From Chitinivibrionales bacterium (GTDB taxonomy: Bacteria > Fibrobacterota > Chitinivibrionia > Chitinivibrionales > WJKA01): a DNA stretch of 64,000 nt. The DNA is taken from positions 1 to 64,000 of the forward strand of contig WJLW01000112.1 of NCBI GenBank assembly GCA_014728295.1. The letters are read 5' to 3'. Positions 1-64,000 of the stretch are shown piece by piece. The notes under the pieces are model-generated. The model saw nothing but the letters and a program-made list of their open reading frames with translations. It made no database searches and was not told the DNA's origin. The position numbers and the translations under genes are program-made. The stretch's first letter is position 1, and each line of letters begins with the position of its first letter.

Positions 1-354
1 CACAACAACACTCAGCAGGGGCATGGCCACGAACTGACCTTTTACTGTTATCACCGCTACGATTATCTGAGTGAACCAACCGAATGCAAATTGTATCTTT
101 CTGAACCGGAAAAATCACGAAAAGAACATGGTTTTGAACTCTGGGCTTATGTGCTTATGCCCAATCATGTCCACTTGGTAATCTGGCCTCATCAGAGCAC
201 TTATGATATTGCGCGCATACACAATGCCGCCGAAGGCCGCATGGCAAAGCAGTACCGTGACCATGTACTTGAAAACGAACCCGATAATTTTGAAAAGTAT
301 CAGGAATTTGACAAAAGCAAAAGTAACTATACAGGTATTAAATTCATTTTGTAG
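1..354 (+). pseudogene. IS200/RAYT-type Y1 (HUH) transposase, 5' end outside window, 3' end degenerate
   Basis: An open frame enters at base 1 and runs to a stop at 352-354; the 5' end lies outside the window. It reads GHELTFYCYHRYDYL near the start and WAYVLMPNHVHLVIWP in the middle. The H-V-H is the metal-binding HUH motif of Y1 transposases, and the layout matches the REP-associated tyrosine transposase class. After the motif the frame continues about 50 residues and ends in SNYTGIKFIL, without the usual RFWQ-G-GYDRN-type C-terminus of this class, so the 3' end is probably truncated or shifted. A tyrosine in KQYRDHV could be the nucleophile, but I cannot confirm it. The next recognisable sequence is an IS66 tail on the other strand, which suggests nested insertion damage. 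Family sure, activity doubtful. Confidence 0.7.
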
Positions 355-365
355 CTATTTGGATT

Positions 366-524
366 AAAAACGATGCGTATACTTTCCAGAACATTCAGGT
401 TCTGTTTGCGCACAGTAGAAATATAACCTCTGATTCGGCAAAAAACATGTACACCGCTCACGGATCGAAAGCAGCCGGATGCTTTCAACTTAACCTTGAC
501 CATACGCAAATCACGCTGATCAGC
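366..524 (-). pseudogene. IS66-family transposase C-terminal remnant
   Basis: The minus strand encodes about 53 residues with the pattern RDLRMVKVKLKASGCFRS, then FCRIRGYISTVRKQ, then NVLESIRIVF. This strongly resembles the C-terminal end of IS66 transposases (R-DLRM-K-K-K-SG-FRS, FCRIR-Y-ST-RK). The longer open frame around it (327-686) shows no IS66-like sequence upstream of the remnant, so the catalytic domain is gone. No terminal inverted repeats were identified. I infer a dead IS66 fragment next to a damaged Y1 transposase. The resemblance is from memory of the family. Confidence 0.65.
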
Positions 525-645
525 ACGCGACATGCCATGATGGCAACGGAGCGTACTTGCTGCAGCTACCGTATTTGTTTGAGGAACGGAGGGTTTATCC
601 CGAGTACCGGAGATATGTTCTCTTGGGGTTAGTACATTGGAGAGC

Positions 646-1053
646 TTATATAATATCAAAACCCATGATCCTAAAATGTTTATCAAAGGTGAACACTCGA
701 CTGATTTTAAGTTGGGTCATCATTGCAAATGAAATGCAGTCAACAAATGATAATTGCTGGTCATCGTACTTAAGGAACGTGTGCCATGCCTGGTCTATAA
801 TTTCATTGTCAGGAGTTACAATTCCAGTTGCAGCGTCGTTGCGGATAATATCGCCGGCTTCAGTTGCTTTAGAATGTGAGACTCTTCGTAATATGCGAGT
901 AACGGTCTCAGCAAATACATGTGTACTTGTGATAAAACGAGTTTTATTCTTAAGCAATTCTTCAGATTTCGTGACAGCCTGCAGATGGTATTGATCTTTC
1001 CTGTTAAGCAATGCGACATATGCAGCAGTATCAATAAATATGTAATCAGTCAT
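646..1053 (-). CDS. PIN-domain ribonuclease toxin (VapC-like)
   Basis: A 135-residue protein of usual VapC length. The four acidic PIN positions are visible: D in FIDTAAYVALLN near residue 6, E in HVFAETVTR, D in FVDCISFAMM, and D in FTFDKHF at the C-terminus. This is the magnesium-binding active site of PIN endoribonucleases, which as toxins typically cut tRNA or rRNA. I chose the ATG at 1053 (MTDYIFID) because the family begins two or three residues before the first beta strand; the frame stays open to 1095. This start overlaps the end of the upstream antitoxin gene by 8 bases (ATGACTGA), the usual translational coupling of toxin to antitoxin. It probably forms a type II toxin-antitoxin pair with 1046-1255. 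Confidence 0.85.
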   Translation of the reverse strand: MTDYIFIDTAAYVALLNRKDQYHLQAVTKSEELLKNKTRFITSTHVFAETVTRILRRVSHSKATEAGDIIRNDAATGIVTPDNEIIDQAWHTFLKYDDQQLSFVDCISFAMMTQLKISRVFTFDKHFRIMGFDII

Positions 1054-1255
1054 AAATTTCATCATGATTCGAGGAAAGATCCTCTGGTCCCTCAATTATA
1101 CCGATAAGGTCAGCAAGTGAATTTTTTCCTGTATTTTGATTCTTTACTTTATTTCTGAGGTATTCAGCAAAATCGAACACCTCTTGTTGTTTTTCATACG
1201 GCAGTTCTTCTACGGTATGACGGATACGCTCTGGAAGTTCTTGTGGTGCTACCAT
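1046..1255 (-). CDS. DUF2281/VapB-like antitoxin
   Basis: A 69-residue protein starting MVAPQELPERIRHTVEELP and continuing YEKQQEVFDFAEYLR. This matches the DUF2281-type antitoxin pattern (helical LPEE-EV-DF--YLR core). The C-terminal part, with LADLIGIIEGPEDLSSNHDEIYD, is the kind of short tail that such antitoxins insert into the partner PIN domain. AGGA lies nine bases before the ATG. The stop overlaps the toxin start by 8 bases. Antitoxins of this type normally autoregulate their promoter with the toxin; I did not find a clear operator upstream. The nearby IS fragments suggest acquired DNA. Confidence 0.75.
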   Translation of the reverse strand: MVAPQELPERIRHTVEELPYEKQQEVFDFAEYLRNKVKNQNTGKNSLADLIGIIEGPEDLSSNHDEIYD

Positions 1256-1320
1256 AATATTTATTCCTGTTAAGGTTATTTCATTTTAAATATAGTTCTT
1301 CTTTTAGTTCAGCACATTTT

Positions 1321-1464
1321 TTATGGATAGAGATAAACCTTTTTTCCTACTCGCTTAATTTGTGCAGAGCCTTGTTGTTCTTTATTTACGGCTTTCATGT
1401 ATGCTTTTTGTGCCCCCTGCAGCCTGTAGTGTTCTTCTTTAAGGACATGAAATATCGTACTCAT
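1321..1464 (-). CDS. 47-residue mini-protein, antitoxin-like remnant
   Basis: Reading the minus strand from the ATG at 1464 to TAA at 1321 gives a basic 47-residue peptide, beginning MSTIFHVLKEEHYRL and containing QQGSAQIKRVGKKVYLY. It resembles the N-terminal part of small helical accessory proteins that start MSTIFDVLKEEYERL and carry a G-S-I-K-R motif before a C-terminal beta region; here that region is cut short by the stop. It lies upstream of, and in the same direction as, the toxin-antitoxin pair. I infer a truncated antitoxin-like gene. Function unknown; the resemblance is weak. Confidence 0.4.
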   Translation of the reverse strand: MSTIFHVLKEEHYRLQGAQKAYMKAVNKEQQGSAQIKRVGKKVYLYP

Positions 1465-1470
1465 AATATT

Positions 1471-1511
1471 ATACCTAACATTATTTCCAATATACGCAAA
1501 ATATTAGGTAT
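1471..1511. repeat. Inverted repeat upstream of the mini-gene at 1321-1464
   Basis: Arms ATACCTAACATT (1471-1482) and AATATTAGGTAT (1500-1511) are complementary at 11 of 12 positions around a 17-base AT-rich spacer. The element sits 7 bases upstream of the minus-strand start at 1464, where a promoter or operator is expected. On the minus strand a TATAAT-like box overlaps the start-proximal arm. It could be an operator of a small autoregulated cassette. The rest of 1256-1606, apart from this element and the mini-gene, is AT-rich with nothing recognisable. Confidence 0.35.
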
Positions 1512-1603
1512 TGTTGATTCCCATCTAAATCAAGAAAGAAAATCCTGCGATAAACCTGTTGGTGGGCACTTAAAATCAGTCACTCGTGGGCGCTTCAAAT
1601 CCA

Positions 1604-1623
1604 GCCTTAAAACCCATTAAGGC
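1604..1623 (-). terminator. Hairpin over the stop codon of the last pilus-operon gene
   Basis: A perfect 7-base stem (GCCTTAA / TTAAGGC) with a 6-base loop spans the TAA at 1607-1609. It marks the 3' end of the long minus-strand operon. There is no uridine run after it, so a classical rho-independent terminator is doubtful. Confidence 0.25.
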
Positions 1624-2980
1624 GAATTTCAACTCTTCCTTTCCCCAACAACGGAAAGGTGGTCACGGTTTGGCTGCGGCGTATGCTGGTTCCAAAGAGG
1701 GTATTGACAACGGTGCCTCCCTCTCTTTTCCCGGCGACATGTTCTGCGTAGAGATTCCCGCTCACCCGTGAGGGCTGCAGCTCAATATCACCATCTGAGA
1801 TTGCTATGCCGTTGAATGTAGCGCCGTTACGTAGCGTAATTGACGGTCCGCGCAGTTTATTGTCGTGTTTGGGCACAGAATCCGATATGGCCAGAGCTAT
1901 GCCGTTATAGGCGCCGTTGGATTCAAAAACGATACCGCCCTGTTGTGCGCTGTCTGGCGTCAGGCTGTGCCGTGAAAGCCAGAGCGACATCCATTCCCAC
2001 TCGACGTCCTTGCCGGCAAAGATGGTATCGACGGCCACAAATTGTGAATTATGCGTCCCATGTTCAATGTCAATCGTTCCTTGCGAAAAGAAGAGGCATT
2101 TATCGGAGTATCCGGCGCGTATTTCGATTGATTCGCCAAGCAGTTTGCAGCCGGAGAGCGAGGCCCGGGCGGATGCAATTGTCAATTTGCCCTGCGCAAT
2201 AATCGTTCTTTGCTTCAGCTTGACGGCTGCAATTTCGCACTTGCCGAGAATCGAGATGGTGTTGCTGCGCAGTTTTTTGAGAGATTCATTGGTAACAGTG
2301 AAGTCACGGCCAATAGCACTGGTATCCCCGGCTGCGCGATGGATTGACAAGCTGCAACTTGTAAAAAGGTCGTCTATTTTTTGCCGGTCAAAGGGAAGGG
2401 GTGGGGATTTCTTTTGCGTGGTAGCTTTGTCCAGGCCTGGTATGCGGGATTGCCGCGGCCAGCGCACGACATTGCCATGATCGAGAACGACGGGCCCCTG
2501 CAGGCTTGCATCTGCAAAAAGCCCCAGCCCCTGAATTCCGCCGGTGAGGGTGATTGTCGGCTCGAGTTCTTTGAGTGGTGTGCGCCCGGCGAGGGCGTAG
2601 ATTTCTGATTTTTTATTGCGATACCGGCCGATGCTTTTAATACGTGAGTAGAGGCCGAATGGCTCGCAAGAAATCGTGATTTTACGGTCGAGGTCAAGTT
2701 GCTCTTCCAGCTTCTCGGTATGCCAGGCCAAATCATGCCCATCCCCACCGCTTAAAAAATATTCCGCGCGCGCTATTCCGGACTGTGCAAGATAGTGTGC
2801 CTGGATTTTGTGCGAATGCTGGGCGGCGAGCTGGCGAGTAATCGATGCCTGTCGAAATGCAATACTTGCCAGAAAGCCGATAACCAGCAACAGCAGCATG
2901 ACGAGGTAGAGGGCGTAGCCGTCTACATCCTGAGAGACAATTTGCTGATCTCTGATTACTGACCTCCGGCTGCTGTCCAT
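1607..2980 (-). CDS. PilX/GspK-like pilus-operon membrane protein with beta-repeat domain
   Basis: A 457-residue protein. Residues about 22-40 form one membrane helix (YALYLVMLLLLVIGFLAS) directly after a glycine, followed by QAHYLAQSGIARAEYFL, the helix typical of PilX- or GspK-type minor pilus proteins. The glutamate five residues after the glycine, usual in prepilins, is absent. The C-terminal 300 residues are rich in short beta strands with repeated turns (for example SLSGCKLLGESIEIR, GIALAISDS, GATFNGIAISDG), suggesting a beta-helix-like fold exposed outside. I chose the ATG at 2980, one base after the stop of the preceding gene; a TTG at 3001 would also be in frame. It is the last gene of the operon. 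Likely role: minor pseudopilin or tip-associated protein; the specific function is unknown. Confidence 0.6.
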   Translation of the reverse strand: MDSSRRSVIRDQQIVSQDVDGYALYLVMLLLLVIGFLASIAFRQASITRQLAAQHSHKIQAHYLAQSGIARAEYFLSGGDGHDLAWHTEKLEEQLDLDRKITISCEPFGLYSRIKSIGRYRNKKSEIYALAGRTPLKELEPTITLTGGIQGLGLFADASLQGPVVLDHGNVVRWPRQSRIPGLDKATTQKKSPPLPFDRQKIDDLFTSCSLSIHRAAGDTSAIGRDFTVTNESLKKLRSNTISILGKCEIAAVKLKQRTIIAQGKLTIASARASLSGCKLLGESIEIRAGYSDKCLFFSQGTIDIEHGTHNSQFVAVDTIFAGKDVEWEWMSLWLSRHSLTPDSAQQGGIVFESNGAYNGIALAISDSVPKHDNKLRGPSITLRNGATFNGIAISDGDIELQPSRVSGNLYAEHVAGKREGGTVVNTLFGTSIRRSQTVTTFPLLGKGRVEIRLNGF

Positions 2981-2981
2981 T

Positions 2982-3476
2982 TCAATTTGCCAATTTAACA
3001 ACCGTTGCTCCGCCCAGCCATGCTCCCGTGCTCATCTCGGCATCCCATGAAATGAGCGCCCGGTTGTCGTTATTTTCAATGTCGAATTGAAAGGATTTCA
3101 ATCCGCCGGCGGCTATTTCGTTGTTCAGTAAGAGCGTATTGGATTTGAAGTGCAGGCCATGCAAGGTGTCGCTTGACGAAGAATAGAACTCAATTCTTCT
3201 GCCGCTGTATCCTTTCAGTGTCGAAACCCGTGACATCGCTGCAGCAATTTTGTCTTTGGTCAGAATCATCTCTTCGACGCGTCGAGCGGCTTTGGTCTGT
3301 GAGCGAAAGCCTCTGGTTACATTGAGATAGACCCCGAATACCAGCGTTACCAGGATCCCCGCCACCACAATAGCCACCACCAGATCCAGCAACGTCATGC
3401 CTGCTTGCTTGCCCGGTCGTGTTCGCATAATCGAGTCGAGAGGATAAGCCGCAGCTCCATGCTTCTTATCATGCAT
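2982..3476 (-). CDS. Minor pseudopilin, PilW/GspJ-like
   Basis: A 164-residue protein with a type IV prepilin signature: a basic leader ending KQAG, then MTLLDLVVAIVVAGILV as the hydrophobic assembly helix. The fifth mature residue is Asp instead of the usual Glu, a conservative change. The soluble part contains MSRVSTLKGYSGRRIEFYSS and an SFQFD strand typical of GspJ/PilW minor pilins. I placed the start at 3476 because GAGG (3482-3485) lies five bases upstream; an ATG at 3428 gives a more ordinary 10-residue leader but has no ribosome-binding site. The frame is open to 3554 but overlaps the previous gene there. The prepilin peptidase needed to process it is not in this window. Confidence 0.75.
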   Translation of the reverse strand: MHDKKHGAAAYPLDSIMRTRPGKQAGMTLLDLVVAIVVAGILVTLVFGVYLNVTRGFRSQTKAARRVEEMILTKDKIAAAMSRVSTLKGYSGRRIEFYSSSSDTLHGLHFKSNTLLLNNEIAAGGLKSFQFDIENNDNRALISWDAEMSTGAWLGGATVVKLAN

Positions 3477-3510
3477 AGCAGCCTCGTAATGTCGTTTCAA
3501 CAAATTAGTA

Positions 3511-3948
3511 TCAATCACTGGTATAGAAAACCAACTCCCCAAATTTTTCCCCACTTAGGCGGGCCGAGAGCGAGCACTTGATTAACCAACTGCCGCGTGT
3601 TTTACAAATGACCTCCCAGGTGCGCGTAGTGATTTTTCGCGACTTCTTATGAAACACATTATCAGCATCAAAGCGGATTCGCTCTGCTTCCTGCTCCAGG
3701 ATACACATTGCCGTTACCGCATGTCGGGCTTTCGCCAGTTGTTTGTTCTGATACACATAGCTTATAATCGGCACAACGATGCTCACGAAGATGATCAGTG
3801 CTATGAGGGTTTCCAGTAAGGTGTAGCCGCGCGGGGGACGGCGCGACGAGGGTACAATGGGACGACGAGTCGAAATGGGGTTGTGATTTGCCTTTGATAT
3901 GTTTGGTTGTTTTCGCATACGTGATGTCTTGCAAGTTTCAGGTAGCAT
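3511..3948 (-). CDS. Minor pseudopilin, PilV/GspI-like
   Basis: A 145-residue protein with a clear class III signal: RRPPRG followed by YTLLETLIALIIFVSIVVP, with Glu at mature position 5. The short soluble domain (TAMCILEQEAERIRFDAD and a C-terminal strand region) fits GspI/PilV minor pseudopilins, which help start pilus or pseudopilus assembly. From the ATG at 3948 the leader would be 41 residues, unusually long; the ATG at 3918 shortens it to 31. No convincing ribosome-binding site decides between them. It lies between the PilP-like and PilW-like genes of the same operon. Confidence 0.7.
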   Translation of the reverse strand: MLPETCKTSRMRKQPNISKANHNPISTRRPIVPSSRRPPRGYTLLETLIALIIFVSIVVPIISYVYQNKQLAKARHAVTAMCILEQEAERIRFDADNVFHKKSRKITTRTWEVICKTRGSWLIKCSLSARLSGEKFGELVFYTSD

Positions 3949-3987
3949 GCACGCGGATGCAACTGCCTTTTTTTGCGTTGTTCATCG

Positions 3988-4467
3988 TTATCGCAGAACA
4001 AACTCCGTGCCTTCAACCTCGACAACGACGCTCTTCTGTTCGATCTTCTTGACCAGAATTCCTCCTGCGACGGTTTGGCCGGCTTTGACCATGGTGCTGC
4101 CGCCGTTAGGCAGGACCAGGATGGCGACCGGATTGGCTGCATTCCACATGATACCGGAGATTGTTATGTCGGGCTGTTTGGTCGGTTTCTTGGTGATCCT
4201 GGGTTTGGCGCTTTTCTTTTCGGGTTTTGGCTTTGGCCTGGGTCTGGGTTTTGCTTTGTGGGGGCTGAAGGGGTCTTTGCCTTTTATGTCGAAGGTGACG
4301 ATTTCAGCGGAGGCGAGCGCCATGTCGATGGTGAATGATTGCCGGGATGTTGAGTCGGGCGGCAATTGCGTCTGATTGGTAGAGGCGGTACGGAAGATGA
4401 GGAATGCGTCCCAGATGTAGATGGGGATGGCGCAGATGATAAGAATGACGGCGAGTGATTTTTTCAT
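3988..4467 (-). CDS. PilP/GspC-like periplasmic connector protein
   Basis: A 159-residue protein. Residues 1-26 are an N-terminal membrane anchor (KKSLAVILIICAIPIYIW). A basic proline-rich linker follows (PRPRPKPKPEKKSAKP), and the last 65 residues form a small beta domain with ITISGIMWNAANPVAILVL and GQTVAGGILVKKIEQKSV. That is the PilP/GspC homology-region pattern, the domain that contacts the secretin N-terminal domains. The linker would span the periplasm. Position between the PilO-like gene and the pseudopilins agrees. Length is close to PilP proteins. I cannot separate PilP from GspC. Confidence 0.75.
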   Translation of the reverse strand: MKKSLAVILIICAIPIYIWDAFLIFRTASTNQTQLPPDSTSRQSFTIDMALASAEIVTFDIKGKDPFSPHKAKPRPRPKPKPEKKSAKPRITKKPTKQPDITISGIMWNAANPVAILVLPNGGSTMVKAGQTVAGGILVKKIEQKSVVVEVEGTEFVLR

Positions 4468-4482
4468 ACTATCTCAACCCTT

Positions 4483-5025
4483 TCAGGGTTTCTCCACAAC
4501 CAGGAAATCCAGTGCAAAATCGATGCCCTGTCCTTCATTCTTCGACATAGTCAATTGTCGGATGCGAGTGGCATAAGGCAAATTTTCGATATGCGCAACA
4601 AATGTCCCGATAGAGCGATAATTCCCGGTTCCTTTAATGAAAATAGGAATTTCATGCATCGATTCGACTGAAATCGGATCATCGATTTCGACTTTTTGGG
4701 CATTGCATTTGGATGAATCGGCGAGTTTGTAGAGGTTGCCGATCATTACGGCCTGGTTGAAGCGGGGCCGATTTTTATAGGTATGGATCAGACTGTCTAT
4801 GAGAGCACTTTGTTGGGCGATTTTTCGGGAGCGGATTGGCAGGGTCGGTGCGTTTTTGACGGATTGGAGGTTTGCCTTAATGGTAGTGATGGATTGCCAT
4901 TGCGATATAAGAATCGGCATAAACGTCGTGCGGACGAGGAGAGCCGAAAGGACGATTATGAGCCCAGGCAACAGCCACCAGCGGTGAAGGAGAGCGGATT
5001 GGCAGAGGTTCGTGAGTTTGTGCAT
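4483..5025 (-). CDS. PilO/GspM-like inner-membrane assembly protein
   Basis: A 180-residue protein with one N-terminal membrane helix (about residues 15-37, WWLLPGLIIVLSALLVR), a coiled-coil stretch with SIDS-type spacing (ITTIKANLQSVKN, RKIAQQSALIDSLIH), and a C-terminal alpha/beta domain including IPIFIKGTGNYRSIGTFVAHIENL. The last motif is characteristic of PilO, where two such ferredoxin-like domains pair with PilN. The ATG at 5025 is the first usable start: the frame closes at a TAG about 65 bases upstream. A gap of 127 bases separates it from the preceding gene, longer than elsewhere in the operon. Confidence 0.75.
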   Translation of the reverse strand: MHKLTNLCQSALLHRWWLLPGLIIVLSALLVRTTFMPILISQWQSITTIKANLQSVKNAPTLPIRSRKIAQQSALIDSLIHTYKNRPRFNQAVMIGNLYKLADSSKCNAQKVEIDDPISVESMHEIPIFIKGTGNYRSIGTFVAHIENLPYATRIRQLTMSKNEGQGIDFALDFLVVEKP

Positions 5026-5152
5026 GGTGTTGGTTGCGTTGTCGATAATGGTGAATAAATTTAACCTTCTCGGGATTGTTGGCTCTATCGGTATCCGGCG
5101 CTACGGGTTTTACCCGGGACAGCCAAGGGCAAATCGATTTCACGTGATGCAA

Positions 5153-6511
5153 TCATATATCTCCCGTTATCCTGAATTTCATCACCCGCTTTCCCCGGTC
5201 GGTCTTCGAAAGCTCACTGTACAGCATCTTGGCATCCGAAACATCCGGTATCGCATTCAGATTCCGAATAACCGTCGAAATCATACTCGATGAAGTGGCC
5301 AGAGCCGAGATCGTAATATTCCAGCTCGTTGGGTCGCTTTCCATTATTTCAACCCGATCCGTCCAGACGCCGTCGGGAAGAGCGGTTTGCAGTTCGCTCA
5401 GCAAAGCTGTCACTTTACTCTCCCGGGAAGCGACGGCCATGAATTCCTGAAATTGCGCCTGCAATGAATCCAGTCTCGCCTGTTGCGCATTGACTTCCTC
5501 GATTTGACTGCGCACCGGCGCTACGCGTGCATCGGTGTGCTGCTGGTAAATCGAGATGCCGACCGAGGAGAGCAGAATCAGCAGTGCGCAGCCGGCAAGC
5601 ACACCTGCCAGGCTGATAGCAGTAAACAGTGCACTTTTGCGTGAGTCAAGCAGCGTTGCGGTTTGTTGCGCCTGTTCGAAAGTGGCAAAGTCCAGTGTCG
5701 ATTTGCGGTGCAGAGCCAGGGCCAAGGCTTCGTGCCGCTCTGGTCTGAATCCCCGGATTTCGGGAGGCGGCTTGAGTGCGTATCCTTCCAAATGCGGCGC
5801 CACTTTGTCAAGCAATACCGGTTTGTTGATGATGATGGTTCCTGCTCGTTCCTGCCGGCAAAGCGAACGCAGCATCGGCAGGCAGTGGGCGGCTGCTGCA
5901 ACCGGGTCGTTGCTGATATCATCATGGCCGGCCCAGAAATGCAGGAGGTTCCGCAAAGTTCCCGAATGCACATACCCCAGGATTGAATGGTCGTGCAAAA
6001 CCGACCAGAGGATGAATGGCTCGTTTACGTACTCGGCATAAAGCGTGGCCAGGTCGCGCAGGGGCACATTTACCGATGTAAAGAGGAAACTGTTGTGATT
6101 GAATTGCCGGTTAAATGCATCGAGCCTGCTGTCTGCAACAGTGGCGGCATAAATTGTGTCGTTGTCAACTTCCCACTCGTTGCGAACCTGATCGGCCGAC
6201 ATGCCAACCGGGATGATCTTGTCTTCGTGCTGATCGATCCAGGCGTCGGCGTCCTGCCCCTGCAGTGCTGTGGCGGTCAGTTTCACCGGCGTATTGTCAA
6301 GTGCAATGTGCGTTGCCAGCGGTTTGATGAAGGTGCGGTGTGCGGTTACGTCGTCGCCCTGTGAGACGAGCAGCGTCGTTCCGCTCTTCGTGTGACGTGC
6401 AATGGTCACATAACCGAAGCCTTTTACCGAACGCGCAATTCCGGTATGCAATTCGAAGCGAGGATTGACAAGAGCGTAGAGACGCTTAATGGGTGATGGT
6501 TGCTCGATCAT
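5153..6511 (-). CDS. GspL-like (PilM-PilN fused) assembly platform protein
   Basis: A 452-residue protein. The N-terminal 300 residues look like a divergent actin-like PilM/GspL cytoplasmic domain (YALVNPRFELHTGIARSVKG at the start, later NEPFILWSVLHDHSILGYV). A single membrane helix follows at about 305-325 (FTAISLAGVLAGCALLILL). Then comes a coiled coil (EEVNAQQARLDSLQAQF) and a PilN-type domain with LSELQTALPDGVWTDRVEI. In type IV pili PilM and PilN are separate; one chain covering both is the GspL arrangement. The sequence is strongly diverged, so the N-terminal assignment depends on context. The start lies one base after the stop of the FN3 lipoprotein gene. Confidence 0.65.
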   Translation of the reverse strand: MIEQPSPIKRLYALVNPRFELHTGIARSVKGFGYVTIARHTKSGTTLLVSQGDDVTAHRTFIKPLATHIALDNTPVKLTATALQGQDADAWIDQHEDKIIPVGMSADQVRNEWEVDNDTIYAATVADSRLDAFNRQFNHNSFLFTSVNVPLRDLATLYAEYVNEPFILWSVLHDHSILGYVHSGTLRNLLHFWAGHDDISNDPVAAAAHCLPMLRSLCRQERAGTIIINKPVLLDKVAPHLEGYALKPPPEIRGFRPERHEALALALHRKSTLDFATFEQAQQTATLLDSRKSALFTAISLAGVLAGCALLILLSSVGISIYQQHTDARVAPVRSQIEEVNAQQARLDSLQAQFQEFMAVASRESKVTALLSELQTALPDGVWTDRVEIMESDPTSWNITISALATSSSMISTVIRNLNAIPDVSDAKMLYSELSKTDRGKRVMKFRITGDI

Positions 6512-6512
6512 T

Positions 6513-8093
6513 TTATTTCGTCGTGACGAAGATTTCGTTTGACCACCTGCCTTCGATATTGCCGTGTGCGTTCACGGACTCATGGCGCAGGCGATAGAAG
6601 TAGGTTGTTGCGCTGTCAAGACCGGTATCCGTAAAGTAATTGGTAAACTTTTCCGAAATCGCCGCATGCGGCGCCCGCAAGCTGTTGAATACGCCCGGCG
6701 TGGTCCGGCGGTATATTTTGTAAACCTGGAAGCCGCTATCGAGGCTTTGCGTCCAGACGAGTGTTGCCGATGAGTCCGTTATTGAGTCGGGCGCTGGGTT
6801 CAGCGATACAAATACCGGGAAGTCGGCGACGATGTTGCTCTTCGCCAAATTGCCCGTACTGTTTTTCACGAACACGGCAAACCAGAGCTGCGGCAGGCCG
6901 GCGGTGTCTTCGTAGGCAAAGGTGGTGTCGGATACCTCGTCGAGCAATTCGTCGGTTGTGTCGACAGCGGTGTCGCTGGATACATACATCAAATAGGTAA
7001 CGGCGCCGCGCTCAATGGCTCTGTTCCAGGTCAGAAGCACCGCTTCATTGGTAACGTCGCTTACGTGAAGCCTGACCGGATCCGGGATCCCGTCTTTGGT
7101 GCGGGCATTGACAATCGAGCCGGTCGAGATGTTATTCTTTACATCCTCAACAAACACGGCAAACCGGTACTCGGTATCTCGTTGGAGATTCGAAAAGGTT
7201 AGAGCAGTATCGGATGCTGCGAAAATAAAAAAAGTGCTGGAATCGGCGGTATCTTGTCGAGCAAAGGTGTCGGCCAGGGCGGTGGTGTCAATGGAGATGA
7301 TATACCTGCGAAAATCCGGCGCCGTGCTTTTACGCCACGTGATGGTAATTGACGAATCGGAAAGCCGGTTCGAGTCGAGCTGTGTGTGCACTGTTGTCGG
7401 GATACCGTCGGCTGTTTCGGTGCCGACGACGTTGCTTCCGGCCTGCAGAAGTCCGTTGTTATCGACGGCATAAACCTTGAAATAGTACTGCTGATCGGGC
7501 TGCAGGGAGTTGATAGACATTTGCGTATTTGCAAGCCTGGTACCGGCCGAATCTTTCGAGGAGTCAACCTTTGAGGTGGTATCCATGTAGATGATATAAT
7601 GTCTGAGGCTGATACCGGTAACCGGTTGCCAGTCGATGGCGAGTGATGAATCGGTAATCGAATTCGAATCTATGGGCAGCAGCTCGATATTCTTGTTTTT
7701 AAAGTCTTGCAGAGTCATGGTATCGGCGGTGTTGCTTGGTGAGACCAATCCAGCGGTGTTGCGCACGAAAACTCTGAATGCGTATGGCGTACCGGGATCG
7801 AGGCCGAAGACGACGATTGATGTATCAACGTTGAAAGTGAGCGTGTCGACGGGAATATCGCTAGTGTCGACGTTTTGTGATTGTCCGTTGAGGAGCTTGT
7901 GGTAGACGGTGTAGGAGAGAAAGTCTTCATCGGGAGATTGCGTCCAGCCAAGTGAGGCGCTTGAGTCGGTGACGGCGGTAATGCGGAGGGTGACTGGAGC
8001 CGGCGGCTCTTCGCTGCCGAGCACATCGTAGTCGGCGCAGTGGAGGGCGAGCAGGATTGTTAGTGATAGTACTGTTAAGAGGGGTTTTTGCAT
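6513..8093 (-). CDS. Lipoprotein with five fibronectin type III domains
   Basis: A 526-residue protein. I start it at ATG 8093 (MQKPLLTVLSLTILLALHC) because this gives a perfect lipoprotein signal with Cys at 19, and GGAG lies seven bases upstream; the frame is open further up but holds no signal peptide. Five tandem fibronectin-III units of about 90-100 residues follow, each with the D-S-S/T-L-W core and a Y-F-V-V strand (for example YYFKVYAVDNNG, YRFAVFVEDVKN, YFYRLRHESVNAHG). Ser, Thr and Asp are strikingly abundant. FN3 repeats usually act in adhesion or as spacers. Lying between the secretin and the GspL-like gene, it may anchor or decorate the secretin as a pilotin-like or surface-exposed partner; that is inference. 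Confidence 0.8.
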   Translation of the reverse strand: MQKPLLTVLSLTILLALHCADYDVLGSEEPPAPVTLRITAVTDSSASLGWTQSPDEDFLSYTVYHKLLNGQSQNVDTSDIPVDTLTFNVDTSIVVFGLDPGTPYAFRVFVRNTAGLVSPSNTADTMTLQDFKNKNIELLPIDSNSITDSSLAIDWQPVTGISLRHYIIYMDTTSKVDSSKDSAGTRLANTQMSINSLQPDQQYYFKVYAVDNNGLLQAGSNVVGTETADGIPTTVHTQLDSNRLSDSSITITWRKSTAPDFRRYIISIDTTALADTFARQDTADSSTFFIFAASDTALTFSNLQRDTEYRFAVFVEDVKNNISTGSIVNARTKDGIPDPVRLHVSDVTNEAVLLTWNRAIERGAVTYLMYVSSDTAVDTTDELLDEVSDTTFAYEDTAGLPQLWFAVFVKNSTGNLAKSNIVADFPVFVSLNPAPDSITDSSATLVWTQSLDSGFQVYKIYRRTTPGVFNSLRAPHAAISEKFTNYFTDTGLDSATTYFYRLRHESVNAHGNIEGRWSNEIFVTTK

Positions 8094-8111
8094 ATCCGAA
8101 CTCCGTGGTCT

Positions 8112-8258
8112 TAGAAATATTGCGTCCCTCTGGGACGATCTAGTTTCGCTATTGCATATAGTTTTCGTTCTCGCCGGCCCCATCGGGACCACACATTTCA
8201 AAAAGCCTATCAAATATTCATACTTCCCAACGGTCCCATCGGGACCACATATTTCTAC
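8112..8258. repeat. Three REP-like palindromic repeats between lipoprotein and secretin genes
   Basis: Three copies share a TAGAAATAT-like head plus a short hairpin. Copy A (8112-8137, plus strand) is TAGAAATATTGC then GTCCC-TCT-GGGAC. Copies B (8176-8199) and C (8232-8257) are on the minus strand; C reads TAGAAATATGTG then GTCCC-GAT-GGGAC. The spacing A-B-C with A inverted relative to B and C is like bacterial REP/BIME clusters. Copy C begins with GTAG (8255-8258), the tetranucleotide next to many REP hairpins. Its TAG is the stop codon of the secretin gene. Confidence 0.7.
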
Positions 8259-10579
8259 AATCCCCCCTCCGACTCCCCAGGCTTACTTTCCGTTTCTTCC
8301 TTCACCTTTTTGCGCTTCCACGGCCACCGGAATTTCAGCTTTTTCTTTTCATCCTGCTCATCCTGCTGAAGAGATTTCACTTTTCGTCGTTTTTCCCGTT
8401 CATCTCTGCGTTTTTTGCGTTTTTCCCGCCGTTTTTCCAGGCGCTTGCGGTAGCGGTCGGGATCGTTTTTTTCGAGGATGCGCTTGATTTCGGTACCAAC
8501 AAAATCATTTGGTGTGACTTTGCCCTCGTCGCCATAGTAAACATGCGGGGTGAGGAAAATCATCATTTGTGTTTCGTTTTTAGAGACGATTTTGTGGGAA
8601 AAGAGCGTGCCAAGAAGCGGGATGGCGCTTAGAAAAGGTATGCCGGCTCGGTTGACGACATCGGCAGTCTGGCGCTGGCCGCCGAGTACGATTGTTTCGC
8701 CGTTTTTAAGGCGCACCATTGATTCGAGGATGCGGGTGTCGGTGGTTGGCGGCCGATCGAGGTCACCGCCGGTGCGCGGGATTTTGAATTCGGGGCGGAT
8801 TTTGACCATGACGTAGCCTTCGTCCATCACCCAGGGCGTGACTTCGAGGCGGGTGTTGAGCTCGATGCGTTCGAAGCGTTCGTCGGTACCAATGATGTTG
8901 TCCTCGGTGCCGGTTGCGGTGCGGGTTTCTTTACTGAGCTTGTAGTAGCGGGTTTCTCCGATGGTGATGCTGGCGGCGTTGCCGTTTATCGTTGCAATTT
9001 GTGGAGTGGAGTGTACCTTGATAACATCGGCCGTTTCCAGTGCACGAATGGTCGAGCGAAAATTTTTGGGCAGTTTGACGACTTCGTTGATGCCGAGAAA
9101 CTGCATGACTTCTTTGAGCGCACGCAGAGTATTTTGCCGTCCCGGTTTCAATGCCAGTTCGGGCAGAAATGACTCACTGTCCCAGTTGCCGGAGCTGTCG
9201 GATTTGCCCTGAGTAAAAACGGAGATGCCGAATTCCCGGATCTTATTGATGTTAAAGTCCACAACCAGCGCTTCGATGAGCACCTGCGGGATGGGCTTGT
9301 CGAGCTTTTCGATGTACTCCTGGGCCTGAGCAATGACATCGAATGAGCCGATGATGATGATTGCGTTGTGTTCCTTGTCATATTTGATCACGGCAGACTT
9401 TGAAATGTGCGGCGGAAGCATCTTTGAAAATTCGCCCTCATCAGCCATGATATGCTTGAGGCCGATTACCAGCGTGGTTTTTTGCTCACTCATCTCCCGC
9501 GAACCGATGAAGTATATGTCCCGGTCTTTCCAGAAGGTAAACTTTGTATTTTGCAGCAGGAAGCGAAAGACGTGATCAATGGGCTGGTTGGAGAATTTGG
9601 CGGTGATTGTACCGGTTATTTTGTCGTAGATAATGACGTTGATACCGCTCTGGACGGCAATGGTACGAATCGCCAGGTCCAGAGAGGCGTCATCGACTTC
9701 CATGGTGACTATTTTATCGTTGCTTACCGTGATTGACAGTCGCTTGAGTCGTCTGGTTGACGAATGGCCGTCATCTTTGCCACCCCACTCCTGCTCCGAT
9801 ACATAATAGACGCCGTCTGATGCTGACACGTCAAAGCCATTGCTTTGGTAGAGAACTTTGATTGCTTTGGCGGGGCTTAGGTTGGTGAGGCGTGAGGTTA
9901 TCTTTTTGGATGCCTGGCCTTCAACCACAACATTTGTTTGCGTGGAATCGCTGAAGAGGCGGGCGAGTTTGTGCGGCGTCAAATCTTTGATGTCGATGTC
10001 AAGTACGCCGTTTTCGTAATGAAAGACAACCGGCGGTTCGGGCGGCGGGGGAGGAGCCGGTTCTTCGTACTTATAAACTTTGACAATCCCGTTGTCGATC
10101 TTGTAGGCGAATTTGCTGCGTTTACAGATGAAATCAATCGCACTTTTGACCGGCACATCCATCAGGTACAGAGAGATTTTGCCTTGCACATCCGGTTCGA
10201 GATAGATATTGACACCATACTGCATACCCAGGGCGCGCAGGATGTCGCGTATGTCGGTGTTTTTGAAGTCCAGCACCGGGGCTTTAACCGTATCGGAAAG
10301 AGGGATATCTTCGATGGGGTAGAGGTTGGGACCTGGTTCTTTGTCGGGCGCTTTTGGCTGGGGGGGAGATGCCTGCCGGTCATCGACATCGATCACAGGC
10401 TTCTCGATACCCACGATTTCGTCTTCATCAACGACAATTGCCGAATCCTGGGCGAAGATGATTCCTGCAGGGCCTGCTGCAATCATCAGGATATACCAGG
10501 CGAGTCGGTAAATGCTCGGTTGGCCGGCTTGGTGACGTGTCTGCCGAGATGCGTTGCGTACCGGATACAATTCAATCAT
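8255..10579 (-). CDS. Secretin, PilQ/GspD family
   Basis: A 774-residue outer-membrane secretin. N-terminal hydrophobic segment YRLAWYILMIAAGPAGIIFA after a long basic region serves as signal peptide. At least two or three STN/N0-N1-type domains follow (VLDFKNTDIRDILRALGMQYG; ISLYLMDVPVKSAIDFICK; MEVDDASLDLAIRTIAVQSG), then the secretin core with ILESMVRLKNGETIVLGG and the family end motif VPFLSAIPLLGTLFSHK. After the core an unusual tail of about 70 residues is dominated by Lys, Arg and Glu (RLEKRREKRKKRRDEREKRR). GAAGG sits six bases before the ATG. The stop codon is the first TAG of a REP-like repeat. It would form the outer-membrane channel for the pilus or secretion machine of this operon. 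Confidence 0.9.
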   Translation of the reverse strand: MIELYPVRNASRQTRHQAGQPSIYRLAWYILMIAAGPAGIIFAQDSAIVVDEDEIVGIEKPVIDVDDRQASPPQPKAPDKEPGPNLYPIEDIPLSDTVKAPVLDFKNTDIRDILRALGMQYGVNIYLEPDVQGKISLYLMDVPVKSAIDFICKRSKFAYKIDNGIVKVYKYEEPAPPPPPEPPVVFHYENGVLDIDIKDLTPHKLARLFSDSTQTNVVVEGQASKKITSRLTNLSPAKAIKVLYQSNGFDVSASDGVYYVSEQEWGGKDDGHSSTRRLKRLSITVSNDKIVTMEVDDASLDLAIRTIAVQSGINVIIYDKITGTITAKFSNQPIDHVFRFLLQNTKFTFWKDRDIYFIGSREMSEQKTTLVIGLKHIMADEGEFSKMLPPHISKSAVIKYDKEHNAIIIIGSFDVIAQAQEYIEKLDKPIPQVLIEALVVDFNINKIREFGISVFTQGKSDSSGNWDSESFLPELALKPGRQNTLRALKEVMQFLGINEVVKLPKNFRSTIRALETADVIKVHSTPQIATINGNAASITIGETRYYKLSKETRTATGTEDNIIGTDERFERIELNTRLEVTPWVMDEGYVMVKIRPEFKIPRTGGDLDRPPTTDTRILESMVRLKNGETIVLGGQRQTADVVNRAGIPFLSAIPLLGTLFSHKIVSKNETQMMIFLTPHVYYGDEGKVTPNDFVGTEIKRILEKNDPDRYRKRLEKRREKRKKRRDEREKRRKVKSLQQDEQDEKKKLKFRWPWKRKKVKEETESKPGESEGGL

Positions 10580-10634
10580 ATCAAACCTTCATTATCAAAA
10601 CGTGTTGACTTTCATTCGTATTATGATGCAATAT

Positions 10635-10660
10635 TGTCATGCCGAGCGAAGCCGAAGCAC
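10635..10660 (+). repeat. Fragment of a common dispersed repeat (GTCATGCCGAGCGAAG type)
   Basis: Between the ATPase and secretin genes the plus strand reads TGTCATGCCGAGCGAAGCC followed by GAAGCAC. Sequences of this kind (GTCAT-C-GAGCGAAG-CGA) recur as dispersed intergenic repeats in many bacterial genomes. Only one copy is visible here, so its identity as a repeat rests on memory. Confidence 0.4.
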
Positions 10661-10711
10661 AACGTTGAGCCTGAATCCGATAAAGGCGAAATGTCAGGAA
10701 AGACAGCAGGC

Positions 10712-12235
10712 TTACGTCATGACGGCAATTTCGCGCATGACTTCTTCGAGGGAGGTTATACCGTGGGACAGTTTGGCAAGGGCATTTTCGCGGAGCGTAA
10801 TCAGCCCCTCTTTGAATGCCTGGTTGCGGATCTCGGATGCATATGCTTTTGTATTGATCAGGCGCCGGATCTCTTCACTAATGGGAAGCACTTCGTAGAT
10901 ACCGGTCCTGCCTTTGTATCCTGTTTGTCCACATGCGGAGCAACCTAACCCTTTGTAAAGGATTACCTCCGGCGTTAAGCCGATGTCTTGCTTGACATTA
11001 TCGGTAACATCAGCTTCACATTTGCAATGCGAGCAGATTTTTCTTACTAATCGTTGGGCAACAATAACACTCAATGACGATGAAACCAGATAAGGCTCGA
11101 TGCCCATATCAATCAATCGGGTCACGGCGGAAGGCGCATCGTTGGTATGCAACGTACTTAGCACCAGATGGCCGGTCAGCGATGATCTGATGGCAATTTC
11201 GGCCGTCTCCTGGTCGCGCATCTCACCGACCATGATGATGTCGGGATCCTGGCGCAGCAGGGTGCGCAGCGATCGGGCAAAGGTCATTCCGGTTAACAAA
11301 TTTACCTGCGTCTGGTTGACGCCGGGGATATTGTATTCGATCGGATCTTCTACCGTTGAAATATTGATGCCGGGTTTTTTGAGATAGTTGATACCGGCAT
11401 ACAGTGTCGTGGTTTTGCCCGATCCGGTTGGGCCGGTGAGCAGGATGATGCCGTTCGGGCGGATGAGCGCTTTGCGAAAGATGCTCAGGCGCGCCGGTTT
11501 CATGCCCAGGTTTTCGAGATTATAATCGAAACTGCTTTTGTCAAGCAGGCGTAAAACGATCTTTTCACCAAAGTCGGTGGGTAATGTTGAGACGCGTATG
11601 TCGACGTCTTTGCCCTTTTCGTCAATGCGGATACGACCGTCCTGTGAGCGTCGCTTTTCGGCTATATCCATTCCTGAAATGACTTTGACACGTGAGGTGA
11701 TTTCTGCGATGCGCTCGGCCGGCACGCTCATCATCTCCTGCAAAACGCCGTCTATGCGGAAACGGATGCACATCTCGCGTTCGAACGGTTCGATGTGAAT
11801 ATCGCTGGCCTGCAGGCGAATAGCTTCGTGGACAACGTCGTTGACTATTGTGGTTGCGGAATCGGTGCGGTTATACGAGAGTAAATCGTATCGTTCTTCA
11901 CGCCCGGTGGAATTGACGGACTCATGGGGTGTGTCGGATTGCCTGCCATAGTGCTTGTTGATGAGCTTGAGCACCTGGTCTTTGGTGGCTTCGACCGGCC
12001 TTACCGGCTTGCCGAGCACAAGCTGCACATTCTGCAGAGTCTCGACATCGTGTGGATAGGCCATTAATGCCTGTACGCGGCCTTTTTCATCAACCGATAC
12101 CGGCAAGGTAAAATATTCTATAGCAACCTGATAGGGCGTCAGCGAAAGCACGGAATGCGAAATCGAAATGCTTTCGTACTGCGAGAGAATATCCCGGTTT
12201 GTTTTGCTGAATATATGTGCCTTAATTGTTTCCAT
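10712..12235 (-). CDS. Type II secretion / type IV pilus assembly ATPase, GspE/PilB family
   Basis: A 507-residue hexameric ATPase. An N-terminal MshEN-like domain precedes the core, which shows Walker A GPTGSGKTT, the Asp box (STVEDPIEYNIPG), Walker B-like DPDIIMVGEMRD and the His box (TGHLVLSTLHTNDA). A tetracysteine zinc site (CSHCKC ... CSACG) near residues 405-445 places it with extension ATPases, not PilT retraction ATPases. The ATG at 12235 is used; a GTG three bases before is also in frame. The start overlaps the TGA of a decayed toxin reading frame (TGATGG). It is the first gene of the pilus/secretion operon. No polytopic PilC/GspF platform gene or PilT is in the window. Confidence 0.92.
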   Translation of the reverse strand: METIKAHIFSKTNRDILSQYESISISHSVLSLTPYQVAIEYFTLPVSVDEKGRVQALMAYPHDVETLQNVQLVLGKPVRPVEATKDQVLKLINKHYGRQSDTPHESVNSTGREERYDLLSYNRTDSATTIVNDVVHEAIRLQASDIHIEPFEREMCIRFRIDGVLQEMMSVPAERIAEITSRVKVISGMDIAEKRRSQDGRIRIDEKGKDVDIRVSTLPTDFGEKIVLRLLDKSSFDYNLENLGMKPARLSIFRKALIRPNGIILLTGPTGSGKTTTLYAGINYLKKPGINISTVEDPIEYNIPGVNQTQVNLLTGMTFARSLRTLLRQDPDIIMVGEMRDQETAEIAIRSSLTGHLVLSTLHTNDAPSAVTRLIDMGIEPYLVSSSLSVIVAQRLVRKICSHCKCEADVTDNVKQDIGLTPEVILYKGLGCSACGQTGYKGRTGIYEVLPISEEIRRLINTKAYASEIRNQAFKEGLITLRENALAKLSHGITSLEEVMREIAVMT

Positions 12236-12339
12236 CACTTTTGTACCCGAAAATGTGCCACAGAAAACTCCCGTTGCCGCAAGTATGCAATTAATCGCAT
12301 GTCGATGCTTTCATCAGCAAGAATATCAGGAAGTAACAA
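12235..12339 (-). pseudogene. DUF5615-type toxin remnant (N-terminal 34 residues)
   Basis: From a TTG at 12339 the minus strand reads LLPDILADESIDMRLIAYL, then RQREFSVAHF, and stops at 12235. This matches the N-terminus of DUF5615 PIN-like toxins (ILADE-ID--I---LR--G--V), which are normally about 110-120 residues. Everything after the first helix is missing. The frame overlaps the antitoxin remnant upstream by 14 bases and the start of the pilus ATPase gene downstream by one base. Confidence 0.6.
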
Positions 12340-12433
12340 TTTTCTCCCGGGATATCACATCGGCGGAATATGAGATTGCTGCAAGAATGTCATCCCTGCA
12401 TAATTGCGGATATGCTTCAAGCAGTTTGTCCAT
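12326..12433 (-). pseudogene. DUF433-type antitoxin remnant (C-terminal 35 residues)
   Basis: From ATG 12433 to TGA 12326 the minus strand encodes MDKLLEAYPQLCRDDILAAI followed by SYSADVISREK. This is the C-terminal DNA-binding half of DUF433 antitoxins (EEIL-DYP-LT-EDI-AAL-YAAD). Family members are about 75-80 residues; the N-terminal half is lost, and upstream in-frame sequence soon meets a stop. It pairs with the DUF5615 fragment immediately after it, the standard gene order of this toxin-antitoxin family, so both are the remains of one cassette. Confidence 0.6.
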
Positions 12434-12806
12434 ATCATTGCTCCTGAAAGTGATTGCAATTCTCCAGAATATACATCATATCGTTCATTCGCCCACTGAA
12501 CCCGGCAAGGACAAAGTTAATTTTAAAACATACCATTTATTATGTTACGAAAAAAGATCCCCGTCACCTCCTCTTTGCACCATGTAGGCCGCTTTCCAGT
12601 ATTCTCAATCGGAACAACTCAATTTCCACCTGCCAATAAAGTTAAACTTTGCCCCCTGCTTTTTCGATTTTACCTGAAAATTTTCAGAAGTAACCACTAT
12701 TATCTATATTTATAGCTACACAACTCGTGCCTGACCAGGTTCAAATAAGCTTACGTCTTCCTGATATGTCCTTCCTAAAACGCTTAAGTAACTGTGGGGC
12801 CTGAAA
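12434..12806. other. Divergent intergenic region between pilus operon and VWA gene
   Basis: These 373 bases must hold the promoters of the minus-strand pilus operon and the plus-strand VWA gene. I see a 14-base perfect palindrome (CTGAAAATTTTCAG, 12674-12687) overlapping a possible plus-strand promoter, and AT-rich sequence near 12520-12545 that could contain the minus-strand promoter. No further open frame is recognisable. Confidence 0.5.
12682..12710 (+). promoter_or_regulatory. Candidate promoter of the VWA protein gene with palindromic operator
   Basis: TTTCAG (12682-12687) and TATATT (12705-12710) are spaced by exactly 17 bases. The -35 box forms the right half of a perfect palindrome CTGAAAATTTTCAG (12674-12687), a typical place for a repressor or activator site. 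The untranslated leader would be about 90 bases. Confidence 0.35.
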
Positions 12807-15800
12807 ATGAATTCTTTTCTGCTCAAAGCCGTGATTACCGGAATTGTTCTGTTCAGCAACGGGATAAATGCACAGGATTCGATTTGTACGTATTTGTGGA
12901 ACGCTTGTGACGTTGATACCTGCATCAACAAATCCAACATAATTCAAGAATCCGGTAGCGGCGTGCCGATCAAGGTGCCGCAGAATGCGACGAAGATTGC
13001 AAAAGACGGATTGAATTTATGCCTGGATGTGATTGAACTGGATCAGCCGCTGGATGTGGTTTTCGTTGTCGATTTGAGCGGGAGTATGACGCCGAACAGG
13101 GCCACGCAAAGTGGAGTATTGTGCAGTGGCAATAGTAATACGACCAGCTCGAATTTTACTGTTGATCCTTATCAATACAGTACGCTGGAAGTGCCGATTA
13201 CCACAAGCAATTGTGATTGGGCGGGAGATCCGTATGGGCAGCGCGCGATTGCACTGCGGGCAGGTATCGACCGTTTCTATCAATCCGGAGCCGCGACGCA
13301 ATCGACTGCCGGCTATATTGGATTTAACAGCAATGATAATAACGGATTGCCGCCGGGTCATCAATTTCAGCCGGTGAAACTGACATCTGCCAACAGAGCG
13401 CATTTTGATGTTGCGGTCGATACGCTTGAGAGATATGTCAGAAATCGCGGCGGTGGCGGCACGTGGATGCTTGAGGCGCTCGAGCAGGCCAAGTCGTGGT
13501 TTGATGATAACAGCCTGACGCCGAACAACCGACAGGCCATCATTTTTATTTCGGACGGTGAAGCAACCGGGGGGCATGGGCCCGATCCGATGTTTAACGA
13601 GCTGCGCAATGATTCAATCCCGGTCTACGGCATTTTTCTGGGCATACCGGAAACGAACAACGACCTGCGTAATCTTTCACAGTCTACCAATGGCGAATTT
13701 GCCTTCATTTCACCCGATAGTACTCAGAAACTGTCCGCACTGGTGGATGATATCATCGGCAATATCAGCAAAGGCTTTGTTGCGCGCACCATTTCTGCCA
13801 AAAACACCACCACCGGTCAATCACCGGCGCAAAGTGTTGACATTACACCCTCCGCCTCGGGTGAAATATTCAACGTTGTGCTCGACAGTACCATAGCCCT
13901 GCAACCCGGCCAAAACAGAATAACCATCGCCGCAACCTTTCGTTCGCCGTTGGGGCCGGGTGATACGACCTTTCAATTCAGCTTCATCATAGACGCAACG
14001 GGATCTTCGCAGCAGTGCGACAGCCTGGTGAGTTGCGTTCCGGCAAGTAAGCTCGAGATACTCAACCGCAGTGGTCTTGCCGTCGACTCACTGACCCAGA
14101 ACGAAAACCGCTATATGGTGCGTTTGACTACCTACGATACTTCGCTTGTCGTAGCTTATGTTGATGTAACCACCGCACAGAAAGGCGACAGTGAAACAAA
14201 CTTGCAATTGTCAACCCGGCGTTTTGCCACGGACAATTCCGGCAACGTCTATGCCGTCCTGGAAGGCGTCTTTTTCTTCAGCGCCTCAAATACCGGGAGT
14301 GCAACACCGGATAATTTCACTACCGAATCGAACTTGACGGATGTGATTACCGCCGTCTGGACGCATCCGCGTGATTCCCGCGACGATGCGACGGCCGCGA
14401 TGGATGTTAAAAGTCTCCCCAACAGCATCGAAATCTATGACGGCACCGGCGATCCGTCCGGTGTTGCGAAATATGCCGATTATCCGTCGGTGGTAACGGC
14501 CAAAGCGGGGGAGAATTTGCCGCTTGTCGCAAAGGTTTTTGCCGATCAGACCTGGTTCGGCTCTTACGAGAATGCTCCTCTCAATGAGAACATCGATTGG
14601 CGCTTTATCGATGTGGCAACGGGCAATGTCAATGATGATGCAATCGGTGATTTGACTGCAACGTCCGGGCATGATATCAGTTTCTACCCCAAACGGGCGC
14701 GGGAGTCGGTGGATATTGTGGTGACATTGACCAGTGGCGGTGTTTCCGAATTGCATGATACGATCCGCGTTGATATCATTCCGGGCGATCCGCACCATCT
14801 GATGATCGAGGCAACCTCCGACAGCTCGCGTATCAATCTGTACGATGACGATCCGTTGGCGCTCGTGGAAATCGATCCGAACTCGACAAGCCAGACCGTC
14901 TATGCCGTGCTGCGTGACAAGGAAGGCAATTTCATCAGCGCCTCGAATCCCAACGATTGGGGAAGCACGGCAGCGAGTGTGGCGACGGTGGCTGCCGGCA
15001 ACCAGACCATCGGCGAAGGCACGATCAGCAAGGGCGTGGACGACAGCGGCTCAACGCAGGTGTGGGCGCAGAACCAGACCCTCGATTTTACCGATACCGT
15101 TGATGTAGTCGTCAGACTGTATACAATCGATTCACTGCGTATCGTTGCCAATCCTTCGTCAACGTCGGAAATGAACAGCTTGACAGTAACCACCAATGAC
15201 GATACGACGATCTATGTGCAGGGCAAGCGATCGGATAACGGGCAGTGGATTACCGTGGTGGCGGATTGGAGCCTCAATCCCGTCGTCTCGACCGATCCGC
15301 CTCCCGGCCGCGGCAATTCGTGGAAATTTTCGCCTAACGATACCGGAGGCGGGCATATTGTTGTGTCACGCACCGGCGCAGCATCCGATTCGATGCCGTT
15401 TACCTTTAATCCCGGTTTCCCGACCCAGGTTGACATGCGCATCATTACGCCCGGTCTCGACAGCATTTATGCCGGCGATACGATTACGGCGGTGGTGACG
15501 ATCCGCAATAAAAACGGCGTCATGCCGGGGCAGTATTGCTATCCCGATCAGACGAATCAGCAGGCAATTTATCAGGAAGTGCTGGGGCAGGGAGTGGCGA
15601 ATAAAAGACCGCTTGCCATTGTCAACGGACAGACGAAAGATCTCAACAGACACTCATCCGAAACCATTAAGCACGATCAATGCTTTACCAATGGTGTCGA
15701 TACCGTCCAATTCGTGCTGTACTATGCGTCCCCAAACGACAATACGCTTAATCGCCTGCATGTGCGACTGCCTAACGACAACAGTGCCACGCTGGAAGCT

Positions 15801-17282
15801 TCGACGGCGCAGTTCAAGGTGCTTCCGGGCGAAGCCGACTCGATTGTGCTGGTTGACGCCGGCGGCAATCCGCCTTCGGGTACCATCATCATGCCGCCTT
15901 CACCGGATGCGCTGCTCAGCTCGGAGTTGTTTGACAGATACGGCAATCCGGTTACCTGTCAAACCGGGCTGACTATCTGGCAGGCAACTGGTAGCCTGCC
16001 GGCCGTATTCGACAGTACCACCTGCGAGATTTTTTACCGCAAACCGGCGAATCTGACCGATACGCTCACCGGCGATCTGGTTGTAAAAATCGAGGCCCGA
16101 CCGAACAGACGTGACAGTGTTGCGGTGCAGCTTATACCACCGCAGGCACAAATTCTTTCGATGGTGACCCGGGATATCTCCGGCAACGGCTACCTGGATC
16201 GCATTGAAGTGACCTACGATAAAGCCGTGAGCCTGGCGGATGACTACAAGCCCGCAGACAACATCGCCATCACCGCAAAACCGCTTGGCAGAACAAGTTA
16301 CGATTTTGTGGCCGACAGTGTAAGCCTTTCTGTGCAGAATAGGAAACTGACCATCTACCTGCAGGAGAATAAAACGGAAAAGCCTCAGACGGACTGGTTG
16401 CCCGAGTTGAGCATTACCGGTATTATCGGTGCCGGCGACGGGGGCGGGCGTGCTCGGGACGGCGCCGGACCGGTTATCTGGTCGGCGGTGGCGGTGAAGC
16501 GCACGGCAACCGGTCCCGACGAACGCGTGTATTACGAAATAACGGCAACCATATCCGAAAAACTGGAGGAGCGCCTCAGCAGCCGGCACGAACCGAAACT
16601 CGTGTACTACCTCTACCGCAAAGACGGGGATGGCTGGGATACCTTGACGAACTACCTTGACGGCGACGATGTCATTTTCCTCAGCTCGAATGATGACCAG
16701 ATTGCGCGTTTTCAGATTGACAATGGAAATGAAGTCACGCCCAACGAATGGATAAATTTCCGAACCGATGTATCGCCGATGCATGTCAAAGACCGGGTCA
16801 ATCTGCCGCCGAATGACAACAACCACAAAGTGCGCATCGTTGTGGTGATTCCCGAATCCATTGCCGAAGCCGGACCCAGCCCGTTTGCCCCGACCAGCCG
16901 CTTTCATGAAATCGAACTCAGCTCGCTGCCGCCGCTTGAGGCCGCCAGACGGGCACGTGATTTCAACGGGACGGCCCTGGTTGTGCGACTCGATTCGCTC
17001 GATGCTCCCCCCTCAACCGAAAAGATTACCGGGCGGATGCGGGTATTTGACATTGCCGGCAATATCGTAGCCCAACGCCATACCGATGACGATCTGTTAC
17101 TGGATGAATTCAAAAACAAAGAAACCAGTGTCGTGCAACTGGGCTTTTACTGGAACGGCCTCAACGACAGCAAGATGAAGGCTGCGCCGGGAATCTACCT
17201 GATCACCCTCGATCTGGATATCGACAAGGGCAGCGACAACAAGCTCGTTTCTTTTAGAAAAGAGGTCGGCGTCATGCGATAA
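12807..17282 (+). CDS. Giant secreted protein with von Willebrand factor A domain
   Basis: A 1491-residue exported protein. Signal peptide about residues 1-22, ending NGINA before QDS. A VWA domain follows with the metal-binding DLSGSM near residue 89, then IIFISDGEATGG later in the domain. The middle is a chain of Ig-like or invasin-like beta sandwiches rich in Asp, Thr and Ser. A conserved block (ITRDISGNGYLDRIEVTYDK-like, near 1120) precedes a FlgD-type C-terminal Ig domain (MRVFDIAGNIVAQ, FYWNGLNDSKMKAAPGIYL) and the end RKEVGVMR. From about residue 800 it is clearly paralogous to the next gene (shared VPGQYCYPD / VPGTYCYYPD, PGEADSIVL / PGDVDSIVL). GGGG lies before the ATG. Likely a surface or matrix adhesin; substrate unknown. 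Confidence 0.85.
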   Translation: MNSFLLKAVITGIVLFSNGINAQDSICTYLWNACDVDTCINKSNIIQESGSGVPIKVPQNATKIAKDGLNLCLDVIELDQPLDVVFVVDLSGSMTPNRATQSGVLCSGNSNTTSSNFTVDPYQYSTLEVPITTSNCDWAGDPYGQRAIALRAGIDRFYQSGAATQSTAGYIGFNSNDNNGLPPGHQFQPVKLTSANRAHFDVAVDTLERYVRNRGGGGTWMLEALEQAKSWFDDNSLTPNNRQAIIFISDGEATGGHGPDPMFNELRNDSIPVYGIFLGIPETNNDLRNLSQSTNGEFAFISPDSTQKLSALVDDIIGNISKGFVARTISAKNTTTGQSPAQSVDITPSASGEIFNVVLDSTIALQPGQNRITIAATFRSPLGPGDTTFQFSFIIDATGSSQQCDSLVSCVPASKLEILNRSGLAVDSLTQNENRYMVRLTTYDTSLVVAYVDVTTAQKGDSETNLQLSTRRFATDNSGNVYAVLEGVFFFSASNTGSATPDNFTTESNLTDVITAVWTHPRDSRDDATAAMDVKSLPNSIEIYDGTGDPSGVAKYADYPSVVTAKAGENLPLVAKVFADQTWFGSYENAPLNENIDWRFIDVATGNVNDDAIGDLTATSGHDISFYPKRARESVDIVVTLTSGGVSELHDTIRVDIIPGDPHHLMIEATSDSSRINLYDDDPLALVEIDPNSTSQTVYAVLRDKEGNFISASNPNDWGSTAASVATVAAGNQTIGEGTISKGVDDSGSTQVWAQNQTLDFTDTVDVVVRLYTIDSLRIVANPSSTSEMNSLTVTTNDDTTIYVQGKRSDNGQWITVVADWSLNPVVSTDPPPGRGNSWKFSPNDTGGGHIVVSRTGAASDSMPFTFNPGFPTQVDMRIITPGLDSIYAGDTITAVVTIRNKNGVMPGQYCYPDQTNQQAIYQEVLGQGVANKRPLAIVNGQTKDLNRHSSETIKHDQCFTNGVDTVQFVLYYASPNDNTLNRLHVRLPNDNSATLEASTAQFKVLPGEADSIVLVDAGGNPPSGTIIMPPSPDALLSSELFDRYGNPVTCQTGLTIWQATGSLPAVFDSTTCEIFYRKPANLTDTLTGDLVVKIEARPNRRDSVAVQLIPPQAQILSMVTRDISGNGYLDRIEVTYDKAVSLADDYKPADNIAITAKPLGRTSYDFVADSVSLSVQNRKLTIYLQENKTEKPQTDWLPELSITGIIGAGDGGGRARDGAGPVIWSAVAVKRTATGPDERVYYEITATISEKLEERLSSRHEPKLVYYLYRKDGDGWDTLTNYLDGDDVIFLSSNDDQIARFQIDNGNEVTPNEWINFRTDVSPMHVKDRVNLPPNDNNHKVRIVVVIPESIAEAGPSPFAPTSRFHEIELSSLPPLEAARRARDFNGTALVVRLDSLDAPPSTEKITGRMRVFDIAGNIVAQRHTDDDLLLDEFKNKETSVVQLGFYWNGLNDSKMKAAPGIYLITLDLDIDKGSDNKLVSFRKEVGVMR

Positions 17283-17506
17283 TGCGCCTGAATGGATCAA
17301 CCCGGATACGAGCATGTTAAACTGTTCTGCGCGTTTCAGCGACTATCAATTAAGAGTTGATGCAGATTACTGCTTCCTGCCGAGAACAAAGACGCGCAGA
17401 TTGTTTGAAGGTGCTGAGACTGAATATTTATTTTTTTGCTATAGACTAATCCTGAGTTAATGTTCGCAATTAAAAGGGTGCCAAACATCTAGAGAGGGGT
17501 CGACAG

Positions 17507-20500
17507 ATGACAGGGACTGCCCGCTATTGTAATTTATGCGCTTTGCTTAGCGCTGTTGCCGCACTGCTCACGGCCGTCAGCGCACAGGATTTGCCCGATA
17601 CGTTGTGGGTGAAGGCTATTTATTATGATTTTCATGCGGATGGGACCGGAGGCAGTGGTTCGAATCCGGAGTTTAATGTCGGTCATTCAGGGGCGGGTGT
17701 TATCCGCAACATGGTACAAAACAGCGTCCTGGAGTATGAAACAACAAATGCCGGCTACTTTACTTACCCCAAATTCAGTTTTGATTCGATTGCCAAGCCG
17801 GTGCTGGGCTCCAATCCATTTAAAAATTGCGAAATCAGCCGGTGGTATCGTTCCTGGGAGCCGGTCACCCGTATTCCCGATTACGGAAATACATTCGGCT
17901 GTTCGGACTATCGAACGGTGGGCTATGATACTGCCTTTAAAAATATAGTGATCAAGGATTCGCTGCCATTCACGATTTTTAATCAACAAAACGGGACATA
18001 TCGCTACGAGCGTACCGGGCATTATACCGAAAGCGGCGAGGCCGGCGGTTTCTTCCCGATCGACGATAAAGGTTTTGGAAGCGATCTTCAGGGCCAATTG
18101 CACAATTATTCGTTTACTATGGAGCTGCATTTCAAGTTTACCTACCAGCCCGGATTAGAGTTTGATTTTCTGGGTGATGATGATCTGTGGGTCTATATTG
18201 ATGGAGAACTTGCTCTCGACCTGGGCGGGGTGCATAACAGCGCTCCGGGCAGTATCGATCTTGACAATCTTGGTTTAATCGACGGACAGGAATACGTGCT
18301 TGACCTCTTCTATGCCGAACGCAACCAGAATAATTCGCGCATCCGTATCACCACCAACATCTTCACCCCCGAACCCGAGAACCTCGTTTTGCAAACCGGC
18401 ACCGATACCATCTCCGCCGGTGATACTACTTCCATTATCGCCAAGATAATCACCAACAGCGGGGATACCATTCCGCCCGATTCATCGATATACGATTTGG
18501 TTTCCTGGGATATCCCGTCAATGAGCATGCAGCCCAGACCGGGTGATACGATCTGGTTTGATGACGGACATTATACCGTTTTCAGCGGCACACAGGCCTT
18601 TCGCAATGTGAAAATAATCGCCGGTTTTACCGATCAGAATGATGCGTCCAATGTTTTGTTCGATACCGCATCTGTCTACATCAAACCGGGGGCGGATTAC
18701 CAGGCGGTGATCGAGCGATCTTCGCGTACGCAACTTTCGGCCGATGATGTACGCCCTAACACCTACGCAGATTCGGTGCTGGCATCTCCGCTCAGTATTA
18801 TTTCGATGGACTCTGCGCAAAATGACGTATACGTCTATGGCGTCGTGCGCGACAGCTCGGGCAATTACAAACGCCTGCTGACCAACGGTGAGTGGAACAG
18901 CCTCGATCCGAACATCTTCACGGTTGCGATGCCGGGCAGTGGTAAGTGGGAAGCGCAGGTGACGCGGGTTACCAAAGGAGCCGACACCCTGGAAGCTTTG
19001 GAGCCGGGGCTGGTCGCCGATTCGGTTGAAATTGTCCTGAGTGCGGGGGTGCTGGTCGGCTTGCGCGTTATTGATTCGATTACCGGCCAGGTTGTCGATA
19101 CGATCAGCATCACAACGGATGATGTCGTCAATCTGCTGGCGGAGGGCAAGTGGTCGGACAACCTGGCTAGCTGGGTTACGCAACCGGCGTCCTGGAACAT
19201 GGACCCCGACACCCTGCGATCCGCCAACCAGATTCCAACCGGCGATCGTGCCACCTGGGTGTACAGTCCGATCAATCCGGGCCGGGCAACGCTCACCGTA
19301 TCATCCGGCAATCAAAGCGTCGACATTCCGGTGATCGTCACGCCGGCGCCGCCTTCCGGGGTTAGTCTAGACCTGCTTACTTCGAACCCGACCGCCGGCG
19401 TGCCGTTTCAGGCCGTGGTAACCATCACCAATTCCGACGGGCTGGTGCCCGGGACGTATTGTTACTATCCCGACTCACAGGCTCTTTACTGGGACATCCT
19501 GGGTAACGGCAATGCGAAAAAAGACCCCACGGTGCAGACCGGGCAGGATTCGACGAACCTGAATGTCCGCTCGAACAAGAACCGCGGCGTAACGCAATGC
19601 TTCGAAAACGGTGTTGACACGGTTGCGTTTGTACTCTACAACGCACCGCTTCCGCCCGACAATCAGCATCAGCTCTGGGTGCAGCTCGACGGAGCTCCGC
19701 CCCAGCCCATTACCGCAAAAACGCCGAAATTCATCCTGCAGCCCGGCGACGTCGACAGCATCGTACTCGAATATCCCGGCGGCGCGATTGTGCCCGATTC
19801 TGTCGCGCTGAATGCACCGGATGATGACTTGTTTATTCAGGCGATCGGGTATGATCAGTTTGGTAATCGCATCGGACCGATTGTCGGCGTCTGGAATCCG
19901 GGGGGATCACTGCATCCGATTGATGACGATACGAGCCAGGTGCTCTACTACTCCACGCAGGAAATTAAGCTGGACGAAAAGGGATGTGTTGTCGTTACCT
20001 CGCGTGATAAGCCGGGTGCAACGCCCGACAGGGTATGCCTCACGATAACCGCTCCCAAGGCCACGATTTCGACCGCTGCTACACGCGACTCCAGCGGCAA
20101 CGGCTATCTTGACATTATCAAGGTAACTTTTGACAAGGAAGTAACGATCGGGACCGGTTATTCCCTTGACAATATAAATTTGTTTCATACCTACGATCCC
20201 AATCCGCGCGACAGCGATCCGGGCACGACGTATTCGTTTGAGGTAACCGATATCCAGGCCCTCAACGGCACCGATACGGATACGCTTTTTTACCTTGCGG
20301 TCAAGGAGGTCAATACCGGAAAAATACCACAGACCGATTGGGAACCGACAATTCAATTCAAGAACAATGCAGCCATATCCAACAATGAATTTCAGGTTGG
20401 GGACGGCGCCGGCCCGGTCGTCTGGGATGTCTTTTTTGACAAACGCAAGGAGAACAAGATCGTTACGGTCACCTTCAGCGAGCCGCTGGAAAACGTTCCG

Positions 20501-21268
20501 GGACCCAGCATGGCGCGGCCCGAACTGGTGCTGAATGTCTGGTACGACTCGACGGAATCGGTGGATACCATGTTCAGTGAAGTTGAATTTTTCCGTACTT
20601 CTACAGAAAATAATAAAGCTTATTTCGAGCTTGACGAAAAGCATCTGCTGACGAATCGCCATTTCATCAGCATCAACATGTCCGGTGAGGTTTACCTTGT
20701 TGACCGCGACAAATTGAATCCGCCGGTGGTCGACAACCAGCGCGTGCGTGTTGATGTCAAGGATATTGCGGCAGTTCAGGCGGCGCCCAATCCCTTTCCG
20801 CCCGGCAATCCCAATATGTTGCTCCCCGGCGACGATCAGCGCGGCTTTGCATTTCATGATCGTGCCACCCGCAAGGAGGCATTCGAGCGTACGATCGGCC
20901 GGGCCGGCGGCGGAATGCTGCTGAAAATAGATCTTCCGCTGCCATCGGTCTGCAAAACGCCGGTAGAGGGAGATATTGTGCTCGAAGGACGCGGTGTTGT
21001 GTTTGATATCGTAGGCAATAAAGTAAAAGAAGTGACGTATGAAAACCTGTTCCCAGAAGAGTATTTCCGGGATTACGAGGGCGGCATCAAAAAAGACATT
21101 GCCATCTACTGGGATGGAACCAACAATGGCGGACTGGCGGTATCGCCCGGCGCCTATATCATGTATATCGATCTAAAGCTGAAAGCTGACGTCGGCTGCG
21201 AGGGTGGCCCCGTGGAACAGCACATCTGGTCGCGGAAAGATCCCGTCAAGCTGGGAGTGCGCCGGTAA
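17507..21268 (+). CDS. Giant secreted protein with fibro-slime domain
   Basis: A 1253-residue exported protein with signal peptide ending TAVSA before QDL. Residues about 30-290 form a fibro-slime (PA14-related) domain: the start has LWVKAIYYDFHADG, and residues about 220-243 carry FLGDDDLWVYIDGELALDLG, the family hallmark. This domain is known from Fibrobacter surface proteins and slime-mould proteins and is thought to bind carbohydrate. Ig-like beta sandwiches follow, then the same C-terminal scaffold as the preceding gene (TRDSSGNGYLDIIKVTFDK; FDIVGNKVKEV; YWDGTNNGGLAVSPGAYIM) and the end VKLGVRR. AGAGAGGGG is a strong ribosome-binding site. The 224 bases before it show no clear terminator or promoter. 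Probably cell-surface attachment to polysaccharide, by inference. Confidence 0.85.
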   Translation: MTGTARYCNLCALLSAVAALLTAVSAQDLPDTLWVKAIYYDFHADGTGGSGSNPEFNVGHSGAGVIRNMVQNSVLEYETTNAGYFTYPKFSFDSIAKPVLGSNPFKNCEISRWYRSWEPVTRIPDYGNTFGCSDYRTVGYDTAFKNIVIKDSLPFTIFNQQNGTYRYERTGHYTESGEAGGFFPIDDKGFGSDLQGQLHNYSFTMELHFKFTYQPGLEFDFLGDDDLWVYIDGELALDLGGVHNSAPGSIDLDNLGLIDGQEYVLDLFYAERNQNNSRIRITTNIFTPEPENLVLQTGTDTISAGDTTSIIAKIITNSGDTIPPDSSIYDLVSWDIPSMSMQPRPGDTIWFDDGHYTVFSGTQAFRNVKIIAGFTDQNDASNVLFDTASVYIKPGADYQAVIERSSRTQLSADDVRPNTYADSVLASPLSIISMDSAQNDVYVYGVVRDSSGNYKRLLTNGEWNSLDPNIFTVAMPGSGKWEAQVTRVTKGADTLEALEPGLVADSVEIVLSAGVLVGLRVIDSITGQVVDTISITTDDVVNLLAEGKWSDNLASWVTQPASWNMDPDTLRSANQIPTGDRATWVYSPINPGRATLTVSSGNQSVDIPVIVTPAPPSGVSLDLLTSNPTAGVPFQAVVTITNSDGLVPGTYCYYPDSQALYWDILGNGNAKKDPTVQTGQDSTNLNVRSNKNRGVTQCFENGVDTVAFVLYNAPLPPDNQHQLWVQLDGAPPQPITAKTPKFILQPGDVDSIVLEYPGGAIVPDSVALNAPDDDLFIQAIGYDQFGNRIGPIVGVWNPGGSLHPIDDDTSQVLYYSTQEIKLDEKGCVVVTSRDKPGATPDRVCLTITAPKATISTAATRDSSGNGYLDIIKVTFDKEVTIGTGYSLDNINLFHTYDPNPRDSDPGTTYSFEVTDIQALNGTDTDTLFYLAVKEVNTGKIPQTDWEPTIQFKNNAAISNNEFQVGDGAGPVVWDVFFDKRKENKIVTVTFSEPLENVPGPSMARPELVLNVWYDSTESVDTMFSEVEFFRTSTENNKAYFELDEKHLLTNRHFISINMSGEVYLVDRDKLNPPVVDNQRVRVDVKDIAAVQAAPNPFPPGNPNMLLPGDDQRGFAFHDRATRKEAFERTIGRAGGGMLLKIDLPLPSVCKTPVEGDIVLEGRGVVFDIVGNKVKEVTYENLFPEEYFRDYEGGIKKDIAIYWDGTNNGGLAVSPGAYIMYIDLKLKADVGCEGGPVEQHIWSRKDPVKLGVRR

Positions 21269-21279
21269 GGGGAGTGCGG

Positions 21280-22068
21280 TTACGGGCGATCCGGCGCAGT
21301 AATCGGCGCTGCCTCAAGCTCCTCGGGCAGGTGCTGATGGCGCGGGCTGTGATGATCGCACAGTGTGCCGTGCATGTGCTCCAAATGGGCATACTTTCTG
21401 GCCCAGATTTCCGGGTAGAACGCCTTGACACATTCCGGACAGAGCGTATGGCTGAAATCGGCAAAGCTGTGCCTGCTGATATAATCTTCGATGTTATTCC
21501 AGTGATCCTGATCATCGCGAATCTTTTTGCAGTGCGCGCAGATCGGCAGAAATCCCCGTAACGTTTCTACTTCGTCAAGCGCTTTACGCAACTGGGCAAT
21601 CAGGTTGGTACGGTCCTCCTCGGCCTGCTTGCGGGCGGTTACATCCTGGGAGGTGATGATCGCGCCGTCGGGAAAAGGGCTCAGGGTGACATTGAGCGTT
21701 TTCCTGCCGTATTTCAACTCCGAAAACAGCTTTGTTTTCTGTTCCCTGATGCAGCCCATGAGTTCACCGTGCATATCGGCTTCGTGCCGGGAAGCATAGT
21801 CGCGGTACATAACATCACCGATCTCGGGCAGACGATCTCCGGATTTGAGCTTTGCTTTATTGGAGCGAATAACGCGTCCTTCCCGGTCGACGACAACCGT
21901 AAATACCGGATTATAGCTGAACAGGGCAAAGTTGAAAGCTTCTTTGTGGCGGAGTTGCTTCTCTACAGCTTTGTGTTGTTCTTCAAGGCGCTCCAGGTGT
22001 GCGACTTTTTCCCGCATATTTGCTAATTCCGCCAGTAGCTCCGTTCTGCTTTTTTCAGTTTCGTGCAT
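21280..22068 (-). CDS. PAS-domain protein with C-terminal Cys-rich motif, no kinase domain
   Basis: A 262-residue soluble protein. An N-terminal coiled coil (ELLAELANMREKVAHLERLE) leads to a PAS domain (FALFSYNPVFTVVVDREGRV to GAIITSQDVTARKQAEEDR). After a second helix the C-terminus has GFLPICAHCKKIRDD, then WNNIEDYISRHSFADFSHTL, then CPEC. This module (C-x2-C ... FSH-x-(L/I)-CPEC) is known at the end of many PAS and receiver signalling proteins and probably binds a metal or redox group. No histidine kinase, cyclase or HTH domain is present, so it must act on a partner. It ends 12 bases from the convergent fibro-slime gene. Confidence 0.75.
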   Translation of the reverse strand: MHETEKSRTELLAELANMREKVAHLERLEEQHKAVEKQLRHKEAFNFALFSYNPVFTVVVDREGRVIRSNKAKLKSGDRLPEIGDVMYRDYASRHEADMHGELMGCIREQKTKLFSELKYGRKTLNVTLSPFPDGAIITSQDVTARKQAEEDRTNLIAQLRKALDEVETLRGFLPICAHCKKIRDDQDHWNNIEDYISRHSFADFSHTLCPECVKAFYPEIWARKYAHLEHMHGTLCDHHSPRHQHLPEELEAAPITAPDRP

Positions 22069-22430
22069 ATGTGTTACCCCCTTCTCCGTCTGAGATGAGC
22101 CCGAAAAGTTGTCGCGGTAGTGCCGATGAAGTGAATCATTAATCTAATTTTAAGATTCACGGCAGGCCAAATCAAGTAAAAAATTGCATCTTTTTCTACC
22201 AATTGTTGTGCTTGCTTTTTACTGTTCTACCAGATGCCGCGCAAAAGATACGGTAATTCCGGCATCCTAAGTCGGGCAACTACAATATGTTGGAGCCCTG
22301 CTTGGAAGTAACCAATGAAGTGTGTTTTTGCGTTTTAATTCAGCGTTTGACATACTACATCTTGTGGTGTATAATTAAATTGTATGCGTTAACGAGTATG
22401 TGCAGTTGAGCAAAGATTGGAGAAGTTGCA
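22069..22430. other. Intergenic region with inverted repeat and consensus promoter
   Basis: Between the PAS gene and the Cys-rich mini-gene. GTGAATC (22131-22137) and GATTCAC (22154-22160) form a perfect 7-base inverted repeat with a 16-base AT-rich spacer; it could be an operator or the hairpin of a transcript from either side. A near-perfect sigma-70 promoter follows (22347-22375). Nothing else is recognisable in these 362 bases. Confidence 0.45.
22347..22375 (+). promoter_or_regulatory. Perfect consensus sigma-70 promoter
   Basis: TTGACA (22347-22352) and TATAAT (22370-22375) are both exact consensus boxes with the optimal 17-base spacer. The start codon of the Cys-rich mini-gene is 56 bases downstream. 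Promoters this strong are uncommon and usually drive abundant RNAs or are under a repressor. Confidence 0.8.
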
Positions 22431-22661
22431 ATGTTGCACCGCAAAATTTCCTGCTCCCGCTGCGCGGCGCGTTCGCATTGTTCCGCGCGCACCAAGCTAT
22501 ACATAAATTACTGCGGCTCACACTTCGCAAAGGCAAACCGGTTTATTCAGCCGGCAATTCGTGAATGTAAAGAAAGACGCGGTTTGGTGCTGCAGGGAAT
22601 AGTGCGCGGCACACCGTCGCCTGCTCCCCAAAGCGCACAAGTCAATAAAAGTGTCACCTGA
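22431..22661 (+). CDS. 76-residue Cys-rich protein of unknown function
   Basis: A small basic protein starting MLHRKISCSRCAARSHC and containing LYINYCGSHFAKANRF. Cysteines at about 8, 11, 17, 28 and 46 (C-x2-C-x5-C-x10-C) suggest a zinc or iron-sulfur site. TGGAGAAG lies eight bases before the ATG and a perfect promoter lies 56 bases upstream, so I think it is expressed. The last 25 residues (PSPAPQSAQVNKSVT) are low-complexity, and the stop codon falls inside a 20-base palindrome, so the C-terminus may have been set by an inserted repeat. I do not recognise the family. An alternative is that the promoter drives a structured RNA and the frame is incidental. Confidence 0.5.
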   Translation: MLHRKISCSRCAARSHCSARTKLYINYCGSHFAKANRFIQPAIRECKERRGLVLQGIVRGTPSPAPQSAQVNKSVT

Positions 22662-22667
22662 CACTTT
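22648..22667. repeat. 20-base perfect palindrome AAAGTGTCA-CC-TGACACTTT
   Basis: Arms AAAGTGTCA and TGACACTTT are exact reverse complements with CC between. It spans the stop codon of the mini-gene and lies just before the promoter-like boxes of the lytic transglycosylase gene. There is no T-run, so it is not a typical terminator. It could be an operator for the downstream promoter (its edge is 6 bases from the -35 box) or a dispersed palindromic repeat. Confidence 0.55.
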
Positions 22668-22672
22668 ACGGG

Positions 22673-22701
22673 TTGCCCGCACGGCACTTTCATGCTACAA
22701 T
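22673..22701 (+). promoter_or_regulatory. Candidate promoter of the lytic transglycosylase gene
   Basis: TTGCCC (22673-22678) and TACAAT (22696-22701) have a 17-base spacer. The leader to the ATG at 22816 would be about 108 bases. The -35 box almost touches the 20-base palindrome at 22648-22667, which could therefore regulate it. Confidence 0.4.
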
Positions 22702-22815
22702 GTATCGAAACGCCGGGCGCACTGCCGGGCCCGCCGAATGCGTTGAAAATGCAGGAGCTGAGAGCTATTTTAACCAGTTACTTCTTCAATCCACTTAGCC
22801 GGAAATGCCGACATA

Positions 22816-25071
22816 ATGAAATGCACCGATATCGTTCCGCTTCTGAGCGGCTTCTTGTTGCTGGGATGCGCCACGCAGAAACCGCTTACGACTATTGCGG
22901 ATATTGACGAAGCGACGCTGACCGGAGTCGACACCGTTATCATTACAGGTGGTATGGATTCCACCGCGACAGATTCGGTCGCGTTGATCACGCCGTTCGA
23001 GCGCATCGGTTTTCTGATCGGCCTGGCAAAGGAGTCGGTCAAGCAGAATAAATTTGACGAGGCGAATGCGCAGATGCGGGAAGCGGTCTGGATAATTGAA
23101 GAAAGTAAAGATACCTCGGCGCTTATCCGGCAGACCCAGGACAGTCTGTATAAGGAAATCGTAGCTTTTTATACCGATATCATGCCCGCGGAATTTCTTG
23201 ATTTAATGCCGGAGAACATCTCGGTGCAGGTATTCGAAATCCGTCTCTCACGCTCCCTGGACTCACTGAAACTATCTACCGACGACAGCGCCGCTCTGGC
23301 AACGATGCTGTGCCATAACAAATCCGAATATGATGTGCCGATGGTATTCAATGACCGGGTCTATCGGGCTTTGAATTTCTACAGTCGTGGACGTAAAGGT
23401 CCCGTGAGCAGGTGGCTGGTGCGGGCACATTATTATCTGCCTCTGTTTAGGCAGGTTTTTGCCGACTCCGGTTTGCCGCAAGATCTGGCGTACCTGCCGC
23501 TGATCGAAAGCGGCTTCAATCCCCGCGCCTACTCTCCCGCGCATGCTTCCGGCATCTGGCAGTTCATCTCTTCGACTGGCCGCAGGTATGGTTTGCGCAA
23601 AAGCTACTGGCTTGACGAGCGCAGAAGTCCCTTGCAGGCAACACGATCGGCGGCTTCGTATCTTAAAAAGCTGTACGGCGATTTTAGCGACTGGCACCTG
23701 GCGCTGGCTGCGTATAATTGCGGAGAAGGCGGCGTTGGGCGTGCAATCAGGCGGGCCGATACGGCCGACTACTGGCAATTGCGGTTGCCGCGTGAGACTA
23801 TGAACTATGTGCCGCAGTTTATTGCCGCACTGATCATTGCAAAAAATCCGCACTGTTTTGACTTCACGGTTGATACGGTCGAGCCATTTGATCTGGATAC
23901 GGTGTTAATACATGACTGTGTTGACATGGGCGAAATCGCACAGGCCCTGGACGTGCCGGCCGTCGAACTGCGCAAGCTGAATCCGCATATCCTGCGCTGG
24001 TGCACGCCGCCGGATCACAAAGATGTCGTAGTGTATCTGCCGGCCGGAAGCAAGGGACAATTTACGGAATTTTATGCCTCCCTGCCTCCCGAAAAAAAAG
24101 TAAAGTGGCTTCGCTATCGCATTTCCGCCGGCGACAACCTGGGCTCGATCTCGCGACGATTCCGGGTGCCGGTGCATGCCATAAAGTCGATGAATAATCT
24201 GAGATCCAGCCGCATTATCGCCGGAAAGCATCTTTTCGTTCCCGTGCCGGCCAATCGATCCGTTCCCCGGATTGGCAAAAGCGCGGCCCCTCCCCGCAGC
24301 CCCGGCCGGCGTGTCGTCGCTGAGCCCGAAGAAGCGCTGGTGTTCAAGGCCAAGGGGCTGAAGCCGTTGAAATACAAAGTCAGATCTGGCGATACGATGT
24401 ACGAATTGGCAAAACTGTTCAATACTTCCGTAGGTGATATCTGCCGCTGGAACAATATAAGCAGGGCGCGCTCGATCCGCGTCGGCCAGATGCTTACGCT
24501 ATATGTCACGCTGACGCCCAACCAGAAGGAGTTGCTGCCTCGCAAGCCGCGTCCGGCTCCTTCGCATTTGGTGAAGGCCTACTATAAAATCAGGCGCGGC
24601 GACAATCTCTACTCGATTGCCCGGCGTCTGAAAGTTTTGGTGGACGATCTTATCGTTTGGAACAACCTTGATGGGAGCCACCCGCTGATCCATCCCGGTC
24701 GGCAGCTCGTTTATCATCAGGACCCGTCGCTGGTGAGCCGCCAGGTTGACAAAATAGGCGCCAGTCGCAGCAGTCTGGTTGATCCGCGTGAAGACTTTGT
24801 GCGCTACCGGGTCAGGCGCGGCGATAATCTGTACCGCCTGGCCAAGCTTTTTGGATGCGAGGTGGGTACCATCAAAAGAATCAACAAGCTCAAAGGTTCC
24901 GCCATTATCCGGCCGGGTGACATCCTCTATATGCCCTCGCCAAAAAGCAGCGGCGTCAAAACCACACCCGCTCCCGATCCCGAAGCGCTTTACCGGGAGG
25001 ATACCGCACGGCAAACCATGCTCTCGGCTGCCTACGGCATACGGGTTTCGGCGCAGGGGGCGGTATTGTGA
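22816..25071 (+). CDS. MltD-like membrane-bound lytic transglycosylase with four LysM domains
   Basis: A 751-residue lipoprotein: signal MKCTDIVPLLSGFLLLGC, lipidated Cys at 18. An SLT (goose-lysozyme-like) domain occupies about 205-330, with the catalytic Glu at 231 in LPLIESGFNPRAYSP, then ASGIWQFISSTGRRYGL and HLALAAYNCGEGGV. It cuts the glycan strands of peptidoglycan. Four LysM repeats follow in the C-terminal half (YRISAGDNLGSISRRF, YKVRSGDTMYELAKLF, YKIRRGDNLYSIARRL, YRVRRGDNLYRLAKLF), which bind peptidoglycan; a degenerate fifth precedes them. E. coli MltD has two LysM, so this version is longer. The stop overlaps the SppA start by four bases (GTGA), so the two are co-expressed. Confidence 0.92.
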   Translation: MKCTDIVPLLSGFLLLGCATQKPLTTIADIDEATLTGVDTVIITGGMDSTATDSVALITPFERIGFLIGLAKESVKQNKFDEANAQMREAVWIIEESKDTSALIRQTQDSLYKEIVAFYTDIMPAEFLDLMPENISVQVFEIRLSRSLDSLKLSTDDSAALATMLCHNKSEYDVPMVFNDRVYRALNFYSRGRKGPVSRWLVRAHYYLPLFRQVFADSGLPQDLAYLPLIESGFNPRAYSPAHASGIWQFISSTGRRYGLRKSYWLDERRSPLQATRSAASYLKKLYGDFSDWHLALAAYNCGEGGVGRAIRRADTADYWQLRLPRETMNYVPQFIAALIIAKNPHCFDFTVDTVEPFDLDTVLIHDCVDMGEIAQALDVPAVELRKLNPHILRWCTPPDHKDVVVYLPAGSKGQFTEFYASLPPEKKVKWLRYRISAGDNLGSISRRFRVPVHAIKSMNNLRSSRIIAGKHLFVPVPANRSVPRIGKSAAPPRSPGRRVVAEPEEALVFKAKGLKPLKYKVRSGDTMYELAKLFNTSVGDICRWNNISRARSIRVGQMLTLYVTLTPNQKELLPRKPRPAPSHLVKAYYKIRRGDNLYSIARRLKVLVDDLIVWNNLDGSHPLIHPGRQLVYHQDPSLVSRQVDKIGASRSSLVDPREDFVRYRVRRGDNLYRLAKLFGCEVGTIKRINKLKGSAIIRPGDILYMPSPKSSGVKTTPAPDPEALYREDTARQTMLSAAYGIRVSAQGAVL

Positions 25072-25949
25072 AACGGTCTCACAAAATCATGATTGTAGCC
25101 GTCATTCTTACTCCGGTGGTTATCGGTCTGGTGGTAACCGTTCTGTCGCAGAACTCCGAGCGTGGTCCGCTTGGCGGTGCAAAAATCGGCCTGGTGCGGG
25201 TGCGCGATATTATTTACGAGTCTGATTCGTATGTCAAGCAGTTGAAAGAATACCGCGAAGACGAAAGCGTACTCGGCGTGATTATGCGCATCAACTCGCC
25301 CGGCGGCACGGTTGCCCCTGCGCAGGAGATTTTCGCCGAAGTGATGCGTTATCGTGCGGCTCAAAAACCCCTCATCGTGTCGATGGAAAACGTTGCTGCG
25401 TCGGGAGGGTATTACATCGCCGGCGGCGCGGATAAAATCTTTGCCAATCCGGGAACCCTTACCGGCAGCTTTGGCGTTATCCTGCGCTTTCCGTCCTATC
25501 ACAAGCTGATGGATAAAATCGGCTTTGATATGATTACCATCAAGGCCGGCAAATTCAAGGACATCGGTAACCCGCACCGGGAGATGACCGATGCCGAGAG
25601 GGCCACGCTCAGCACGCTGGTTGAGAATACGCACGATCAATTTATCAATGCGATCGTGACGGGACGCAACATGTCGCTCGATTCGGTAAGAAAATATGCC
25701 GACGGTCGGATTTTCACCGGCATGCAGGCAAAAGAGCTGGGCTTTGTCGATTCCCTCGGCGGATTTGAGACGGCTCTGGAGTACCTTAAAACAACGCTGG
25801 GGCTTACCGGCAAAGTAAAGCTTGCCGAGAAAAAAGAGAGAGAGCCGCTGCTGAAGCGGCTTTTAACCGGCGAGGCCCGGGGACTGCTGAATGTGGGCCG
25901 GGTGCTGGCGCCGCCGGCCGGCGCGTATTATCTCATGAGCGGATCGTGA
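25068..25949 (+). CDS. sppA: Signal peptide peptidase SppA, short form
   Basis: A 293-residue single-domain serine/lysine protease of the ClpP/crotonase-like S49 family. One N-terminal membrane helix (IMIVAVILTPVVIGLVVTVL) is followed by the core: MRINSPGGTV, the catalytic Ser in ENVAASGGYYIA, FANPGTLTGSFGV, and the catalytic Lys in the TIKAGKFKDIG region. It degrades leftover signal peptides in the membrane; with many secreted proteins nearby that fits. It is the short (half-size) form, as in Bacillus, unlike the doubled E. coli enzyme. Start is GTG 25068, overlapping the upstream gene by four bases. Confidence 0.9.
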   Translation: MKRSHKIMIVAVILTPVVIGLVVTVLSQNSERGPLGGAKIGLVRVRDIIYESDSYVKQLKEYREDESVLGVIMRINSPGGTVAPAQEIFAEVMRYRAAQKPLIVSMENVAASGGYYIAGGADKIFANPGTLTGSFGVILRFPSYHKLMDKIGFDMITIKAGKFKDIGNPHREMTDAERATLSTLVENTHDQFINAIVTGRNMSLDSVRKYADGRIFTGMQAKELGFVDSLGGFETALEYLKTTLGLTGKVKLAEKKEREPLLKRLLTGEARGLLNVGRVLAPPAGAYYLMSGS

Positions 25950-26138
25950 TACGTCCCAATTCATCATTATAGCTGTGTGTTTTTCGGGGCGCCGGTACAA
26001 TCAAGTAGATTTCATCAAAATTGCCATTTTTTGAGCTAAAATAGTGACTTTCGCATGTGCATAACTTATTATATAGGACATTGATCGTAACAAGAGTCAT
26101 CATTCTATTCACAATTTAAAGCTTCACAGGAGGAGCAT

Positions 26139-26309
26139 ATGAGTCTACAGCCACTGCTTGACGAGATTGAAGTTTTGAAAATTGAATACGAGAAGTTTGA
26201 GCGCGGCAACAAATCGGCCGGTACACGTGCGCGCAAATCATTGCAGAATATCAAAAAGGTTGCTCAGGATTTGCGCACCGAAATTCAGGAAAGCAAAAAG
26301 GTCGATTGA
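26139..26309 (+). CDS. Histone H1-like (Hc1-type) DNA-binding mini-protein
   Basis: A 56-residue, Lys/Arg/Glu-rich helical protein: MSLQPLLDEIEVLKIEYEKF, then ERGNKSAGTRARKSLQNIKK, then VAQDLRTEIQESKK. The GNKSAGTRARK--L--IKK--Q--R-EIQE pattern is that of bacterial histone H1-like Hc1-family proteins seen in Bacteroidota and relatives, proposed to compact DNA. The ribosome-binding site is excellent (AGGAGG four bases before GCATATG). It stands alone, 189 bases after sppA. The long AT-rich leader fits a strong separate promoter, but I cannot fix one. An imperfect GGGAA...TTCCC hairpin lies just after the stop. Confidence 0.8.
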   Translation: MSLQPLLDEIEVLKIEYEKFERGNKSAGTRARKSLQNIKKVAQDLRTEIQESKKVD

Positions 26310-26737
26310 CATATCGGGAAATCGCCGGGGTTAACGGCTGATTCCCCTTCGTATCGCAGCACAATTCACGCTGCCTCAGATGCGGAGATGCTGGAGAGTG
26401 CGCATGTGGCGACGATCTTGGATCGCCGTCCCATGCGGCATACGCACTTTTTTCGCAGATAGGATATGCAGTGCGCAGGCATACGGAGGGGATTTGTTAT
26501 TTTGCCACAGTACTCTGATTGAGAGAATTTCTCTTTTTTTATCTTTGCCGACAATAAAATTTTTTTTCGTGCGTACTTTGTTGTTTTTGCGGTATTTGGT
26601 GTCAGAGGGATTCTGCTTGACCCATTTTCACGCAAAAATGCATTTTTAATAGCCTGGTCTGCTGGATTTTTATTGGTTGATACCGGAAAATGCATCGTAT
26701 CTATAAACCTTTTAACACAACGTTTTGGTGGTAGTGT
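26310..26737. other. 428-base intergenic region before the gld-type operon
   Basis: No convincing gene. An imperfect hairpin (26316-26346, GGGAAATCGCC / GGCTGATTCCC) follows the histone-like gene and may end its transcript. A palindrome AAAAATGCATTTTT lies at 26634-26647. TTGATA (26677-26682) and TCTATA (26700-26705) with a 17-base spacer are a weak candidate promoter for the ABC operon, 33 bases before its first ATG. Confidence 0.35.
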
Positions 26738-27694
26738 ATGGTTGCAACAAACAATCAAGTAATGCTTGAAGTCAACGATCTGAATAAGCGGTTCGGGGTG
26801 GTCCAGGCCGTTAAGGATCTGAATTTCAAGGTCGAACAGGGTGAAATCCTTGGGTTTCTGGGCACCAACGGCGCTGGAAAAACAACTACAATGCGCATTA
26901 TTACCTGCTTTATTCCGGCCTCTTCGGGCGGCGTCAAGGTTGATGGACTTAACATTAGAGAAGCCGACCTTGAGGTGCGCCGGCGTATCGGCTATTTGCC
27001 CGAGAGCGCACCTTTGTACAACGACATGATTGTAACGGAGTACCTGAATTTCGCCGGTCAGATCAGGGGTCTGCAGGGCAACAAGCTCTCCTCAAGAGTC
27101 GAGGAGATGATCGGTATCTGCGGCTTGGGCAGAATGCGCAGACGTTTGATCGGTAATTTGTCGAAGGGGTATCGCCAGCGTGTCGGTTTGGCGCAGGCAA
27201 TGATCCACAATCCCGATCTGTTAATCCTCGATGAACCGATGTCGGGCCTCGATCCGAACCAGATCATCGAAATCCGTCAGCTCATCAAGAATATCGGCCG
27301 GGAGAAAACGGTAATTTACTGTTCGCATATTCTCCCGGAGGTGGCGACAACCTGCAGTCGCATAATTATTATTCACAACGGGGCCATCGTTGCTTCCGGT
27401 ACGCCGCATGAGCTGACCTCAAAATCAAGTTCGGGACAGCGCTATATCCTGAGAGCCAAAGGCGACAAAGACGCACTTGATCGTCAACTGACGGCTGTGG
27501 ACGGTGTTTCCAAAGTCAGCATCAACGACGACGGAGGGGGCTGGTACAAGGTCACCGCCTTCATGGAAACCGAAGAGGAACGCGGCGATTCGATTTACCG
27601 GTGCGCCGTAGAAAATAACTGGACGCTCTCGGAATTGACGCGCGAAACGGCAAGCCTCGAAGATGTATTTACCCAGTTGACGCGAGGAGTGTAA
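26738..27694 (+). CDS. ABC transporter ATP-binding protein, GldA-like
   Basis: A 318-residue ABC ATPase. Walker A GTNGAGKTTT near residue 45, Q-loop region GYLPESAPLYNDM, signature LSKGYRQRVGLAQA, Walker B LLILDEPMSGLDP and the switch His in YCSHILPEV are all intact. A C-terminal domain of about 90 residues follows, as in ABC-2 type exporters. Sequence and gene order (ATPase, six-helix permease, GldG-like protein, DUF4340 protein) match the GldA/GldF/GldG system first described in Bacteroidota gliding but present in many non-gliders. The start has a weak ribosome-binding site (GGTGGTAG). Only one base separates it from the permease gene. Confidence 0.88.
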   Translation: MVATNNQVMLEVNDLNKRFGVVQAVKDLNFKVEQGEILGFLGTNGAGKTTTMRIITCFIPASSGGVKVDGLNIREADLEVRRRIGYLPESAPLYNDMIVTEYLNFAGQIRGLQGNKLSSRVEEMIGICGLGRMRRRLIGNLSKGYRQRVGLAQAMIHNPDLLILDEPMSGLDPNQIIEIRQLIKNIGREKTVIYCSHILPEVATTCSRIIIIHNGAIVASGTPHELTSKSSSGQRYILRAKGDKDALDRQLTAVDGVSKVSINDDGGGWYKVTAFMETEEERGDSIYRCAVENNWTLSELTRETASLEDVFTQLTRGV

Positions 27695-27695
27695 T

Positions 27696-28418
27696 ATGCA
27701 GAATGTTCTGACCATATTCAAAAAGGAATTCAAGGCGTACTTCTTGTCGCCCGTAGCCTATGTCTACATTACCATCTATCTGGCGGTAACCAACTTTCTC
27801 TTTTTTCAGGGCTTTTTCATCATGAATCAGGCCGATGTGCGTAGCTATTTCGGACTACTGCCCTGGATTTTTCTTCTGTTCATACCTGCGATCACCATGC
27901 GCATCTGGGCCGAAGAGAAAAAGGTCAAAACGCTCGAGTTGCTGCTGACCTGGCCGCTGAGAGATGTTGAAGTGGTTGTCGGCAAGTTTCTGGCCTCATT
28001 TGCTTTTTTGTGCGTGGCCATCCTGCTGTCGATAACCGTTCCGATCACTGTGGCAATTCTGGGCGATCCCGATCCGGGACCGATCATCGGCGGCTATATC
28101 GGAGCCGTGCTGATGGGTGCGGCGTATTTGTCGATCGGCTTGTGGATTTCATCTTTGACGGAAAACCAGATAGTGGCATTTATCTTTGCCATGGCAATCA
28201 CCTTTGGCATGTTTTTTATCGGCAATCAGTTTGTACTAATGAACCTTCCGTTCAAACACCAGTTGGCACCCATTCTGTCATATGTAAGTCTGGGTAATCA
28301 TTACGAAAGTATCATGAGAGGAGTGCTCGATTCACGGGACATAATTTACTATCTCTCGGTAATCGGCTTTTTCCTCTTTTTAAATGTACGATCTCTTGAA
28401 AGCAGGAAATGGGAGTAG
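27696..28418 (+). CDS. ABC-2 type permease, GldF-like
   Basis: A 240-residue integral membrane protein with six predicted helices (for example AYVYITIYLAVTNFLFFQGF; LLPWIFLLFIPAITMRIWAE; IVAFIFAMAITFGMFFIG). The motif PAITMRIWAEEKKVKTLELL followed by WPL is characteristic of GldF/ABC-2 permeases. It pairs with the ATPase at 26738-27694. The transported substrate is unknown. Confidence 0.88.
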   Translation: MQNVLTIFKKEFKAYFLSPVAYVYITIYLAVTNFLFFQGFFIMNQADVRSYFGLLPWIFLLFIPAITMRIWAEEKKVKTLELLLTWPLRDVEVVVGKFLASFAFLCVAILLSITVPITVAILGDPDPGPIIGGYIGAVLMGAAYLSIGLWISSLTENQIVAFIFAMAITFGMFFIGNQFVLMNLPFKHQLAPILSYVSLGNHYESIMRGVLDSRDIIYYLSVIGFFLFLNVRSLESRKWE

Positions 28419-28424
28419 ACTACT

Positions 28425-30191
28425 ATGCCTAAAAGTATAAAATACAGTTCACAATCGGTGGTATTTGTCCTGACCATATTCGGCTTCGTGGCGGTAATAA
28501 ACTACATCTCCACCAAATGGTTTCGCCGCGTCGATATGACCGAAAACAAAATGTACAGCGTCTCCGACGCAACCAGAACCATTCTCAAAGACATGGATGA
28601 TATCGTCAATATCAAGGCGTATTTCTCAAAAGATCTGCCCTCACGGCTCAAACCGGTGGCCCAGGAAGTCAGAGACATTCTGGGTGAATACAAGGCGTAT
28701 GCCGGCAAGAACCTGCAGATTACCTGGGAAGATCCGGCGGATGACGACGAGATCAAAAACCAGGCACAATCCTATGGCGTCCCTGAAATTCAGGTGCAGG
28801 CCATAGAAAAGGACAAGGCCCAGGTCATCAAGGCATTCATGGGTATTGTCATCGTGTATGAAGACGCAAAAGAGCTGCTTGGTATGGTGACCGACCTGCG
28901 TAATTTCGAGTTCAACCTGACGCAAGCCATAATGAAGGTGCAGCGTGAGGAAACGCCCAAGATCGGTGTGCTCAAAACCGATACCAGCGTCTATATCCCG
29001 CCCGAGGTCGCCCGTAAGATGCAGATGAATATGTCGGATCCGACCGAAAGCAAGTACAAGCCGATATTTGACAATCTTAAAGAAAATTATGATGTCACGA
29101 CGGTCGATATCTCCAACGGTGAAAAGGTCAACACCGATTTCACGACGCTTATTATTCCCGGTGGAGACGACGTCAGCTTCACCGAGCGAGATTTGTTTGA
29201 GATCGATCAGTACTTCATGAGCGGCGGCAATCTCATCGTTCTGGTTGATGCTGTCGGGGTTGACATGAGCAGAGGGCTTCAGGGAAAAGTCCAGGACCCC
29301 AGAATCATAGAGCTCATGGAGCACTACGGTGTGCGTGTCGAAAAAAATATGGTACTGGATGCTTCGTGCGGACAGGTTCAGATACCGCAGCAGGTCGGCC
29401 CGTTTCAGATGAACGTGCCGATGCCCTACCCATACTTTGTGCGGGTCGTCGAAACCGGATTTTACAAAGACAACCCGGCGGTTGGAACGCTGCAGGATTT
29501 GATTCTGCCCTGGCCCAGTTCACTCACGCTACTTGTTGATGAGGCGGATACTACCGCAGAGGCCGCGGATACCAACCAGATTGAAGCCGTTGTTCTGGCT
29601 AAATCATCACAGAAAAGCTGGACGGCCACCGGTTTTTTCAATCTTGATCCGCGGCAGGAGTGGAATCCGCCCGAAGGTGACCTCAAGCAAAGCAATCTTG
29701 TTGCCTACCTGAACGGACCGTTCAAGAGCTACTTTGCCGGGGAAATTATTCCACCGGTCAAGAAACCCGCCGATGATGATACGATTTCACAGATACAGCT
29801 TTCGGCAGCGGACCAGGAACGCGAAGTCTCCTCGGACGTTACCAATGCGCATTTGCTCGTCGTTGGCGATTCGGATTTTCTCACCGCACAAAATGCCGCG
29901 CCCAGCAATATTAGTTTCCTGATGAACGTTGTCGACTGGCTGTCTTTGGACAAAAGCTTGATTTCGATCCGTACGCGTGCACAGGTCGATCGCACCATGA
30001 CCACCGACATGCTGAAAGAGGGCAACTCCAGAGCTAATTTTATTCGCTATACCAACGTTCTGCTAATGCCGGTAATACTTATTATTATTGGACTGGTTAT
30101 CTGGATGCGCCGGCGTGAAGTCGAATCGACTTCGCCTGCCGCACCCGCTTCTTCACCCTCACCAGAAAAGAAGGAGGAGAGCAATTCATGA
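28425..30191 (+). CDS. GldG-like ABC-associated membrane protein
   Basis: A 588-residue protein with an N-terminal membrane helix (VVFVLTIFGFVAVINYI), a large extracytoplasmic GldG-type domain (RVDMTENKMYSVSDATRTIL at the start; later TTLIIPGGDDVSFTERDLF and YFMSGGNLIVLVDAV), and a C-terminal membrane helix (VLLMPVILIIIGLVIWM) followed by a short basic tail and a Ser/Pro-rich end. This is the usual topology of GldG, which may resemble an auxiliary-transport ABC subunit. It begins seven bases after the permease and its stop overlaps the next start by four bases. Confidence 0.85.
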   Translation: MPKSIKYSSQSVVFVLTIFGFVAVINYISTKWFRRVDMTENKMYSVSDATRTILKDMDDIVNIKAYFSKDLPSRLKPVAQEVRDILGEYKAYAGKNLQITWEDPADDDEIKNQAQSYGVPEIQVQAIEKDKAQVIKAFMGIVIVYEDAKELLGMVTDLRNFEFNLTQAIMKVQREETPKIGVLKTDTSVYIPPEVARKMQMNMSDPTESKYKPIFDNLKENYDVTTVDISNGEKVNTDFTTLIIPGGDDVSFTERDLFEIDQYFMSGGNLIVLVDAVGVDMSRGLQGKVQDPRIIELMEHYGVRVEKNMVLDASCGQVQIPQQVGPFQMNVPMPYPYFVRVVETGFYKDNPAVGTLQDLILPWPSSLTLLVDEADTTAEAADTNQIEAVVLAKSSQKSWTATGFFNLDPRQEWNPPEGDLKQSNLVAYLNGPFKSYFAGEIIPPVKKPADDDTISQIQLSAADQEREVSSDVTNAHLLVVGDSDFLTAQNAAPSNISFLMNVVDWLSLDKSLISIRTRAQVDRTMTTDMLKEGNSRANFIRYTNVLLMPVILIIIGLVIWMRRREVESTSPAAPASSPSPEKKEESNS

Positions 30192-31249
30192 ACACCAAAA
30201 AACTCATAGGTATGCTCATTGCGCTTGTTGTCGTCATTGGCATTATTGTTGTTTCCAACCAGATTGCCAATCAAAAACCGGGTGAGAAAGAGGTCAAATT
30301 TTTCCCGGCCTTCGAGCAGAGCAAGTGCGCCGCTTTTTTAATCGAAGATAAAGACAACGCCGTCAAGATACGCCGCAAGGGCGATATCTGGATAGTCGTC
30401 GATCCGCAGGATCAGACTGGTGGCGATAAGCCGTTGCTGCAAGAGCCCCGCAAGACAAAAGATGAATCGTCAAAAGAGTATCCCGCCGACAGTGCTGCGG
30501 TGTATACCGCTCTCGACAAAATCGAGCTTATGGAAAAGGCCATGCTCTCGTCAACCAAGCCCGAAAAGCAGGAGAAATACCAGGTTGATACGGCCAATGG
30601 CATCCGGCTTACCGTCTGGGGGGAAAACAGCAAGAAGCTTGGGTCGGTAATTATCGGCAAAAATGCTGCAAACCAGACCAGCCATTTTGTGCGTGAGGTT
30701 GGTTCCAACAATGTTTACACTACTCCCGGCAGCGTGCGCTATTCGTTCTTTTCAGATCCCGGGCGCTGGCGTGATAAATCCATTGTTAAGTTCAATAAAT
30801 CACTCGTCAAAAAGCTCGCGATTGACAAACAGGGCTCCCGCTACGCTATGGAAAAGACCCTCGATACGGCTTCCAATCCGGTCTGGAGCCTGGTTGAACC
30901 TGAAAAAGCGCCCGCCAACAATGATGAAGTCAAGCGCATAGTCGATGAGTTTGCGCGTTTCAACTGTACCGACTGGGAAAACAATGACACACTTTCCGAT
31001 TCGGCTATGGGATTTACCGCGCCTGAAATGACGATTACGGCAACGCTTGAAAACGGTGACAAAAAGACTGCGGTAATCGGTCAGAAAAAAGGCGATACGA
31101 ACAAATTCTGGGTAAAAACCCCCGGCAAAGATGCCATATTTCTGGCCAATGACTGGGTAATCGAGAAATTCGACAAAAACCTGGAAGACCTTAAGGCGGA
31201 GGAAGAGGAGCCGAAAGGAGCAACACCCGTATCCTCAAGCGAAGAGTGA
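30188..31249 (+). CDS. DUF4340 domain protein of the ABC operon
   Basis: A 353-residue protein with one N-terminal membrane helix (IGMLIALVVVIGIIVVSNQI) and an exported domain of beta-rich repeats typical of DUF4340 (AAFLIEDKDNAVKIRRKGDI near the start, later SHFVREVGSNNVYTTPG and DPGRWRDKSI). DUF4340 proteins regularly accompany GldG-like ABC systems; their function is not known. The C-terminus is acidic (LKAEEEEPKGATPVSSSEE). Translation is coupled to the preceding gene through ATGA. A strong terminator follows 50 bases downstream. Confidence 0.85.
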   Translation: MNTKKLIGMLIALVVVIGIIVVSNQIANQKPGEKEVKFFPAFEQSKCAAFLIEDKDNAVKIRRKGDIWIVVDPQDQTGGDKPLLQEPRKTKDESSKEYPADSAAVYTALDKIELMEKAMLSSTKPEKQEKYQVDTANGIRLTVWGENSKKLGSVIIGKNAANQTSHFVREVGSNNVYTTPGSVRYSFFSDPGRWRDKSIVKFNKSLVKKLAIDKQGSRYAMEKTLDTASNPVWSLVEPEKAPANNDEVKRIVDEFARFNCTDWENNDTLSDSAMGFTAPEMTITATLENGDKKTAVIGQKKGDTNKFWVKTPGKDAIFLANDWVIEKFDKNLEDLKAEEEEPKGATPVSSSEE

Positions 31250-31298
31250 GCATACACAGTCTTCGCGATCTCCGAATTGCATGCAGGAAGAATTAAAT

Positions 31299-31333
31299 AA
31301 GCCCGGTGCTGGTTGGGAGGCACCGGGCTTTTT
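31299..31333 (+). terminator. Rho-independent terminator of the gld-type operon
   Basis: A perfect 11-base GC-rich stem (AAGCCCGGTGC / GCACCGGGCTT) with a 10-base loop is followed directly by a run of T. It closes the plus-strand operon before the convergent Tat-operon 3' end. Confidence 0.9.
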
Positions 31334-31372
31334 GCGTTTGCGGGCCAGTCTTTTATGGGGAGGTTCCTTGAC

Positions 31373-32164
31373 TCAGGAGAGGAGGGTCATGACGATCAGA
31401 TTAAAGACCAGAATCAGTACGCTTGCTGCCACGACCGCTTTATTCGTTGACTTGCCGACTTCCACGGCGCCGCCTTTCGTCGGCGTCAGAAATCCGTAGT
31501 AGCATCCCGAGAGCACGATAACGCCGCCGAACACCAGCGTCTTGGTAATATTGACCACCACATCAGAAATGCTGAACAGCATCTTGATCGAGTTGTAGAA
31601 AGTTACCGGTTCGACATTCAGTGCGATCGTGGCGATCACCTGTGCTGCAACTATGGCAATGAATGAGGCGTAGATGCCCAGGATGGGCATCATAATAAAA
31701 CCAGCCAGAACGCGCGGGGAAAGCAGGATCAGATACGGATCAAGCGCCAACACTTTCATGGCATCGATCTGCTCGGTGACGCGCATGGTTCCGAGTTCCG
31801 CGGCCAGCATGGCGCCCACCCGGCCGGTAATAACCAGTGACGTCAGTACCGGCCCGAGGTCAAGCAGCACGGTTTTGCCCACGACCAGGCCAATATATGA
31901 ATAAGGGAAATAGTCCTGGAACATGTACTTTGCCTGCCATACGGTAACTGCACCCACAAAGACCGATATCATCGAAATCAGCGGCAGCGACTCAACACCT
32001 ACGCGTTGCAATTGCTCGAGGACAAGATGGAATTTGGTCACCACCAGACGGGGCGCCACTTTAATGACGTTCCAGAAGAAGAGACAGATCGATCCCAGCT
32101 CTTCGATTGATTGTATCGTGGCTTCACCGAATGTGTCGGCTAATCTATCAAGCGCTTTTTTCAT
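31373..32164 (-). CDS. MlaE-family (MCE-type) ABC permease
   Basis: A 263-residue membrane protein. The MlaE signature is present: SISMISVFVG-like ISMISVFVGAVTVWQAKY, ELGTMRVTEQIDAMKVLA and PRVLAGFIMMPIL, the loop that couples to the ATPase. Such permeases move phospholipid between inner and outer membranes with an MlaF ATPase and an MCE (MlaD) protein, neither of which is in this window. It is the last gene of the tat operon, overlapping the DUF2953 gene by four bases. As an orphan it may use an ATPase encoded elsewhere. Confidence 0.88.
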   Translation of the reverse strand: MKKALDRLADTFGEATIQSIEELGSICLFFWNVIKVAPRLVVTKFHLVLEQLQRVGVESLPLISMISVFVGAVTVWQAKYMFQDYFPYSYIGLVVGKTVLLDLGPVLTSLVITGRVGAMLAAELGTMRVTEQIDAMKVLALDPYLILLSPRVLAGFIMMPILGIYASFIAIVAAQVIATIALNVEPVTFYNSIKMLFSISDVVVNITKTLVFGGVIVLSGCYYGFLTPTKGGAVEVGKSTNKAVVAASVLILVFNLIVMTLLS

Positions 32165-33264
32165 GCGACAACGGATTCTTTTGCTTTTGGTGACCTATTA
32201 AATTTACGAAAACGAAGCCAGACAAGCAATGCATGCAAATAGGGAAAGGTGAATACCAGGATAATGAACGGCAGCACAATCGCCAGTAGTGATGTGCGAG
32301 CCGCCAGTCTGATGTCGCATGAAGGCGGCGCTTCGTTAAATTCGGGAGTAAAAACAAGATCATAACTGCGGGGCAGCCGACTCGGGGAGAGTGCCTTTCG
32401 AATGCCATACGTAATGCCGGCTACGCTTGCGGTCAGCGCCGGATCCGCAAGTGATGCCCTGCAACGCAGCACAAAGCAGTCGAACCGCACTATTTTCAGC
32501 AGATTGAGTATGAACCGCAGGGCGAGGGTAACGATTTTTTTGATGAATCGTCGCTGGTGCAGGAAAAACCAGGCTTTACTTTGCATAATTTTGCGCTTGA
32601 GTTTTGTGATACTGTCACTGATGCGTGACAGGAGCCATGCTTTGCCTGATGGTTCGGTGGCATCCTCCTCCTGGGGCGTTTCATTCGGTGCGGATTCGCC
32701 CGGTGGTTGCATATCATCGGAACTGGAATGGTGCTCTGGTTGGGGGGCATCAGTGTCATTCATTTTCGGCGGCGTATGCTGCGTTGAAAGCTCCTCACCC
32801 TTTCGCCGAACAGCGGGATCCACTCGTTGGGCCGCTTGCTCATCCCGAAAAACGGGGGCAGCGGTTTCTTTGGCCGGCTGATCTTTACGTTCCGGCAACT
32901 GCGCGTGCGCTGCAGCCCGCTCTTCGGTGGCATGATCTTTTGGACGATGGGCTGAAGCCGGGGTTTGCCGGGGGGCGGCTTGTTTATCATGCGGCTGTGA
33001 TTGCCGTTTGTGAGCATCTTCTTTTGTATCGACAGCACGGGGGTAGACTCGAAAACGCTTAAACAGATACACGGCATTGCGCCGGGTTGCATGGTCATAC
33101 TCGATTCTTATTACGGCAGGATGCAGCCAATGCCCGGTGCCGGTGAGTGTGCGAGAATCTTCATTCACGCCCATCTCCACCGCAAAGTAAAACGGCGGCA
33201 GGAGCAGGAGCAGCAAGCCTGCCAGTGCGATTCCGAAAAACCATAAAAAAATAGTGAGCAACAT
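32161..33264 (-). CDS. DUF2953-like membrane protein
   Basis: A 367-residue protein. An N-terminal membrane helix (FLWFFGIALAGLLLLLLPPF) and a beta-rich region (EMGVNEDSRTLTGTGHWLHP) are followed by about 130 residues of disordered, charged, Gln/Pro/Glu-rich linker (for example AHKRQSQPHDKQAAPRQTP). The C-terminal part (ALRFILNLLKIVRFDCFVLR, then SLADPALTASVAGITYGI) resembles DUF2953 proteins such as those of Firmicutes spore-forming genes, and a last membrane helix follows near the end. The linker length is unusual for the family. Function unknown; the Tat-operon position gives no clear clue. Confidence 0.6.
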   Translation of the reverse strand: MLLTIFLWFFGIALAGLLLLLLPPFYFAVEMGVNEDSRTLTGTGHWLHPAVIRIEYDHATRRNAVYLFKRFRVYPRAVDTKEDAHKRQSQPHDKQAAPRQTPASAHRPKDHATEERAAAHAQLPERKDQPAKETAAPVFRDEQAAQRVDPAVRRKGEELSTQHTPPKMNDTDAPQPEHHSSSDDMQPPGESAPNETPQEEDATEPSGKAWLLSRISDSITKLKRKIMQSKAWFFLHQRRFIKKIVTLALRFILNLLKIVRFDCFVLRCRASLADPALTASVAGITYGIRKALSPSRLPRSYDLVFTPEFNEAPPSCDIRLAARTSLLAIVLPFIILVFTFPYLHALLVWLRFRKFNRSPKAKESVVA

Positions 33265-33275
33265 GTTTGCACTTT

Positions 33276-34127
33276 TCAGGCTGAAGCATTGTCCGCAGCT
33301 TGCGGCGGTTCTGATTCGCCGGGTGCTGGTGTGTCATCTTTGAGTACTTTGCCGTGTTCGGTGATTACCTGATCCATAGCGACATCGTGGTACTCGAAGG
33401 GCAGGAGGGTATCCATGATCTGACACGAATATGCCAGGCCGATGATCGGTATGCGCCCTTTGAGTTCACTCAAAAACGTATCGTAGTAATGCTTGCCGCG
33501 TCCCAGCCGCCCGCCTTCCCTGTCAAAGGCAACGGCGGGGCAGATGATGAGCTGCAAATCGCTTTTGAAAAAATTATCTCTGAGCTTTTCTACCGGCTCG
33601 AGGATTTCGTAATGTCCCGGCTTCAGATCGATGTCCCGGTCTTTGATCTCGCTTAAGCCAAGGTCGTTCATTTCGACATCGCAATAAGGAACGACGACTC
33701 GCTTTTGCTTTTCGGCCAGGAGGCTTGCGATGAGTTCATGAGTTTCCACTTCAGGTTCTTTGGCAACGTAGATCATGACTGAGCGTGCCCTGGCAAAAGC
33801 TTCGTTTTTACACAGATGCCCGATGATACGTTCGGAGAGTTCGAATCGCTGCTCCTCGCTGAGCTCCTGACGGGCTGTTTCGTATAGTTTGCGCAATTTC
33901 TTTTTTTTCACATACGGATCGTCTTCGGTTTTTGTTTCCTGCTGAATCTGCTTGATCGGGCGCGAAATATCGTTGAGTTCGCGCTTGACTTTATCGCTAT
34001 ATTGTCGGGCCTTTGCCATGAATTTAGCGATTTCACGGATAAAACCGGGCAATTCCTTGGTGCCGAAAAAAAGCAGAATCAGGCTCAGGATAACCAGAAT
34101 TTCAGGAAAGCCTAATCCGGTAAACAT
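33276..34127 (-). CDS. Fusion of TatB/TatA-like N-terminus with 5-formyltetrahydrofolate cyclo-ligase
   Basis: A 283-residue single frame with two unrelated modules. Residues 1-55 are a Tat-type membrane anchor: short helix (EILVILSLILLFFGTKELP) then an amphipathic helix (IREIAKFMAKARQYSDKVKR). Residues about 75-262 are a complete 5-formyl-THF cyclo-ligase: KKLRKLYETARQELSEEQR, RARSVMIYVAKEPEVETHEL, then AVAFDREGGRLGRGKHYYD (nucleotide/substrate loop, 198-216). That enzyme converts 5-formyl-THF to 5,10-methenyl-THF with ATP in the cytoplasm. A disordered acidic tail ends the protein. The ATG shares the A of the tatC stop (TAATG). A linker of about 20 residues joins the modules without stop or start. 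The usual separate tatB is absent, so this chain may serve as TatB. Confidence 0.85.
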   Translation of the reverse strand: MFTGLGFPEILVILSLILLFFGTKELPGFIREIAKFMAKARQYSDKVKRELNDISRPIKQIQQETKTEDDPYVKKKKLRKLYETARQELSEEQRFELSERIIGHLCKNEAFARARSVMIYVAKEPEVETHELIASLLAEKQKRVVVPYCDVEMNDLGLSEIKDRDIDLKPGHYEILEPVEKLRDNFFKSDLQLIICPAVAFDREGGRLGRGKHYYDTFLSELKGRIPIIGLAYSCQIMDTLLPFEYHDVAMDQVITEHGKVLKDDTPAPGESEPPQAADNASA

Positions 34128-34885
34128 TATGCAGAAGCCTTCTTAAGGGAAGCGGATTCGTTTTTCTGTTTGTTAAGTGCTATCCATGAAACCAGGACGC
34201 TGATGAAATAGAGTGTTATCAGGGGACCTGCCAGAAACAATTGCGAAATGATGTCGGGTGGCGTGAGCAGCGCGGCCATGATGAACATAATCACCAGCGC
34301 GTATTTGAATTTCGAGAGAAGTATTTTCGGCGTCAGGACGCCCAATTTGGTTAGGGCAAATGAGATGACCGGCAGTTCAAAGACCGATCCGAATGCCAGT
34401 ACGATTTTGATGATAAATCCCATATACTCGTTGGCCTTAAAAAAGGGCTCGAGCGATCCGGAGGCATAGCCGGCCAGAAATTTGAGCACATACGGCAGAA
34501 CCAGGTAGCTAAAACCAATGCCCAGCAAAAAACTCAGGCTCGAGACAATTACGGTCGGCAACACGACCACTTTCTCGCTTTTGTAAAGTCCCGGGGCGAT
34601 AAATTTCCAGAGCTGGTAGAAAATAATCGGGCAGGCAATGATAATGCCCCCGGCAACGGCGATTTTGAGGCTGAGAATAATAGCTTCGGCCGGCGCGGTG
34701 AAAATAAGCTTGGGCCTGGGATCAGAGAGCGAGAGCGGGTAGACCATCACAATATCGAATATGCGTCGCCAGAAAATACCGCAGGGAATGGCGCATACAA
34801 CAACCGCAATGATACTTTTGATGAGTCGCCAGCGAAGCTCCTCGAGGTGATCCCAGAAGGACATCTCCGACTGTTCTTCAGCCAT
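34127..34885 (-). CDS. tatC: Sec-independent protein translocase TatC
   Basis: A 252-residue polytopic protein, usual length for TatC. The N-terminal motif [18 protein letters not shown] is the conserved cytoplasmic signal-recognition region; the later [16 protein letters not shown] contains the family F-(E/x)-L-P-V block. Six membrane helices are predicted. TatC recognises twin-arginine signal peptides of folded proteins. It overlaps tatA by eight bases and the tatB-like fusion by one base, so the three are translated together. Confidence 0.95.
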
Positions 34886-35075
34886 CGGACTCCTTGGGAT
34901 CCCTCTCTCCCTTTTTATCGCTGGAGTCTTCTATTTCCTCTACATCTTTCTGGGCTTTTTTGAACTCTTTGATGCCTTTGCCCAGTCCGCTTGCCAGTTC
35001 GGGGATCTTTTTTGCACCAAAAAGCAAAACAATGATTCCGCCAATAAGAACCCATTCCCAACCACCTGGAAACAT
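34878..35075 (-). CDS. tatA: Twin-arginine translocase TatA
   Basis: A 65-residue protein: short helix [20 protein letters not shown], the FGAKKIPEL hinge, an amphipathic helix ([18 protein letters not shown]) and an acidic tail. This is textbook TatA, which oligomerises into the transport pore. CAGGAG precedes the ATG by nine bases. First gene of the five-gene operon; the 141 bases upstream are AT-rich and divergent to rlmB. Confidence 0.93.
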
Positions 35076-35216
35076 ATGCTCACTCCTGAAATAGGATGGT
35101 AATGTATTGTCAAATCTGATTATCCGTTAAATGCGGAAATTAATCTATATAAAATAAAATATATTACTAGGCTGTTTTCACATCTTTTTCACTTTTTTTT
35201 CAGGGATTTTTATCCA

Positions 35217-35999
35217 GTGCCCGAAAAGCTTATGCCACGCGCAAGTAATGATTCTGTGATCTATGGGATTCATGCAGCCAAAGAAGTATTGCATCAGCGA
35301 AAAAATGACATTGAGCGCATTTATTTTGCCGAAGCGAAAAAAAACGAAGCGCTTTTTGAGTTGCTAAAATATTGCCGCAAACATCGCTTATCCTATCAAC
35401 ATGTACCCGAGCATAAAATTACAGCACTGGCCGGCTCCGATAAACATCAGGGAATTGTCATCACCCGTTGCGCCAATGCGTTTGCCGGCATTGATGAAAT
35501 CAATCAAATTCTCAAAGCGTCCCGATTGCCGCTGGTGATGATTCCCGCATCAATCGAAGATCCGCACAATCTCGGGGCGGTCATACGCTCCGCCGTAGCC
35601 TGCGGGGTAGATGCAATGCTGCTCGAGCGCAAATCCACCGTGTCCATCACCGGTTCGGTCGCCAAAGCATCGGCCGGGATGATTGAGCATTTGGCACTGG
35701 CAAAGCCGAGAAATCTCGAAGGCATCATTGCTGAATATAAAGCAGGTGGTATGCAGGTCGTTGGCGCGGATATGGCCGGGGATCAACTGCCCTGGGAACT
35801 AAATTTCGCCACGCCGACGGTAATAATTTCGGGTGGGGAACACCGGGGCATTCCGCCCTATCTCAGAAAGCAATGCACTGCCCTAGTAAAAATTCCCATG
35901 CGTCCGGTCGTGCCGTCCCTGAATGTTTCGGTTTCGGTGGGTATGCTGCTTTATGAGATTGTCAGGCAGCGCGTCGGTGCCGGATCAGACGCGATTTAG
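35217..35999 (+). CDS. rlmB: 23S rRNA (guanosine-2'-O-)-methyltransferase, RlmB/SpoU family
   Basis: A 260-residue SPOUT methyltransferase. The N-terminal substrate-binding domain starts IYGIHAAKEVLHQRKNDIERIY. The knotted catalytic domain has EDPHNLGAVIRSA (motif 1), VIISGGEHRGIPPYLRKQC (motif 2) and VPSLNVSVSVGMLLYEIVR (motif 3), all intact. It methylates G2251 of 23S rRNA in the E. coli case. Start GTG 35217 has AGGG 11 bases upstream; ATG 35232 has no site. The stop overlaps that of the convergent gene by four bases. Confidence 0.9.
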   Translation: MPEKLMPRASNDSVIYGIHAAKEVLHQRKNDIERIYFAEAKKNEALFELLKYCRKHRLSYQHVPEHKITALAGSDKHQGIVITRCANAFAGIDEINQILKASRLPLVMIPASIEDPHNLGAVIRSAVACGVDAMLLERKSTVSITGSVAKASAGMIEHLALAKPRNLEGIIAEYKAGGMQVVGADMAGDQLPWELNFATPTVIISGGEHRGIPPYLRKQCTALVKIPMRPVVPSLNVSVSVGMLLYEIVRQRVGAGSDAI

Positions 36000-37720
36000 C
36001 TCAGTCCGCCGAAAAAATCATCAAGTTTGTCAACCACGTCGTCGCCGGACAGCATCGAGCTGTCACCCTTGTCCTCTTTTTTCTGTTGTGGCTCCGCCGC
36101 TTCGGGCTGAGGTGACTGAGGTGACTGAGGTTGCGGCTGATCTGCCGGTTCGGGTGGTTGGGCTGGAGCCGTATGTTCGGTTTCCGGGGCGGATCTCATA
36201 TTTTCAAAATTTGGTATGTCGGTGATCACGCGAGTTGCGGCAAGATCGTCATAAGCCAGATCGAATGAACCGGTGCCTTCTTCAATGCTGGGCATGGGTT
36301 GCGTGGGCACATCGCTCCACTCCGTTTCTCTGTTGCGTTCGTCCTGTGCATTTTCGGCCGGAGGTTCCGAAGGGCCTTGGGCTTCGGCAAGTGGCTCCGC
36401 GGCATTATCCGGCGATGTTTCGAATTGGGCAGGCGCGTCGTCGCGGACGCCGGCTGCTTCTGCCGATTGCTCCGCAAATGGTGAGTCGCCTGTCTGGGGC
36501 TGTGCAAAAGGATTCTGAATCGATTGGGCCTGCTCCCAGCTCTCTTCGGCATATCCCTGCTGCTCTTGCTGCTCTTCGGTGTGTTCGTCGGCCTGCAGGG
36601 GGAGATTGTCGTTAAGGGAAAATTGAAAATTAATGTCCTCTTCCTGCCCTTCAGAAAATGCTTGCGGCGACTGTGCCTGCGCTGCACCGAATTCATCTTC
36701 GCTGGAAACCCACCGAGCGGGTGTACCGGAATCATCCAGGCCCGGGCGATTCAATTCTGTAGTGCCAAACGAAACGGAGGCGTCGTCCACCTGTGGCGCC
36801 TGATTCGAAAAGATTGTATCGACCTGCTCCTCGCCGGCCTGCTCGTGAGGGAGCGCCTGGTCGGGTGCTGCATAGTCTTGTTCGGAGCGCTCACTGGCAG
36901 ACTCGTCGAACCCGGCGGTCAACTCCGGTGAGATATCCTGTGCGCCGGGCGCGGATGCCGCATCCGCGGGTTGGTCGAAACTGGGCGGTGGCATGAACAT
37001 GGTTGCCTCGGGAGAACCTTCGGTAGCGTAAGGCTCGCCTGCATCGGCTTGTTCTTCGCTGTACTCCTGATAATCGGCTTGGAATTCCTCTGGCTGTGCA
37101 AACGGCTGCTGCAGTTGCCGATTCGCCTCTTCGTCCTTGAGCAGGGCTTCCGACATATCAAGGGCGACCGTCGGCTGGTCTGTGGATTGGGGGAGTATCT
37201 GATCTTGCATGACTCTGGGTTCCGGTGCCAAGGAAGGCTCGGGACGGGGTGGCTCGGCCTGAGGCGGCTGTTGCGCTGATGCCTGCAGGTGCGGTGGCGC
37301 AGGCACCTGCAGGGCTTCTGCCGGGGGGGCTGCCTGTTGCGCTTGCTGCGGAATTGCGCGCGCGGCTTTGTCCAGCTCCTGCATGAAGCTCCAGTGCTGG
37401 CGCAAAATGGTATCGTAATATCTCGCCATATACGTGTCGATGCGGTGCATGTGAGTTTTGAGGCTTTGCGACAAGCTGTCGAGTTTCCGCCCCAGAGAAG
37501 GCTTGAGATGCTGAGCCGAGAGTTCTCCGGCATTATGTGCGGAGAGCAGCTTGTCAATCTCCGCTTCAAGCAAACCGAGGCGCTCGCCAATCTGTTCCTG
37601 TGATTTTCTGGATCGTGTCTTTCCGGATCGAATGAGTATGATAGACAGCCCCCATACCAGTGAACTGAGGAGTATTCCGCCCAGTAAACCGGCCAGGAGC
37701 ATCACCAGTTGATCATTCAT
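35996..37720 (-). CDS. Membrane-anchored, disordered Gln/Pro/Glu-rich protein
   Basis: A 574-residue acidic protein. I start it at ATG 37720 (MNDQLVMLLAGLLGG) because AAAGGA sits 7 bases upstream; an ATG nine codons earlier has no site. One N-terminal membrane helix (QLVMLLAGLLGGILLSSLVW) leads to a helical region (ERLGLLEAEIDKLLSAH, LDSLSQSLKTHMHRID), then about 400 residues of low-complexity Ala/Pro/Gln/Glu/Ser sequence. The last 15 residues form a distinct helix-like tail (SGDDVVDKLDDFFGGLS). A short conserved tail after a long disordered tether suggests a fishing-rod design, with the tail docking to a cytoplasmic partner. Compare 57357-58526. Family not recognised. Confidence 0.7.
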   Translation of the reverse strand: MNDQLVMLLAGLLGGILLSSLVWGLSIILIRSGKTRSRKSQEQIGERLGLLEAEIDKLLSAHNAGELSAQHLKPSLGRKLDSLSQSLKTHMHRIDTYMARYYDTILRQHWSFMQELDKAARAIPQQAQQAAPPAEALQVPAPPHLQASAQQPPQAEPPRPEPSLAPEPRVMQDQILPQSTDQPTVALDMSEALLKDEEANRQLQQPFAQPEEFQADYQEYSEEQADAGEPYATEGSPEATMFMPPPSFDQPADAASAPGAQDISPELTAGFDESASERSEQDYAAPDQALPHEQAGEEQVDTIFSNQAPQVDDASVSFGTTELNRPGLDDSGTPARWVSSEDEFGAAQAQSPQAFSEGQEEDINFQFSLNDNLPLQADEHTEEQQEQQGYAEESWEQAQSIQNPFAQPQTGDSPFAEQSAEAAGVRDDAPAQFETSPDNAAEPLAEAQGPSEPPAENAQDERNRETEWSDVPTQPMPSIEEGTGSFDLAYDDLAATRVITDIPNFENMRSAPETEHTAPAQPPEPADQPQPQSPQSPQPEAAEPQQKKEDKGDSSMLSGDDVVDKLDDFFGGLS

Positions 37721-37848
37721 GCTATTTCCTTTCAAAAAAATCAACACGTTAGCGCTTACCTTATTATGCCATCCCGGAAGCGCACCCGCAAGGCCGCACC
37801 GGCAAAAAAATATTGTCGCTGAATTGCAGGTTCAGGTTCTGACCTGGT

Positions 37849-39621
37849 TCAGGTGTGGCTGACCAGAGCCGAATCATAGATCGACCTGTATTTATCAACG
37901 GCCTTTTGCCAGGTTAGAGTTTGAACGCATTCAAATCCATTGAGCATGAGTTGACAGAAGCGTTCGGGAAGCTTCCGGCAGGCGCAGGCTTCGATCAGCG
38001 TCTCTGTTGCTGCAGCAACCATGCTTTGGAACAATGCGCTATCCATTCTTTTCTGCACCGGCGTGCCGATCAGCTCGCGCCAGCTTGTACCGGTATTCCC
38101 GCCAGAGATGGTTTCACGATACAGAAAGCCGGTCGGCTTGTCCTCTTTCCAAACATGATTGATCATATCCCGGTAAAATTCCGGGAGTTGAATATCTTTT
38201 TTATTTACGGGATTAATCTGGCTGATCAGCCCGCCGGTGGCTCTGGCAACAACCGGCGTGCCGTGGATATAGCCTTCGGTAGCGGCGCCGAATGGTTCGT
38301 AGAGCGAAGGCATCAGCAGGTAATCCGACCCCTGCAGGTACATGTTATACTGATCCGCTGACAGGCGAAAAGGCCAGATGGTTATGTCGCCACGGCACTC
38401 TTGCGCAATGTCATTGAAATAATCCAGTACCGCGTTTTCACCGCTGCCGGCCGACGAAGGGCAAAAAAACAGTTTGCAGGATGCCCTCGGCAGACGCCTG
38501 AACGCCTCAAAGATAACATCAAAGCCTTTTTGCATGATGTCAAGCCGGCCCGTCATGAAAAAGAGTGGTTCCGTCAGGGTGCCGCAAAATTCGAGTAATC
38601 CGCGGATTCGTGCGTCTTTGTATGCCGTTGCTGCTTCGACAAACGCTTGCTTGTAGGCCATTTTTTCATAATGCAAGTGCTGAATGCTGCCGCTTCGGGC
38701 CGCTTCGACCGCTTGGAGCGAATAGGGGAGATGCAATTTGCCAAACATGCCGTTTTCCACGCCAATTGGCTTATTCACCGCAAAGAATTGCTGCAGATGC
38801 GGTGCAAAGTGTCTTGTCTGCAATGGATCGAACTGCAATTCTACCGCAAATGGCGTACTCACCGTGGTAATGGGACCGTCGAGGTAGGGGATGGATGCCT
38901 GCAGTACGGTAGCGCCGGCGGCCGGAGCGCCGAAAAAACGATTACACGCGTTTACCGGCAACGGGGCATCGTAGGAATTATGTAAGGTGAGTATCGACAC
39001 GGCATTTTCGAGCAGGCCGCTGACGAGGGCGATTTTCGAGGTAAGTGCGACGGCTGCAGTTTCCCAGTCATGCGCGTGAAAGACGATGTCACGGGTAATC
39101 CCCAGGCTTGCCAGCGCAAAAGGCGTCGCAGCGCACAGCGCCAGACTGTCGCATACCAGACCGCCGGGCGTTTCAAATTCGTAGGGATTGTCGGCATTGA
39201 CAAATTGTGCCGGCATTTCGACGTAGTAGCTGGGAACGGTGGCCGTGGTATCCTGATAGCAACTTAGGGTAGTTGTGAAATTGGCGCAGGCGAACGAGCG
39301 ATTGACAAAACAGGTTCGAAATACCTGTGCCGCCAGCGCCGCTTTGACGGCGGGGTGGTTGCGATGAAGCGGTGTGATGACAATGACGCGTTCATTGCCC
39401 CGTGCGATGTGTTCCGGCAGATGTCGCGCAATCGTACCAAGACCGCCCACCGACGCATACTGATTTTCGAATACCACAAACACGATAGTGCGTCGTCGGG
39501 GGTGAAAGCGATCGTTGGCAAGCCGTATGCGACGGCGGTCTTCTGTGCTGAAAACCGAACGGTAATCGCCTGTGGTTTTCCTATAGTGCTGCAGTTGACG
39601 CGTGATGAGCGATTCGAACAT
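37849..39621 (-). CDS. Glycogen/starch synthase-like glycosyltransferase (GT5 type)
   Basis: A 590-residue enzyme. The N-terminal domain has VFENQYASVGGLGTIARHLP, the K/S-x-G-G-L nucleotide-sugar loop of GlgA-like synthases, and ILTLHNSYDAPLP. The C-terminal domain shows MTGRLDIMQKGFDVIFEAF and PSLYEPFGAATEGYIHGTPV, the GT-B acceptor/donor motif of this group. ADP-glucose or UDP-glucose would be the donor and glycogen the product. It is about 100 residues longer than bacterial GlgA and the first motif departs from the usual KVGGLGDV, so a related polysaccharide synthase is possible. It follows priA and a flippase-like gene on the same strand. Confidence 0.75.
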   Translation of the reverse strand: MFESLITRQLQHYRKTTGDYRSVFSTEDRRRIRLANDRFHPRRRTIVFVVFENQYASVGGLGTIARHLPEHIARGNERVIVITPLHRNHPAVKAALAAQVFRTCFVNRSFACANFTTTLSCYQDTTATVPSYYVEMPAQFVNADNPYEFETPGGLVCDSLALCAATPFALASLGITRDIVFHAHDWETAAVALTSKIALVSGLLENAVSILTLHNSYDAPLPVNACNRFFGAPAAGATVLQASIPYLDGPITTVSTPFAVELQFDPLQTRHFAPHLQQFFAVNKPIGVENGMFGKLHLPYSLQAVEAARSGSIQHLHYEKMAYKQAFVEAATAYKDARIRGLLEFCGTLTEPLFFMTGRLDIMQKGFDVIFEAFRRLPRASCKLFFCPSSAGSGENAVLDYFNDIAQECRGDITIWPFRLSADQYNMYLQGSDYLLMPSLYEPFGAATEGYIHGTPVVARATGGLISQINPVNKKDIQLPEFYRDMINHVWKEDKPTGFLYRETISGGNTGTSWRELIGTPVQKRMDSALFQSMVAAATETLIEACACRKLPERFCQLMLNGFECVQTLTWQKAVDKYRSIYDSALVSHT

Positions 39622-39722
39622 GGGTTGTTTCTGTCCGGGGGATTATCCCATTCTCCGATGTCAAGTTTCGCCGTAATGAGACGCTTGACGCGTTCTCCGG
39701 TCTGTAAAATAGTTTTTGCGTC

Positions 39723-40667
39723 TCAGCCCTTTTTGAACTGATTGTCGATCAGCTCCCAGAGCAGGCCGGCGAAAGCAGGCAGCAGGATGTTGATCAGCAA
39801 AATGCTCACCGAGGCGCCCAGGCAGACATTATGCAGGGAAAGCGCGTTCGGCCCCGCAAGAAAAAACTGTCCGGCAAACAGGGCGAACGAAAATTCACGA
39901 ATGCCCATATTTGCTATGGCGATTGGTATCAGCGTCATGACGACGTATGCCTGAGATGCGATTACTAAGAGCGCGACCGGAGCAAACGAGCCGAACATGT
40001 CGAAAACGATGACCGTTTGCACAATCAGAATAAGCTGGGCCGCCAGCGAACAACCCAGCGCGGCATTACCCTCTTTGCCGTAGATGTCGGGAAAGTAGTC
40101 CCAGGCTTTCAGAAGTTGCTTGAGCCAGGCCGGTCTTTGTTTACTCGGCCGGTGATGTAAAAAAAGTATTGCGGCAAACAGGATCACGGTGCCCGTCACC
40201 GCCGCCACGGCCGTATGATTGCGGTAGGGATGCGAGCCAAAGATCAGGATGTGCAAGCCGAATCCGAGCATGCCGACTACGAGTATCGATCCTGAAACGT
40301 ATATTTTGTCAACCAAGGCCGCAATGATGGAGTCGCCTTTACGTTTGACATCGATCTCCAGACCCCTGAACAACTCGCCGATTCTACCGGGCGTAATGAA
40401 CGCCAGTGTATTTCCCCACAGCACGGTCTTAAGGCTGGCTGTGAAGGAAGCGACAAAGCCGAAATGCCTGAGAATGATATGCCAGCGAAGCGTATGCAGG
40501 AGCGTGGCCGCCAGGCTGAGAAGTATGGTTGCCAGAACCGGCCAATGCTTTACTTTGTGGATCAGTAGAGTGATGTCGTTACCGGTCAGGCTTTTGTTGG
40601 CAACGTACAGGAAAAGCAGGGTCACCATTATTTTGATCGGCCAGAGCAGTATGCGCTTGTGTTTCAT
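39723..40667 (-). CDS. Flippase-like/lysylphosphatidylglycerol synthase TM family protein
   Basis: A 314-residue polytopic protein with seven or eight helices, starting LLWPIKIMVTLLFLYVANKS. ILRHFGFVASFTASLKTVLWG and FITPGRIGELFRGLEI are the diagnostic motifs of the LPG-synthase-TM / UPF0104 (AglD-like) family, whose members move or stabilise lipid-linked substrates. No catalytic synthase domain is attached. It lies between priA and the glycogen synthase-like gene. Substrate unknown. Confidence 0.8.
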   Translation of the reverse strand: MKHKRILLWPIKIMVTLLFLYVANKSLTGNDITLLIHKVKHWPVLATILLSLAATLLHTLRWHIILRHFGFVASFTASLKTVLWGNTLAFITPGRIGELFRGLEIDVKRKGDSIIAALVDKIYVSGSILVVGMLGFGLHILIFGSHPYRNHTAVAAVTGTVILFAAILFLHHRPSKQRPAWLKQLLKAWDYFPDIYGKEGNAALGCSLAAQLILIVQTVIVFDMFGSFAPVALLVIASQAYVVMTLIPIAIANMGIREFSFALFAGQFFLAGPNALSLHNVCLGASVSILLINILLPAFAGLLWELIDNQFKKG

Positions 40668-40693
40668 AGGTTAAGATACGTTTACTTCGGAAA

Positions 40694-42895
40694 TCAGAGC
40701 ACTGAGACCGGATCGACATCAATATGTATACGAGTGCGTGCCGGAAGCCGGGTGAATTGTTTGCGCAGTGCAGACAAAATGTTTCGAATGCCGGCGTGAT
40801 GGACGGATTTTAAAATAATTGAATAGCGATAAAGACTCTTCAACCGAAACAGCAAGGCCGGCGACGGGCCAAGCAGGTGGATGCACGAGCGATACTCCCC
40901 GAGCGCATCGGCGACCCGCGTTGCGAGCTTTTCGACTTCGTGCTCATGAGGGCCTTCTATGATGATTCGTGCCAGGCGGGTGAAGGGCGGATAGGCGAGT
41001 TCTTTGCGGGCGGTGATCTCGGATTCGTAGAATGCCTGGTAATCATGCTGCTGTGCCCAGCGTACGGCCGGTTCGGCCGGGAAATGGGTCTGAATCAGAA
41101 CCTCACCGCGGTTGTCACCGCGACCGGAACGCCCCGAAACTTGTGCCAGCAGTTGAAAAGTTCGCTCCTGCGCCCGGAAATCCGGTAGATGAAAACCGGT
41201 GTCGGCCTGGATTACACCAACCAAGGCAACGCCCGCAAAGTCCAGGCCCTTGGCAACCATCTGCGTTCCCAGCAGGATATCGGCCTTGCGTTGCGCAAAT
41301 GTTTCCAGGATGTCGATATGCGAGCGCTTGCCGCGCGTGGTATCTTGATCCATACGCAGCAACCGGGCGTCGGGAAATTCCCTGCGCAGATATTCTTCGG
41401 CTTTCTGGATGGCAATGCCGCTATACTGCATCTGGTCGCCTTTGCACTGAGGGCAATTGTCGGGCGCCCGTTGTTCAAAGCCGCATTGATGACACTTCAA
41501 CAGCAAATCCGCGCGGTGATAAATGAGTTTGACCGAGCAGTAAGGACAGTTGTGGTCGTACCCGCAGTCTTTACATATGAGATGAACCGAAAATCCCCGG
41601 CGATTGAGCAGCAGAATGATCTGGCGCCCGTCGCTGAGATGGCTGCTTATCCGCTGGTGCAGCAGTGCTGACAGGGGGGACCAGTTCCCGTTGCGACGTT
41701 CCTTGTTCATATCCACGATGCGCACGCGGGGGAGACATGCTTCACCAAAGCGCTGTGCCAATACACTGTAGTGATACTTGCCCTGCTGTGCATTGGTGTA
41801 GCTTTCGAAGCTGGGCGTTGCGCTGCCAAGCACCACAACTGCCTGCTGCATTCTGCCGCGCATGACGGCAACGTCGCGGGCATGGTATCGCGGCGCAACC
41901 TCCGCCTGCTTGTAAGATGCGTCGTGTTCTTCGTCAACGATAATCAGTCCGCACTTTTTCAGCGGCGCCAGAATAGCGCTTCGGGCTCCCACAACCAGTC
42001 GTTTGCTGCCTTCTACCAGCGCCGCCGTGCTGTCGCGGCGCTCACCGGCCGACATGCGGCTGTGAATCACGGCTACCTCATCGCCCAGCGCTGTTTTGAA
42101 GCGGTGAATCGTCTGCGGCGTCAGCGAGATTTCGGGAACCAGAATTATGACGCCGCGATCCTGCTCGAGCGCTGTGCGGGCTATTTCGATATAGACGTGT
42201 GTTTTGCCGCTGCCGGTAATTCCGTGCAAAAGAAACGGCTTGTCCGGATTGCCCAGCATTCCGGAAATCTGCGCAACAGCCTCCTGCTGTTCCTCAGTTA
42301 AGCTGACCGTGCCCGACCAGGTGCTGTTGTCCATTTCGGGGGGCGTGCGGGTAATCCTGACGGTTTCTTTGCGCAAAACTTTCTTGCGGGTCAGTGCTTC
42401 GAGGATCGCCCGGCTGATACCGTATGACTGCTGGAGGTCGGCCAACGAAAGCGGTCGGCCCGCTGCCGCCTGAAAGCAGGTGAGTGCCGCGGCCTGCTTG
42501 TGCGTCAATGAAGCCGAAGCATCGGCATTGAACGAATAGACGATCTGCTCTTTGGGCCCGGCCTCAAGTACTTTTTTACGCACCAGAGGCTTGAATACCG
42601 AGGCAAGTTCGCATTGATAATATTCGGCGATCCAGGCATATAAGCTGATGAGCGACTGATCGGCATCGTTCCATGAATTTTCTTTTATGTCGAGTATGGG
42701 CTTGAGCGCGTGGTGTTCCGATCGGGCTTTCAGCTCTATGGCAACTCCCCAGAGCTCCCGCTTTTGCAACTGTACCAGCACCGGTGAACCGGGAACGATT
42801 TTGCCCCGGAACGTCGCAGGTATGCGGTAATCATAAATTCCCGGCACGGCTATGGGAAATCCGACGCCAACGATCGGTCGGCTTGCAGTTGTCAT
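40694..42895 (-). CDS. priA: Primosomal protein N' (replication restart helicase PriA)
   Basis: A 733-residue protein, the same length as E. coli PriA. N-terminal DNA-binding region includes RIPATFRGKIVPGSPVLVQL. Superfamily 2 helicase core: Walker A GITGSGKTHVYIEIA, DEEH in LIIVDEEHDASYKQ, VVLGSATPSFESY, GTQMVAKGLDFAGVALVG and the arginine-finger region FQLLAQVSGRSGRGD. Eight cysteines in four C-x2-C pairs (CKDCGYDHNCPYC ... CHQCG ... CPQC) bind two zinc ions. It restarts stalled replication forks. Confidence 0.96.
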   Translation of the reverse strand: MTTASRPIVGVGFPIAVPGIYDYRIPATFRGKIVPGSPVLVQLQKRELWGVAIELKARSEHHALKPILDIKENSWNDADQSLISLYAWIAEYYQCELASVFKPLVRKKVLEAGPKEQIVYSFNADASASLTHKQAAALTCFQAAAGRPLSLADLQQSYGISRAILEALTRKKVLRKETVRITRTPPEMDNSTWSGTVSLTEEQQEAVAQISGMLGNPDKPFLLHGITGSGKTHVYIEIARTALEQDRGVIILVPEISLTPQTIHRFKTALGDEVAVIHSRMSAGERRDSTAALVEGSKRLVVGARSAILAPLKKCGLIIVDEEHDASYKQAEVAPRYHARDVAVMRGRMQQAVVVLGSATPSFESYTNAQQGKYHYSVLAQRFGEACLPRVRIVDMNKERRNGNWSPLSALLHQRISSHLSDGRQIILLLNRRGFSVHLICKDCGYDHNCPYCSVKLIYHRADLLLKCHQCGFEQRAPDNCPQCKGDQMQYSGIAIQKAEEYLRREFPDARLLRMDQDTTRGKRSHIDILETFAQRKADILLGTQMVAKGLDFAGVALVGVIQADTGFHLPDFRAQERTFQLLAQVSGRSGRGDNRGEVLIQTHFPAEPAVRWAQQHDYQAFYESEITARKELAYPPFTRLARIIIEGPHEHEVEKLATRVADALGEYRSCIHLLGPSPALLFRLKSLYRYSIILKSVHHAGIRNILSALRKQFTRLPARTRIHIDVDPVSVL

Positions 42896-43052
42896 GTAAA
42901 ATTTTCTTGACCGGCTGTGATATTAATGATATATCCTAGAAGTACCTTGTTTTGTGCAAGTGCAGGACGTGTTTAAAATTAATTTGTTGGGCCAGCTTTT
43001 TCGTATGAACTGTTGGATGCAGGTCTTTTTGCTACCGGCGGAAAGGATAGCA

Positions 43053-45314
43053 GTGCTTGTTTTCATAGAAGATCTTACTCCGGGCCTCAGGCTTGATGAG
43101 GACGTTAAGCTACCCAACGGTTCGGTACTCATCCCGTCCCGAAGCGTTCTGACCGAGGCGCTGATCAGTCGACTCAAAGCGCGGGGTATTGCCGAAATCA
43201 GCATTGTTGACGAGCATAACCAACCGCCGGCGGCCGAATCCGTTGCGGTTGATAATACGCCTCAAACCGCATCCGCTCCTGCCTTCCCAGCACCTCAGGC
43301 CGCCGATCCTGTCCCCGCGCCTGCCGAAGGCCCGGCCGCTAAAACACCGCCGCGCATCAGAGTTCAACTGGATGAAGAAAAATTGCATGCCCATCTCTTT
43401 GTCGAGCCGATGACCGGTCGTAACGAAGAGCTGGCACGTGAGGACGTACACAATGCCCTGACGGATGCCAAAGTAGGATTCGGAATCAACGAACTTCTGG
43501 TTGGCAAGGCCGTTGAGAAATGGAATCGCTTTCAACGGGCGTTTGAGCTTGAAGATATTGCTGTTGGAACCCCCTCACAGCCCGGAAAAGAAGGCGCGCT
43601 TGTCATGAAGGCGGCTTTTCTGCATGATTCGGTGGATATCGAGCGGGCCACTAAAATGAGCTGGTTCTGGCAGCTCGCTCAAGAGCAAATGCAGGCCGAT
43701 CGTGTTGACCCCGGTGATGTCGTTGCAGAACGTGAGCTCGGAACGCTGCCCACTGTAGGCACGACGGTTACCAATGAGCCGATACCGACCGATGAGATAC
43801 TGCGCATAAACCATGAGTTCGATGAGTCGGTTGAGCTGTCTGCCGATCGCCAACAGCTCATTGCCCAAAAGAGCGGCGTCCCCTTTTGTGACAACGTGCG
43901 CTACGGCGTCATTGAACTAAACTTTAACGGCAGCGTTGATATTGAGGTCGATGCCCGCAAGCTCAAAGCCGAAGCGGTGGTTCATAAACCGGGGCCGCGT
44001 GGTGCGCCCCCTGCCAGAAAAGAAATTGAGAAAAAAATTGCCGAACATGATATCGTGCATGGTTTGAACCGGGACGTGCTTGCGCACCTGTTCGATTTGC
44101 TCTCACACGGCAACTACCCCGATGAGCCGCTAACTGTAGCCCAGGCAACCGAGCCCCAGAACGGTGAACGCGGTACGGTCGAGTTCCATTTCAATACCAG
44201 CACGACGCTCAAGCCCAAAACAAATCCCGACGGCAGCGTTGATTTCAAAAATGTTGACATTATCAACTCAGTTAAAAGCGGCGATGAACTTGCCCATCTG
44301 ATCCCGCCTACCAAGGGCAAGCCGGGCAAGGATCTGTGCGGCGCCGAGCTGCCCTGCAAAGACGGTGTCGACGTGCCTTTACCGGCTGGGCCCAATACCG
44401 AAGCTCATCCCGAGAAGCCGGAGGTGCTGATTGCCGGGGCCGATGGTATCGTCAAATATAACGGCTCTGTTGTTGAGGTCAGTGAGGGCTATGTTGTCAA
44501 CGGGGATGTCGATTTTTCGACCGGTAATGTCAATTACAAAAAGTCGGTCAGCATCAAGGGCGATGTTAAAAGTGGCTTTGAGGTCGAGTGCGGCGGCGAT
44601 CTTGAGGTTGGCGGGACAATCGAAGACGCAAAAATTATCGTGGGCGGCAATCTGCTCTGCAAGCACGGCTTCATCGGTCAAGGATCCGGCTCCATCGATG
44701 CTCAGGGCGACGTCAACATCACCTTTGCCAAGAATCAGTTGATCCGCTCGAAAAAGGCGGTCGTAATCGCCCGCGAAGCGCTCAATTGCACAATTTATTC
44801 GCGGGATTTCATAGAAATCCACGGAAATCCGCTTTCGGTTGCCGGAGGGTTGCTGGTTGCCCGTAATCACATCGAAGTTCATGCCGTCGGCAACGTAACC
44901 AACATCAAAACAACGTTGGAAATCGGCCTTGATTTTGCACTGGTTGACGAATTGCACAAGACCGAAGACCAGATGAAGGAGATCAAAGAAAACAGCCGCA
45001 AGCTGCTTGAGCCCATCCACAAATTCGAGCGATTTCTGAAAATCAAGAAAAAGCTGCCGCCCAAGGATGACTTTCTTTACAAGAAACTGAAAACAACGCA
45101 TACAAAATACAGCGAACAGCTTAAGGCACTGGAAATGCGCAAAAGCATGATCAATGCAAAGTTGTATGATATTCATCATGCATATATAATTATAAAGCAT
45201 TCGGCAATGCCGGGAACCACATTCAAAATTGCCGACCGGTTTTTGCAGGTTGATGAAGAAATCATCGGGCCGAAAACGATCAAATTAGTCAAGGATCAGA
45301 TCAGAATTATCTAG
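43053..45314 (+). CDS. FapA/DUF342 domain protein
   Basis: A 753-residue cytoplasmic protein. I use GTG 43053 (VLVFIEDLTPGLRLDEDV) because GGAAAGGA precedes it by about five bases and the family-like first domain starts there; the frame is open back to 42954. Domain 1 (residues 1-45) resembles the small N-terminal domain of HD-GYP proteins. A Pro/Ala linker and a helical region follow. The second half is FapA: IPPTKGKPGKDLCGAELPCK, then a right-handed beta-helix of short repeats (VDFSTGNVNYKKSVSIKGDV, GDLEVGGTIEDAKIIVGGN), then a long coiled coil (LHKTEDQMKEIKENSRKLLE). DUF342 proteins are linked to flagella or spore polar machines. The next gene, 14 bases away, is an HD-GYP protein. Confidence 0.85.
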   Translation: MLVFIEDLTPGLRLDEDVKLPNGSVLIPSRSVLTEALISRLKARGIAEISIVDEHNQPPAAESVAVDNTPQTASAPAFPAPQAADPVPAPAEGPAAKTPPRIRVQLDEEKLHAHLFVEPMTGRNEELAREDVHNALTDAKVGFGINELLVGKAVEKWNRFQRAFELEDIAVGTPSQPGKEGALVMKAAFLHDSVDIERATKMSWFWQLAQEQMQADRVDPGDVVAERELGTLPTVGTTVTNEPIPTDEILRINHEFDESVELSADRQQLIAQKSGVPFCDNVRYGVIELNFNGSVDIEVDARKLKAEAVVHKPGPRGAPPARKEIEKKIAEHDIVHGLNRDVLAHLFDLLSHGNYPDEPLTVAQATEPQNGERGTVEFHFNTSTTLKPKTNPDGSVDFKNVDIINSVKSGDELAHLIPPTKGKPGKDLCGAELPCKDGVDVPLPAGPNTEAHPEKPEVLIAGADGIVKYNGSVVEVSEGYVVNGDVDFSTGNVNYKKSVSIKGDVKSGFEVECGGDLEVGGTIEDAKIIVGGNLLCKHGFIGQGSGSIDAQGDVNITFAKNQLIRSKKAVVIAREALNCTIYSRDFIEIHGNPLSVAGGLLVARNHIEVHAVGNVTNIKTTLEIGLDFALVDELHKTEDQMKEIKENSRKLLEPIHKFERFLKIKKKLPPKDDFLYKKLKTTHTKYSEQLKALEMRKSMINAKLYDIHHAYIIIKHSAMPGTTFKIADRFLQVDEEIIGPKTIKLVKDQIRII

Positions 45315-45328
45315 CGAGGATCCTGCCA

Positions 45329-46714
45329 ATGAGGGAAGTGAATCTGTCAAGTTTGGAAGTTAATTCCATCACCAGCCAGGAATACTATTCGCAAGACGGC
45401 GAATTGCTTATTTCAAAGGATGTCACCATTACACAGAAGCATCTTGAAGCTCTGCAGCGCCGAAACATCTACACCGTGTATACTAAAGATTCCGAGGAAG
45501 ACGAACTGCAGCAGCTCTTGTCAAAAGAGTATAAACTGGATGAGCTGGATTTGCAGGAATCGCCGGATGAAACCTCGAATTTCGAGGAGGAGCCGCCCAA
45601 GGCCCTGGATCTGCCCGAATTTAAGAATATCAAATCGGGCCAGGAGGGCCTGGAGCAGCTCATGATGAGCAAAAAAGCGGCGGATGTCGACAATACGCTG
45701 CGCAAAGGCGCACTGCCCGACCGACCGGTCGGACCGGCATTGAGCGATAAGGCTACCGACATGACTCCCTCTCAGCGCACGGCCGAATACAAGAACGAGG
45801 TGTCAAATTCCTACACCGGCGCCGTGCAAAGTGTGAGAAATATTTTGCGGTCCGTGGCCGATGGGCATAATATCGACGGTTCGCAGATACGTCAAATTGT
45901 TTCTACCTTTGTCAAAAAATTCATTACCGACAAGAATATCCTGCTTAACATTTCGAACACCAAACCCGTTGACAAAGATTACCTGTACAATCACAGCCTC
46001 AATGTATGCCTCATTGCGATCAATATCGCCGCATCGGTCGGCTTCAGCGAAGAGCAGGTGGTCGAGATTGGCATGGGAGCGCTCCTGCATGATATCGGCA
46101 TGTTGCTGATTCCGTTTTCTATTCGCAATAAAAAAGGCAAATTCAATCAGGACGAGTGGTTCGAAGTTCAAAAGCATCCGATTCTGGGGTTGCATCTGCT
46201 GGAATGCATTACCCGGCTGCCCCATTCCGTGCCCATCGTGGCATACCAGTCGCATGAACGCGAAAACGGTCGCGGCTATCCCAAACGTCGCTCGAAACGT
46301 CTCATCCATAATTATGCCAAAATCGTTCAGATCGCCGATGTTTTCGAAGCGCTTTCTTCCCCGCGTCCGTATCGAGACCCGCATATCCCTTATAAGGCTA
46401 TGGAATTTTCGATCAAAATGACCAAGCAGGGACTCATCTCTGGTGAGTTCGTCAGAGCCTTTCTGATGTATGCCTCGTTGTTTCCGGTAGGGAGTCTGAT
46501 CGAATTGAGCACTCGCCAGGTAAGCAAAGTAGTACAGGCAAACGGTGCGTCATTTGCCAAACCCCAAATAAGCGTATTGACCGATGAGCATGGAAATTTG
46601 CTGCCGCCCGGGGAGATATATCAGGAGGATCTCTCCAAAAACACTGCCATTCAAATAGTAAAGGCCCACCCGCTCGACCATCTCGCTGATGTCAATATCA
46701 TGGACGGTTTCTAG
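45329..46714 (+). CDS. HD-GYP domain protein (putative c-di-GMP phosphodiesterase)
   Basis: A 461-residue protein. The N-terminal 50 residues (VNSITSQEYYSQDGELLIS) are a small fold like that at the start of FapA upstream. An acidic, disordered linker follows. The HD-GYP domain occupies about 200-400: LYNHSLNVCLIAINIA, the HD pair in ALLHDIGMLLIP, a later H in VAYQSHERENGRGYP with the GYP triplet, and VQIADVFEALSSPRPYR. Metal ligands look intact, so c-di-GMP hydrolysis is likely. Its TAG overlaps the stop of the convergent STAS gene in the shared bases CTAG. Confidence 0.88.
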   Translation: MREVNLSSLEVNSITSQEYYSQDGELLISKDVTITQKHLEALQRRNIYTVYTKDSEEDELQQLLSKEYKLDELDLQESPDETSNFEEEPPKALDLPEFKNIKSGQEGLEQLMMSKKAADVDNTLRKGALPDRPVGPALSDKATDMTPSQRTAEYKNEVSNSYTGAVQSVRNILRSVADGHNIDGSQIRQIVSTFVKKFITDKNILLNISNTKPVDKDYLYNHSLNVCLIAINIAASVGFSEEQVVEIGMGALLHDIGMLLIPFSIRNKKGKFNQDEWFEVQKHPILGLHLLECITRLPHSVPIVAYQSHERENGRGYPKRRSKRLIHNYAKIVQIADVFEALSSPRPYRDPHIPYKAMEFSIKMTKQGLISGEFVRAFLMYASLFPVGSLIELSTRQVSKVVQANGASFAKPQISVLTDEHGNLLPPGEIYQEDLSKNTAIQIVKAHPLDHLADVNIMDGF

Positions 46715-47058
46715 TGCTGCGAGAGCTCCTGCTCAAGTTCGGCGGCATCTGCTGCAATGCGAATCATCGAGGGCAGGCCGGATAATTCCAAGGTCTCCTT
46801 TACATTCCCCACCGGCTTATACAGAAGAAAGCCCTTTTCGCATTCGGCACATTTTTTGTACAGGTGGGCTAAGGAGCCCAACCCGACACTGCTGATGAAG
46901 GTAACCCGCTCGGTATTGAGAACCACGGCGACGCATGACGGAAGTTGCGTGTTGACACGGGCTTCAAGGAGGTTGGCGTCTTCTCTTCTCCAGAATTGAC
47001 CGATGAGATCTACCATGGCGATATCCGGGCGGGGATAATTCTGTGTGCGTATCTCCAT
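46711..47058 (-). CDS. STAS-domain anti-sigma factor antagonist
   Basis: A 115-residue single STAS domain of usual length. The loop VTFISSVGLGSLAHLYKKC corresponds to the conserved D-S-S-G-L phosphorylation site; here the second Ser is retained. Anti-sigma antagonists bind a HATPase anti-sigma kinase when unphosphorylated. Three bases separate it from the upstream phosphatase-kinase gene, so it is probably the target of that protein in a partner switch. Confidence 0.85.
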   Translation of the reverse strand: MEIRTQNYPRPDIAMVDLIGQFWRREDANLLEARVNTQLPSCVAVVLNTERVTFISSVGLGSLAHLYKKCAECEKGFLLYKPVGNVKETLELSGLPSMIRIAADAAELEQELSQH

Positions 47059-47061
47059 TGT

Positions 47062-48438
47062 TTATGCACTCCTTTCATGATATTTGAGTATCATGATTCT
47101 ATTCCCTTTTTCATTAAAGTGCAGCTCGTCCATATATTGACGTATGATGAACAGGCCGCGTCCGTGATCCTTGAGTATATTTTCCGGATCCAGGGGGTCG
47201 GGCAGATGGCGATAATCAAATCCGTAACCTTCGTCGACAACGCTAATTGCCGTTTTGAATTCGGTAACTGTGTAAAAGACCAATGCTTTTTTGCTGGGAT
47301 CACTCTTGTTGCCGTGGTCGATTGCATTAGTCAGCGCTTCGAAAATACAGAGTTTGGTACGCTTGATGCTCTTGTCGGGATAGCCCATGCGATCCATTTC
47401 ACGCAGAATCGTGGCTGATATGGATTCTATCTGCTCGATTGAGTTGAGAACCAGGATCTCGGGACAACCATCGCGGTCAAAGCCGGATTCTCGCAGAAAT
47501 ACATCCGAACTGCCGGCTTCGATAGCCAGCAGCGTAAAATCGTCTTTGAGCGGACAGCCGTTTCTGAAGGTTGTGTGCTCTTCGATGATGTGGTCAAGAA
47601 AGGCATTGAGATGCGAACTGCCAAATGTGTGCACGACCTCTGCCAGCCGGGACTGGCCGAAAAGAACATTGTTGAGATTACTGCCTTCGGTTAGACCGTC
47701 GGTATACAGTAGCAGCTTATCACCCGGCTCCAGTTGAATCGTGTCTTCGTCATATTCGGCAATATCGGTCAGCGCAGAATGGCCTATAAAAAAACCGCGC
47801 GTACGCAAAAAGTCAATCCTGCCGTCGGCGGATCGATACAGTATGGGGGGCACATGGCCCGCTTTGCTGAAAATCATCGTGTTTTCAATCGGATTCAAAA
47901 TACCCAGAAAGGCAGTCAGATAGTAGTCGCTTTGAACAAAGGTGCTGATGCGCCTGTTTACTTCCGAAAAGATCGCTCCGGGGGAGTCGAGTTTTTCGAT
48001 ATAATGCGCAAAAAGCATCTTGGCCATCGCCGCAATCAATGCTGCCGGTACGCCATGTCCGGAGACATCAAAAATCAGCACTGCAACTTTCTGCTCTCGG
48101 GTGATGATAACATCGTATAAATCACCGCCCACTTTTCCGGCCGGCATATAGATCGCAGCACTTTTGACGCTGGTGGACTCGGGCAGATTCCCCGGCATCA
48201 GCCCTTGCTGAATAGTACGCGCCATATCCAGCTCTTCGTTCATCTCCGCGTAGGCATGCTCAAGTCCCAGCCGTTTGTTTTGTACATCCTGCGATTGAAC
48301 CTGAGAGAGCTTGTCAATCCTCTTTTGTTGCTGTGCGATCGTTTTACGTGCCGCGGCAAGTTCCCGAAGCGCTGCCTGCAGCTCGTGCTGGAGTAGTGAC
48401 GGGTCGCTGGGTGCCGGGTTTTTGGGAATGCGCGCCAT
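47062..48438 (-). CDS. PP2C (SpoIIE-type) phosphatase fused to HATPase anti-sigma domain
   Basis: A 458-residue soluble protein starting at ATG 48438 (MARIPKNPAPSDPSLL); the frame is open further up but overlaps the preceding gene. A coiled coil (residues 15-60, LQAALRELAAARKTIAQQQ) and a linker helix (EMNEELDMARTIQQGLMP) precede the phosphatase domain, whose metal-binding sites are GKVGGDLYDVI, IFDVSGHGVPAALIAAM, LLYTDGLTEG and LKDDFTLLAI. A HATPase follows: FEALTNAIDHGN (N box), VVDEGYGFD (G1), HGRGLFIIRQYMD (G2). Having phosphatase and kinase-type domains in one chain lets one protein set the STAS state. No input domain apart from the coiled coil is seen. Confidence 0.88.
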   Translation of the reverse strand: MARIPKNPAPSDPSLLQHELQAALRELAAARKTIAQQQKRIDKLSQVQSQDVQNKRLGLEHAYAEMNEELDMARTIQQGLMPGNLPESTSVKSAAIYMPAGKVGGDLYDVIITREQKVAVLIFDVSGHGVPAALIAAMAKMLFAHYIEKLDSPGAIFSEVNRRISTFVQSDYYLTAFLGILNPIENTMIFSKAGHVPPILYRSADGRIDFLRTRGFFIGHSALTDIAEYDEDTIQLEPGDKLLLYTDGLTEGSNLNNVLFGQSRLAEVVHTFGSSHLNAFLDHIIEEHTTFRNGCPLKDDFTLLAIEAGSSDVFLRESGFDRDGCPEILVLNSIEQIESISATILREMDRMGYPDKSIKRTKLCIFEALTNAIDHGNKSDPSKKALVFYTVTEFKTAISVVDEGYGFDYRHLPDPLDPENILKDHGRGLFIIRQYMDELHFNEKGNRIMILKYHERSA

Positions 48439-48506
48439 ACGGGACGAACTCTTGAAGATGCTTCCGGAGTATGTCGTTCTTATTGTAGAGCAGCCGGCGC
48501 CAATTG

Positions 48507-49319
48507 TCAATTTTTAATTCGATGGCCGGTATTTTTCAGCCCGGCAATTTCACGCGCAGTGAGCTTGCGAACCGCGCTGCGCTTGAGGTCTTCGAGCTTA
48601 ACCGATCCGAATTGGATCCGTTTGAGTCGCAGTACCGCATAATCCAGTGCTTCGAACATGCGCCTGATCTGCCGGTTCTTTCCTTCGTACAGATCTATCT
48701 CGTACCAGTATTCATTCGCAAATCCGCTGCCCTCACAGGTGCGCACGGCTCCGGCGCGTAGCGTTTGATTCCGGGAGGATACGCCGGATTCGAGCATACG
48801 CCGACGATGTTCGGCAGCAAGCGGCTTGTCTGTTCTGATGCGGTAAACTTTCTTGATGTGAAATCGGGGATGGGTCAGTGCATAGTTGATATTCCCGTCA
48901 TTGGTCAAAAGCAGCAAGCCTTCGGAGTCGCGATCCAGACGCCCGATATAGGTGAGATGTTCTATATCGATGCCGTTTTTTTTGCAGCTTGTATAAATGG
49001 TGTCCCTGTCGTGCGGGTCGCAACGGGTGACAAGCGGGCCCCTGGGTTTGTGATAGGCCAGGTATTCGAGTCTGGTGACAGGCGCAAGCTCTTTTCCCTT
49101 CCAGGTGACGACCTGGGCTCGGGGATTGATCTTAGTGCCGAGTTGGGTTACCTTTTGGCCGTTGATGCAGATGTGTCCTTTAGCGATGAACTCGTCGCAT
49201 TTGCGCCGGGCGCCCAGTCCGCATTGTGCAAGGTATTTATTGAGTCGAATGGCGTCGGTATGCGCTCCCGGCGGCGGGGATGATTGCTGAGCAGCGTGAG
49301 GATCAGGTGGTGTTGACAT
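48507..49319 (-). CDS. Pseudouridine synthase, RluB/RsuA family
   Basis: A 270-residue enzyme. After a Pro-rich start, an S4 RNA-binding domain (RLNKYLAQCGLGARRKCDEF) is followed by the catalytic domain with the Asp in YIGRLDRDSEGLLLLTNDG and the end motif EGKNRQIRRMFEALDYAVLRLKR. RluB modifies U2605 of 23S rRNA, RsuA U516 of 16S rRNA; sequence alone leaves this open. It overlaps the DUF512 gene by 17 bases. Confidence 0.88.
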   Translation of the reverse strand: MSTPPDPHAAQQSSPPPGAHTDAIRLNKYLAQCGLGARRKCDEFIAKGHICINGQKVTQLGTKINPRAQVVTWKGKELAPVTRLEYLAYHKPRGPLVTRCDPHDRDTIYTSCKKNGIDIEHLTYIGRLDRDSEGLLLLTNDGNINYALTHPRFHIKKVYRIRTDKPLAAEHRRRMLESGVSSRNQTLRAGAVRTCEGSGFANEYWYEIDLYEGKNRQIRRMFEALDYAVLRLKRIQFGSVKLEDLKRSAVRKLTAREIAGLKNTGHRIKN

Positions 49320-50589
49320 GCGCGATGACTTCGGTTAATGTGTGAGTAAATATCAGCGGACTGCGACTGAGTCGTTGCATGCGTCGCTGTGAAAAGCCGT
49401 CAAGTGTGGCGCTGTTTACATTTAAAATCACTTCGGGAATAAAAATACCGGCATATCGTTGCTGGCGGGAGTTGATCGCCTTGAGCACATCGCGACCACC
49501 CAGCAGACCGGCAACCGTAACCGTTGGTCCGAATAAAGAATTGGCAACCCCAAGCACGGAGAGCGTGACCGGGGCGATCAGTGAATTGAGTTCGGCCGAA
49601 ATCGAGCGAAAAAACGGATACGCGGACAGCGAAGTCACCAGTAAATAGTGCCGCCGTCGTCGCCTGCCGTTGCTGTTCAGGTTGGATTTGGCAGTATCCC
49701 ACTCATCGAGAAGTTGACGAATAAGACCTACGCCGTTTTCGATCTGCGGGTACTCTTCGTAGTAATCCCCGGCCGGCAGAGGGATGTCGGCTTTGATGTA
49801 AAGCTCGTCGGCACAAAACAGACGCCGGCGTTTGTGGCGCCTGGCGTCGGCATTGCCCCGGCTCGAAACCAGTTCGCAGATTGCTTTGGCTTCCTGCACG
49901 GTCAACGGTTGCAAGCCGCCTGTATGATATTTTGTCAATCCTACCGGAACGACGGCAACCGACAAAAGTCCGCCGGGGAGTGCACACAGCGCCTGCAGGG
50001 ATTGATCAAGGACCGCTCCGTCATTTATACCTGCACATGCCACAATCTGTGTGTGAAAATTAATGCCGTGAGCCCCCAGATAGGCTAGTTGCTTGACAAT
50101 ATCGGGAGCGCGTCGATTGCGCAGCATGCGTTTTCGAACTTGCGTATCTGTTGCATGGACTGAAATATAAAGCGGTGACAAGCCGCGGTGTATGATTTTG
50201 TCAAGCTCCGCTTTGCCGGCCGAACTGAGCGTAAGGTAGTTGCCCAGCCGAAACGAATAGCTGACGTCTTCGTCTTTTATGTAAAGCGTCTTGCGCAAAC
50301 GGGGCGGAAGCTGGTTGACAAAACAGAATATGCAGTTGTTCGTGCATTGCCTGATCGGCTGAGGAGCGGGTACTATGCCGAGAAAGTCGCACGGCGTTCT
50401 GTGAAGCAATGCTGAACGGCGACGATTTTTGCGCATAAAATCGACTTCGAGCTCCGGCTGCGCGGCATGGAATTCAAAGTCGACTTCGTCTTCAATCGGT
50501 ACGCCGTTGATTGCGGTAATGACGTCGCCTTTACACATGCCCGCTCGAGCAGCCGGCGACGGTGATGAAACATCGGCGATTTTAAGCAT
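49303..50589 (-). CDS. DUF512 radical-SAM family protein with N-terminal PDZ domain
   Basis: A 428-residue protein. PDZ-like start MLKIADVSSPSPAARAGMCK (GDVITAINGVPI), then the radical-SAM-type cluster C-x3-C-x2-C in CTNNCIFCFVNQLP, followed by YSFRLGNYLTLSS and YISVHATDTQVRKRML. The C-terminal DUF512 region has PVGLTKYHTGGLQPLT and IPLPAGDYYEEYPQIENGVG. This architecture is conserved in many anaerobes; the substrate is not known. It is the first gene of the operon with rluB-like, PP2C and STAS genes. Confidence 0.88.
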   Translation of the reverse strand: MLKIADVSSPSPAARAGMCKGDVITAINGVPIEDEVDFEFHAAQPELEVDFMRKNRRRSALLHRTPCDFLGIVPAPQPIRQCTNNCIFCFVNQLPPRLRKTLYIKDEDVSYSFRLGNYLTLSSAGKAELDKIIHRGLSPLYISVHATDTQVRKRMLRNRRAPDIVKQLAYLGAHGINFHTQIVACAGINDGAVLDQSLQALCALPGGLLSVAVVPVGLTKYHTGGLQPLTVQEAKAICELVSSRGNADARRHKRRRLFCADELYIKADIPLPAGDYYEEYPQIENGVGLIRQLLDEWDTAKSNLNSNGRRRRRHYLLVTSLSAYPFFRSISAELNSLIAPVTLSVLGVANSLFGPTVTVAGLLGGRDVLKAINSRQQRYAGIFIPEVILNVNSATLDGFSQRRMQRLSRSPLIFTHTLTEVIAHVNTT

Positions 50590-50664
50590 GGGCGCGCAAA
50601 AATAAAATCATGGAATATGTTGCTAACTGGAAAAGAATCAAAAAGATATACTGAATATTTCCGG

Positions 50665-50693
50665 TTGATTTCGTTTTTCCGAAACGATATAAT
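50665..50693 (+). promoter_or_regulatory. Promoter of the Ig lipoprotein gene with palindromic spacer
   Basis: TTGATT (50665-50670) and TATAAT (50688-50693) have a 17-base spacer. The spacer itself is an inverted repeat (TCGTTT-TTCCG-AAACGA, 50671-50687), a likely operator sitting between the two boxes. The leader to the GTG at 50847 would be about 150 bases. Confidence 0.6.
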
Positions 50694-50803
50694 TAAAATA
50701 CGTTTTTTTGCCCGGGCATTGTCCCCCTGTCGGTGAGTTAGCGTTCCACGCAGATTTCCCGGTGCGGCAAAACGTAACTCGTGCTACTTGCACAAACCTG
50801 TGT

Positions 50804-50818
50804 CAGGATGTCATCCTG
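50804..50818 (+). repeat. Short perfect inverted repeat in the lipoprotein leader
   Basis: CAGGATG, T, CATCCTG: seven-base arms with one central base, about 30 bases before the start codon. It could be a DNA-binding half-site pair. As an RNA hairpin it would need a larger loop, so a DNA site is more likely. Confidence 0.35.
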
Positions 50819-50846
50819 TAACAACTTCCGTCGAGGAGGATTCATC

Positions 50847-53800
50847 GTGAAAGCGAAAAGTGTATTGACAGCTTTAGTAACGGTATGCACGGCGCTGGGC
50901 TTGTTGACCTGCACTATCAGCGAAGATGCGGGCAATCTGGTAGATCCTGGCACTCCCCAGCAGCAGATCGTGCAGGATGGATTGCCGACATTGTCGGTTA
51001 CGACGGATACAGGATATGTAGTAGCCGGCGACACGATGCCGATCTACATCACGGTTAAAAAGGATTCGCTCGTTGGCGACACGCTGCTGCCCATTGCCGC
51101 TTATCGGCGGGCCCAAGTTTCGGTCAGCGCTTCCTCGGGGTGGCTTTCTCACGATACATTGATCACCGATTCAACCGGCCGTGCACTTGTGATGTTCAGT
51201 GATTCCGTACCGCGCTCAAATGTTCAGGTCACGGTCTATGTTTATGGAGTCCGTCAGACAATCAACTTCGACGTAACCCAGACAACGATCCAGAACCAGA
51301 CGATTATCCCGACTATCCTGGCCTCTGCGGACAGTGCGTATGTGCGGATTGGCGATACGATTGCCATTCGGGTGCATGTGCTCAGGGACAGCGCAATGAA
51401 TCCCTATGCGGGGGCTATTATTGTTACCGAAGCGTCTACGGGTTGGATTTCATCGGATACACTGGTTACCAACACAGACGGGCGTGCCGTTTTGCTTTAT
51501 ACAGATTCGGTGCAGCGCGACAATGTGCAGGTCACCTTCACCAACGGCGGCGTCACGCAGACGGCCCGTTTCGACGTCACCAATACGCCGATACAGATCC
51601 AGAAGCTGATCGAAGCCATTCCGGATGTCCCCAGCATAAAGGCCGACGGCAAAGATTTCACCAACATCAACGTGCGCGTCATCAACACCGATCACAATCC
51701 CATCGTTGGTGAACCGGTTCGCTTCATTGCCACCTCAGGCGTCATCAAAGGCAGCGACCCAGGCAATTCCGGCCAGAGCCTTACCAACGAGGAAGGCATC
51801 GCAACGGCAAAATTAACCAGCACGAATATCAACGATACCGCATTTGTCACGGTATTTCTTGCCTCAAACCGATCGATGAGCGACGAAACGCAGGTCGCTT
51901 TTCAGGGCGTGAAAATTGAATTGCTGCATGACTCGACTAATTTGCGGCTGAACGGACGAACACGAATCGTTGCTCACCTTAAGAATGCGTCAAATGTTGC
52001 CATTGCCAACGCGCCGATTTTCTTTTCTCTCGGCCGGGGTGCAAACTCGAATTTGTCCATTATTCCAGGCTCTGTCGATTCCGTAACCGGCTTTGACGGA
52101 AAGGCTGCGATCGAAGTGCAGGGCAATGCCACCGGTACCGATTCGATCGTAGTCGTTGCAGCGGGCGCCAAATCTCAGACCAATATCAATGTTACCGATC
52201 TGATGCTCGATGTGGTACTATATCCCGAGATCATTCAGGCCAGGCGCGGCAAGGAAGCCGATCTGACCGTGAACTTTTCACAGAGCAACGGTTCGGCGCT
52301 CAGTAACAAAGTGATTCGGGTCGTGCGTCATTTTCTAAAAACCAACAAAGGCGACACCACCGATACGCTCTGGGATACGACGAATACGGTCGGTCAAAGT
52401 ATCGTCAAGATTCCGGCCCTTCACTACGAAGGAAACATCCGGCTTGAAGTTACTGCCGTCAATTCCCCCGCCGAGATTGCCACCTCGGAGGTTACACTAC
52501 AATGCATTACTACCCGCTCGATGATGATTCATGCCCTGCCTTCGGTTATCCCGGCAGATGGTACGAGCAAATCACAGATTTCGGTGCAGATAAAGAATGA
52601 AGACAATAACCCGATAGCCGGTGATGAGGTAATTTTTACTTCGGATGCCGGTTTGATTCCCGGCTCAGCGACCACCGACCAGAATGGCAAGGCCGTAGTA
52701 TTTCTCACCTCCGACCGCCGCAACTATAGGGCCACCGTCATCGGCAGACTCGAAAAGGATCCCAGCAAACAGGTTTCGATACAGGTTGAGTTTACCGGGG
52801 TTGAGCTGAGAGCCGCCGCCAGTCCGCAAAGCATCAATTCCAGCGGATCCGATTCGTCCACTGTTACGGTAACCTTGACGGATGGTATGCGCAACCCGAT
52901 TGTCGGCGAATCCGTCAATTTCATCAAGCAGCAGAGCGCCACGACCATCGTTTCGGTCGATTCGGCGGTAACCGACAATCGTGGTGAAGCGCAGTTCAAG
53001 GTTTTCGGCACCGGCGCCAGCACCGACACAATGACGTTTGAAGCCGCAGACGCGACTGCCAAAACGGTCGTCTGGTATTCGGAGAACAAGCTGACAATTG
53101 ATACCATTCCTGCCGTTGCCGGCGCGCATACCTATATCGCCAACGGCAAAGACAGTACCCTGCTGACGGTTACCTACCAGACCGGCGGGGGACAGCCCAT
53201 CCCCAATGCTCAGGTTGAAATCAGCATCACCATGGGTGACATACCGGGTCCGTCCGATTCAATTTTTGCCATTCTGGACACGACCGATGCAAACGGCCGG
53301 GCGCAGGTTTATGTCATAAATCCCGATTTCTCCAATACGGCAACCATACAGGCTACAGCCAAACTCGGCAGCGAAATTACTGCGGCTTCCAAGCGGGTGT
53401 ATTTCAGGGCCGCCCCGATTCATCATATTGAATTGGTCGGAACACCCGAGGTTATCAGCACCAATGGTGATCGCGCCAAAATTACGGCCTATGCATTTGA
53501 CGAGCAAGGCAACCGCGTCGGCAACACAACCGTGGCCTTCAACATGATAAGCGGACCCGGCGGCGGGGAATATCTCGAACCCCCAACGGCAATTACCGGG
53601 CTGGACGGATCGGCAACCACCTATCTGGTGTCCGGATCGATTCCCAGTAAATATCGTGAAGTTGAGATTGTTGGCGGCGATTTTACGGCAATCAAGTCGG
53701 ATACGGTGAGATTCACCATTGCCGGACCACCGCACTATATCACGATCAGGCGCGATATCGGCGAGCTGGTTGATTATCCTAACGGCACCTACGGTAAGAA

Positions 53801-54524
53801 GGTTGCCGCTATCGTTACCGATATTAACGGCAATCCGGTTGCCGACGGCACCGAGGTGACCTTCAGTTTGAATATCATCGGATACTACATCTATAAGCTA
53901 TCACCCAAATTTTTTCCGGTCGCCTGGACAAGCGACTGGGACTATCTAGTTGATACGGTTGCGATACTACTGCCTTTTGAGGATCTGAACGATAATTACA
54001 AAATTGATACTCACGAAGATCTTAATCGCGACGGCATGCCCAATCGCGGTGAAGATGTGAACGGTGACGGTAAGTTTCAGCCCGGCCCGGGTTTTGTTGA
54101 CTATAACTGGAACGGTATCCGCGACTCATTCCCCGAGCCGCTCTGCTCATATTGTGACGGAAAATTCGTGTTTGCCGATTACAATGGCAACGGCGTGCGG
54201 GATGTGGTCGAGCCGTTTATGGACACCGCAATGACCGATTCGATTTACCGCTTATTGCCGGGATATGATCCCGCACTCGGGCGATACGTCGACATCGACT
54301 GGAACCAGAACGGCGTGGCGGATCCGGCAACCGCCGCGACAATTACGCGTACTATTCAGACGGTGGGAGGTATTGCCGAAAATGAAATGATTTACGGCCA
54401 GTCGGATGCATTGCGCATTCGGGTGCGGCTCAATGCCGAAGCGCAGGGCGTCGTCACCACCAGTGCCGAAGAATTTACCCTGCCAATCCTGATAACCGAT
54501 CGCAAATACTGGAGCTATAGATGA
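50847..54524 (+). CDS. Lipoprotein with about nine invasin-like Ig (Big_1 type) domains
   Basis: A 1225-residue lipoprotein. I use GTG 50847 (KAKSVLTALVTVCTALGLLTC) because GAGGAGGA lies before it and it yields a proper lipobox with Cys about 22; an ATG 22 codons earlier gives no signal. The first two domains are near-duplicates (GWLSHDTLITDSTGRALVMF / GWISSDTLVTNTDGRAVLLY). Later domains have the Big_1 pattern (ADGKDFTNINVRVINTDHNP, ADGTSKSQISVQIKNEDNNP). Near residue 1050 Asp/Asn-rich motifs (DLNDNYKIDTHEDLNRDGMP; DVNGDGKFQPG; DYNWNGIRDS; DYNGNGVRD) look like calcium loops of the dockerin/EF-hand kind. It overlaps the next gene, a predicted beta-barrel, by four bases. Probably a surface adhesin anchored by lipid. 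Confidence 0.85.
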   Translation: MKAKSVLTALVTVCTALGLLTCTISEDAGNLVDPGTPQQQIVQDGLPTLSVTTDTGYVVAGDTMPIYITVKKDSLVGDTLLPIAAYRRAQVSVSASSGWLSHDTLITDSTGRALVMFSDSVPRSNVQVTVYVYGVRQTINFDVTQTTIQNQTIIPTILASADSAYVRIGDTIAIRVHVLRDSAMNPYAGAIIVTEASTGWISSDTLVTNTDGRAVLLYTDSVQRDNVQVTFTNGGVTQTARFDVTNTPIQIQKLIEAIPDVPSIKADGKDFTNINVRVINTDHNPIVGEPVRFIATSGVIKGSDPGNSGQSLTNEEGIATAKLTSTNINDTAFVTVFLASNRSMSDETQVAFQGVKIELLHDSTNLRLNGRTRIVAHLKNASNVAIANAPIFFSLGRGANSNLSIIPGSVDSVTGFDGKAAIEVQGNATGTDSIVVVAAGAKSQTNINVTDLMLDVVLYPEIIQARRGKEADLTVNFSQSNGSALSNKVIRVVRHFLKTNKGDTTDTLWDTTNTVGQSIVKIPALHYEGNIRLEVTAVNSPAEIATSEVTLQCITTRSMMIHALPSVIPADGTSKSQISVQIKNEDNNPIAGDEVIFTSDAGLIPGSATTDQNGKAVVFLTSDRRNYRATVIGRLEKDPSKQVSIQVEFTGVELRAAASPQSINSSGSDSSTVTVTLTDGMRNPIVGESVNFIKQQSATTIVSVDSAVTDNRGEAQFKVFGTGASTDTMTFEAADATAKTVVWYSENKLTIDTIPAVAGAHTYIANGKDSTLLTVTYQTGGGQPIPNAQVEISITMGDIPGPSDSIFAILDTTDANGRAQVYVINPDFSNTATIQATAKLGSEITAASKRVYFRAAPIHHIELVGTPEVISTNGDRAKITAYAFDEQGNRVGNTTVAFNMISGPGGGEYLEPPTAITGLDGSATTYLVSGSIPSKYREVEIVGGDFTAIKSDTVRFTIAGPPHYITIRRDIGELVDYPNGTYGKKVAAIVTDINGNPVADGTEVTFSLNIIGYYIYKLSPKFFPVAWTSDWDYLVDTVAILLPFEDLNDNYKIDTHEDLNRDGMPNRGEDVNGDGKFQPGPGFVDYNWNGIRDSFPEPLCSYCDGKFVFADYNGNGVRDVVEPFMDTAMTDSIYRLLPGYDPALGRYVDIDWNQNGVADPATAATITRTIQTVGGIAENEMIYGQSDALRIRVRLNAEAQGVVTTSAEEFTLPILITDRKYWSYR

Positions 54525-55315
54525 TGAGAAGCTTGCTGTCCGTTGCGCTATTGAGCATGTCGGTCGTCGTGTACGGGGCTAATCTCGCCAATCCGGCCAT
54601 ACCGGTTCCCAATGCCCGCATGGCCATCGGGGCGTCATACCATCTGGGCGGGTATACCATAACCAACAATGAGGTACCCTGTATACTCAACCGCTTGCAT
54701 GCACGCGCCTCGTACGCTCCGTTTTCGTTGATCAATTTTGGTGTTGACGCAGGCGCCTCGCAGGTACATGTTGCCGGTGATACGACTGCAACGGATACGT
54801 TTGCTACGTTTGCCGGCAAATACGCCTTTTCTTTCGGCGGCCACGTCAAGCTCGCAACGCCGTTTTTTTTCAACGACTTGCTTTCGTTTATGCTGATGGG
54901 ACAGGGAACCAGTTTTTCATCCAAAAACGATTTGGGAGCGGCATACGAGGGCCTGGATATCAACGGTGCGTTCGGCATACAGTTTCATATCAAAGGATTT
55001 GGCTACATTACTGCCGGTCCGCAGCTTTACCTGATAGACGGTGAGGGAAAACACGGTGATGGCACGTCGCGTTCGGGAGGGGCTATCGCCTTTAAAAATG
55101 TTAATAATCTGCGCGGCTGGCTGGCGATCGACTTCTTCCCCAAGATGAAAACATTCTCGGAGAATAAAACCTACGTCTCGTTTGAGGTTACCCTTAGTCC
55201 TGATGTGGCATTTTTTGACCGGGCGCCGGTACAGGAAATAGCATTTTCACTTGGTTTTGGAACGGTAACCAAGCGCCTGTATGGCGAAGCAAACGACGTA
55301 GAATGGGAACCCTGA
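54521..55315 (+). CDS. Predicted outer-membrane beta-barrel protein
   Basis: A 264-residue protein with signal peptide (MMRSLLSVALLSMSVVVYGA). The mature part has alternating hydrophobic/polar strands and aromatic girdle residues (MAIGASYHLGGYTITN, FATFAGKYAFSFGGHVKLAT, KGFGYITAGPQLYLIDG, FAFSLGFGT-like end AFSLGFGTVTKRLYG). It does not match a family I can name. Being coupled to the Ig lipoprotein gene by ATGA, it could hold or export that protein at the outer membrane; this is inference. An ATG three bases later is an equal start. A terminator follows at 55348. Confidence 0.65.
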   Translation: MMRSLLSVALLSMSVVVYGANLANPAIPVPNARMAIGASYHLGGYTITNNEVPCILNRLHARASYAPFSLINFGVDAGASQVHVAGDTTATDTFATFAGKYAFSFGGHVKLATPFFFNDLLSFMLMGQGTSFSSKNDLGAAYEGLDINGAFGIQFHIKGFGYITAGPQLYLIDGEGKHGDGTSRSGGAIAFKNVNNLRGWLAIDFFPKMKTFSENKTYVSFEVTLSPDVAFFDRAPVQEIAFSLGFGTVTKRLYGEANDVEWEP

Positions 55316-55347
55316 GACGTATGACTACATTTGGAGGAAATCGCGTT

Positions 55348-55383
55348 GGCCTTTTCAGTTACATGAAAAGGTCTTTTATTTTT
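55348..55383 (+). terminator. Rho-independent terminator after the beta-barrel gene
   Basis: GGCCTTTTCA (55348-55357) pairs with TGAAAAGGTC (55364-55373) across a 6-base loop, with one G-U, followed by TTTTATTTTT. It overlaps the end of the small convergent gene. Confidence 0.75.
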
Positions 55384-55583
55384 GACCAGTTTGTTTTGGG
55401 GGGATTGACAATATTCGTCGGCAACTGGGTTTTATGGTTTTTTTGAGAAGAATCTTTGGTAGTATTGATGGTTTGCTTTGGGGTGGCAGATGTGTCGGCG
55501 GCAGCGCTCTGTTTGCCGTTCTGGGCAAATGGCGCACTGGTTAAAGCCAAGGTTAGAAATACAGCTATTGTTAGTTTTTGCAT
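55359..55583 (-). CDS. Small secreted Ser/Thr/Lys-rich protein
   Basis: A 74-residue protein with a clear signal peptide (MQKLTIAVFLTLALTSAPFA) and a hydrophilic, disordered mature part of about 54 residues (QSAAADTSATPKQTINTTKD) ending in a short amphipathic WSKIKDLFM. AAGGA lies nine bases before the ATG. Its stop is inside the convergent terminator. No homology recognised; it may be a small periplasmic or surface peptide. Confidence 0.6.
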   Translation of the reverse strand: MQKLTIAVFLTLALTSAPFAQNGKQSAAADTSATPKQTINTTKDSSQKNHKTQLPTNIVNPPKTNWSKIKDLFM

Positions 55584-55689
55584 CCGGTTGTTTCCTTAAT
55601 TATATAAAACCTCTAGAAAATATACTATATAAGTTTGCTTTCTGCCAAAAAAAATACGCCATTGGGTTATAAAAATAGCGTGCCCGTGA

Positions 55690-56064
55690 CTACTTTGTTT
55701 CAAGAAAATCGATTACGCTTTTCAACTCATTAAAAATCAGTGGCTTGTGTATTACGCCGTGAATTCCGTCCAGATGCAGCAATTCGGGCTCAAGTTCGCC
55801 TTTCCAACTGGTTACGATGTAGCAGCGCGTTTGTGGAGCATTCGATTTAATCCAGCGTGCGAGGCTGCGCCCACCGTTTTTGCGCACGCATAATGCAGTA
55901 AACACAGCATCATAGCTTTCGTGTTCAAGCTGCTCGATTCCGCTTTCGGAGGAATCGGCAACGGCTATTTCGCAGCCGAGTTTTTCGAGATTTCGGGTTA
56001 AAATCGACAGCGTTGCCTCATCATCATCAACAAGGAGCAGCTTGCAGGTATCGGCTTTATCCAC
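55690..56064 (-). CDS. Pseudo-receiver: response-regulator domain lacking the phosphorylation Asp
   Basis: A 124-residue stand-alone receiver fold: acidic pair LLLVDDDEATLSIL, beta3 region YDAVFTALCVRKNGG, switch Thr/Ser in YIVTSWKG, and the Lys in GVIHKPLIF. At the position of the phospho-accepting Asp (end of beta3, usual FTD) an Ala is encoded by GCA, while the other active-site residues remain. It cannot be phosphorylated in the usual way and may act as a constitutive binding module or decoy. It is transcribed in the same direction as the receiver-HATPase gene, 132 bases downstream of it. Confidence 0.8.
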   Translation of the reverse strand: MDKADTCKLLLVDDDEATLSILTRNLEKLGCEIAVADSSESGIEQLEHESYDAVFTALCVRKNGGRSLARWIKSNAPQTRCYIVTSWKGELEPELLHLDGIHGVIHKPLIFNELKSVIDFLETK

Positions 56065-56196
56065 AGTGAAAATTCCTTATCTTATCCGCCGTCGGTGATT
56101 ATTCAATTTTCCCTCCCACATGACAACAGCTTATTAATATTACATTATTGCGCGCCGGTTCGCAACATTGCGGTGATTTGCTGCATTTATCCGGTA

Positions 56197-57099
56197 TTAT
56201 ATTTCATGAATGAGAAGTGGCTTTTGTGCGGATTTATGGTTGCGGTGGAAATATTGCAGCAGAATACATTCCGTCTTGTGATTTGGATCGATATTTATGA
56301 TAAATCTGTCGATCAGCTTACGCACAAGGATCAGTCCTCTGCCATGTTCCTGCAGGCCCGATGCATCTCCAATTTTGTGGTTTAGCCACTTAAGTACGTC
56401 GGTTTTGCGCAAATTGCCTTTCGGATCCTCCACGGCAATTCCCATTTTTTCCGAATCTTGCGCCCACGATAGGGTGACGGCCGTTTCCAAAGCAATGCAG
56501 TAATCATCGCGCCAGTGCTCGCGGGAAACATTCGTCAACTGCAATATCGCGTGATAAACTGCATTAGAAATGAGCTCATCAATGGCGATTTCTAGATACA
56601 TTTTATCATCGCCCCGGTATTGCTGCACAATTTCTGTGATAACCTCACGCGCCTGGCGGGACGTTGAGATGCGTTTGCTGGTAACTGCGGTGTCGTGGAA
56701 GTAGCGTTGTAGTCCGAATATGTCTCCCGTCATGATCGCATCGACATAGCTTCCAATTTCATCCAGATTAAAATCGACACCCTTCGCCAGAATATTGCCG
56801 ATATTGTGCTTTCTGATCATGCGCAGGTATTTGTCAATATTATAGCCTGTCATTAGGATTCGTTTGATGTGCGGATATGCCTCGTCGATGATCTTGAGCA
56901 GATCGAATCCATCCAGATACGGCATATGAATATCCGAAATTACCATGTCCGGCTGGCGCTGTTTCAGAATCTCCAGTGCCGCCTGACCGTGCTGTGCTTC
57001 TTCAACAGTATAGCCCCTCTCTTCAAGCAGCACAGACAGCAGTTTACGGATATTCTGCTCGTCATCGGCAATAAGTATATGTTTTGTAGAAGAGTTCAT
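56197..57099 (-). CDS. Response regulator with C-terminal HATPase (anti-sigma-type) domain
   Basis: A 300-residue protein. Receiver domain complete: DDEQN at the start, phospho-accepting Asp in MVISDIHMPYLDGFDLL, T in RILMTGYN, K in ILAKGVD. After a linker helix the C-terminal half is a HATPase of the RsbW/SpoIIAB kind: YLEIAIDELISNAVYHA (N box), IAVEDPKGNL (G1-like, shortened) and LQEHGRGLILVRKLID (G2). Phosphorylation could switch an anti-sigma or STAS-kinase activity. The nearby STAS-like protein at 57357-58526 is a possible partner. Confidence 0.85.
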   Translation of the reverse strand: MNSSTKHILIADDEQNIRKLLSVLLEERGYTVEEAQHGQAALEILKQRQPDMVISDIHMPYLDGFDLLKIIDEAYPHIKRILMTGYNIDKYLRMIRKHNIGNILAKGVDFNLDEIGSYVDAIMTGDIFGLQRYFHDTAVTSKRISTSRQAREVITEIVQQYRGDDKMYLEIAIDELISNAVYHAILQLTNVSREHWRDDYCIALETAVTLSWAQDSEKMGIAVEDPKGNLRKTDVLKWLNHKIGDASGLQEHGRGLILVRKLIDRFIINIDPNHKTECILLQYFHRNHKSAQKPLLIHEI

Positions 57100-57356
57100 G
57101 CTGTGTAAAAAGTAGTAAAATGCTTAACCGGAGCGAAAGACTTGTTTTCTTTGCGCAATTTAATTATAGAATATTTGTGCAATGTTAGATATAATTATTT
57201 GATAAACGGAAAGTTGTGCTCATTGGCTGTTGTGGAACAAGTTTACCTCTGCAATTTACCTGCGGGGACGTTGTTGCCCTTATTCCGGCACATAAGCTAT
57301 TTTGTGCAGGAGTTTCTCGCATGTCAAATATCTCACCCCATTGGAGCCGGTGAATA

Positions 57357-58526
57357 ATGGAAACCATGTATATCATTTATGGTATAGGTGGCTTGCTTGC
57401 TCTGGTATCCATCGTTGTCGCTATTGCAAACTGGTTTTATCTGGCGTCCACTTCCTCTAAAATTATCGTCATCGAATCTGAGATTCAAAAAAAAACCACC
57501 GAATTCGATTCGATAAAAAAAGAGATCAAACAACAGGGCGGGGTGACTCGCAGTCAAAGTACCATGCCCGCAGGTAATGACCTCGGTGCATCGGGTGAAA
57601 TCCCCCAGCCGGGAGAAATCGATGAGCCTCAAATTGAGGTCGTGCGCAACGTTCGGGCTGAATTTCGGGAGACAGACGCATCCGATACCCAGGCGGGCGA
57701 GGCGCAGCAGGATGGGCAGTTCCAATCGGTAAACAGCGAGCTGCCGCATTTACCTGCAGAAGAAGAGCCGGCGCCCGCGATGCATTCTCAGCCATACGCC
57801 GCCGCCAATGCCGATGAGCAATCCGAATATGCGAACCAGCAGCCGCCGGAAGCAGCGGCTTCCCCGCAAATCGAACGTCATGCTTCGGACACGCCTGCTG
57901 CACACCCGCCGGCAGAGCAGGAAAACGGCTCATCACCTTCGGAGCCGATGCAGCAAACCGATCAGGTATCCGCTCAGCATGCTTCCGGCCGCACAGAATC
58001 CCGGACGCCGCAGAGCATGCCTGAAATGGAGATTGAACAACCTCCGGCAGAAGCCGAAGATACCGGTTCAATCGAAATAACGCGTATTGCAGAGATCCCT
58101 GTTGCGCAATCCCCGGAATTTGGGCAGGTTGAGCCGCCTGCCGGGCACAAGGAGTCTTCGCGTTCTTCTTTGGATGCGGATGTTCTTGATGTGGTAGATG
58201 ATGCCGACAATGCAGCACGAGAGCTGCCTTCAGGCCCGGGGACACTGGAAATACAGCTCTTTTCAGACACCAAAAAAGATGCCGATTTTGTCGGTGCATG
58301 GAAAATTCTCTCCGAAAAACTGCCCGGAATAGAATCGCCTGTTGTGCGATTTGACTGCAGTAACATACTTTTCCTCTACCCGAAGGAAATGCAGTATCTC
58401 GAACGGATTCTGGCAAGCGTTCACAGCTATCATGGATCGCTTGAATTGCACCATTGCCAAAGAGAGCTGGTTTCAATTCTCAATGGCAACCCGCAACTCG
58501 CCGCCTGCATACGCACACGGGGCTGA
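57357..58526 (+). CDS. Membrane-anchored protein with disordered linker and C-terminal STAS-like domain
   Basis: A 389-residue protein. One N-terminal membrane helix (MYIIYGIGGLLALVSIVVAI) and a short coiled coil (IESEIQKKTTEFDSIKKEI) are followed by about 200 residues of Pro/Glu/Gln/Ala-rich disordered sequence. The last 95 residues form an alpha/beta unit (SPVVRFDCSNILFLYPKEMQ; HSYHGSLELHHCQRELVSIL) that resembles a STAS domain, although the usual S/T site is not clear. The layout equals that of 35996-37720 (anchor, disordered tether, short folded end). It is divergent from the receiver-HATPase gene and lies directly before tsaD. Function unknown; a membrane-tethered anti-sigma antagonist is a guess. 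Confidence 0.6.
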   Translation: METMYIIYGIGGLLALVSIVVAIANWFYLASTSSKIIVIESEIQKKTTEFDSIKKEIKQQGGVTRSQSTMPAGNDLGASGEIPQPGEIDEPQIEVVRNVRAEFRETDASDTQAGEAQQDGQFQSVNSELPHLPAEEEPAPAMHSQPYAAANADEQSEYANQQPPEAAASPQIERHASDTPAAHPPAEQENGSSPSEPMQQTDQVSAQHASGRTESRTPQSMPEMEIEQPPAEAEDTGSIEITRIAEIPVAQSPEFGQVEPPAGHKESSRSSLDADVLDVVDDADNAARELPSGPGTLEIQLFSDTKKDADFVGAWKILSEKLPGIESPVVRFDCSNILFLYPKEMQYLERILASVHSYHGSLELHHCQRELVSILNGNPQLAACIRTRG

Positions 58527-58531
58527 GCTAT

Positions 58532-59515
58532 ATGAATATTCTCGGCATCGAAACCTCATGCGATGAAACTTCAGTAGCCGTCCTTCACAACGAATCTATT
58601 CTGTCCAACATAACCTATACGCAGGATGTCCACGCGGAATATGGCGGGATCGTGCCGGAAATCGCCTCACGTGCTCATTTGCAGAAAATTGAGCCGCTGT
58701 GCCGGGCCGCCCTGGACAATGCGCAGGTTTCGCTGGGTGATATCGGGCTTGTTTCGGTAACCGACAGTCCCGGCCTGGCCGGTGCGTTGCTGGTCGGGAT
58801 GTCCTTTGCAATGGGTCTACATGCGCAGTATGGTACGCCGATAACGGGAGTAAACCATCTCGAGGGCCATATATTCTCAGCCTTTTTAGAGCATCCCGGC
58901 TTAACCTATCCTTTCCTTGCGCTGGTGGTTTCGGGCGGGCATACTGCTATTTACCGGGTCACCGGTTTTAACGCATACGAATGCCTGGGGCAGACCCTGG
59001 ATGATGCCGCTGGAGAAGCATTCGATAAAGTGGGTAAAGTGCTTGGATTTGCCTATCCTGCAGGCCGGGCAATCGAAAAGGAAGCGTTATGCTGCGCCGG
59101 CGATCACGATATCGTATTTCCGGTTGCCGCCGCTTCAAGAACGGGATGCGATTTCAGCTTTTCGGGGCTTAAGACCGCGGTGCGCTACTTCATCGAAGAG
59201 CGGGGCGAGGAGTACGTTCGAATGCATCGTCCTGACATTTGCGACGCGTTTCAAAAGGCGGTAGTCTGTTCCCTGGTGCATGCCTTACGAAATGCTGCAC
59301 GGTTGAGCGGGTGCAAACGGATCGTACTGGTTGGCGGTGTGGCCTGCAACGGCGCATTGCGTGCAGAGGTTGCCGATGAGTTCGGCAGAGATGTGTTTTA
59401 TCCACGCCCGGCTCTGTGCACCGACAATGCTGCGATGATTGCACGGGCAGGCCTGGAAAAGGCGCAGCATGATCTCCTCAGCTTTCCCCGACTGGATGTA
59501 ACACGCCGTTTATAA
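58532..59515 (+). CDS. tsaD: tRNA N6-threonylcarbamoyladenosine transferase TsaD
   Basis: A 327-residue enzyme of the Kae1/Qri7/YgjD family, needed for the t6A37 modification of ANN-decoding tRNAs. MNILGIETSCDETSVAVL opens the ASKHA fold; the metal-binding motif H-x3-H is in GVNHLEGHIFSAF; LALVVSGGHTAIYRV and LVGGVACNGALRAE are the nucleotide-binding segments. I start at ATG 58532 because the family begins exactly here; the frame is open back to 58454 inside the preceding gene. It begins five bases after the previous stop. Confidence 0.95.
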   Translation: MNILGIETSCDETSVAVLHNESILSNITYTQDVHAEYGGIVPEIASRAHLQKIEPLCRAALDNAQVSLGDIGLVSVTDSPGLAGALLVGMSFAMGLHAQYGTPITGVNHLEGHIFSAFLEHPGLTYPFLALVVSGGHTAIYRVTGFNAYECLGQTLDDAAGEAFDKVGKVLGFAYPAGRAIEKEALCCAGDHDIVFPVAAASRTGCDFSFSGLKTAVRYFIEERGEEYVRMHRPDICDAFQKAVVCSLVHALRNAARLSGCKRIVLVGGVACNGALRAEVADEFGRDVFYPRPALCTDNAAMIARAGLEKAQHDLLSFPRLDVTRRL

Positions 59516-59532
59516 TCGAAAGGGATATCGTC

Positions 59533-59682
59533 ATGATACATTTCATTCTTGGCGGATTGGCCGCGATGGTCGTCTTCTTTCTGATCGCGGTGAGCGTGCA
59601 ACTGGTAAAGATCGAGAAAATGATCAGCGATGTTGCCATTCTGGCTGAAGCAAAGGTTGCGAAATTGTTTAAGGAAGGCTGA
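59533..59682 (+). CDS. 49-residue single-helix membrane peptide
   Basis: From ATG 59533: MIHFILGGLAAMVVFFLIAV then SVQLVKIEKMISDVAILAEA and a basic end. One membrane helix plus an amphipathic, charged helix. AAGGGA lies 7 bases upstream and it begins 17 bases after tsaD, so it is probably co-transcribed. Too short to assign; peptides of this kind are often regulators of membrane complexes. Confidence 0.55.
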   Translation: MIHFILGGLAAMVVFFLIAVSVQLVKIEKMISDVAILAEAKVAKLFKEG

Positions 59683-59713
59683 GACGGCCTGCGGCGTATT
59701 TCTGCAATTAGCA

Positions 59714-60781
59714 CTAAATTATCGAGTAGCTTTTGAGGTTGGCGTAGAGCACTTCCAGAGTGACCTTGATAACGCTGATGAGTGGAATGGCGATCAGCAT
59801 GCCGGCAATACCGCCAATCTGCGAGCCCACCGTGATGCCGATAATTACAATGAGCGGATGTAAATCAACGCTTTTGCCCACGGCAATAGGATAAATAAAA
59901 GTTCCCTCAATAAACTGAACCACTGCAAAGACAATTATAATCTTGACGAACGCCCATGCGGTTAGGCCCTCAGGACTTACCAGTACCACAAACAGTGCCG
60001 GTATAAATCCGATAATCGGCCCAAGGTAGGGTATTAAATTCCCCAGACCGGCGATGATGCCGATAACGAGAAAATACGGCAGGCCGATCAGCGCCAGGCC
60101 GACCGAGGTCATGATTCCCACGGCAAGGGCGTCGATCAACTGGCCGCGAATGAAAAGCTGTAAAGCAGAGGTGATTTTGTGAAACAGCAGCACGAACATC
60201 TCAAAGTAACGATTGGGAACCATGCGCAACAGGCTCTTCTGGATCAGGTGACCGTCCAGCAAGAAGAAAAACGTGACGATTGGTACGATTACCGCTACCG
60301 ACAGAATAGCGAAGACACTTGAGGCATAAGATGCTATCGACTGAAAATCGATTTTGCCATAAGCGGCAAGCCGTGTCGCAAGGTTCTCATACAGATTCGG
60401 AATGGCTGCCGCCGGGAATCTGGCGGCAATGGCAGCTTCGACGTTTTCCAAAGCGCTACGGATCATATCCTGATAGCGGGGCAGGTCAGTGCGAAAGGCC
60501 TCGGCTTCGGTAAGCAGCAACGGGACCAGAAATACAATTCCGGCAATGCTCAACAGGGTAACCGATACATACATGCCGACGATCACCGCTAGGCGGTTTC
60601 TGCCTTTGGTTTCAAAGTAGTTGACAATGGGCTCCAGCAGAAACGTCAGCAGTATCGACGCAATAATCGGTTCGAACAGAAGCTTGAAGCTATAGAGGAT
60701 TCCGGCTATGCCCACGACGACCAGCGCGTAAAAAAACGTTTTAATGACAAGGTGCGATGGTTTGCGTGTATCAGCCGCCAT
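59714..60781 (-). CDS. AI-2E family transporter (PerM/UPF0118)
   Basis: A 355-residue polytopic protein with about eight helices (FFYALVVVGIAGILYSFKLL, PIIASILLTFLLEPIVNYFE, ADIIxxxGxL-like GLGNLIPYLGPIIGFIPALF). The PYLGP motif and overall pattern are those of the AI-2E exporter/PerM family, which export small molecules or use a sodium gradient; the substrate differs between members. It overlaps the upstream cyclic-nucleotide-binding gene by 11 bases. Confidence 0.85.
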   Translation of the reverse strand: MAADTRKPSHLVIKTFFYALVVVGIAGILYSFKLLFEPIIASILLTFLLEPIVNYFETKGRNRLAVIVGMYVSVTLLSIAGIVFLVPLLLTEAEAFRTDLPRYQDMIRSALENVEAAIAARFPAAAIPNLYENLATRLAAYGKIDFQSIASYASSVFAILSVAVIVPIVTFFFLLDGHLIQKSLLRMVPNRYFEMFVLLFHKITSALQLFIRGQLIDALAVGIMTSVGLALIGLPYFLVIGIIAGLGNLIPYLGPIIGFIPALFVVLVSPEGLTAWAFVKIIIVFAVVQFIEGTFIYPIAVGKSVDLHPLIVIIGITVGSQIGGIAGMLIAIPLISVIKVTLEVLYANLKSYSII

Positions 60782-61307
60782 GGTCGCGTACCCGCTTGAA
60801 CTCGTTCAGATCGTTTTGCATTTGTTCCATATTGGCATTGGCCTGCAGCAGGCGCCGGCAAATCAAGCGCGCAAGATTTGACAGGATCTTGGCGCCCAGC
60901 CGTGGATTGCGCTCGATCAGCTTTTCAAGATCGGGTTTGCAGAAACCAAGCAGGATTGCATCCTTCTCAACCGCTGCCGAAGCGCTGCGCGGTATTTCAT
61001 CAAGCAGCGCAAGCTCACCGAAAAAGCTTTTTTCCTTGAGGATTGCCAGCGTGATTGAGTTGTCGCCCTGCAGCTCTTTGATAATGGCGATTTCTCCTTT
61101 TTCAATAATGTACATGCCGGCTCCGGGTTCGTTTTCCTTGAACACAGTTTCGCCTTTATGATATTTTCGCTCGTGCAGGGCACGGGAAATTTGAATTAGC
61201 TCCTGCTGATTCAGACCTTCGAACATCGGCAGCAGTTTGAGCAGCTCCAGCAGCGTGCGCTTTTCACGCGGCGGAGAAAAGAGGTATGACCAGAGAGGAT
61301 TCTTCAC
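60771..61307 (-). CDS. Cyclic-nucleotide-binding domain protein without DNA-binding domain
   Basis: A 178-residue protein with one CNMP-binding domain: LPMFEGLNQQELIQISRAL, GETVFKENEPGAGMYIIEKG, FFGELALLDEIPRSASAAV (the phosphate-binding cassette FGE-AL---PRSA with the conserved Arg). No CRP-type HTH follows, only a coiled helix (LLQANANMEQMQNDLNEFKR). It may regulate the transporter it overlaps, or another protein, in response to a cyclic nucleotide. Confidence 0.85.
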   Translation of the reverse strand: MKNPLWSYLFSPPREKRTLLELLKLLPMFEGLNQQELIQISRALHERKYHKGETVFKENEPGAGMYIIEKGEIAIIKELQGDNSITLAILKEKSFFGELALLDEIPRSASAAVEKDAILLGFCKPDLEKLIERNPRLGAKILSNLARLICRRLLQANANMEQMQNDLNEFKRVRDHGG

Positions 61308-61361
61308 ACCTGCATCCTTTACTTTGAGTACCTGAACCTGGGTTGTATCACCTGCGTCCTG

Positions 61362-61541
61362 CTAAGATGCCGTTGCTCCCGTGTCTGCACCGGGTTGATC
61401 TTCACCGGGTGAAAACATCGTCGTATCCTGTGATGCACAGTCGGGGCACTCGGATTTGCCGTCCAGTCCGGCAACAAATACGTTACCGCAACTACTGCAT
61501 TTCAAAAAGCGTAACGTTGGATAGCGGCGTTCATCATGCAT
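61362..61541 (-). CDS. Small zinc-ribbon protein
   Basis: A 59-residue protein: MHDERRYPTLRFLKCSSCGN, then VFVAGLDGKSECPDCASQDT. Two C-x2-C pairs at 15/18 and 32/35 form a rubredoxin- or zinc-ribbon-like knuckle, followed by a disordered tail. The start lies three bases after the ftsY stop, with AAGG at a good distance, so it is in the same operon. Similar FmdB-type mini-proteins are common; function unknown. Confidence 0.7.
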   Translation of the reverse strand: MHDERRYPTLRFLKCSSCGNVFVAGLDGKSECPDCASQDTTMFSPGEDQPGADTGATAS

Positions 61542-61544
61542 ATA

Positions 61545-62456
61545 TTACCTTGCGCTGTCGAGTTCACCAAACATTGCTTCGACATATTCCGTGGCGTCAA
61601 AATCGCGCAAATCCTCGACGCCTTCTCCAACGCCGATTTTGCGAATCGGTATGCCGAATTTTCTGGTCAGGGCCAGTGCGATGCCGCCTTTGGCGGTTCC
61701 GTCGAGTTTGGTGATCACCAGACCCGTAACTCCTAGTATATCATTAAATGCTTTTGCTTGCTGCAGTGCATTTTGTCCGGTCGTTGCATCGATGACCAAC
61801 AAAATTTCGTTGGGCGCATGCGAGGTATGCCGCCTGATTACCCGTACCATTTTTTGCAGCTCGTTCATGAGATTGACTTTGTTGTGCAGGCGTCCGGCGG
61901 TGTCAAGCATGAGCACATCGGTGTCGCGCGATGCGGCCGCCTCCATCGCATCATAGGCGACCGACGCAGCATCGGCGCCGGCATGCTGCGACACAAAGTC
62001 TGCGCCGGTACGCTCGGCCCAGATCCTGAGTTGATCGACGGCCCCGGCGCGAAACGTATCGGCCGCACCCAGCATTACTTTTTTATCTTCGTTGCGCAAC
62101 TCGTGGCACATTTTTCCGATTGTCGTCGTTTTCCCGACACCATTGACGCCCGCAACAAGAATAACCCAGGGCTTGGGTGGAAACTCATCGGGTGTTTTAT
62201 TGACGCTCAGCAGGCGCACGATGATCTCTTTCATGCAGACATAGGCCTGGGCGGCCGTGTTGACTTTTTCAAGCTTGATGTCCTCTCTGAGCACGTCCAG
62301 AATGTCAAGGGCAAGTTCCAGGCCGATATCGGCGGCAATGAGCGCTTCCTCCATTGAATCGAAAAAGGTTTCATCCAGCTCCGGTCGACCGATGATTGAG
62401 GTGATCTGAGTGCGCGTTTTGTGCAGACCGCTTTTGAGCTTCGAGAAAAAGTTCAT
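61545..62456 (-). CDS. ftsY: Signal recognition particle receptor FtsY
   Basis: A 303-residue GTPase. The N domain (FFSKLKSGLHKTRTQITSII) is followed by the G domain: VAGVNGVGKTTTIGKM (P loop), AADTFRAGAVDQL (DTFRA box), LMLDTAGRL (DTAGR), ITKLDGTAKGG (TKLDG) and GVGEGVEDLRDFDA. The long acidic A domain of E. coli FtsY is missing, as in many bacteria. It receives the SRP-ribosome complex at the membrane. Confidence 0.96.
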   Translation of the reverse strand: MNFFSKLKSGLHKTRTQITSIIGRPELDETFFDSMEEALIAADIGLELALDILDVLREDIKLEKVNTAAQAYVCMKEIIVRLLSVNKTPDEFPPKPWVILVAGVNGVGKTTTIGKMCHELRNEDKKVMLGAADTFRAGAVDQLRIWAERTGADFVSQHAGADAASVAYDAMEAAASRDTDVLMLDTAGRLHNKVNLMNELQKMVRVIRRHTSHAPNEILLVIDATTGQNALQQAKAFNDILGVTGLVITKLDGTAKGGIALALTRKFGIPIRKIGVGEGVEDLRDFDATEYVEAMFGELDSAR

Positions 62457-62501
62457 ACAATCTTTCGTCGGCAGGGTTTGTCGCGGTACGTGTGTGAGAA
62501 A

Positions 62502-63392
62502 TCAAGCCATAAAATTAATTAATGCTTCGAGCTGTTTTGCATTTTTGACGACGTCCTGGGCGATGACTTTCAATCTTTCGGGGACTATCTTTACTGATGC
62601 GAGTGCGTCCTGGTGCAACTGCGGAATGAGCTCGCTTTCATGTGTCTGGTAGCCCAGCATGTGCACCATGATATCGGCGACATGGATAATCGATACCAGG
62701 CGGAGATGCGCTTCTGCTCGGGTCAATAGATGATGGCAGGTTATTGCCTCGCCGAGGTCATCCGGAAAATTCCAGTGATCGGCAAGATAGCCGCCGATTA
62801 GGGTATGAGACACCTGCGGCTCCTCGGCTTCAAAAAACGGTAACTGCTGTTCGGCGGCTTTGATGTTTACCCGTGACAACTCTTCGGGATCATAGCCTCC
62901 GAGAACAAGCTTGCCGATGTCGTGCACGATACCGGCCGTGAACACCTCCTCGCTGTCGATGTCTTCGTAGCGTTTGATATGTTTGGCGATCGATTCGGCA
63001 ACCAGGGCGGTAGTCATCGAGTGTCGCCAGTAATTCATCAGATTGAGTGAACCCCTGTCCGACTTGCGGAAGGACGACATAAGCGACGCTGCCATGACCA
63101 GGGAATATATTCGCTTTGTCCCCAGCAGTACAATGGCATTGTGCAGGGACGACACCGTGCGCGGTATGCCGATATAGGCCGAATTGGCCAGGCGTAGCAC
63201 CTTGCCGGTGATTGCGGGATCAAGCTTGAGCGCTTCGGCCACGGAACGCGCGTTTGCCTGAGGATCGGAGATGAGGGCGCTGATGCGGTGCAGCACCGGA
63301 GACAGCGTTGGCAGATTGCTGATGCACCTGACCAGGTAGGCCGTTTCCGGGTTGGGGGAGTGCCGGTTAGCTGACGATAGAGAAGAATTCAT
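62502..63392 (-). CDS. HDOD-domain signalling protein
   Basis: A 296-residue soluble protein made of one HDOD domain. LPTLSPVLHRISALISDPQA and SVAEALKLDPAITGKVLRLA open the domain; VSSLHNAIVLLGTKRIYSLV is the hallmark helix; AGIVHDIGKLVLGGY keeps an HD-like pair, followed by SHTLIGGYLADHWNFPDDL. HDOD domains usually lack full HD catalytic sites and act in signalling. It begins inside the 3' end of a second HDOD gene (26-base overlap). Confidence 0.85.
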   Translation of the reverse strand: MNSSLSSANRHSPNPETAYLVRCISNLPTLSPVLHRISALISDPQANARSVAEALKLDPAITGKVLRLANSAYIGIPRTVSSLHNAIVLLGTKRIYSLVMAASLMSSFRKSDRGSLNLMNYWRHSMTTALVAESIAKHIKRYEDIDSEEVFTAGIVHDIGKLVLGGYDPEELSRVNIKAAEQQLPFFEAEEPQVSHTLIGGYLADHWNFPDDLGEAITCHHLLTRAEAHLRLVSIIHVADIMVHMLGYQTHESELIPQLHQDALASVKIVPERLKVIAQDVVKNAKQLEALINFMA

Positions 63393-64000
63393 CTGATTTT
63401 TCTAATTCATCCTGAACCGAATGAAAAAGCCGCCCGTAAATATCATCATCGATTTTTAGCATGGTACGCGCCTGTGGCCACTCCGGCCGGCTTGCTTCAT
63501 CGTCGAACACGGTGATCCGCAGCTCGTGGGTCATGAAGTTGGCCAGATGCACCGCGGCGATAAGGTCGATCATATCACTTGACGGATCGGGTTCGTGGTG
63601 AGAGACAATCGTATGCTCCAGCTCGATAGGCAGGGCCCATTTGTCGGCGAGGATACGCCCGACCTGTGCGTGGTTGATGCCCAGTACCTGTGTTTCGGCA
63701 TCCAGCAATGGAACATGCTGTTCGCGGGCATACGTGCACGCTTGCTGGTATTCGTCATGCAGATACTGCTCAAAGATCAGCTTGCCGATATCGTGCAATA
63801 TGCCGGCGCAAAATGCGCTTTCGGGATCCATCATCTTCACCCGCATGTATTGACGCACGATAGTCTTGGCCGCTATCGCCGTAACAATAGAATGGCGCCA
63901 GAATTTTTTGCGATCGAACAATTGGCGGCCGTTGGTTCCCGGAAATATCTGCATGACCGACGCGCTCAGAACCAGCGATTTAATTGTATTGAAACCCAGA
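63367..64000 (-). CDS. HDOD-domain protein, 5' end outside window
   Basis: The frame continues to the right edge (reading LGFNTIKSLVLSASVMQIFP before the first internal Met), so the gene is cut by the window. What is visible is the second half of an HDOD domain: RKKFWRHSIVTAIAAKTIVR, FCAGILHDIGKLIFEQYLHD and LGINHAQVGRILADKWALP, followed by a C-terminal region that ends in EKSDEFFSIVS. It is paralogous to the HDOD gene that overlaps its 3' end and probably arose by tandem duplication. Confidence 0.85.
   Translation of the reverse strand, partial: LGFNTIKSLVLSASVMQIFPGTNGRQLFDRKKFWRHSIVTAIAAKTIVRQYMRVKMMDPESAFCAGILHDIGKLIFEQYLHDEYQQACTYAREQHVPLLDAETQVLGINHAQVGRILADKWALPIELEHTIVSHHEPDPSSDMIDLIAAVHLANFMTHELRITVFDDEASRPEWPQARTMLKIDDDIYGRLFHSVQDELEKSDEFFSIVS

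Follow-up and report, generated by a model that had tools for sequence, protein, structure and literature searches.

Introduction

Short palindromic repeats that are associated with bacterial transposases have been described in several forms. GTAG REPs are defined by a conserved GTAG (or GTGG) tetranucleotide located 0-2 nt from the foot of the stem (PMC6006769), and the ends of these repeats frequently donate stop codons to flanking ORFs (PMC3733652). TIRYTs and the class 3 TnpA-Y1 systems have been described as lying between IS and REPtrons (PMC3733652, PMC6006769). In E. coli, REPs located no more than 15 nt from a stop codon are reported to lower translation, according to the portion of PMC12306157 that cites Liang, Rudd and Deutscher 2015.

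Here we analyze a group of hairpins in a pilus operon. The window, by which we mean the whole stretch of 64,000 nucleotides that was analyzed, comes from a genome (G000; 134 contigs, 5.29 Mb, 98.8% complete, 6.4% contamination) whose genus has no other representative in the set of genomes searched.

Hairpin units between the secretin and lipoprotein genes

A gap of 161 nt separates the secretin gene from the lipoprotein gene, and most of it (8112-8257, 146 bp) consists of hairpin units:

6513..8093, minus strand: fibronectin-type-III lipoprotein gene (PF00041), downstream of the secretin gene in the operon; its likely start is the ATG at 8093-8091, preceded by GGAG
8112-8136, plus strand: copy A, TAGAAATATTGCGTCCCTCTGGGAC; box TAGAAATAT, TGC and hairpin GTCCC-TCT-GGGAC; exact pattern match, covariance model 35.9 bits
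about 8177..8199, minus strand: copy B, degenerate; box TTTGAAATGTG and hairpin GTCCC-GAT-GGGGC
8257-8233, minus strand: copy C, TAGAAATATGTGGTCCCGATGGGAC; box TAGAAATAT, GTG and hairpin GTCCC-GAT-GGGAC, 6 bp with the outer G-C; exact pattern match, covariance model 38.7 bits
8255..10579, minus strand: secretin gene, GspD/PilQ-like (PF00263, 127.5 bits)

The original prediction placed three copies of the element, in both orientations, between these two genes. The site and the orientations hold. Only two of the copies are exact; the third, copy B, is degenerate, with one mismatch in its stem (GTCCC/GGGGC) and a score of 27.2 bits (E 0.012, 124 kb searched) in a covariance model whose rows are 33 family units, copy B among them. 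Dinucleotide shuffling of the window yielded neither copy A nor copy C in any of 100 trials. Along the minus strand, from which the operon is read, the secretin stop and copy C are followed 56 nt later by copy B and then by copy A in reverse, which ends 18 nt ahead of the lipoprotein ATG. B and C form a 53-nt direct repeat (74% identity, 56-nt spacing), and A is inverted relative to both (A-C inverted repeat, 80% over 25 nt). The element has no known RNA family in Rfam up to an E-value of 1, its pattern is unmatched in IMG/VR so that viral carriage is not supported, and a literature search with the exact core GTCCCTACGGGAC was without result.

The TAG of copy C had been predicted to be the stop codon of the secretin, and both the ORF at 8255-10579 (-) and the exact match of copy C confirm this. 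On the minus strand the gene ends with ...GGG GGA TTG TAG (context GTAGAAATAT), in which the TAG (8257-8255) constitutes the first three bases of copy C and TTG is the preceding codon. The further suggestion that the repeat may have set the secretin C-terminus does not survive comparison with relatives. Orthologs of the secretin at 56-67% identity are found in the same order, and in eight orthologs the tail past the conserved QMMIFLTP motif is charged and variable, with a length of 51-158 residues from the motif. The tails most similar to that of the host belong to G012 (stop TGA) and G007 (stop TAG), both of which are without the repeat. Counting residues by eye, the secretin ends 19-20 residues past a shared PW motif in G012 and G007 and 20 residues past it in the host, that is, within about one residue of the same position. 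Because the secretins of repeat-free relatives end nearly alike, the contribution of the repeat does not exceed the stop and one or two final residues. The repeat may thus have supplied the stop, but it did not noticeably alter the length of the secretin. Donation of stop codons by REPs is already published, and one hairpin that carries a stop is ordinary for such repeats. Among 54 family copies, the secretin is the only credible case of a box serving as a stop; a second candidate, at L088, was rejected because its frame is of low complexity and probably spurious.

Distribution of the hairpin family

Members of the family share the consensus TTTTCTAKAAATAT-N3-GTCCC-TAC-GGGAC. The spacer is 3 nt long in 55 of 57 copies, and the window copies fit both this consensus and the fixed spacing between box and stem. 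The box ends 3 nt from the stem, which places its TAG about 9 nt from the stem. Copy C does start with the letters GTAG, as had been pointed out, but this is incidental: the base preceding TAK is G in only 3 of 55 family copies (C in 43). A scan for the box and hairpin in 84,980 species genomes returned 17 stretches, all of them in Bacteroidota. With a looser pattern, 10 of 168 genomes in the window's own phylum had matches, of which two or three are single matches that may be due to chance. By the covariance model, the numbers of units per genome are 48 in G037, 11 in G026, 10 in G009, 9 in G025 and 8 in G029; these counts take in E-values up to 1, and weak single matches among them are uncertain.

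The 5.29 Mb host genome has no further copies by the strict pattern, by blastn with the 171-bp stretch or by the covariance model. In the genome-wide model search the window copies themselves have modest E-values (0.004, 0.013 and 0.5), and these copies are part of the model. Similarly, GTCCC-N(2-5)-GGGAC is not enriched in the host genome (8 places versus 20 for a reversed control). As the genome holds the window copies only, a dispersed REP family in the host is ruled out. The genome-wide count that was proposed with the original prediction thus finds the element only here in the host, an outcome that the prediction had itself named as counting against it.

An IS200-type transposase of relatives is flanked by the same hairpins

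The hairpins can be linked to an enzyme in other genomes. In G037, a relative in the same order, contig C174 encodes an intact 153-aa TnpA (IS200/IS605 equivalog, 63 bits, cut-off 55) with two hairpins on each side, about 50 nt apart and with their boxes towards the gene. In Bacteroidota, TnpA proteins with the same hairpins are 71% (L029) and 55-56% (L024 and L033) identical to the G037 kind, and broken tnpA remnants lie between or beside the same hairpins at L021, L027 and L034. Two hairpins per side are found at L103 and L034. The original description of the hairpins as REP/MITE-like and transposase-associated is therefore borne out, since the same hairpins flank an IS200-type TnpA in relatives. 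In several G037 copies the left hairpins are joined directly to the start region of tnpA, and a piece of the tnpA 3' end is retained in the copy that follows the secretin gene of G037 (both matches read by eye). As read from these matches, the G037 copies are internally deleted derivatives; L034 was likewise counted as an internally deleted copy that keeps both ends. The host genome has no TnpA of the G037 kind.

Broken tnpA copies of the family are also present in G026 (C77, C81 and C4) and at L034 (5983-6190), a sign that the IS has actively decayed in the past, both in sister genomes and in Bacteroidota.

We propose that the window element is very probably an orphaned and decayed relic of IS200-type ends, or of internally deleted MITE/REP-like derivatives, and that it is most likely tolerated and near-neutral. 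Intact members have, on either side of a HUH/Y1 TnpA of ~150 aa, two CTAKAAATAT-N3-GTCCC-N3-GGGAC units spaced by about 50 nt, and the source IS would be a tnpA-only member of the IS200/IS605 family. What the window keeps would then be C and B, a pair resembling a right end, and after them A, a single unit resembling a left end. The three lie between the coding sequence of the secretin and the Shine-Dalgarno motif of the lipoprotein gene, and the TAG of the box would have replaced or coincided with the former secretin stop, with the protein length essentially unchanged. The window copies have diverged, B being degenerate, and they retain nothing of tnpA. The window copy lacks a complete left and right end: it has the C-B pair and a single inverted A, with boxes outward. 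For this reason we call it a relic and not an intact MITE. Because the boxes point outward in C-B-A versus inward in the intact element, the arrangement needs two copies, a rearrangement or an end-to-end junction. We infer the insertion history, the neutrality and any effect on expression; near-neutral carriage, with neutrality assumed, is the most likely state of the element.

In the same phylum, many related TnpA genes are flanked by two or more different hairpins that alternate (G011:C53, L147; G004:C33, L144; G016, L142; G020, L146; G043, L148; and others), for instance GCCCCTTCGGGGC and CATAGGGCTATACCCTATG in G011. We note in passing that these loci look like a group of REPtron-like systems in which every TnpA has a hairpin pair of its own.

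Possible effect on expression

The same lipoprotein gene also comes after the secretin in G027, G003, G007, G012 and G009. Among relatives in which this gene is recognizable, the gap between the two genes is about 70 nt or less in G012, G007, G003 and G027 and about 205 nt in G009, compared to 161 nt in the host. In the host, the 6-bp stem of copy C begins 8 nt past the secretin stop. When the RNA of the gap is folded, C and A can pair with each other in an extended stem that takes in the stop codon (-47.4 kcal/mol), and this fold beats all of 200 shuffles (z -3.2). With flanks added, the best fold differs in detail (z -2.4), and the C/A stem structure is therefore tentative. Taken singly, the hairpins are of moderate strength (-8.7 to -10.6 kcal/mol). 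If the relic acts in the manner reported for REPs, the C hairpin may delay termination or trigger cleavage of the mRNA between the two genes, and pairing of A with C may give the long stem that contains the secretin stop. An effect on expression within the operon, as the original prediction suggested, is plausible, and it would be a modest one on secretin or lipoprotein levels.

A stronger version of this idea is that the hairpins, whatever their origin, have been selected as a regulator of secretin/lipoprotein output, either through translation control at the stop codon or through mRNA processing in the gap. The position of the copy C stem, inside the 15-nt limit that the cited portion of PMC12306157 gives for E. 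coli REPs, and the performance of the gap fold against shuffles are consistent with such a role, as is the presence of family copies in the same operon in G037 and G009. However, we consider selection unlikely, given that copy B is decayed, that most orthologous operons have a hairpin-free gap and that the predicted fold shifts once flanks are added.

Recurrence in the pilus operon

In G037, a family copy lies behind the secretin (C137, about 16610-16830; L133, L039), with its first hairpin some 100 nt past the stop, and the gene that follows is PilM-like, not a lipoprotein gene. In G009, a copy separates a PilC-like gene from the one after it in the same pilus operon (C276, about 7009; L155).

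G037 and G009 belong to two other genera than the host, and because their copies differ from those of the host in content and position, they look like separate insertions. Together with the host, these are all three of the genomes found to have both an orthologous secretin and the family, and each has a copy in the pilus operon. A rough post hoc estimate, calculated by hand, puts the chance of a hit in this operon of about 11 kb at about 4% for G037 (about 20 loci) and 3% for G009 (9 loci). We regard the recurrence as suggestive only. Since the copies of all three genomes are in the operon at different places, repeated insertion may tune secretin or pilus expression, but on these three genomes it is a long shot that, within this order, the family enters and stays in the type IV pilus operon above chance.

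The RAYT fragment and other explanations

A second transposase-related feature is located at the window start:

1..354, plus strand: truncated RAYT (HUH/Y1) fragment; PF01797 24.9 bits (cut-off 23), NF047646 41 bits (cut-off 80)

The truncated HUH/Y1 transposase of the original prediction is thus real by the PF01797 match. Window base 1 is also the first base of contig C83, so the contig end truncates the fragment on its 5' side; on the 3' side, relative to a paralog on contig C41, the part after DKSK is missing. This paralog (L066, about 2035-2790 of a 3.6-kb contig) is nearly full-length (NF047646 78.7 bits, cut-off 80), and the repeats around it gave no clear flanking REP hairpin. Next to the fragment are a gene for a PIN-domain protein (646-1095, minus strand; PF01850, 53 bits) and, upstream of that gene, a short frame (about 1055-1255, minus strand); the pair looks like a VapBC-type toxin-antitoxin. 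An occurrence of TAGAAATAT at 416, behind the fragment, was discarded as a bare 9-mer without a hairpin.

Having a RAYT fragment 8 kb away, hairpins in both orientations and a copy C that begins with GTAG like the GTAG REPs, the locus invites the reading that the hairpins are true RAYT-type REP/BIME elements mobilized by the RAYT of which the fragment remains. This reading is largely refuted, and we find it very improbable. The host genome is without another copy, and a covariance model search placed no hairpin of the family near any host Y1 transposase locus, the C41 paralog included; the search for an intact RAYT flanked by the same hairpin, which had been proposed as a check, accordingly found none at these loci. 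Only 3 of 55 copies have the GTAG, which is 9 nt away from the stem instead of at its foot. Lastly, the hairpins flank a different enzyme, the TnpA of G037 and Bacteroidota, and the similarity of the fragment to this cognate TnpA is not significant (17 bits). On these grounds we rejected the RAYT as the enzyme of the hairpins.

Least credible of all is the view that the operon itself has these hairpins as native intrinsic terminators or attenuators. A consensus scan gives terminator-like matches at A and C, but on the transcribed (-) strand only A is listed, and it is followed by CAATATTTCT and not by a U-run. Transcription termination is therefore unlikely, and the idea was rejected. Such hairpins are absent from most orthologous gaps, and the sequence match to transposon ends is specific.

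Comparison with known systems

As a whole, the case of a decayed relic of IS200-type ends is an ordinary one. It illustrates that a small transposon remnant can lie precisely between two genes of an operon, with the stop codon of the upstream gene inside it, and do no visible harm, and it cautions that the nearest transposase fragment need not belong to a repeat. In addition, a hairpin family of Bacteroidota is now tied to a named enzyme class and is present in a second phylum.

The E. coli REPs near stop codons, as described in the cited portion of PMC12306157, are comparable in that a hairpin lies 8 nt past the stop of the upstream operon gene, although the window repeat is of another family and in another bacterium. 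Like GTAG REPs and the BIMEs/REPINs that go with a RAYT (TnpA-REP), the family consists of short intergenic GC hairpins in direct and inverted copies, and a repeat end can supply the TAG stop to a flanking ORF, as reported for GTAG REPs (PMC3733652). Unlike them, it does not have a high copy number in the host, its enzyme is an IS200-type TnpA and not a RAYT, and there is no conserved GTAG at the stem foot (G in 3 of 55 copies). TIRYTs and the class 3 TnpA-Y1 systems, to which we liken the family by description and not by a tree, similarly comprise Y1 genes flanked by palindromic repeats that are also found alone. The closest match is the IS200 group (IS200/IS605) with its MITE-like derivatives. 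The family differs from this group in having two hairpins per end and an AT-rich box; its transposition is only putative, and the window copy is decayed and without tnpA. In common with the group it has a single short HUH/Y1 TnpA with subterminal hairpins to either side and, as in the MITE-like derivatives, internally deleted copies in which the ends are kept.

Follow-up and report, generated by a model that had tools for sequence, protein, structure and literature searches.

The one exact sigma-70 promoter in the 64,000-nucleotide stretch of DNA analysed here (the window) precedes a 76-codon frame at 22431..22661 on the forward strand which, judged by comparison with related genomes, is a real protein-coding gene of a previously unnamed family. 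Its product has five invariant cysteines (C8, C11, C17, C28 and C46) and an NYCG motif, and comparative evidence indicates that the promoter is part of a conserved unit with this five-cysteine gene. The account that we hold to be probable, short of confident, is that the gene encodes a small metal or Fe-S protein and has a strong promoter of its own, which a dimeric repressor controls through a MarR-/PadR-like operator; we infer the repressor, the metal and the cellular role. A single promoter-like string has thereby become a defined object, an unnamed protein family whose gene has a regulatory element specific to it, kept in several families of bacteria.

The promoter, with TTGACA and TATAAT separated by 17 bp, occupies 22347..22375 on the forward strand. 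TTGACA-N17-TATAAT occurs once in the window, with 0.02 occurrences expected from 100 shuffles, and the whole genome (5.29 Mb) contains 11 exact promoters with 16-18 bp spacers and no copy of the reversed pattern. The -10 hexamer and the ATG (22431) are 55 bases apart, and a ribosome-binding site, GGAGAAG (22419..22425, +), stands 5 bases before the ATG; similar purine-rich sites precede the starts of homologues, where the sigma-70 hexamers and their spacing of about 17 bp are also conserved. The sequence-only reading had reported an exact promoter followed by a short frame with a good ribosome-binding site and five cysteines, and it was right in all of these. Its claim of a promoter unmatched elsewhere in the window stands for exact matches and fails for near matches, with an 11/12 site at 25237-25209 (-) found in a scan of 21000-26000. 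This site, TTGACA-17-AATAAT, is antisense within an SppA-like gene.

Searches with the 76-residue query against 100 related genomes retrieved relatives at E values of 1e-6 to 1e-12, and a profile built from 22 relatives, run on 167 Fibrobacterota genomes, gave the family in 31. These comprise 30 of the 40 genomes that are the window's own, of its family or of its order, plus one from another family (G041); the remaining genomes had none. When the most conserved peptide was compared with a collection of 84,980 species, 26 stretches were returned and 20 confirmed, all titled as Fibrobacterota-type organisms (Chitinispirillaceae, Chitinispirillales, Chitinispirillia, Chitinivibrionales, Fibrobacteres/Fibrobacter sp., Fibrobacteria and one Candidatus Raymondbacteria), in a scan with one strict peptide that divergent relatives may escape. 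A profile search of 391 relatives reaching beyond the phylum gave 32 positive genomes, the sole addition (G256) being a chance match at the end of another gene, in a frame that contains a stop. Two stretches fitting the pattern turned up in viral contigs, neither of them a relative, and the family was absent from the plasmids searched. As far as these searches extend, the family is restricted to one branch of the Fibrobacterota.

The arrangement CxxC-x5-C-x10-C-x15-19-C plus NYC is kept in 35/35 distinct copies, a set from which one locus (L161) was dropped as the same place as another (L079), and NYCG is kept in 34 of them. Lys5 is invariant as well, and basic residues follow the last cysteine (ECRxRRG). 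Among 19 listed pairs with 56-82% identity, dN ranged from 0.09 to 0.39 and dS from 0.38 to saturation, which points to purifying selection on the gene in close pairs. The sequence-only reading had proposed weighing conservation of the frame against synonymous changes, and dN well below dS in close pairs is what that comparison yields; together with the homologues and the constant spacing, it bears out the Cys-rich protein that the reading had offered beside a small RNA. At the DNA level, the region 22300-22820 gave short, low-score matches in relatives and none that was convincing; therefore, conservation resides in the protein and the promoter.

The reading had also matched the protein to no known family, and databases agree: Pfam returned no family above its cut-off for the 76 residues, NCBIfam and PDB (by sequence) nothing credible, and Rfam no credible match. 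Literature searches on the operator core, on Fibrobacterota genera and on Rnf in the group found nothing on the gene, although an unnamed gene escapes a text search. Invariant cysteines in a CxxC and further spaced motifs are a hallmark of metal or Fe-S proteins and occur in all 35 copies; because both AlphaFold models have a mean pLDDT near 54 (53.9 and 53.6), it is the cysteine pattern alone that suggests that the cysteines hold a metal ion or an Fe-S cluster, hinting at zinc or Fe-S.

The gene's surroundings are themselves conserved. Among the 35 distinct loci, 25 lie beside rnfB (at most 500 bases upstream, 12 loci) and/or a gene for an MltD-like protein (at most 400 bases downstream, 23 loci). 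In the window, the MltD-like lytic transglycosylase, with SLT and LysM domains, is encoded at 22816..25071 (+), followed by an SppA-like S49 peptidase at 25068..25949 (+). At most loci the downstream order is MltD-like, SppA-like, Hc1 and ABC transporter, and rnfCDGEAB lies directly upstream of the five-cysteine gene in three families (f2, f4 and f6), so that the ancestral order may have been rnf, five-cysteine gene, MltD, SppA. An rnfCDGEAB operon is also present in the cultured relative Chitinispirillum alkaliphilum, according to the part of the source consulted (PMC4814513). Across 60 genomes, rnfC was found in 37, namely 28 of the 31 with the family and nine where the family was not found, one of which (G009) has the gene running off its contig; in three family genomes no rnfC was found. 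Because most of the contrast comes from Fibrobacter-type families without both, the co-occurrence is weak, and the Rnf link is positional.

Several other features of the region were recorded. A PAS-type gene, below the Pfam cut-off, at 21280-22068 (-) encodes a Cys-containing tail (CAHCKK..CPEC) and is in the same place in another genome (G001) with 59% identity. A histone H1-like Hc1 protein of 56 aa (PF07432; 26139-26309, +) has a strongly conserved counterpart (69-89%) in this position in relatives. At 12807-21268 (+), two very long proteins of secreted appearance (1491 and 1253 aa) form one similarity cluster.

Conservation of the promoter proved to extend into its spacer. Upstream of the gene, a promoter scoring at least 10/12 with 17 bp spacing was found in 24 of 29 regions, a set that omits one copy with the motif NYCDS (L061, included in the wider 35-locus set as L157). 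In these 24 aligned promoters, the spacer carries 1.05 bits per column vs 0.21 after the -10; the column counts omit the five regions scoring below 10 at 17 bp, among them L038, which belongs to the L064 gene and has an 18-bp spacer. Spacer positions 9 (C), 11 (A), 16 (T) and 18 (G) are invariant in 24/24, and these letters form a dyad, CnA-N4-TnG (O1). The window's O1, CTACATCTTG (22355..22364), is an imperfect palindrome, yet it has all four invariant letters.

A second dyad, CAA-N4-TTG (O2), recurs about three helical turns upstream, for example CCACAACAGATTGGGT, and is followed by a T-rich tract that lies directly before the -35 at homologues. With at least 5 of 6 letters, O2 stands at an offset of 31 or 32 in 22 of 25 testable copies, 15 of them exact, vs 4/26 at the next-best offset; one copy (L076) falls outside the count as its 200-base stretch ended before the O2 position. 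The letters around the promoter and dyads have drifted and the elements themselves have not, although the counts come from related genomes that share ancestry and are not independent events.

The element follows synteny closely. Promoter and spacer motif occur together in 25/25 copies with an rnfB and/or MltD-like neighbour and in one of the ten others (L065). When this copy is added to the syntenic ones for its promoter, giving 26 'type 1' copies, CnA-N4-TnG is present in 26/26 and in 0/9 of the rest; an exact 12/12 promoter with a 17-bp spacer is found in 7/26. In terms of MarR/PadR-type operators, O1 is thus a relaxed form of the dyad at all type 1 copies, and O2 the exact form at those 15. 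Six copies without promoter or synteny (L163, L081, L162, L158, L160 and L079) possibly form a separate subfamily; some such copies are a second copy in their genome (G001, G004, G041), and some are beside PAS/response-regulator genes.

The window's own copy departs from this arrangement. It has no O2 at the usual 31-32 bp place, rnfC lies elsewhere in its genome (G000:C56), and a divergent PAS gene takes the upstream position; this loss of both the rnf neighbour and the canonical O2 counts against the repressor account. A sequence 72 bp from O1, CAATATGTTG (22283..22292), may be a displaced O2, about seven turns from O1; it is a single-genome observation and is called a candidate because a match of this kind has, by our own estimate, an approximately 2% chance of arising at random.

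Genome-wide searches indicate that the element is specific to this gene. With one mismatch allowed, the promoter-plus-dyad pattern matched 22 places in 41 genomes, with a maximum of one per genome: 20 at the five-cysteine gene, one in G009 and one in G015, compared with one for the reversed control. In G009 only the first bases from the expected start (ATG CAA CAT G) are left before the contig ends; a ferredoxin-type frame stands upstream, and the contig also carries rnfC. The G015 place was taken as unrelated. A looser pattern gave 28 rows in the same number of genomes (two places appear double), of which many lay at the family gene and the others at scattered places, with one for the reversed control, and inspection by eye revealed no recurrent second target. 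The genome's ten other exact promoters have no tRNA at their loci and, by eye, precede unrelated genes. At one of them (L007; G000:C56:11339-11367, -), ACAACCTGTTG lies in the spacer before an AraC-like frame recognised by eye. L007 is possibly a second target of the same regulator in the window's genome; its dyad was not found conserved in 40 relatives with the looser pattern.

These observations can be ordered into a regulatory scheme. This looks like a strong gene under a switch and not one that is always on, since its promoter carries two conserved palindromes resembling regulator-binding sites. A near-consensus promoter needs no activator, a dyad between the -35 and -10 is a classic repressor location, and cooperative binding would agree with another dyad lying on the same side of the helix. 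In this scheme, O1 and O2 would be occupied cooperatively, from one side of the DNA, by a regulator acting as a dimer, most probably a MarR- or PadR-type winged-helix repressor, and RNA polymerase would be kept off the promoter; when a signal arrives, a strong burst of the five-cysteine protein would follow. Our best guess for this signal is redox or metal state, because of the cysteine cluster and the ancestral place beside the Rnf electron-transfer operon. The winged-helix type is favoured because of the dyad placement and because the CAA-N4-TTG core is published for BadR and AphA. The conserved neighbours of the gene included no regulator gene, which counts against this account and would leave room for an activator. 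The sequence-only reading had expected a product either abundant or tightly repressed, and the dyads in and upstream of the spacer lend support to the repressed half. That evolution has kept the protein together with a two-operator promoter would mean that the cell needs to switch this protein.

Other explanations deserve weighing against the repressor account. A constitutive, highly expressed small protein, with promoter strength or DNA shape and not a regulator as the reason why the spacer is conserved, would suit hexamers at or near consensus, the exact promoters in 7/26 and the T-rich tract just before the -35. We regard it as unlikely: sigma-70 contacts would not be expected to fix C, A, T and G at symmetrical spacer positions together with a similar dyad 31-32 bp upstream, and the ten other exact promoters do not share this spacer, save for the one-base-shifted ACAACCTGTTG. 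It is quite unlikely, in turn, that the five-cysteine protein is itself the sensor and binds DNA at its own twin operators. An element found at most once per genome, at the five-cysteine gene, is what a self-specific loop would be expected to show, the basic residues after the last cysteine and the invariant Lys5 could serve it, and the nine non-syntenic copies do without the element; yet the protein has no recognisable DNA-binding fold, the AlphaFold models being uninformative, and CAA-N4-TTG is already a site type of winged-helix regulators. The bolder version, a new small autorepressor invented in the Fibrobacterota beside the Rnf operon and sensing metal or redox state through its cysteine cluster while acting on its own twin dyads, is highly doubtful, although if true it would be a one-gene sensor circuit.

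The extent of the transcript bears on two further possibilities. With an MltD-like gene at most 400 bases downstream at 23/35 loci, the promoter could be that of the two downstream genes (MltD-like and SppA-like), preceded by the small frame as an upstream or leader cistron. Inspection by eye, however, revealed terminator hairpins with T runs after the five-cysteine gene at three loci (L064, L066 and L068) and a TATAAT-like sequence before the MltD-like gene at several, and three others (L073, L150 and L065) keep gene and promoter without an MltD neighbour, leaving the leader cistron very unlikely. Because of these hairpins and the TATAAT-like sequence, the gene most likely forms a transcription unit of its own with a short transcript. 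The window itself has a perfect inverted repeat of 9 bp, AAAGTGTCA-CC-TGACACTTT (22648..22667, +), which spans the stop codon with no T run after it and is possibly the transcript end. A strong promoter giving a short transcript would also suit a structured small RNA, the other product that the sequence-only reading had entertained. This option is barely credible and has been set aside: Rfam gave 0 matches at the gathering threshold and only a chance snoRNA (E 4.3) at a relaxed one, selection appears to act on the protein, and the leader is not conserved, information dropping after the -10 to a fifth of the spacer's. The repressor-gated protein thus remains the preferred account, and its short DNA and protein pieces make it directly testable in vitro. 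More broadly, an exact consensus promoter can point to a conserved small gene that lacks annotation in an uncultured phylum.

In its protein sequence and its control region, the system resembles several known ones and displays distinctions from each. Like the WhiB-like [4Fe-4S] regulators, which have three cysteines spaced CxxC-x5-C, the protein contains this spacing; the order of the other cysteines differs, and no WhiB family appears in the Pfam lists for 22 members at E values up to 1. Pfam DUF2769 (PF10967, unknown function) matched weakly in three of the 22 members, and the two matches viewed (E 0.021 and 0.022) span nearly the whole 57-position profile; membership is not claimed, as the better of the two scored 15.8 bits against a cut-off of 22.8, and the DUF2769 model did not find the gene in its own genome. 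For the operators, the part of the literature consulted offers closer parallels. BadR, a MarR-type repressor of Aromatoleum sp. CIB, has the operator CAAnnnnTTG (PMC9795900), identical in its core to the one here, although it concerns another gene in another phylum, whereas here two copies lie 31-32 bp apart, one in the -35/-10 spacer. AphA, of the PadR family, recognises ATGCAA-N4-TTGCAT and binds cooperatively at two adjacent sites at tfoX (PMC6855506); the flanks here differ, reading yACAAC..TTGT or CCACAAC..TTGGG, but both the CAA-N4-TTG core and the pairing of sites are shared.
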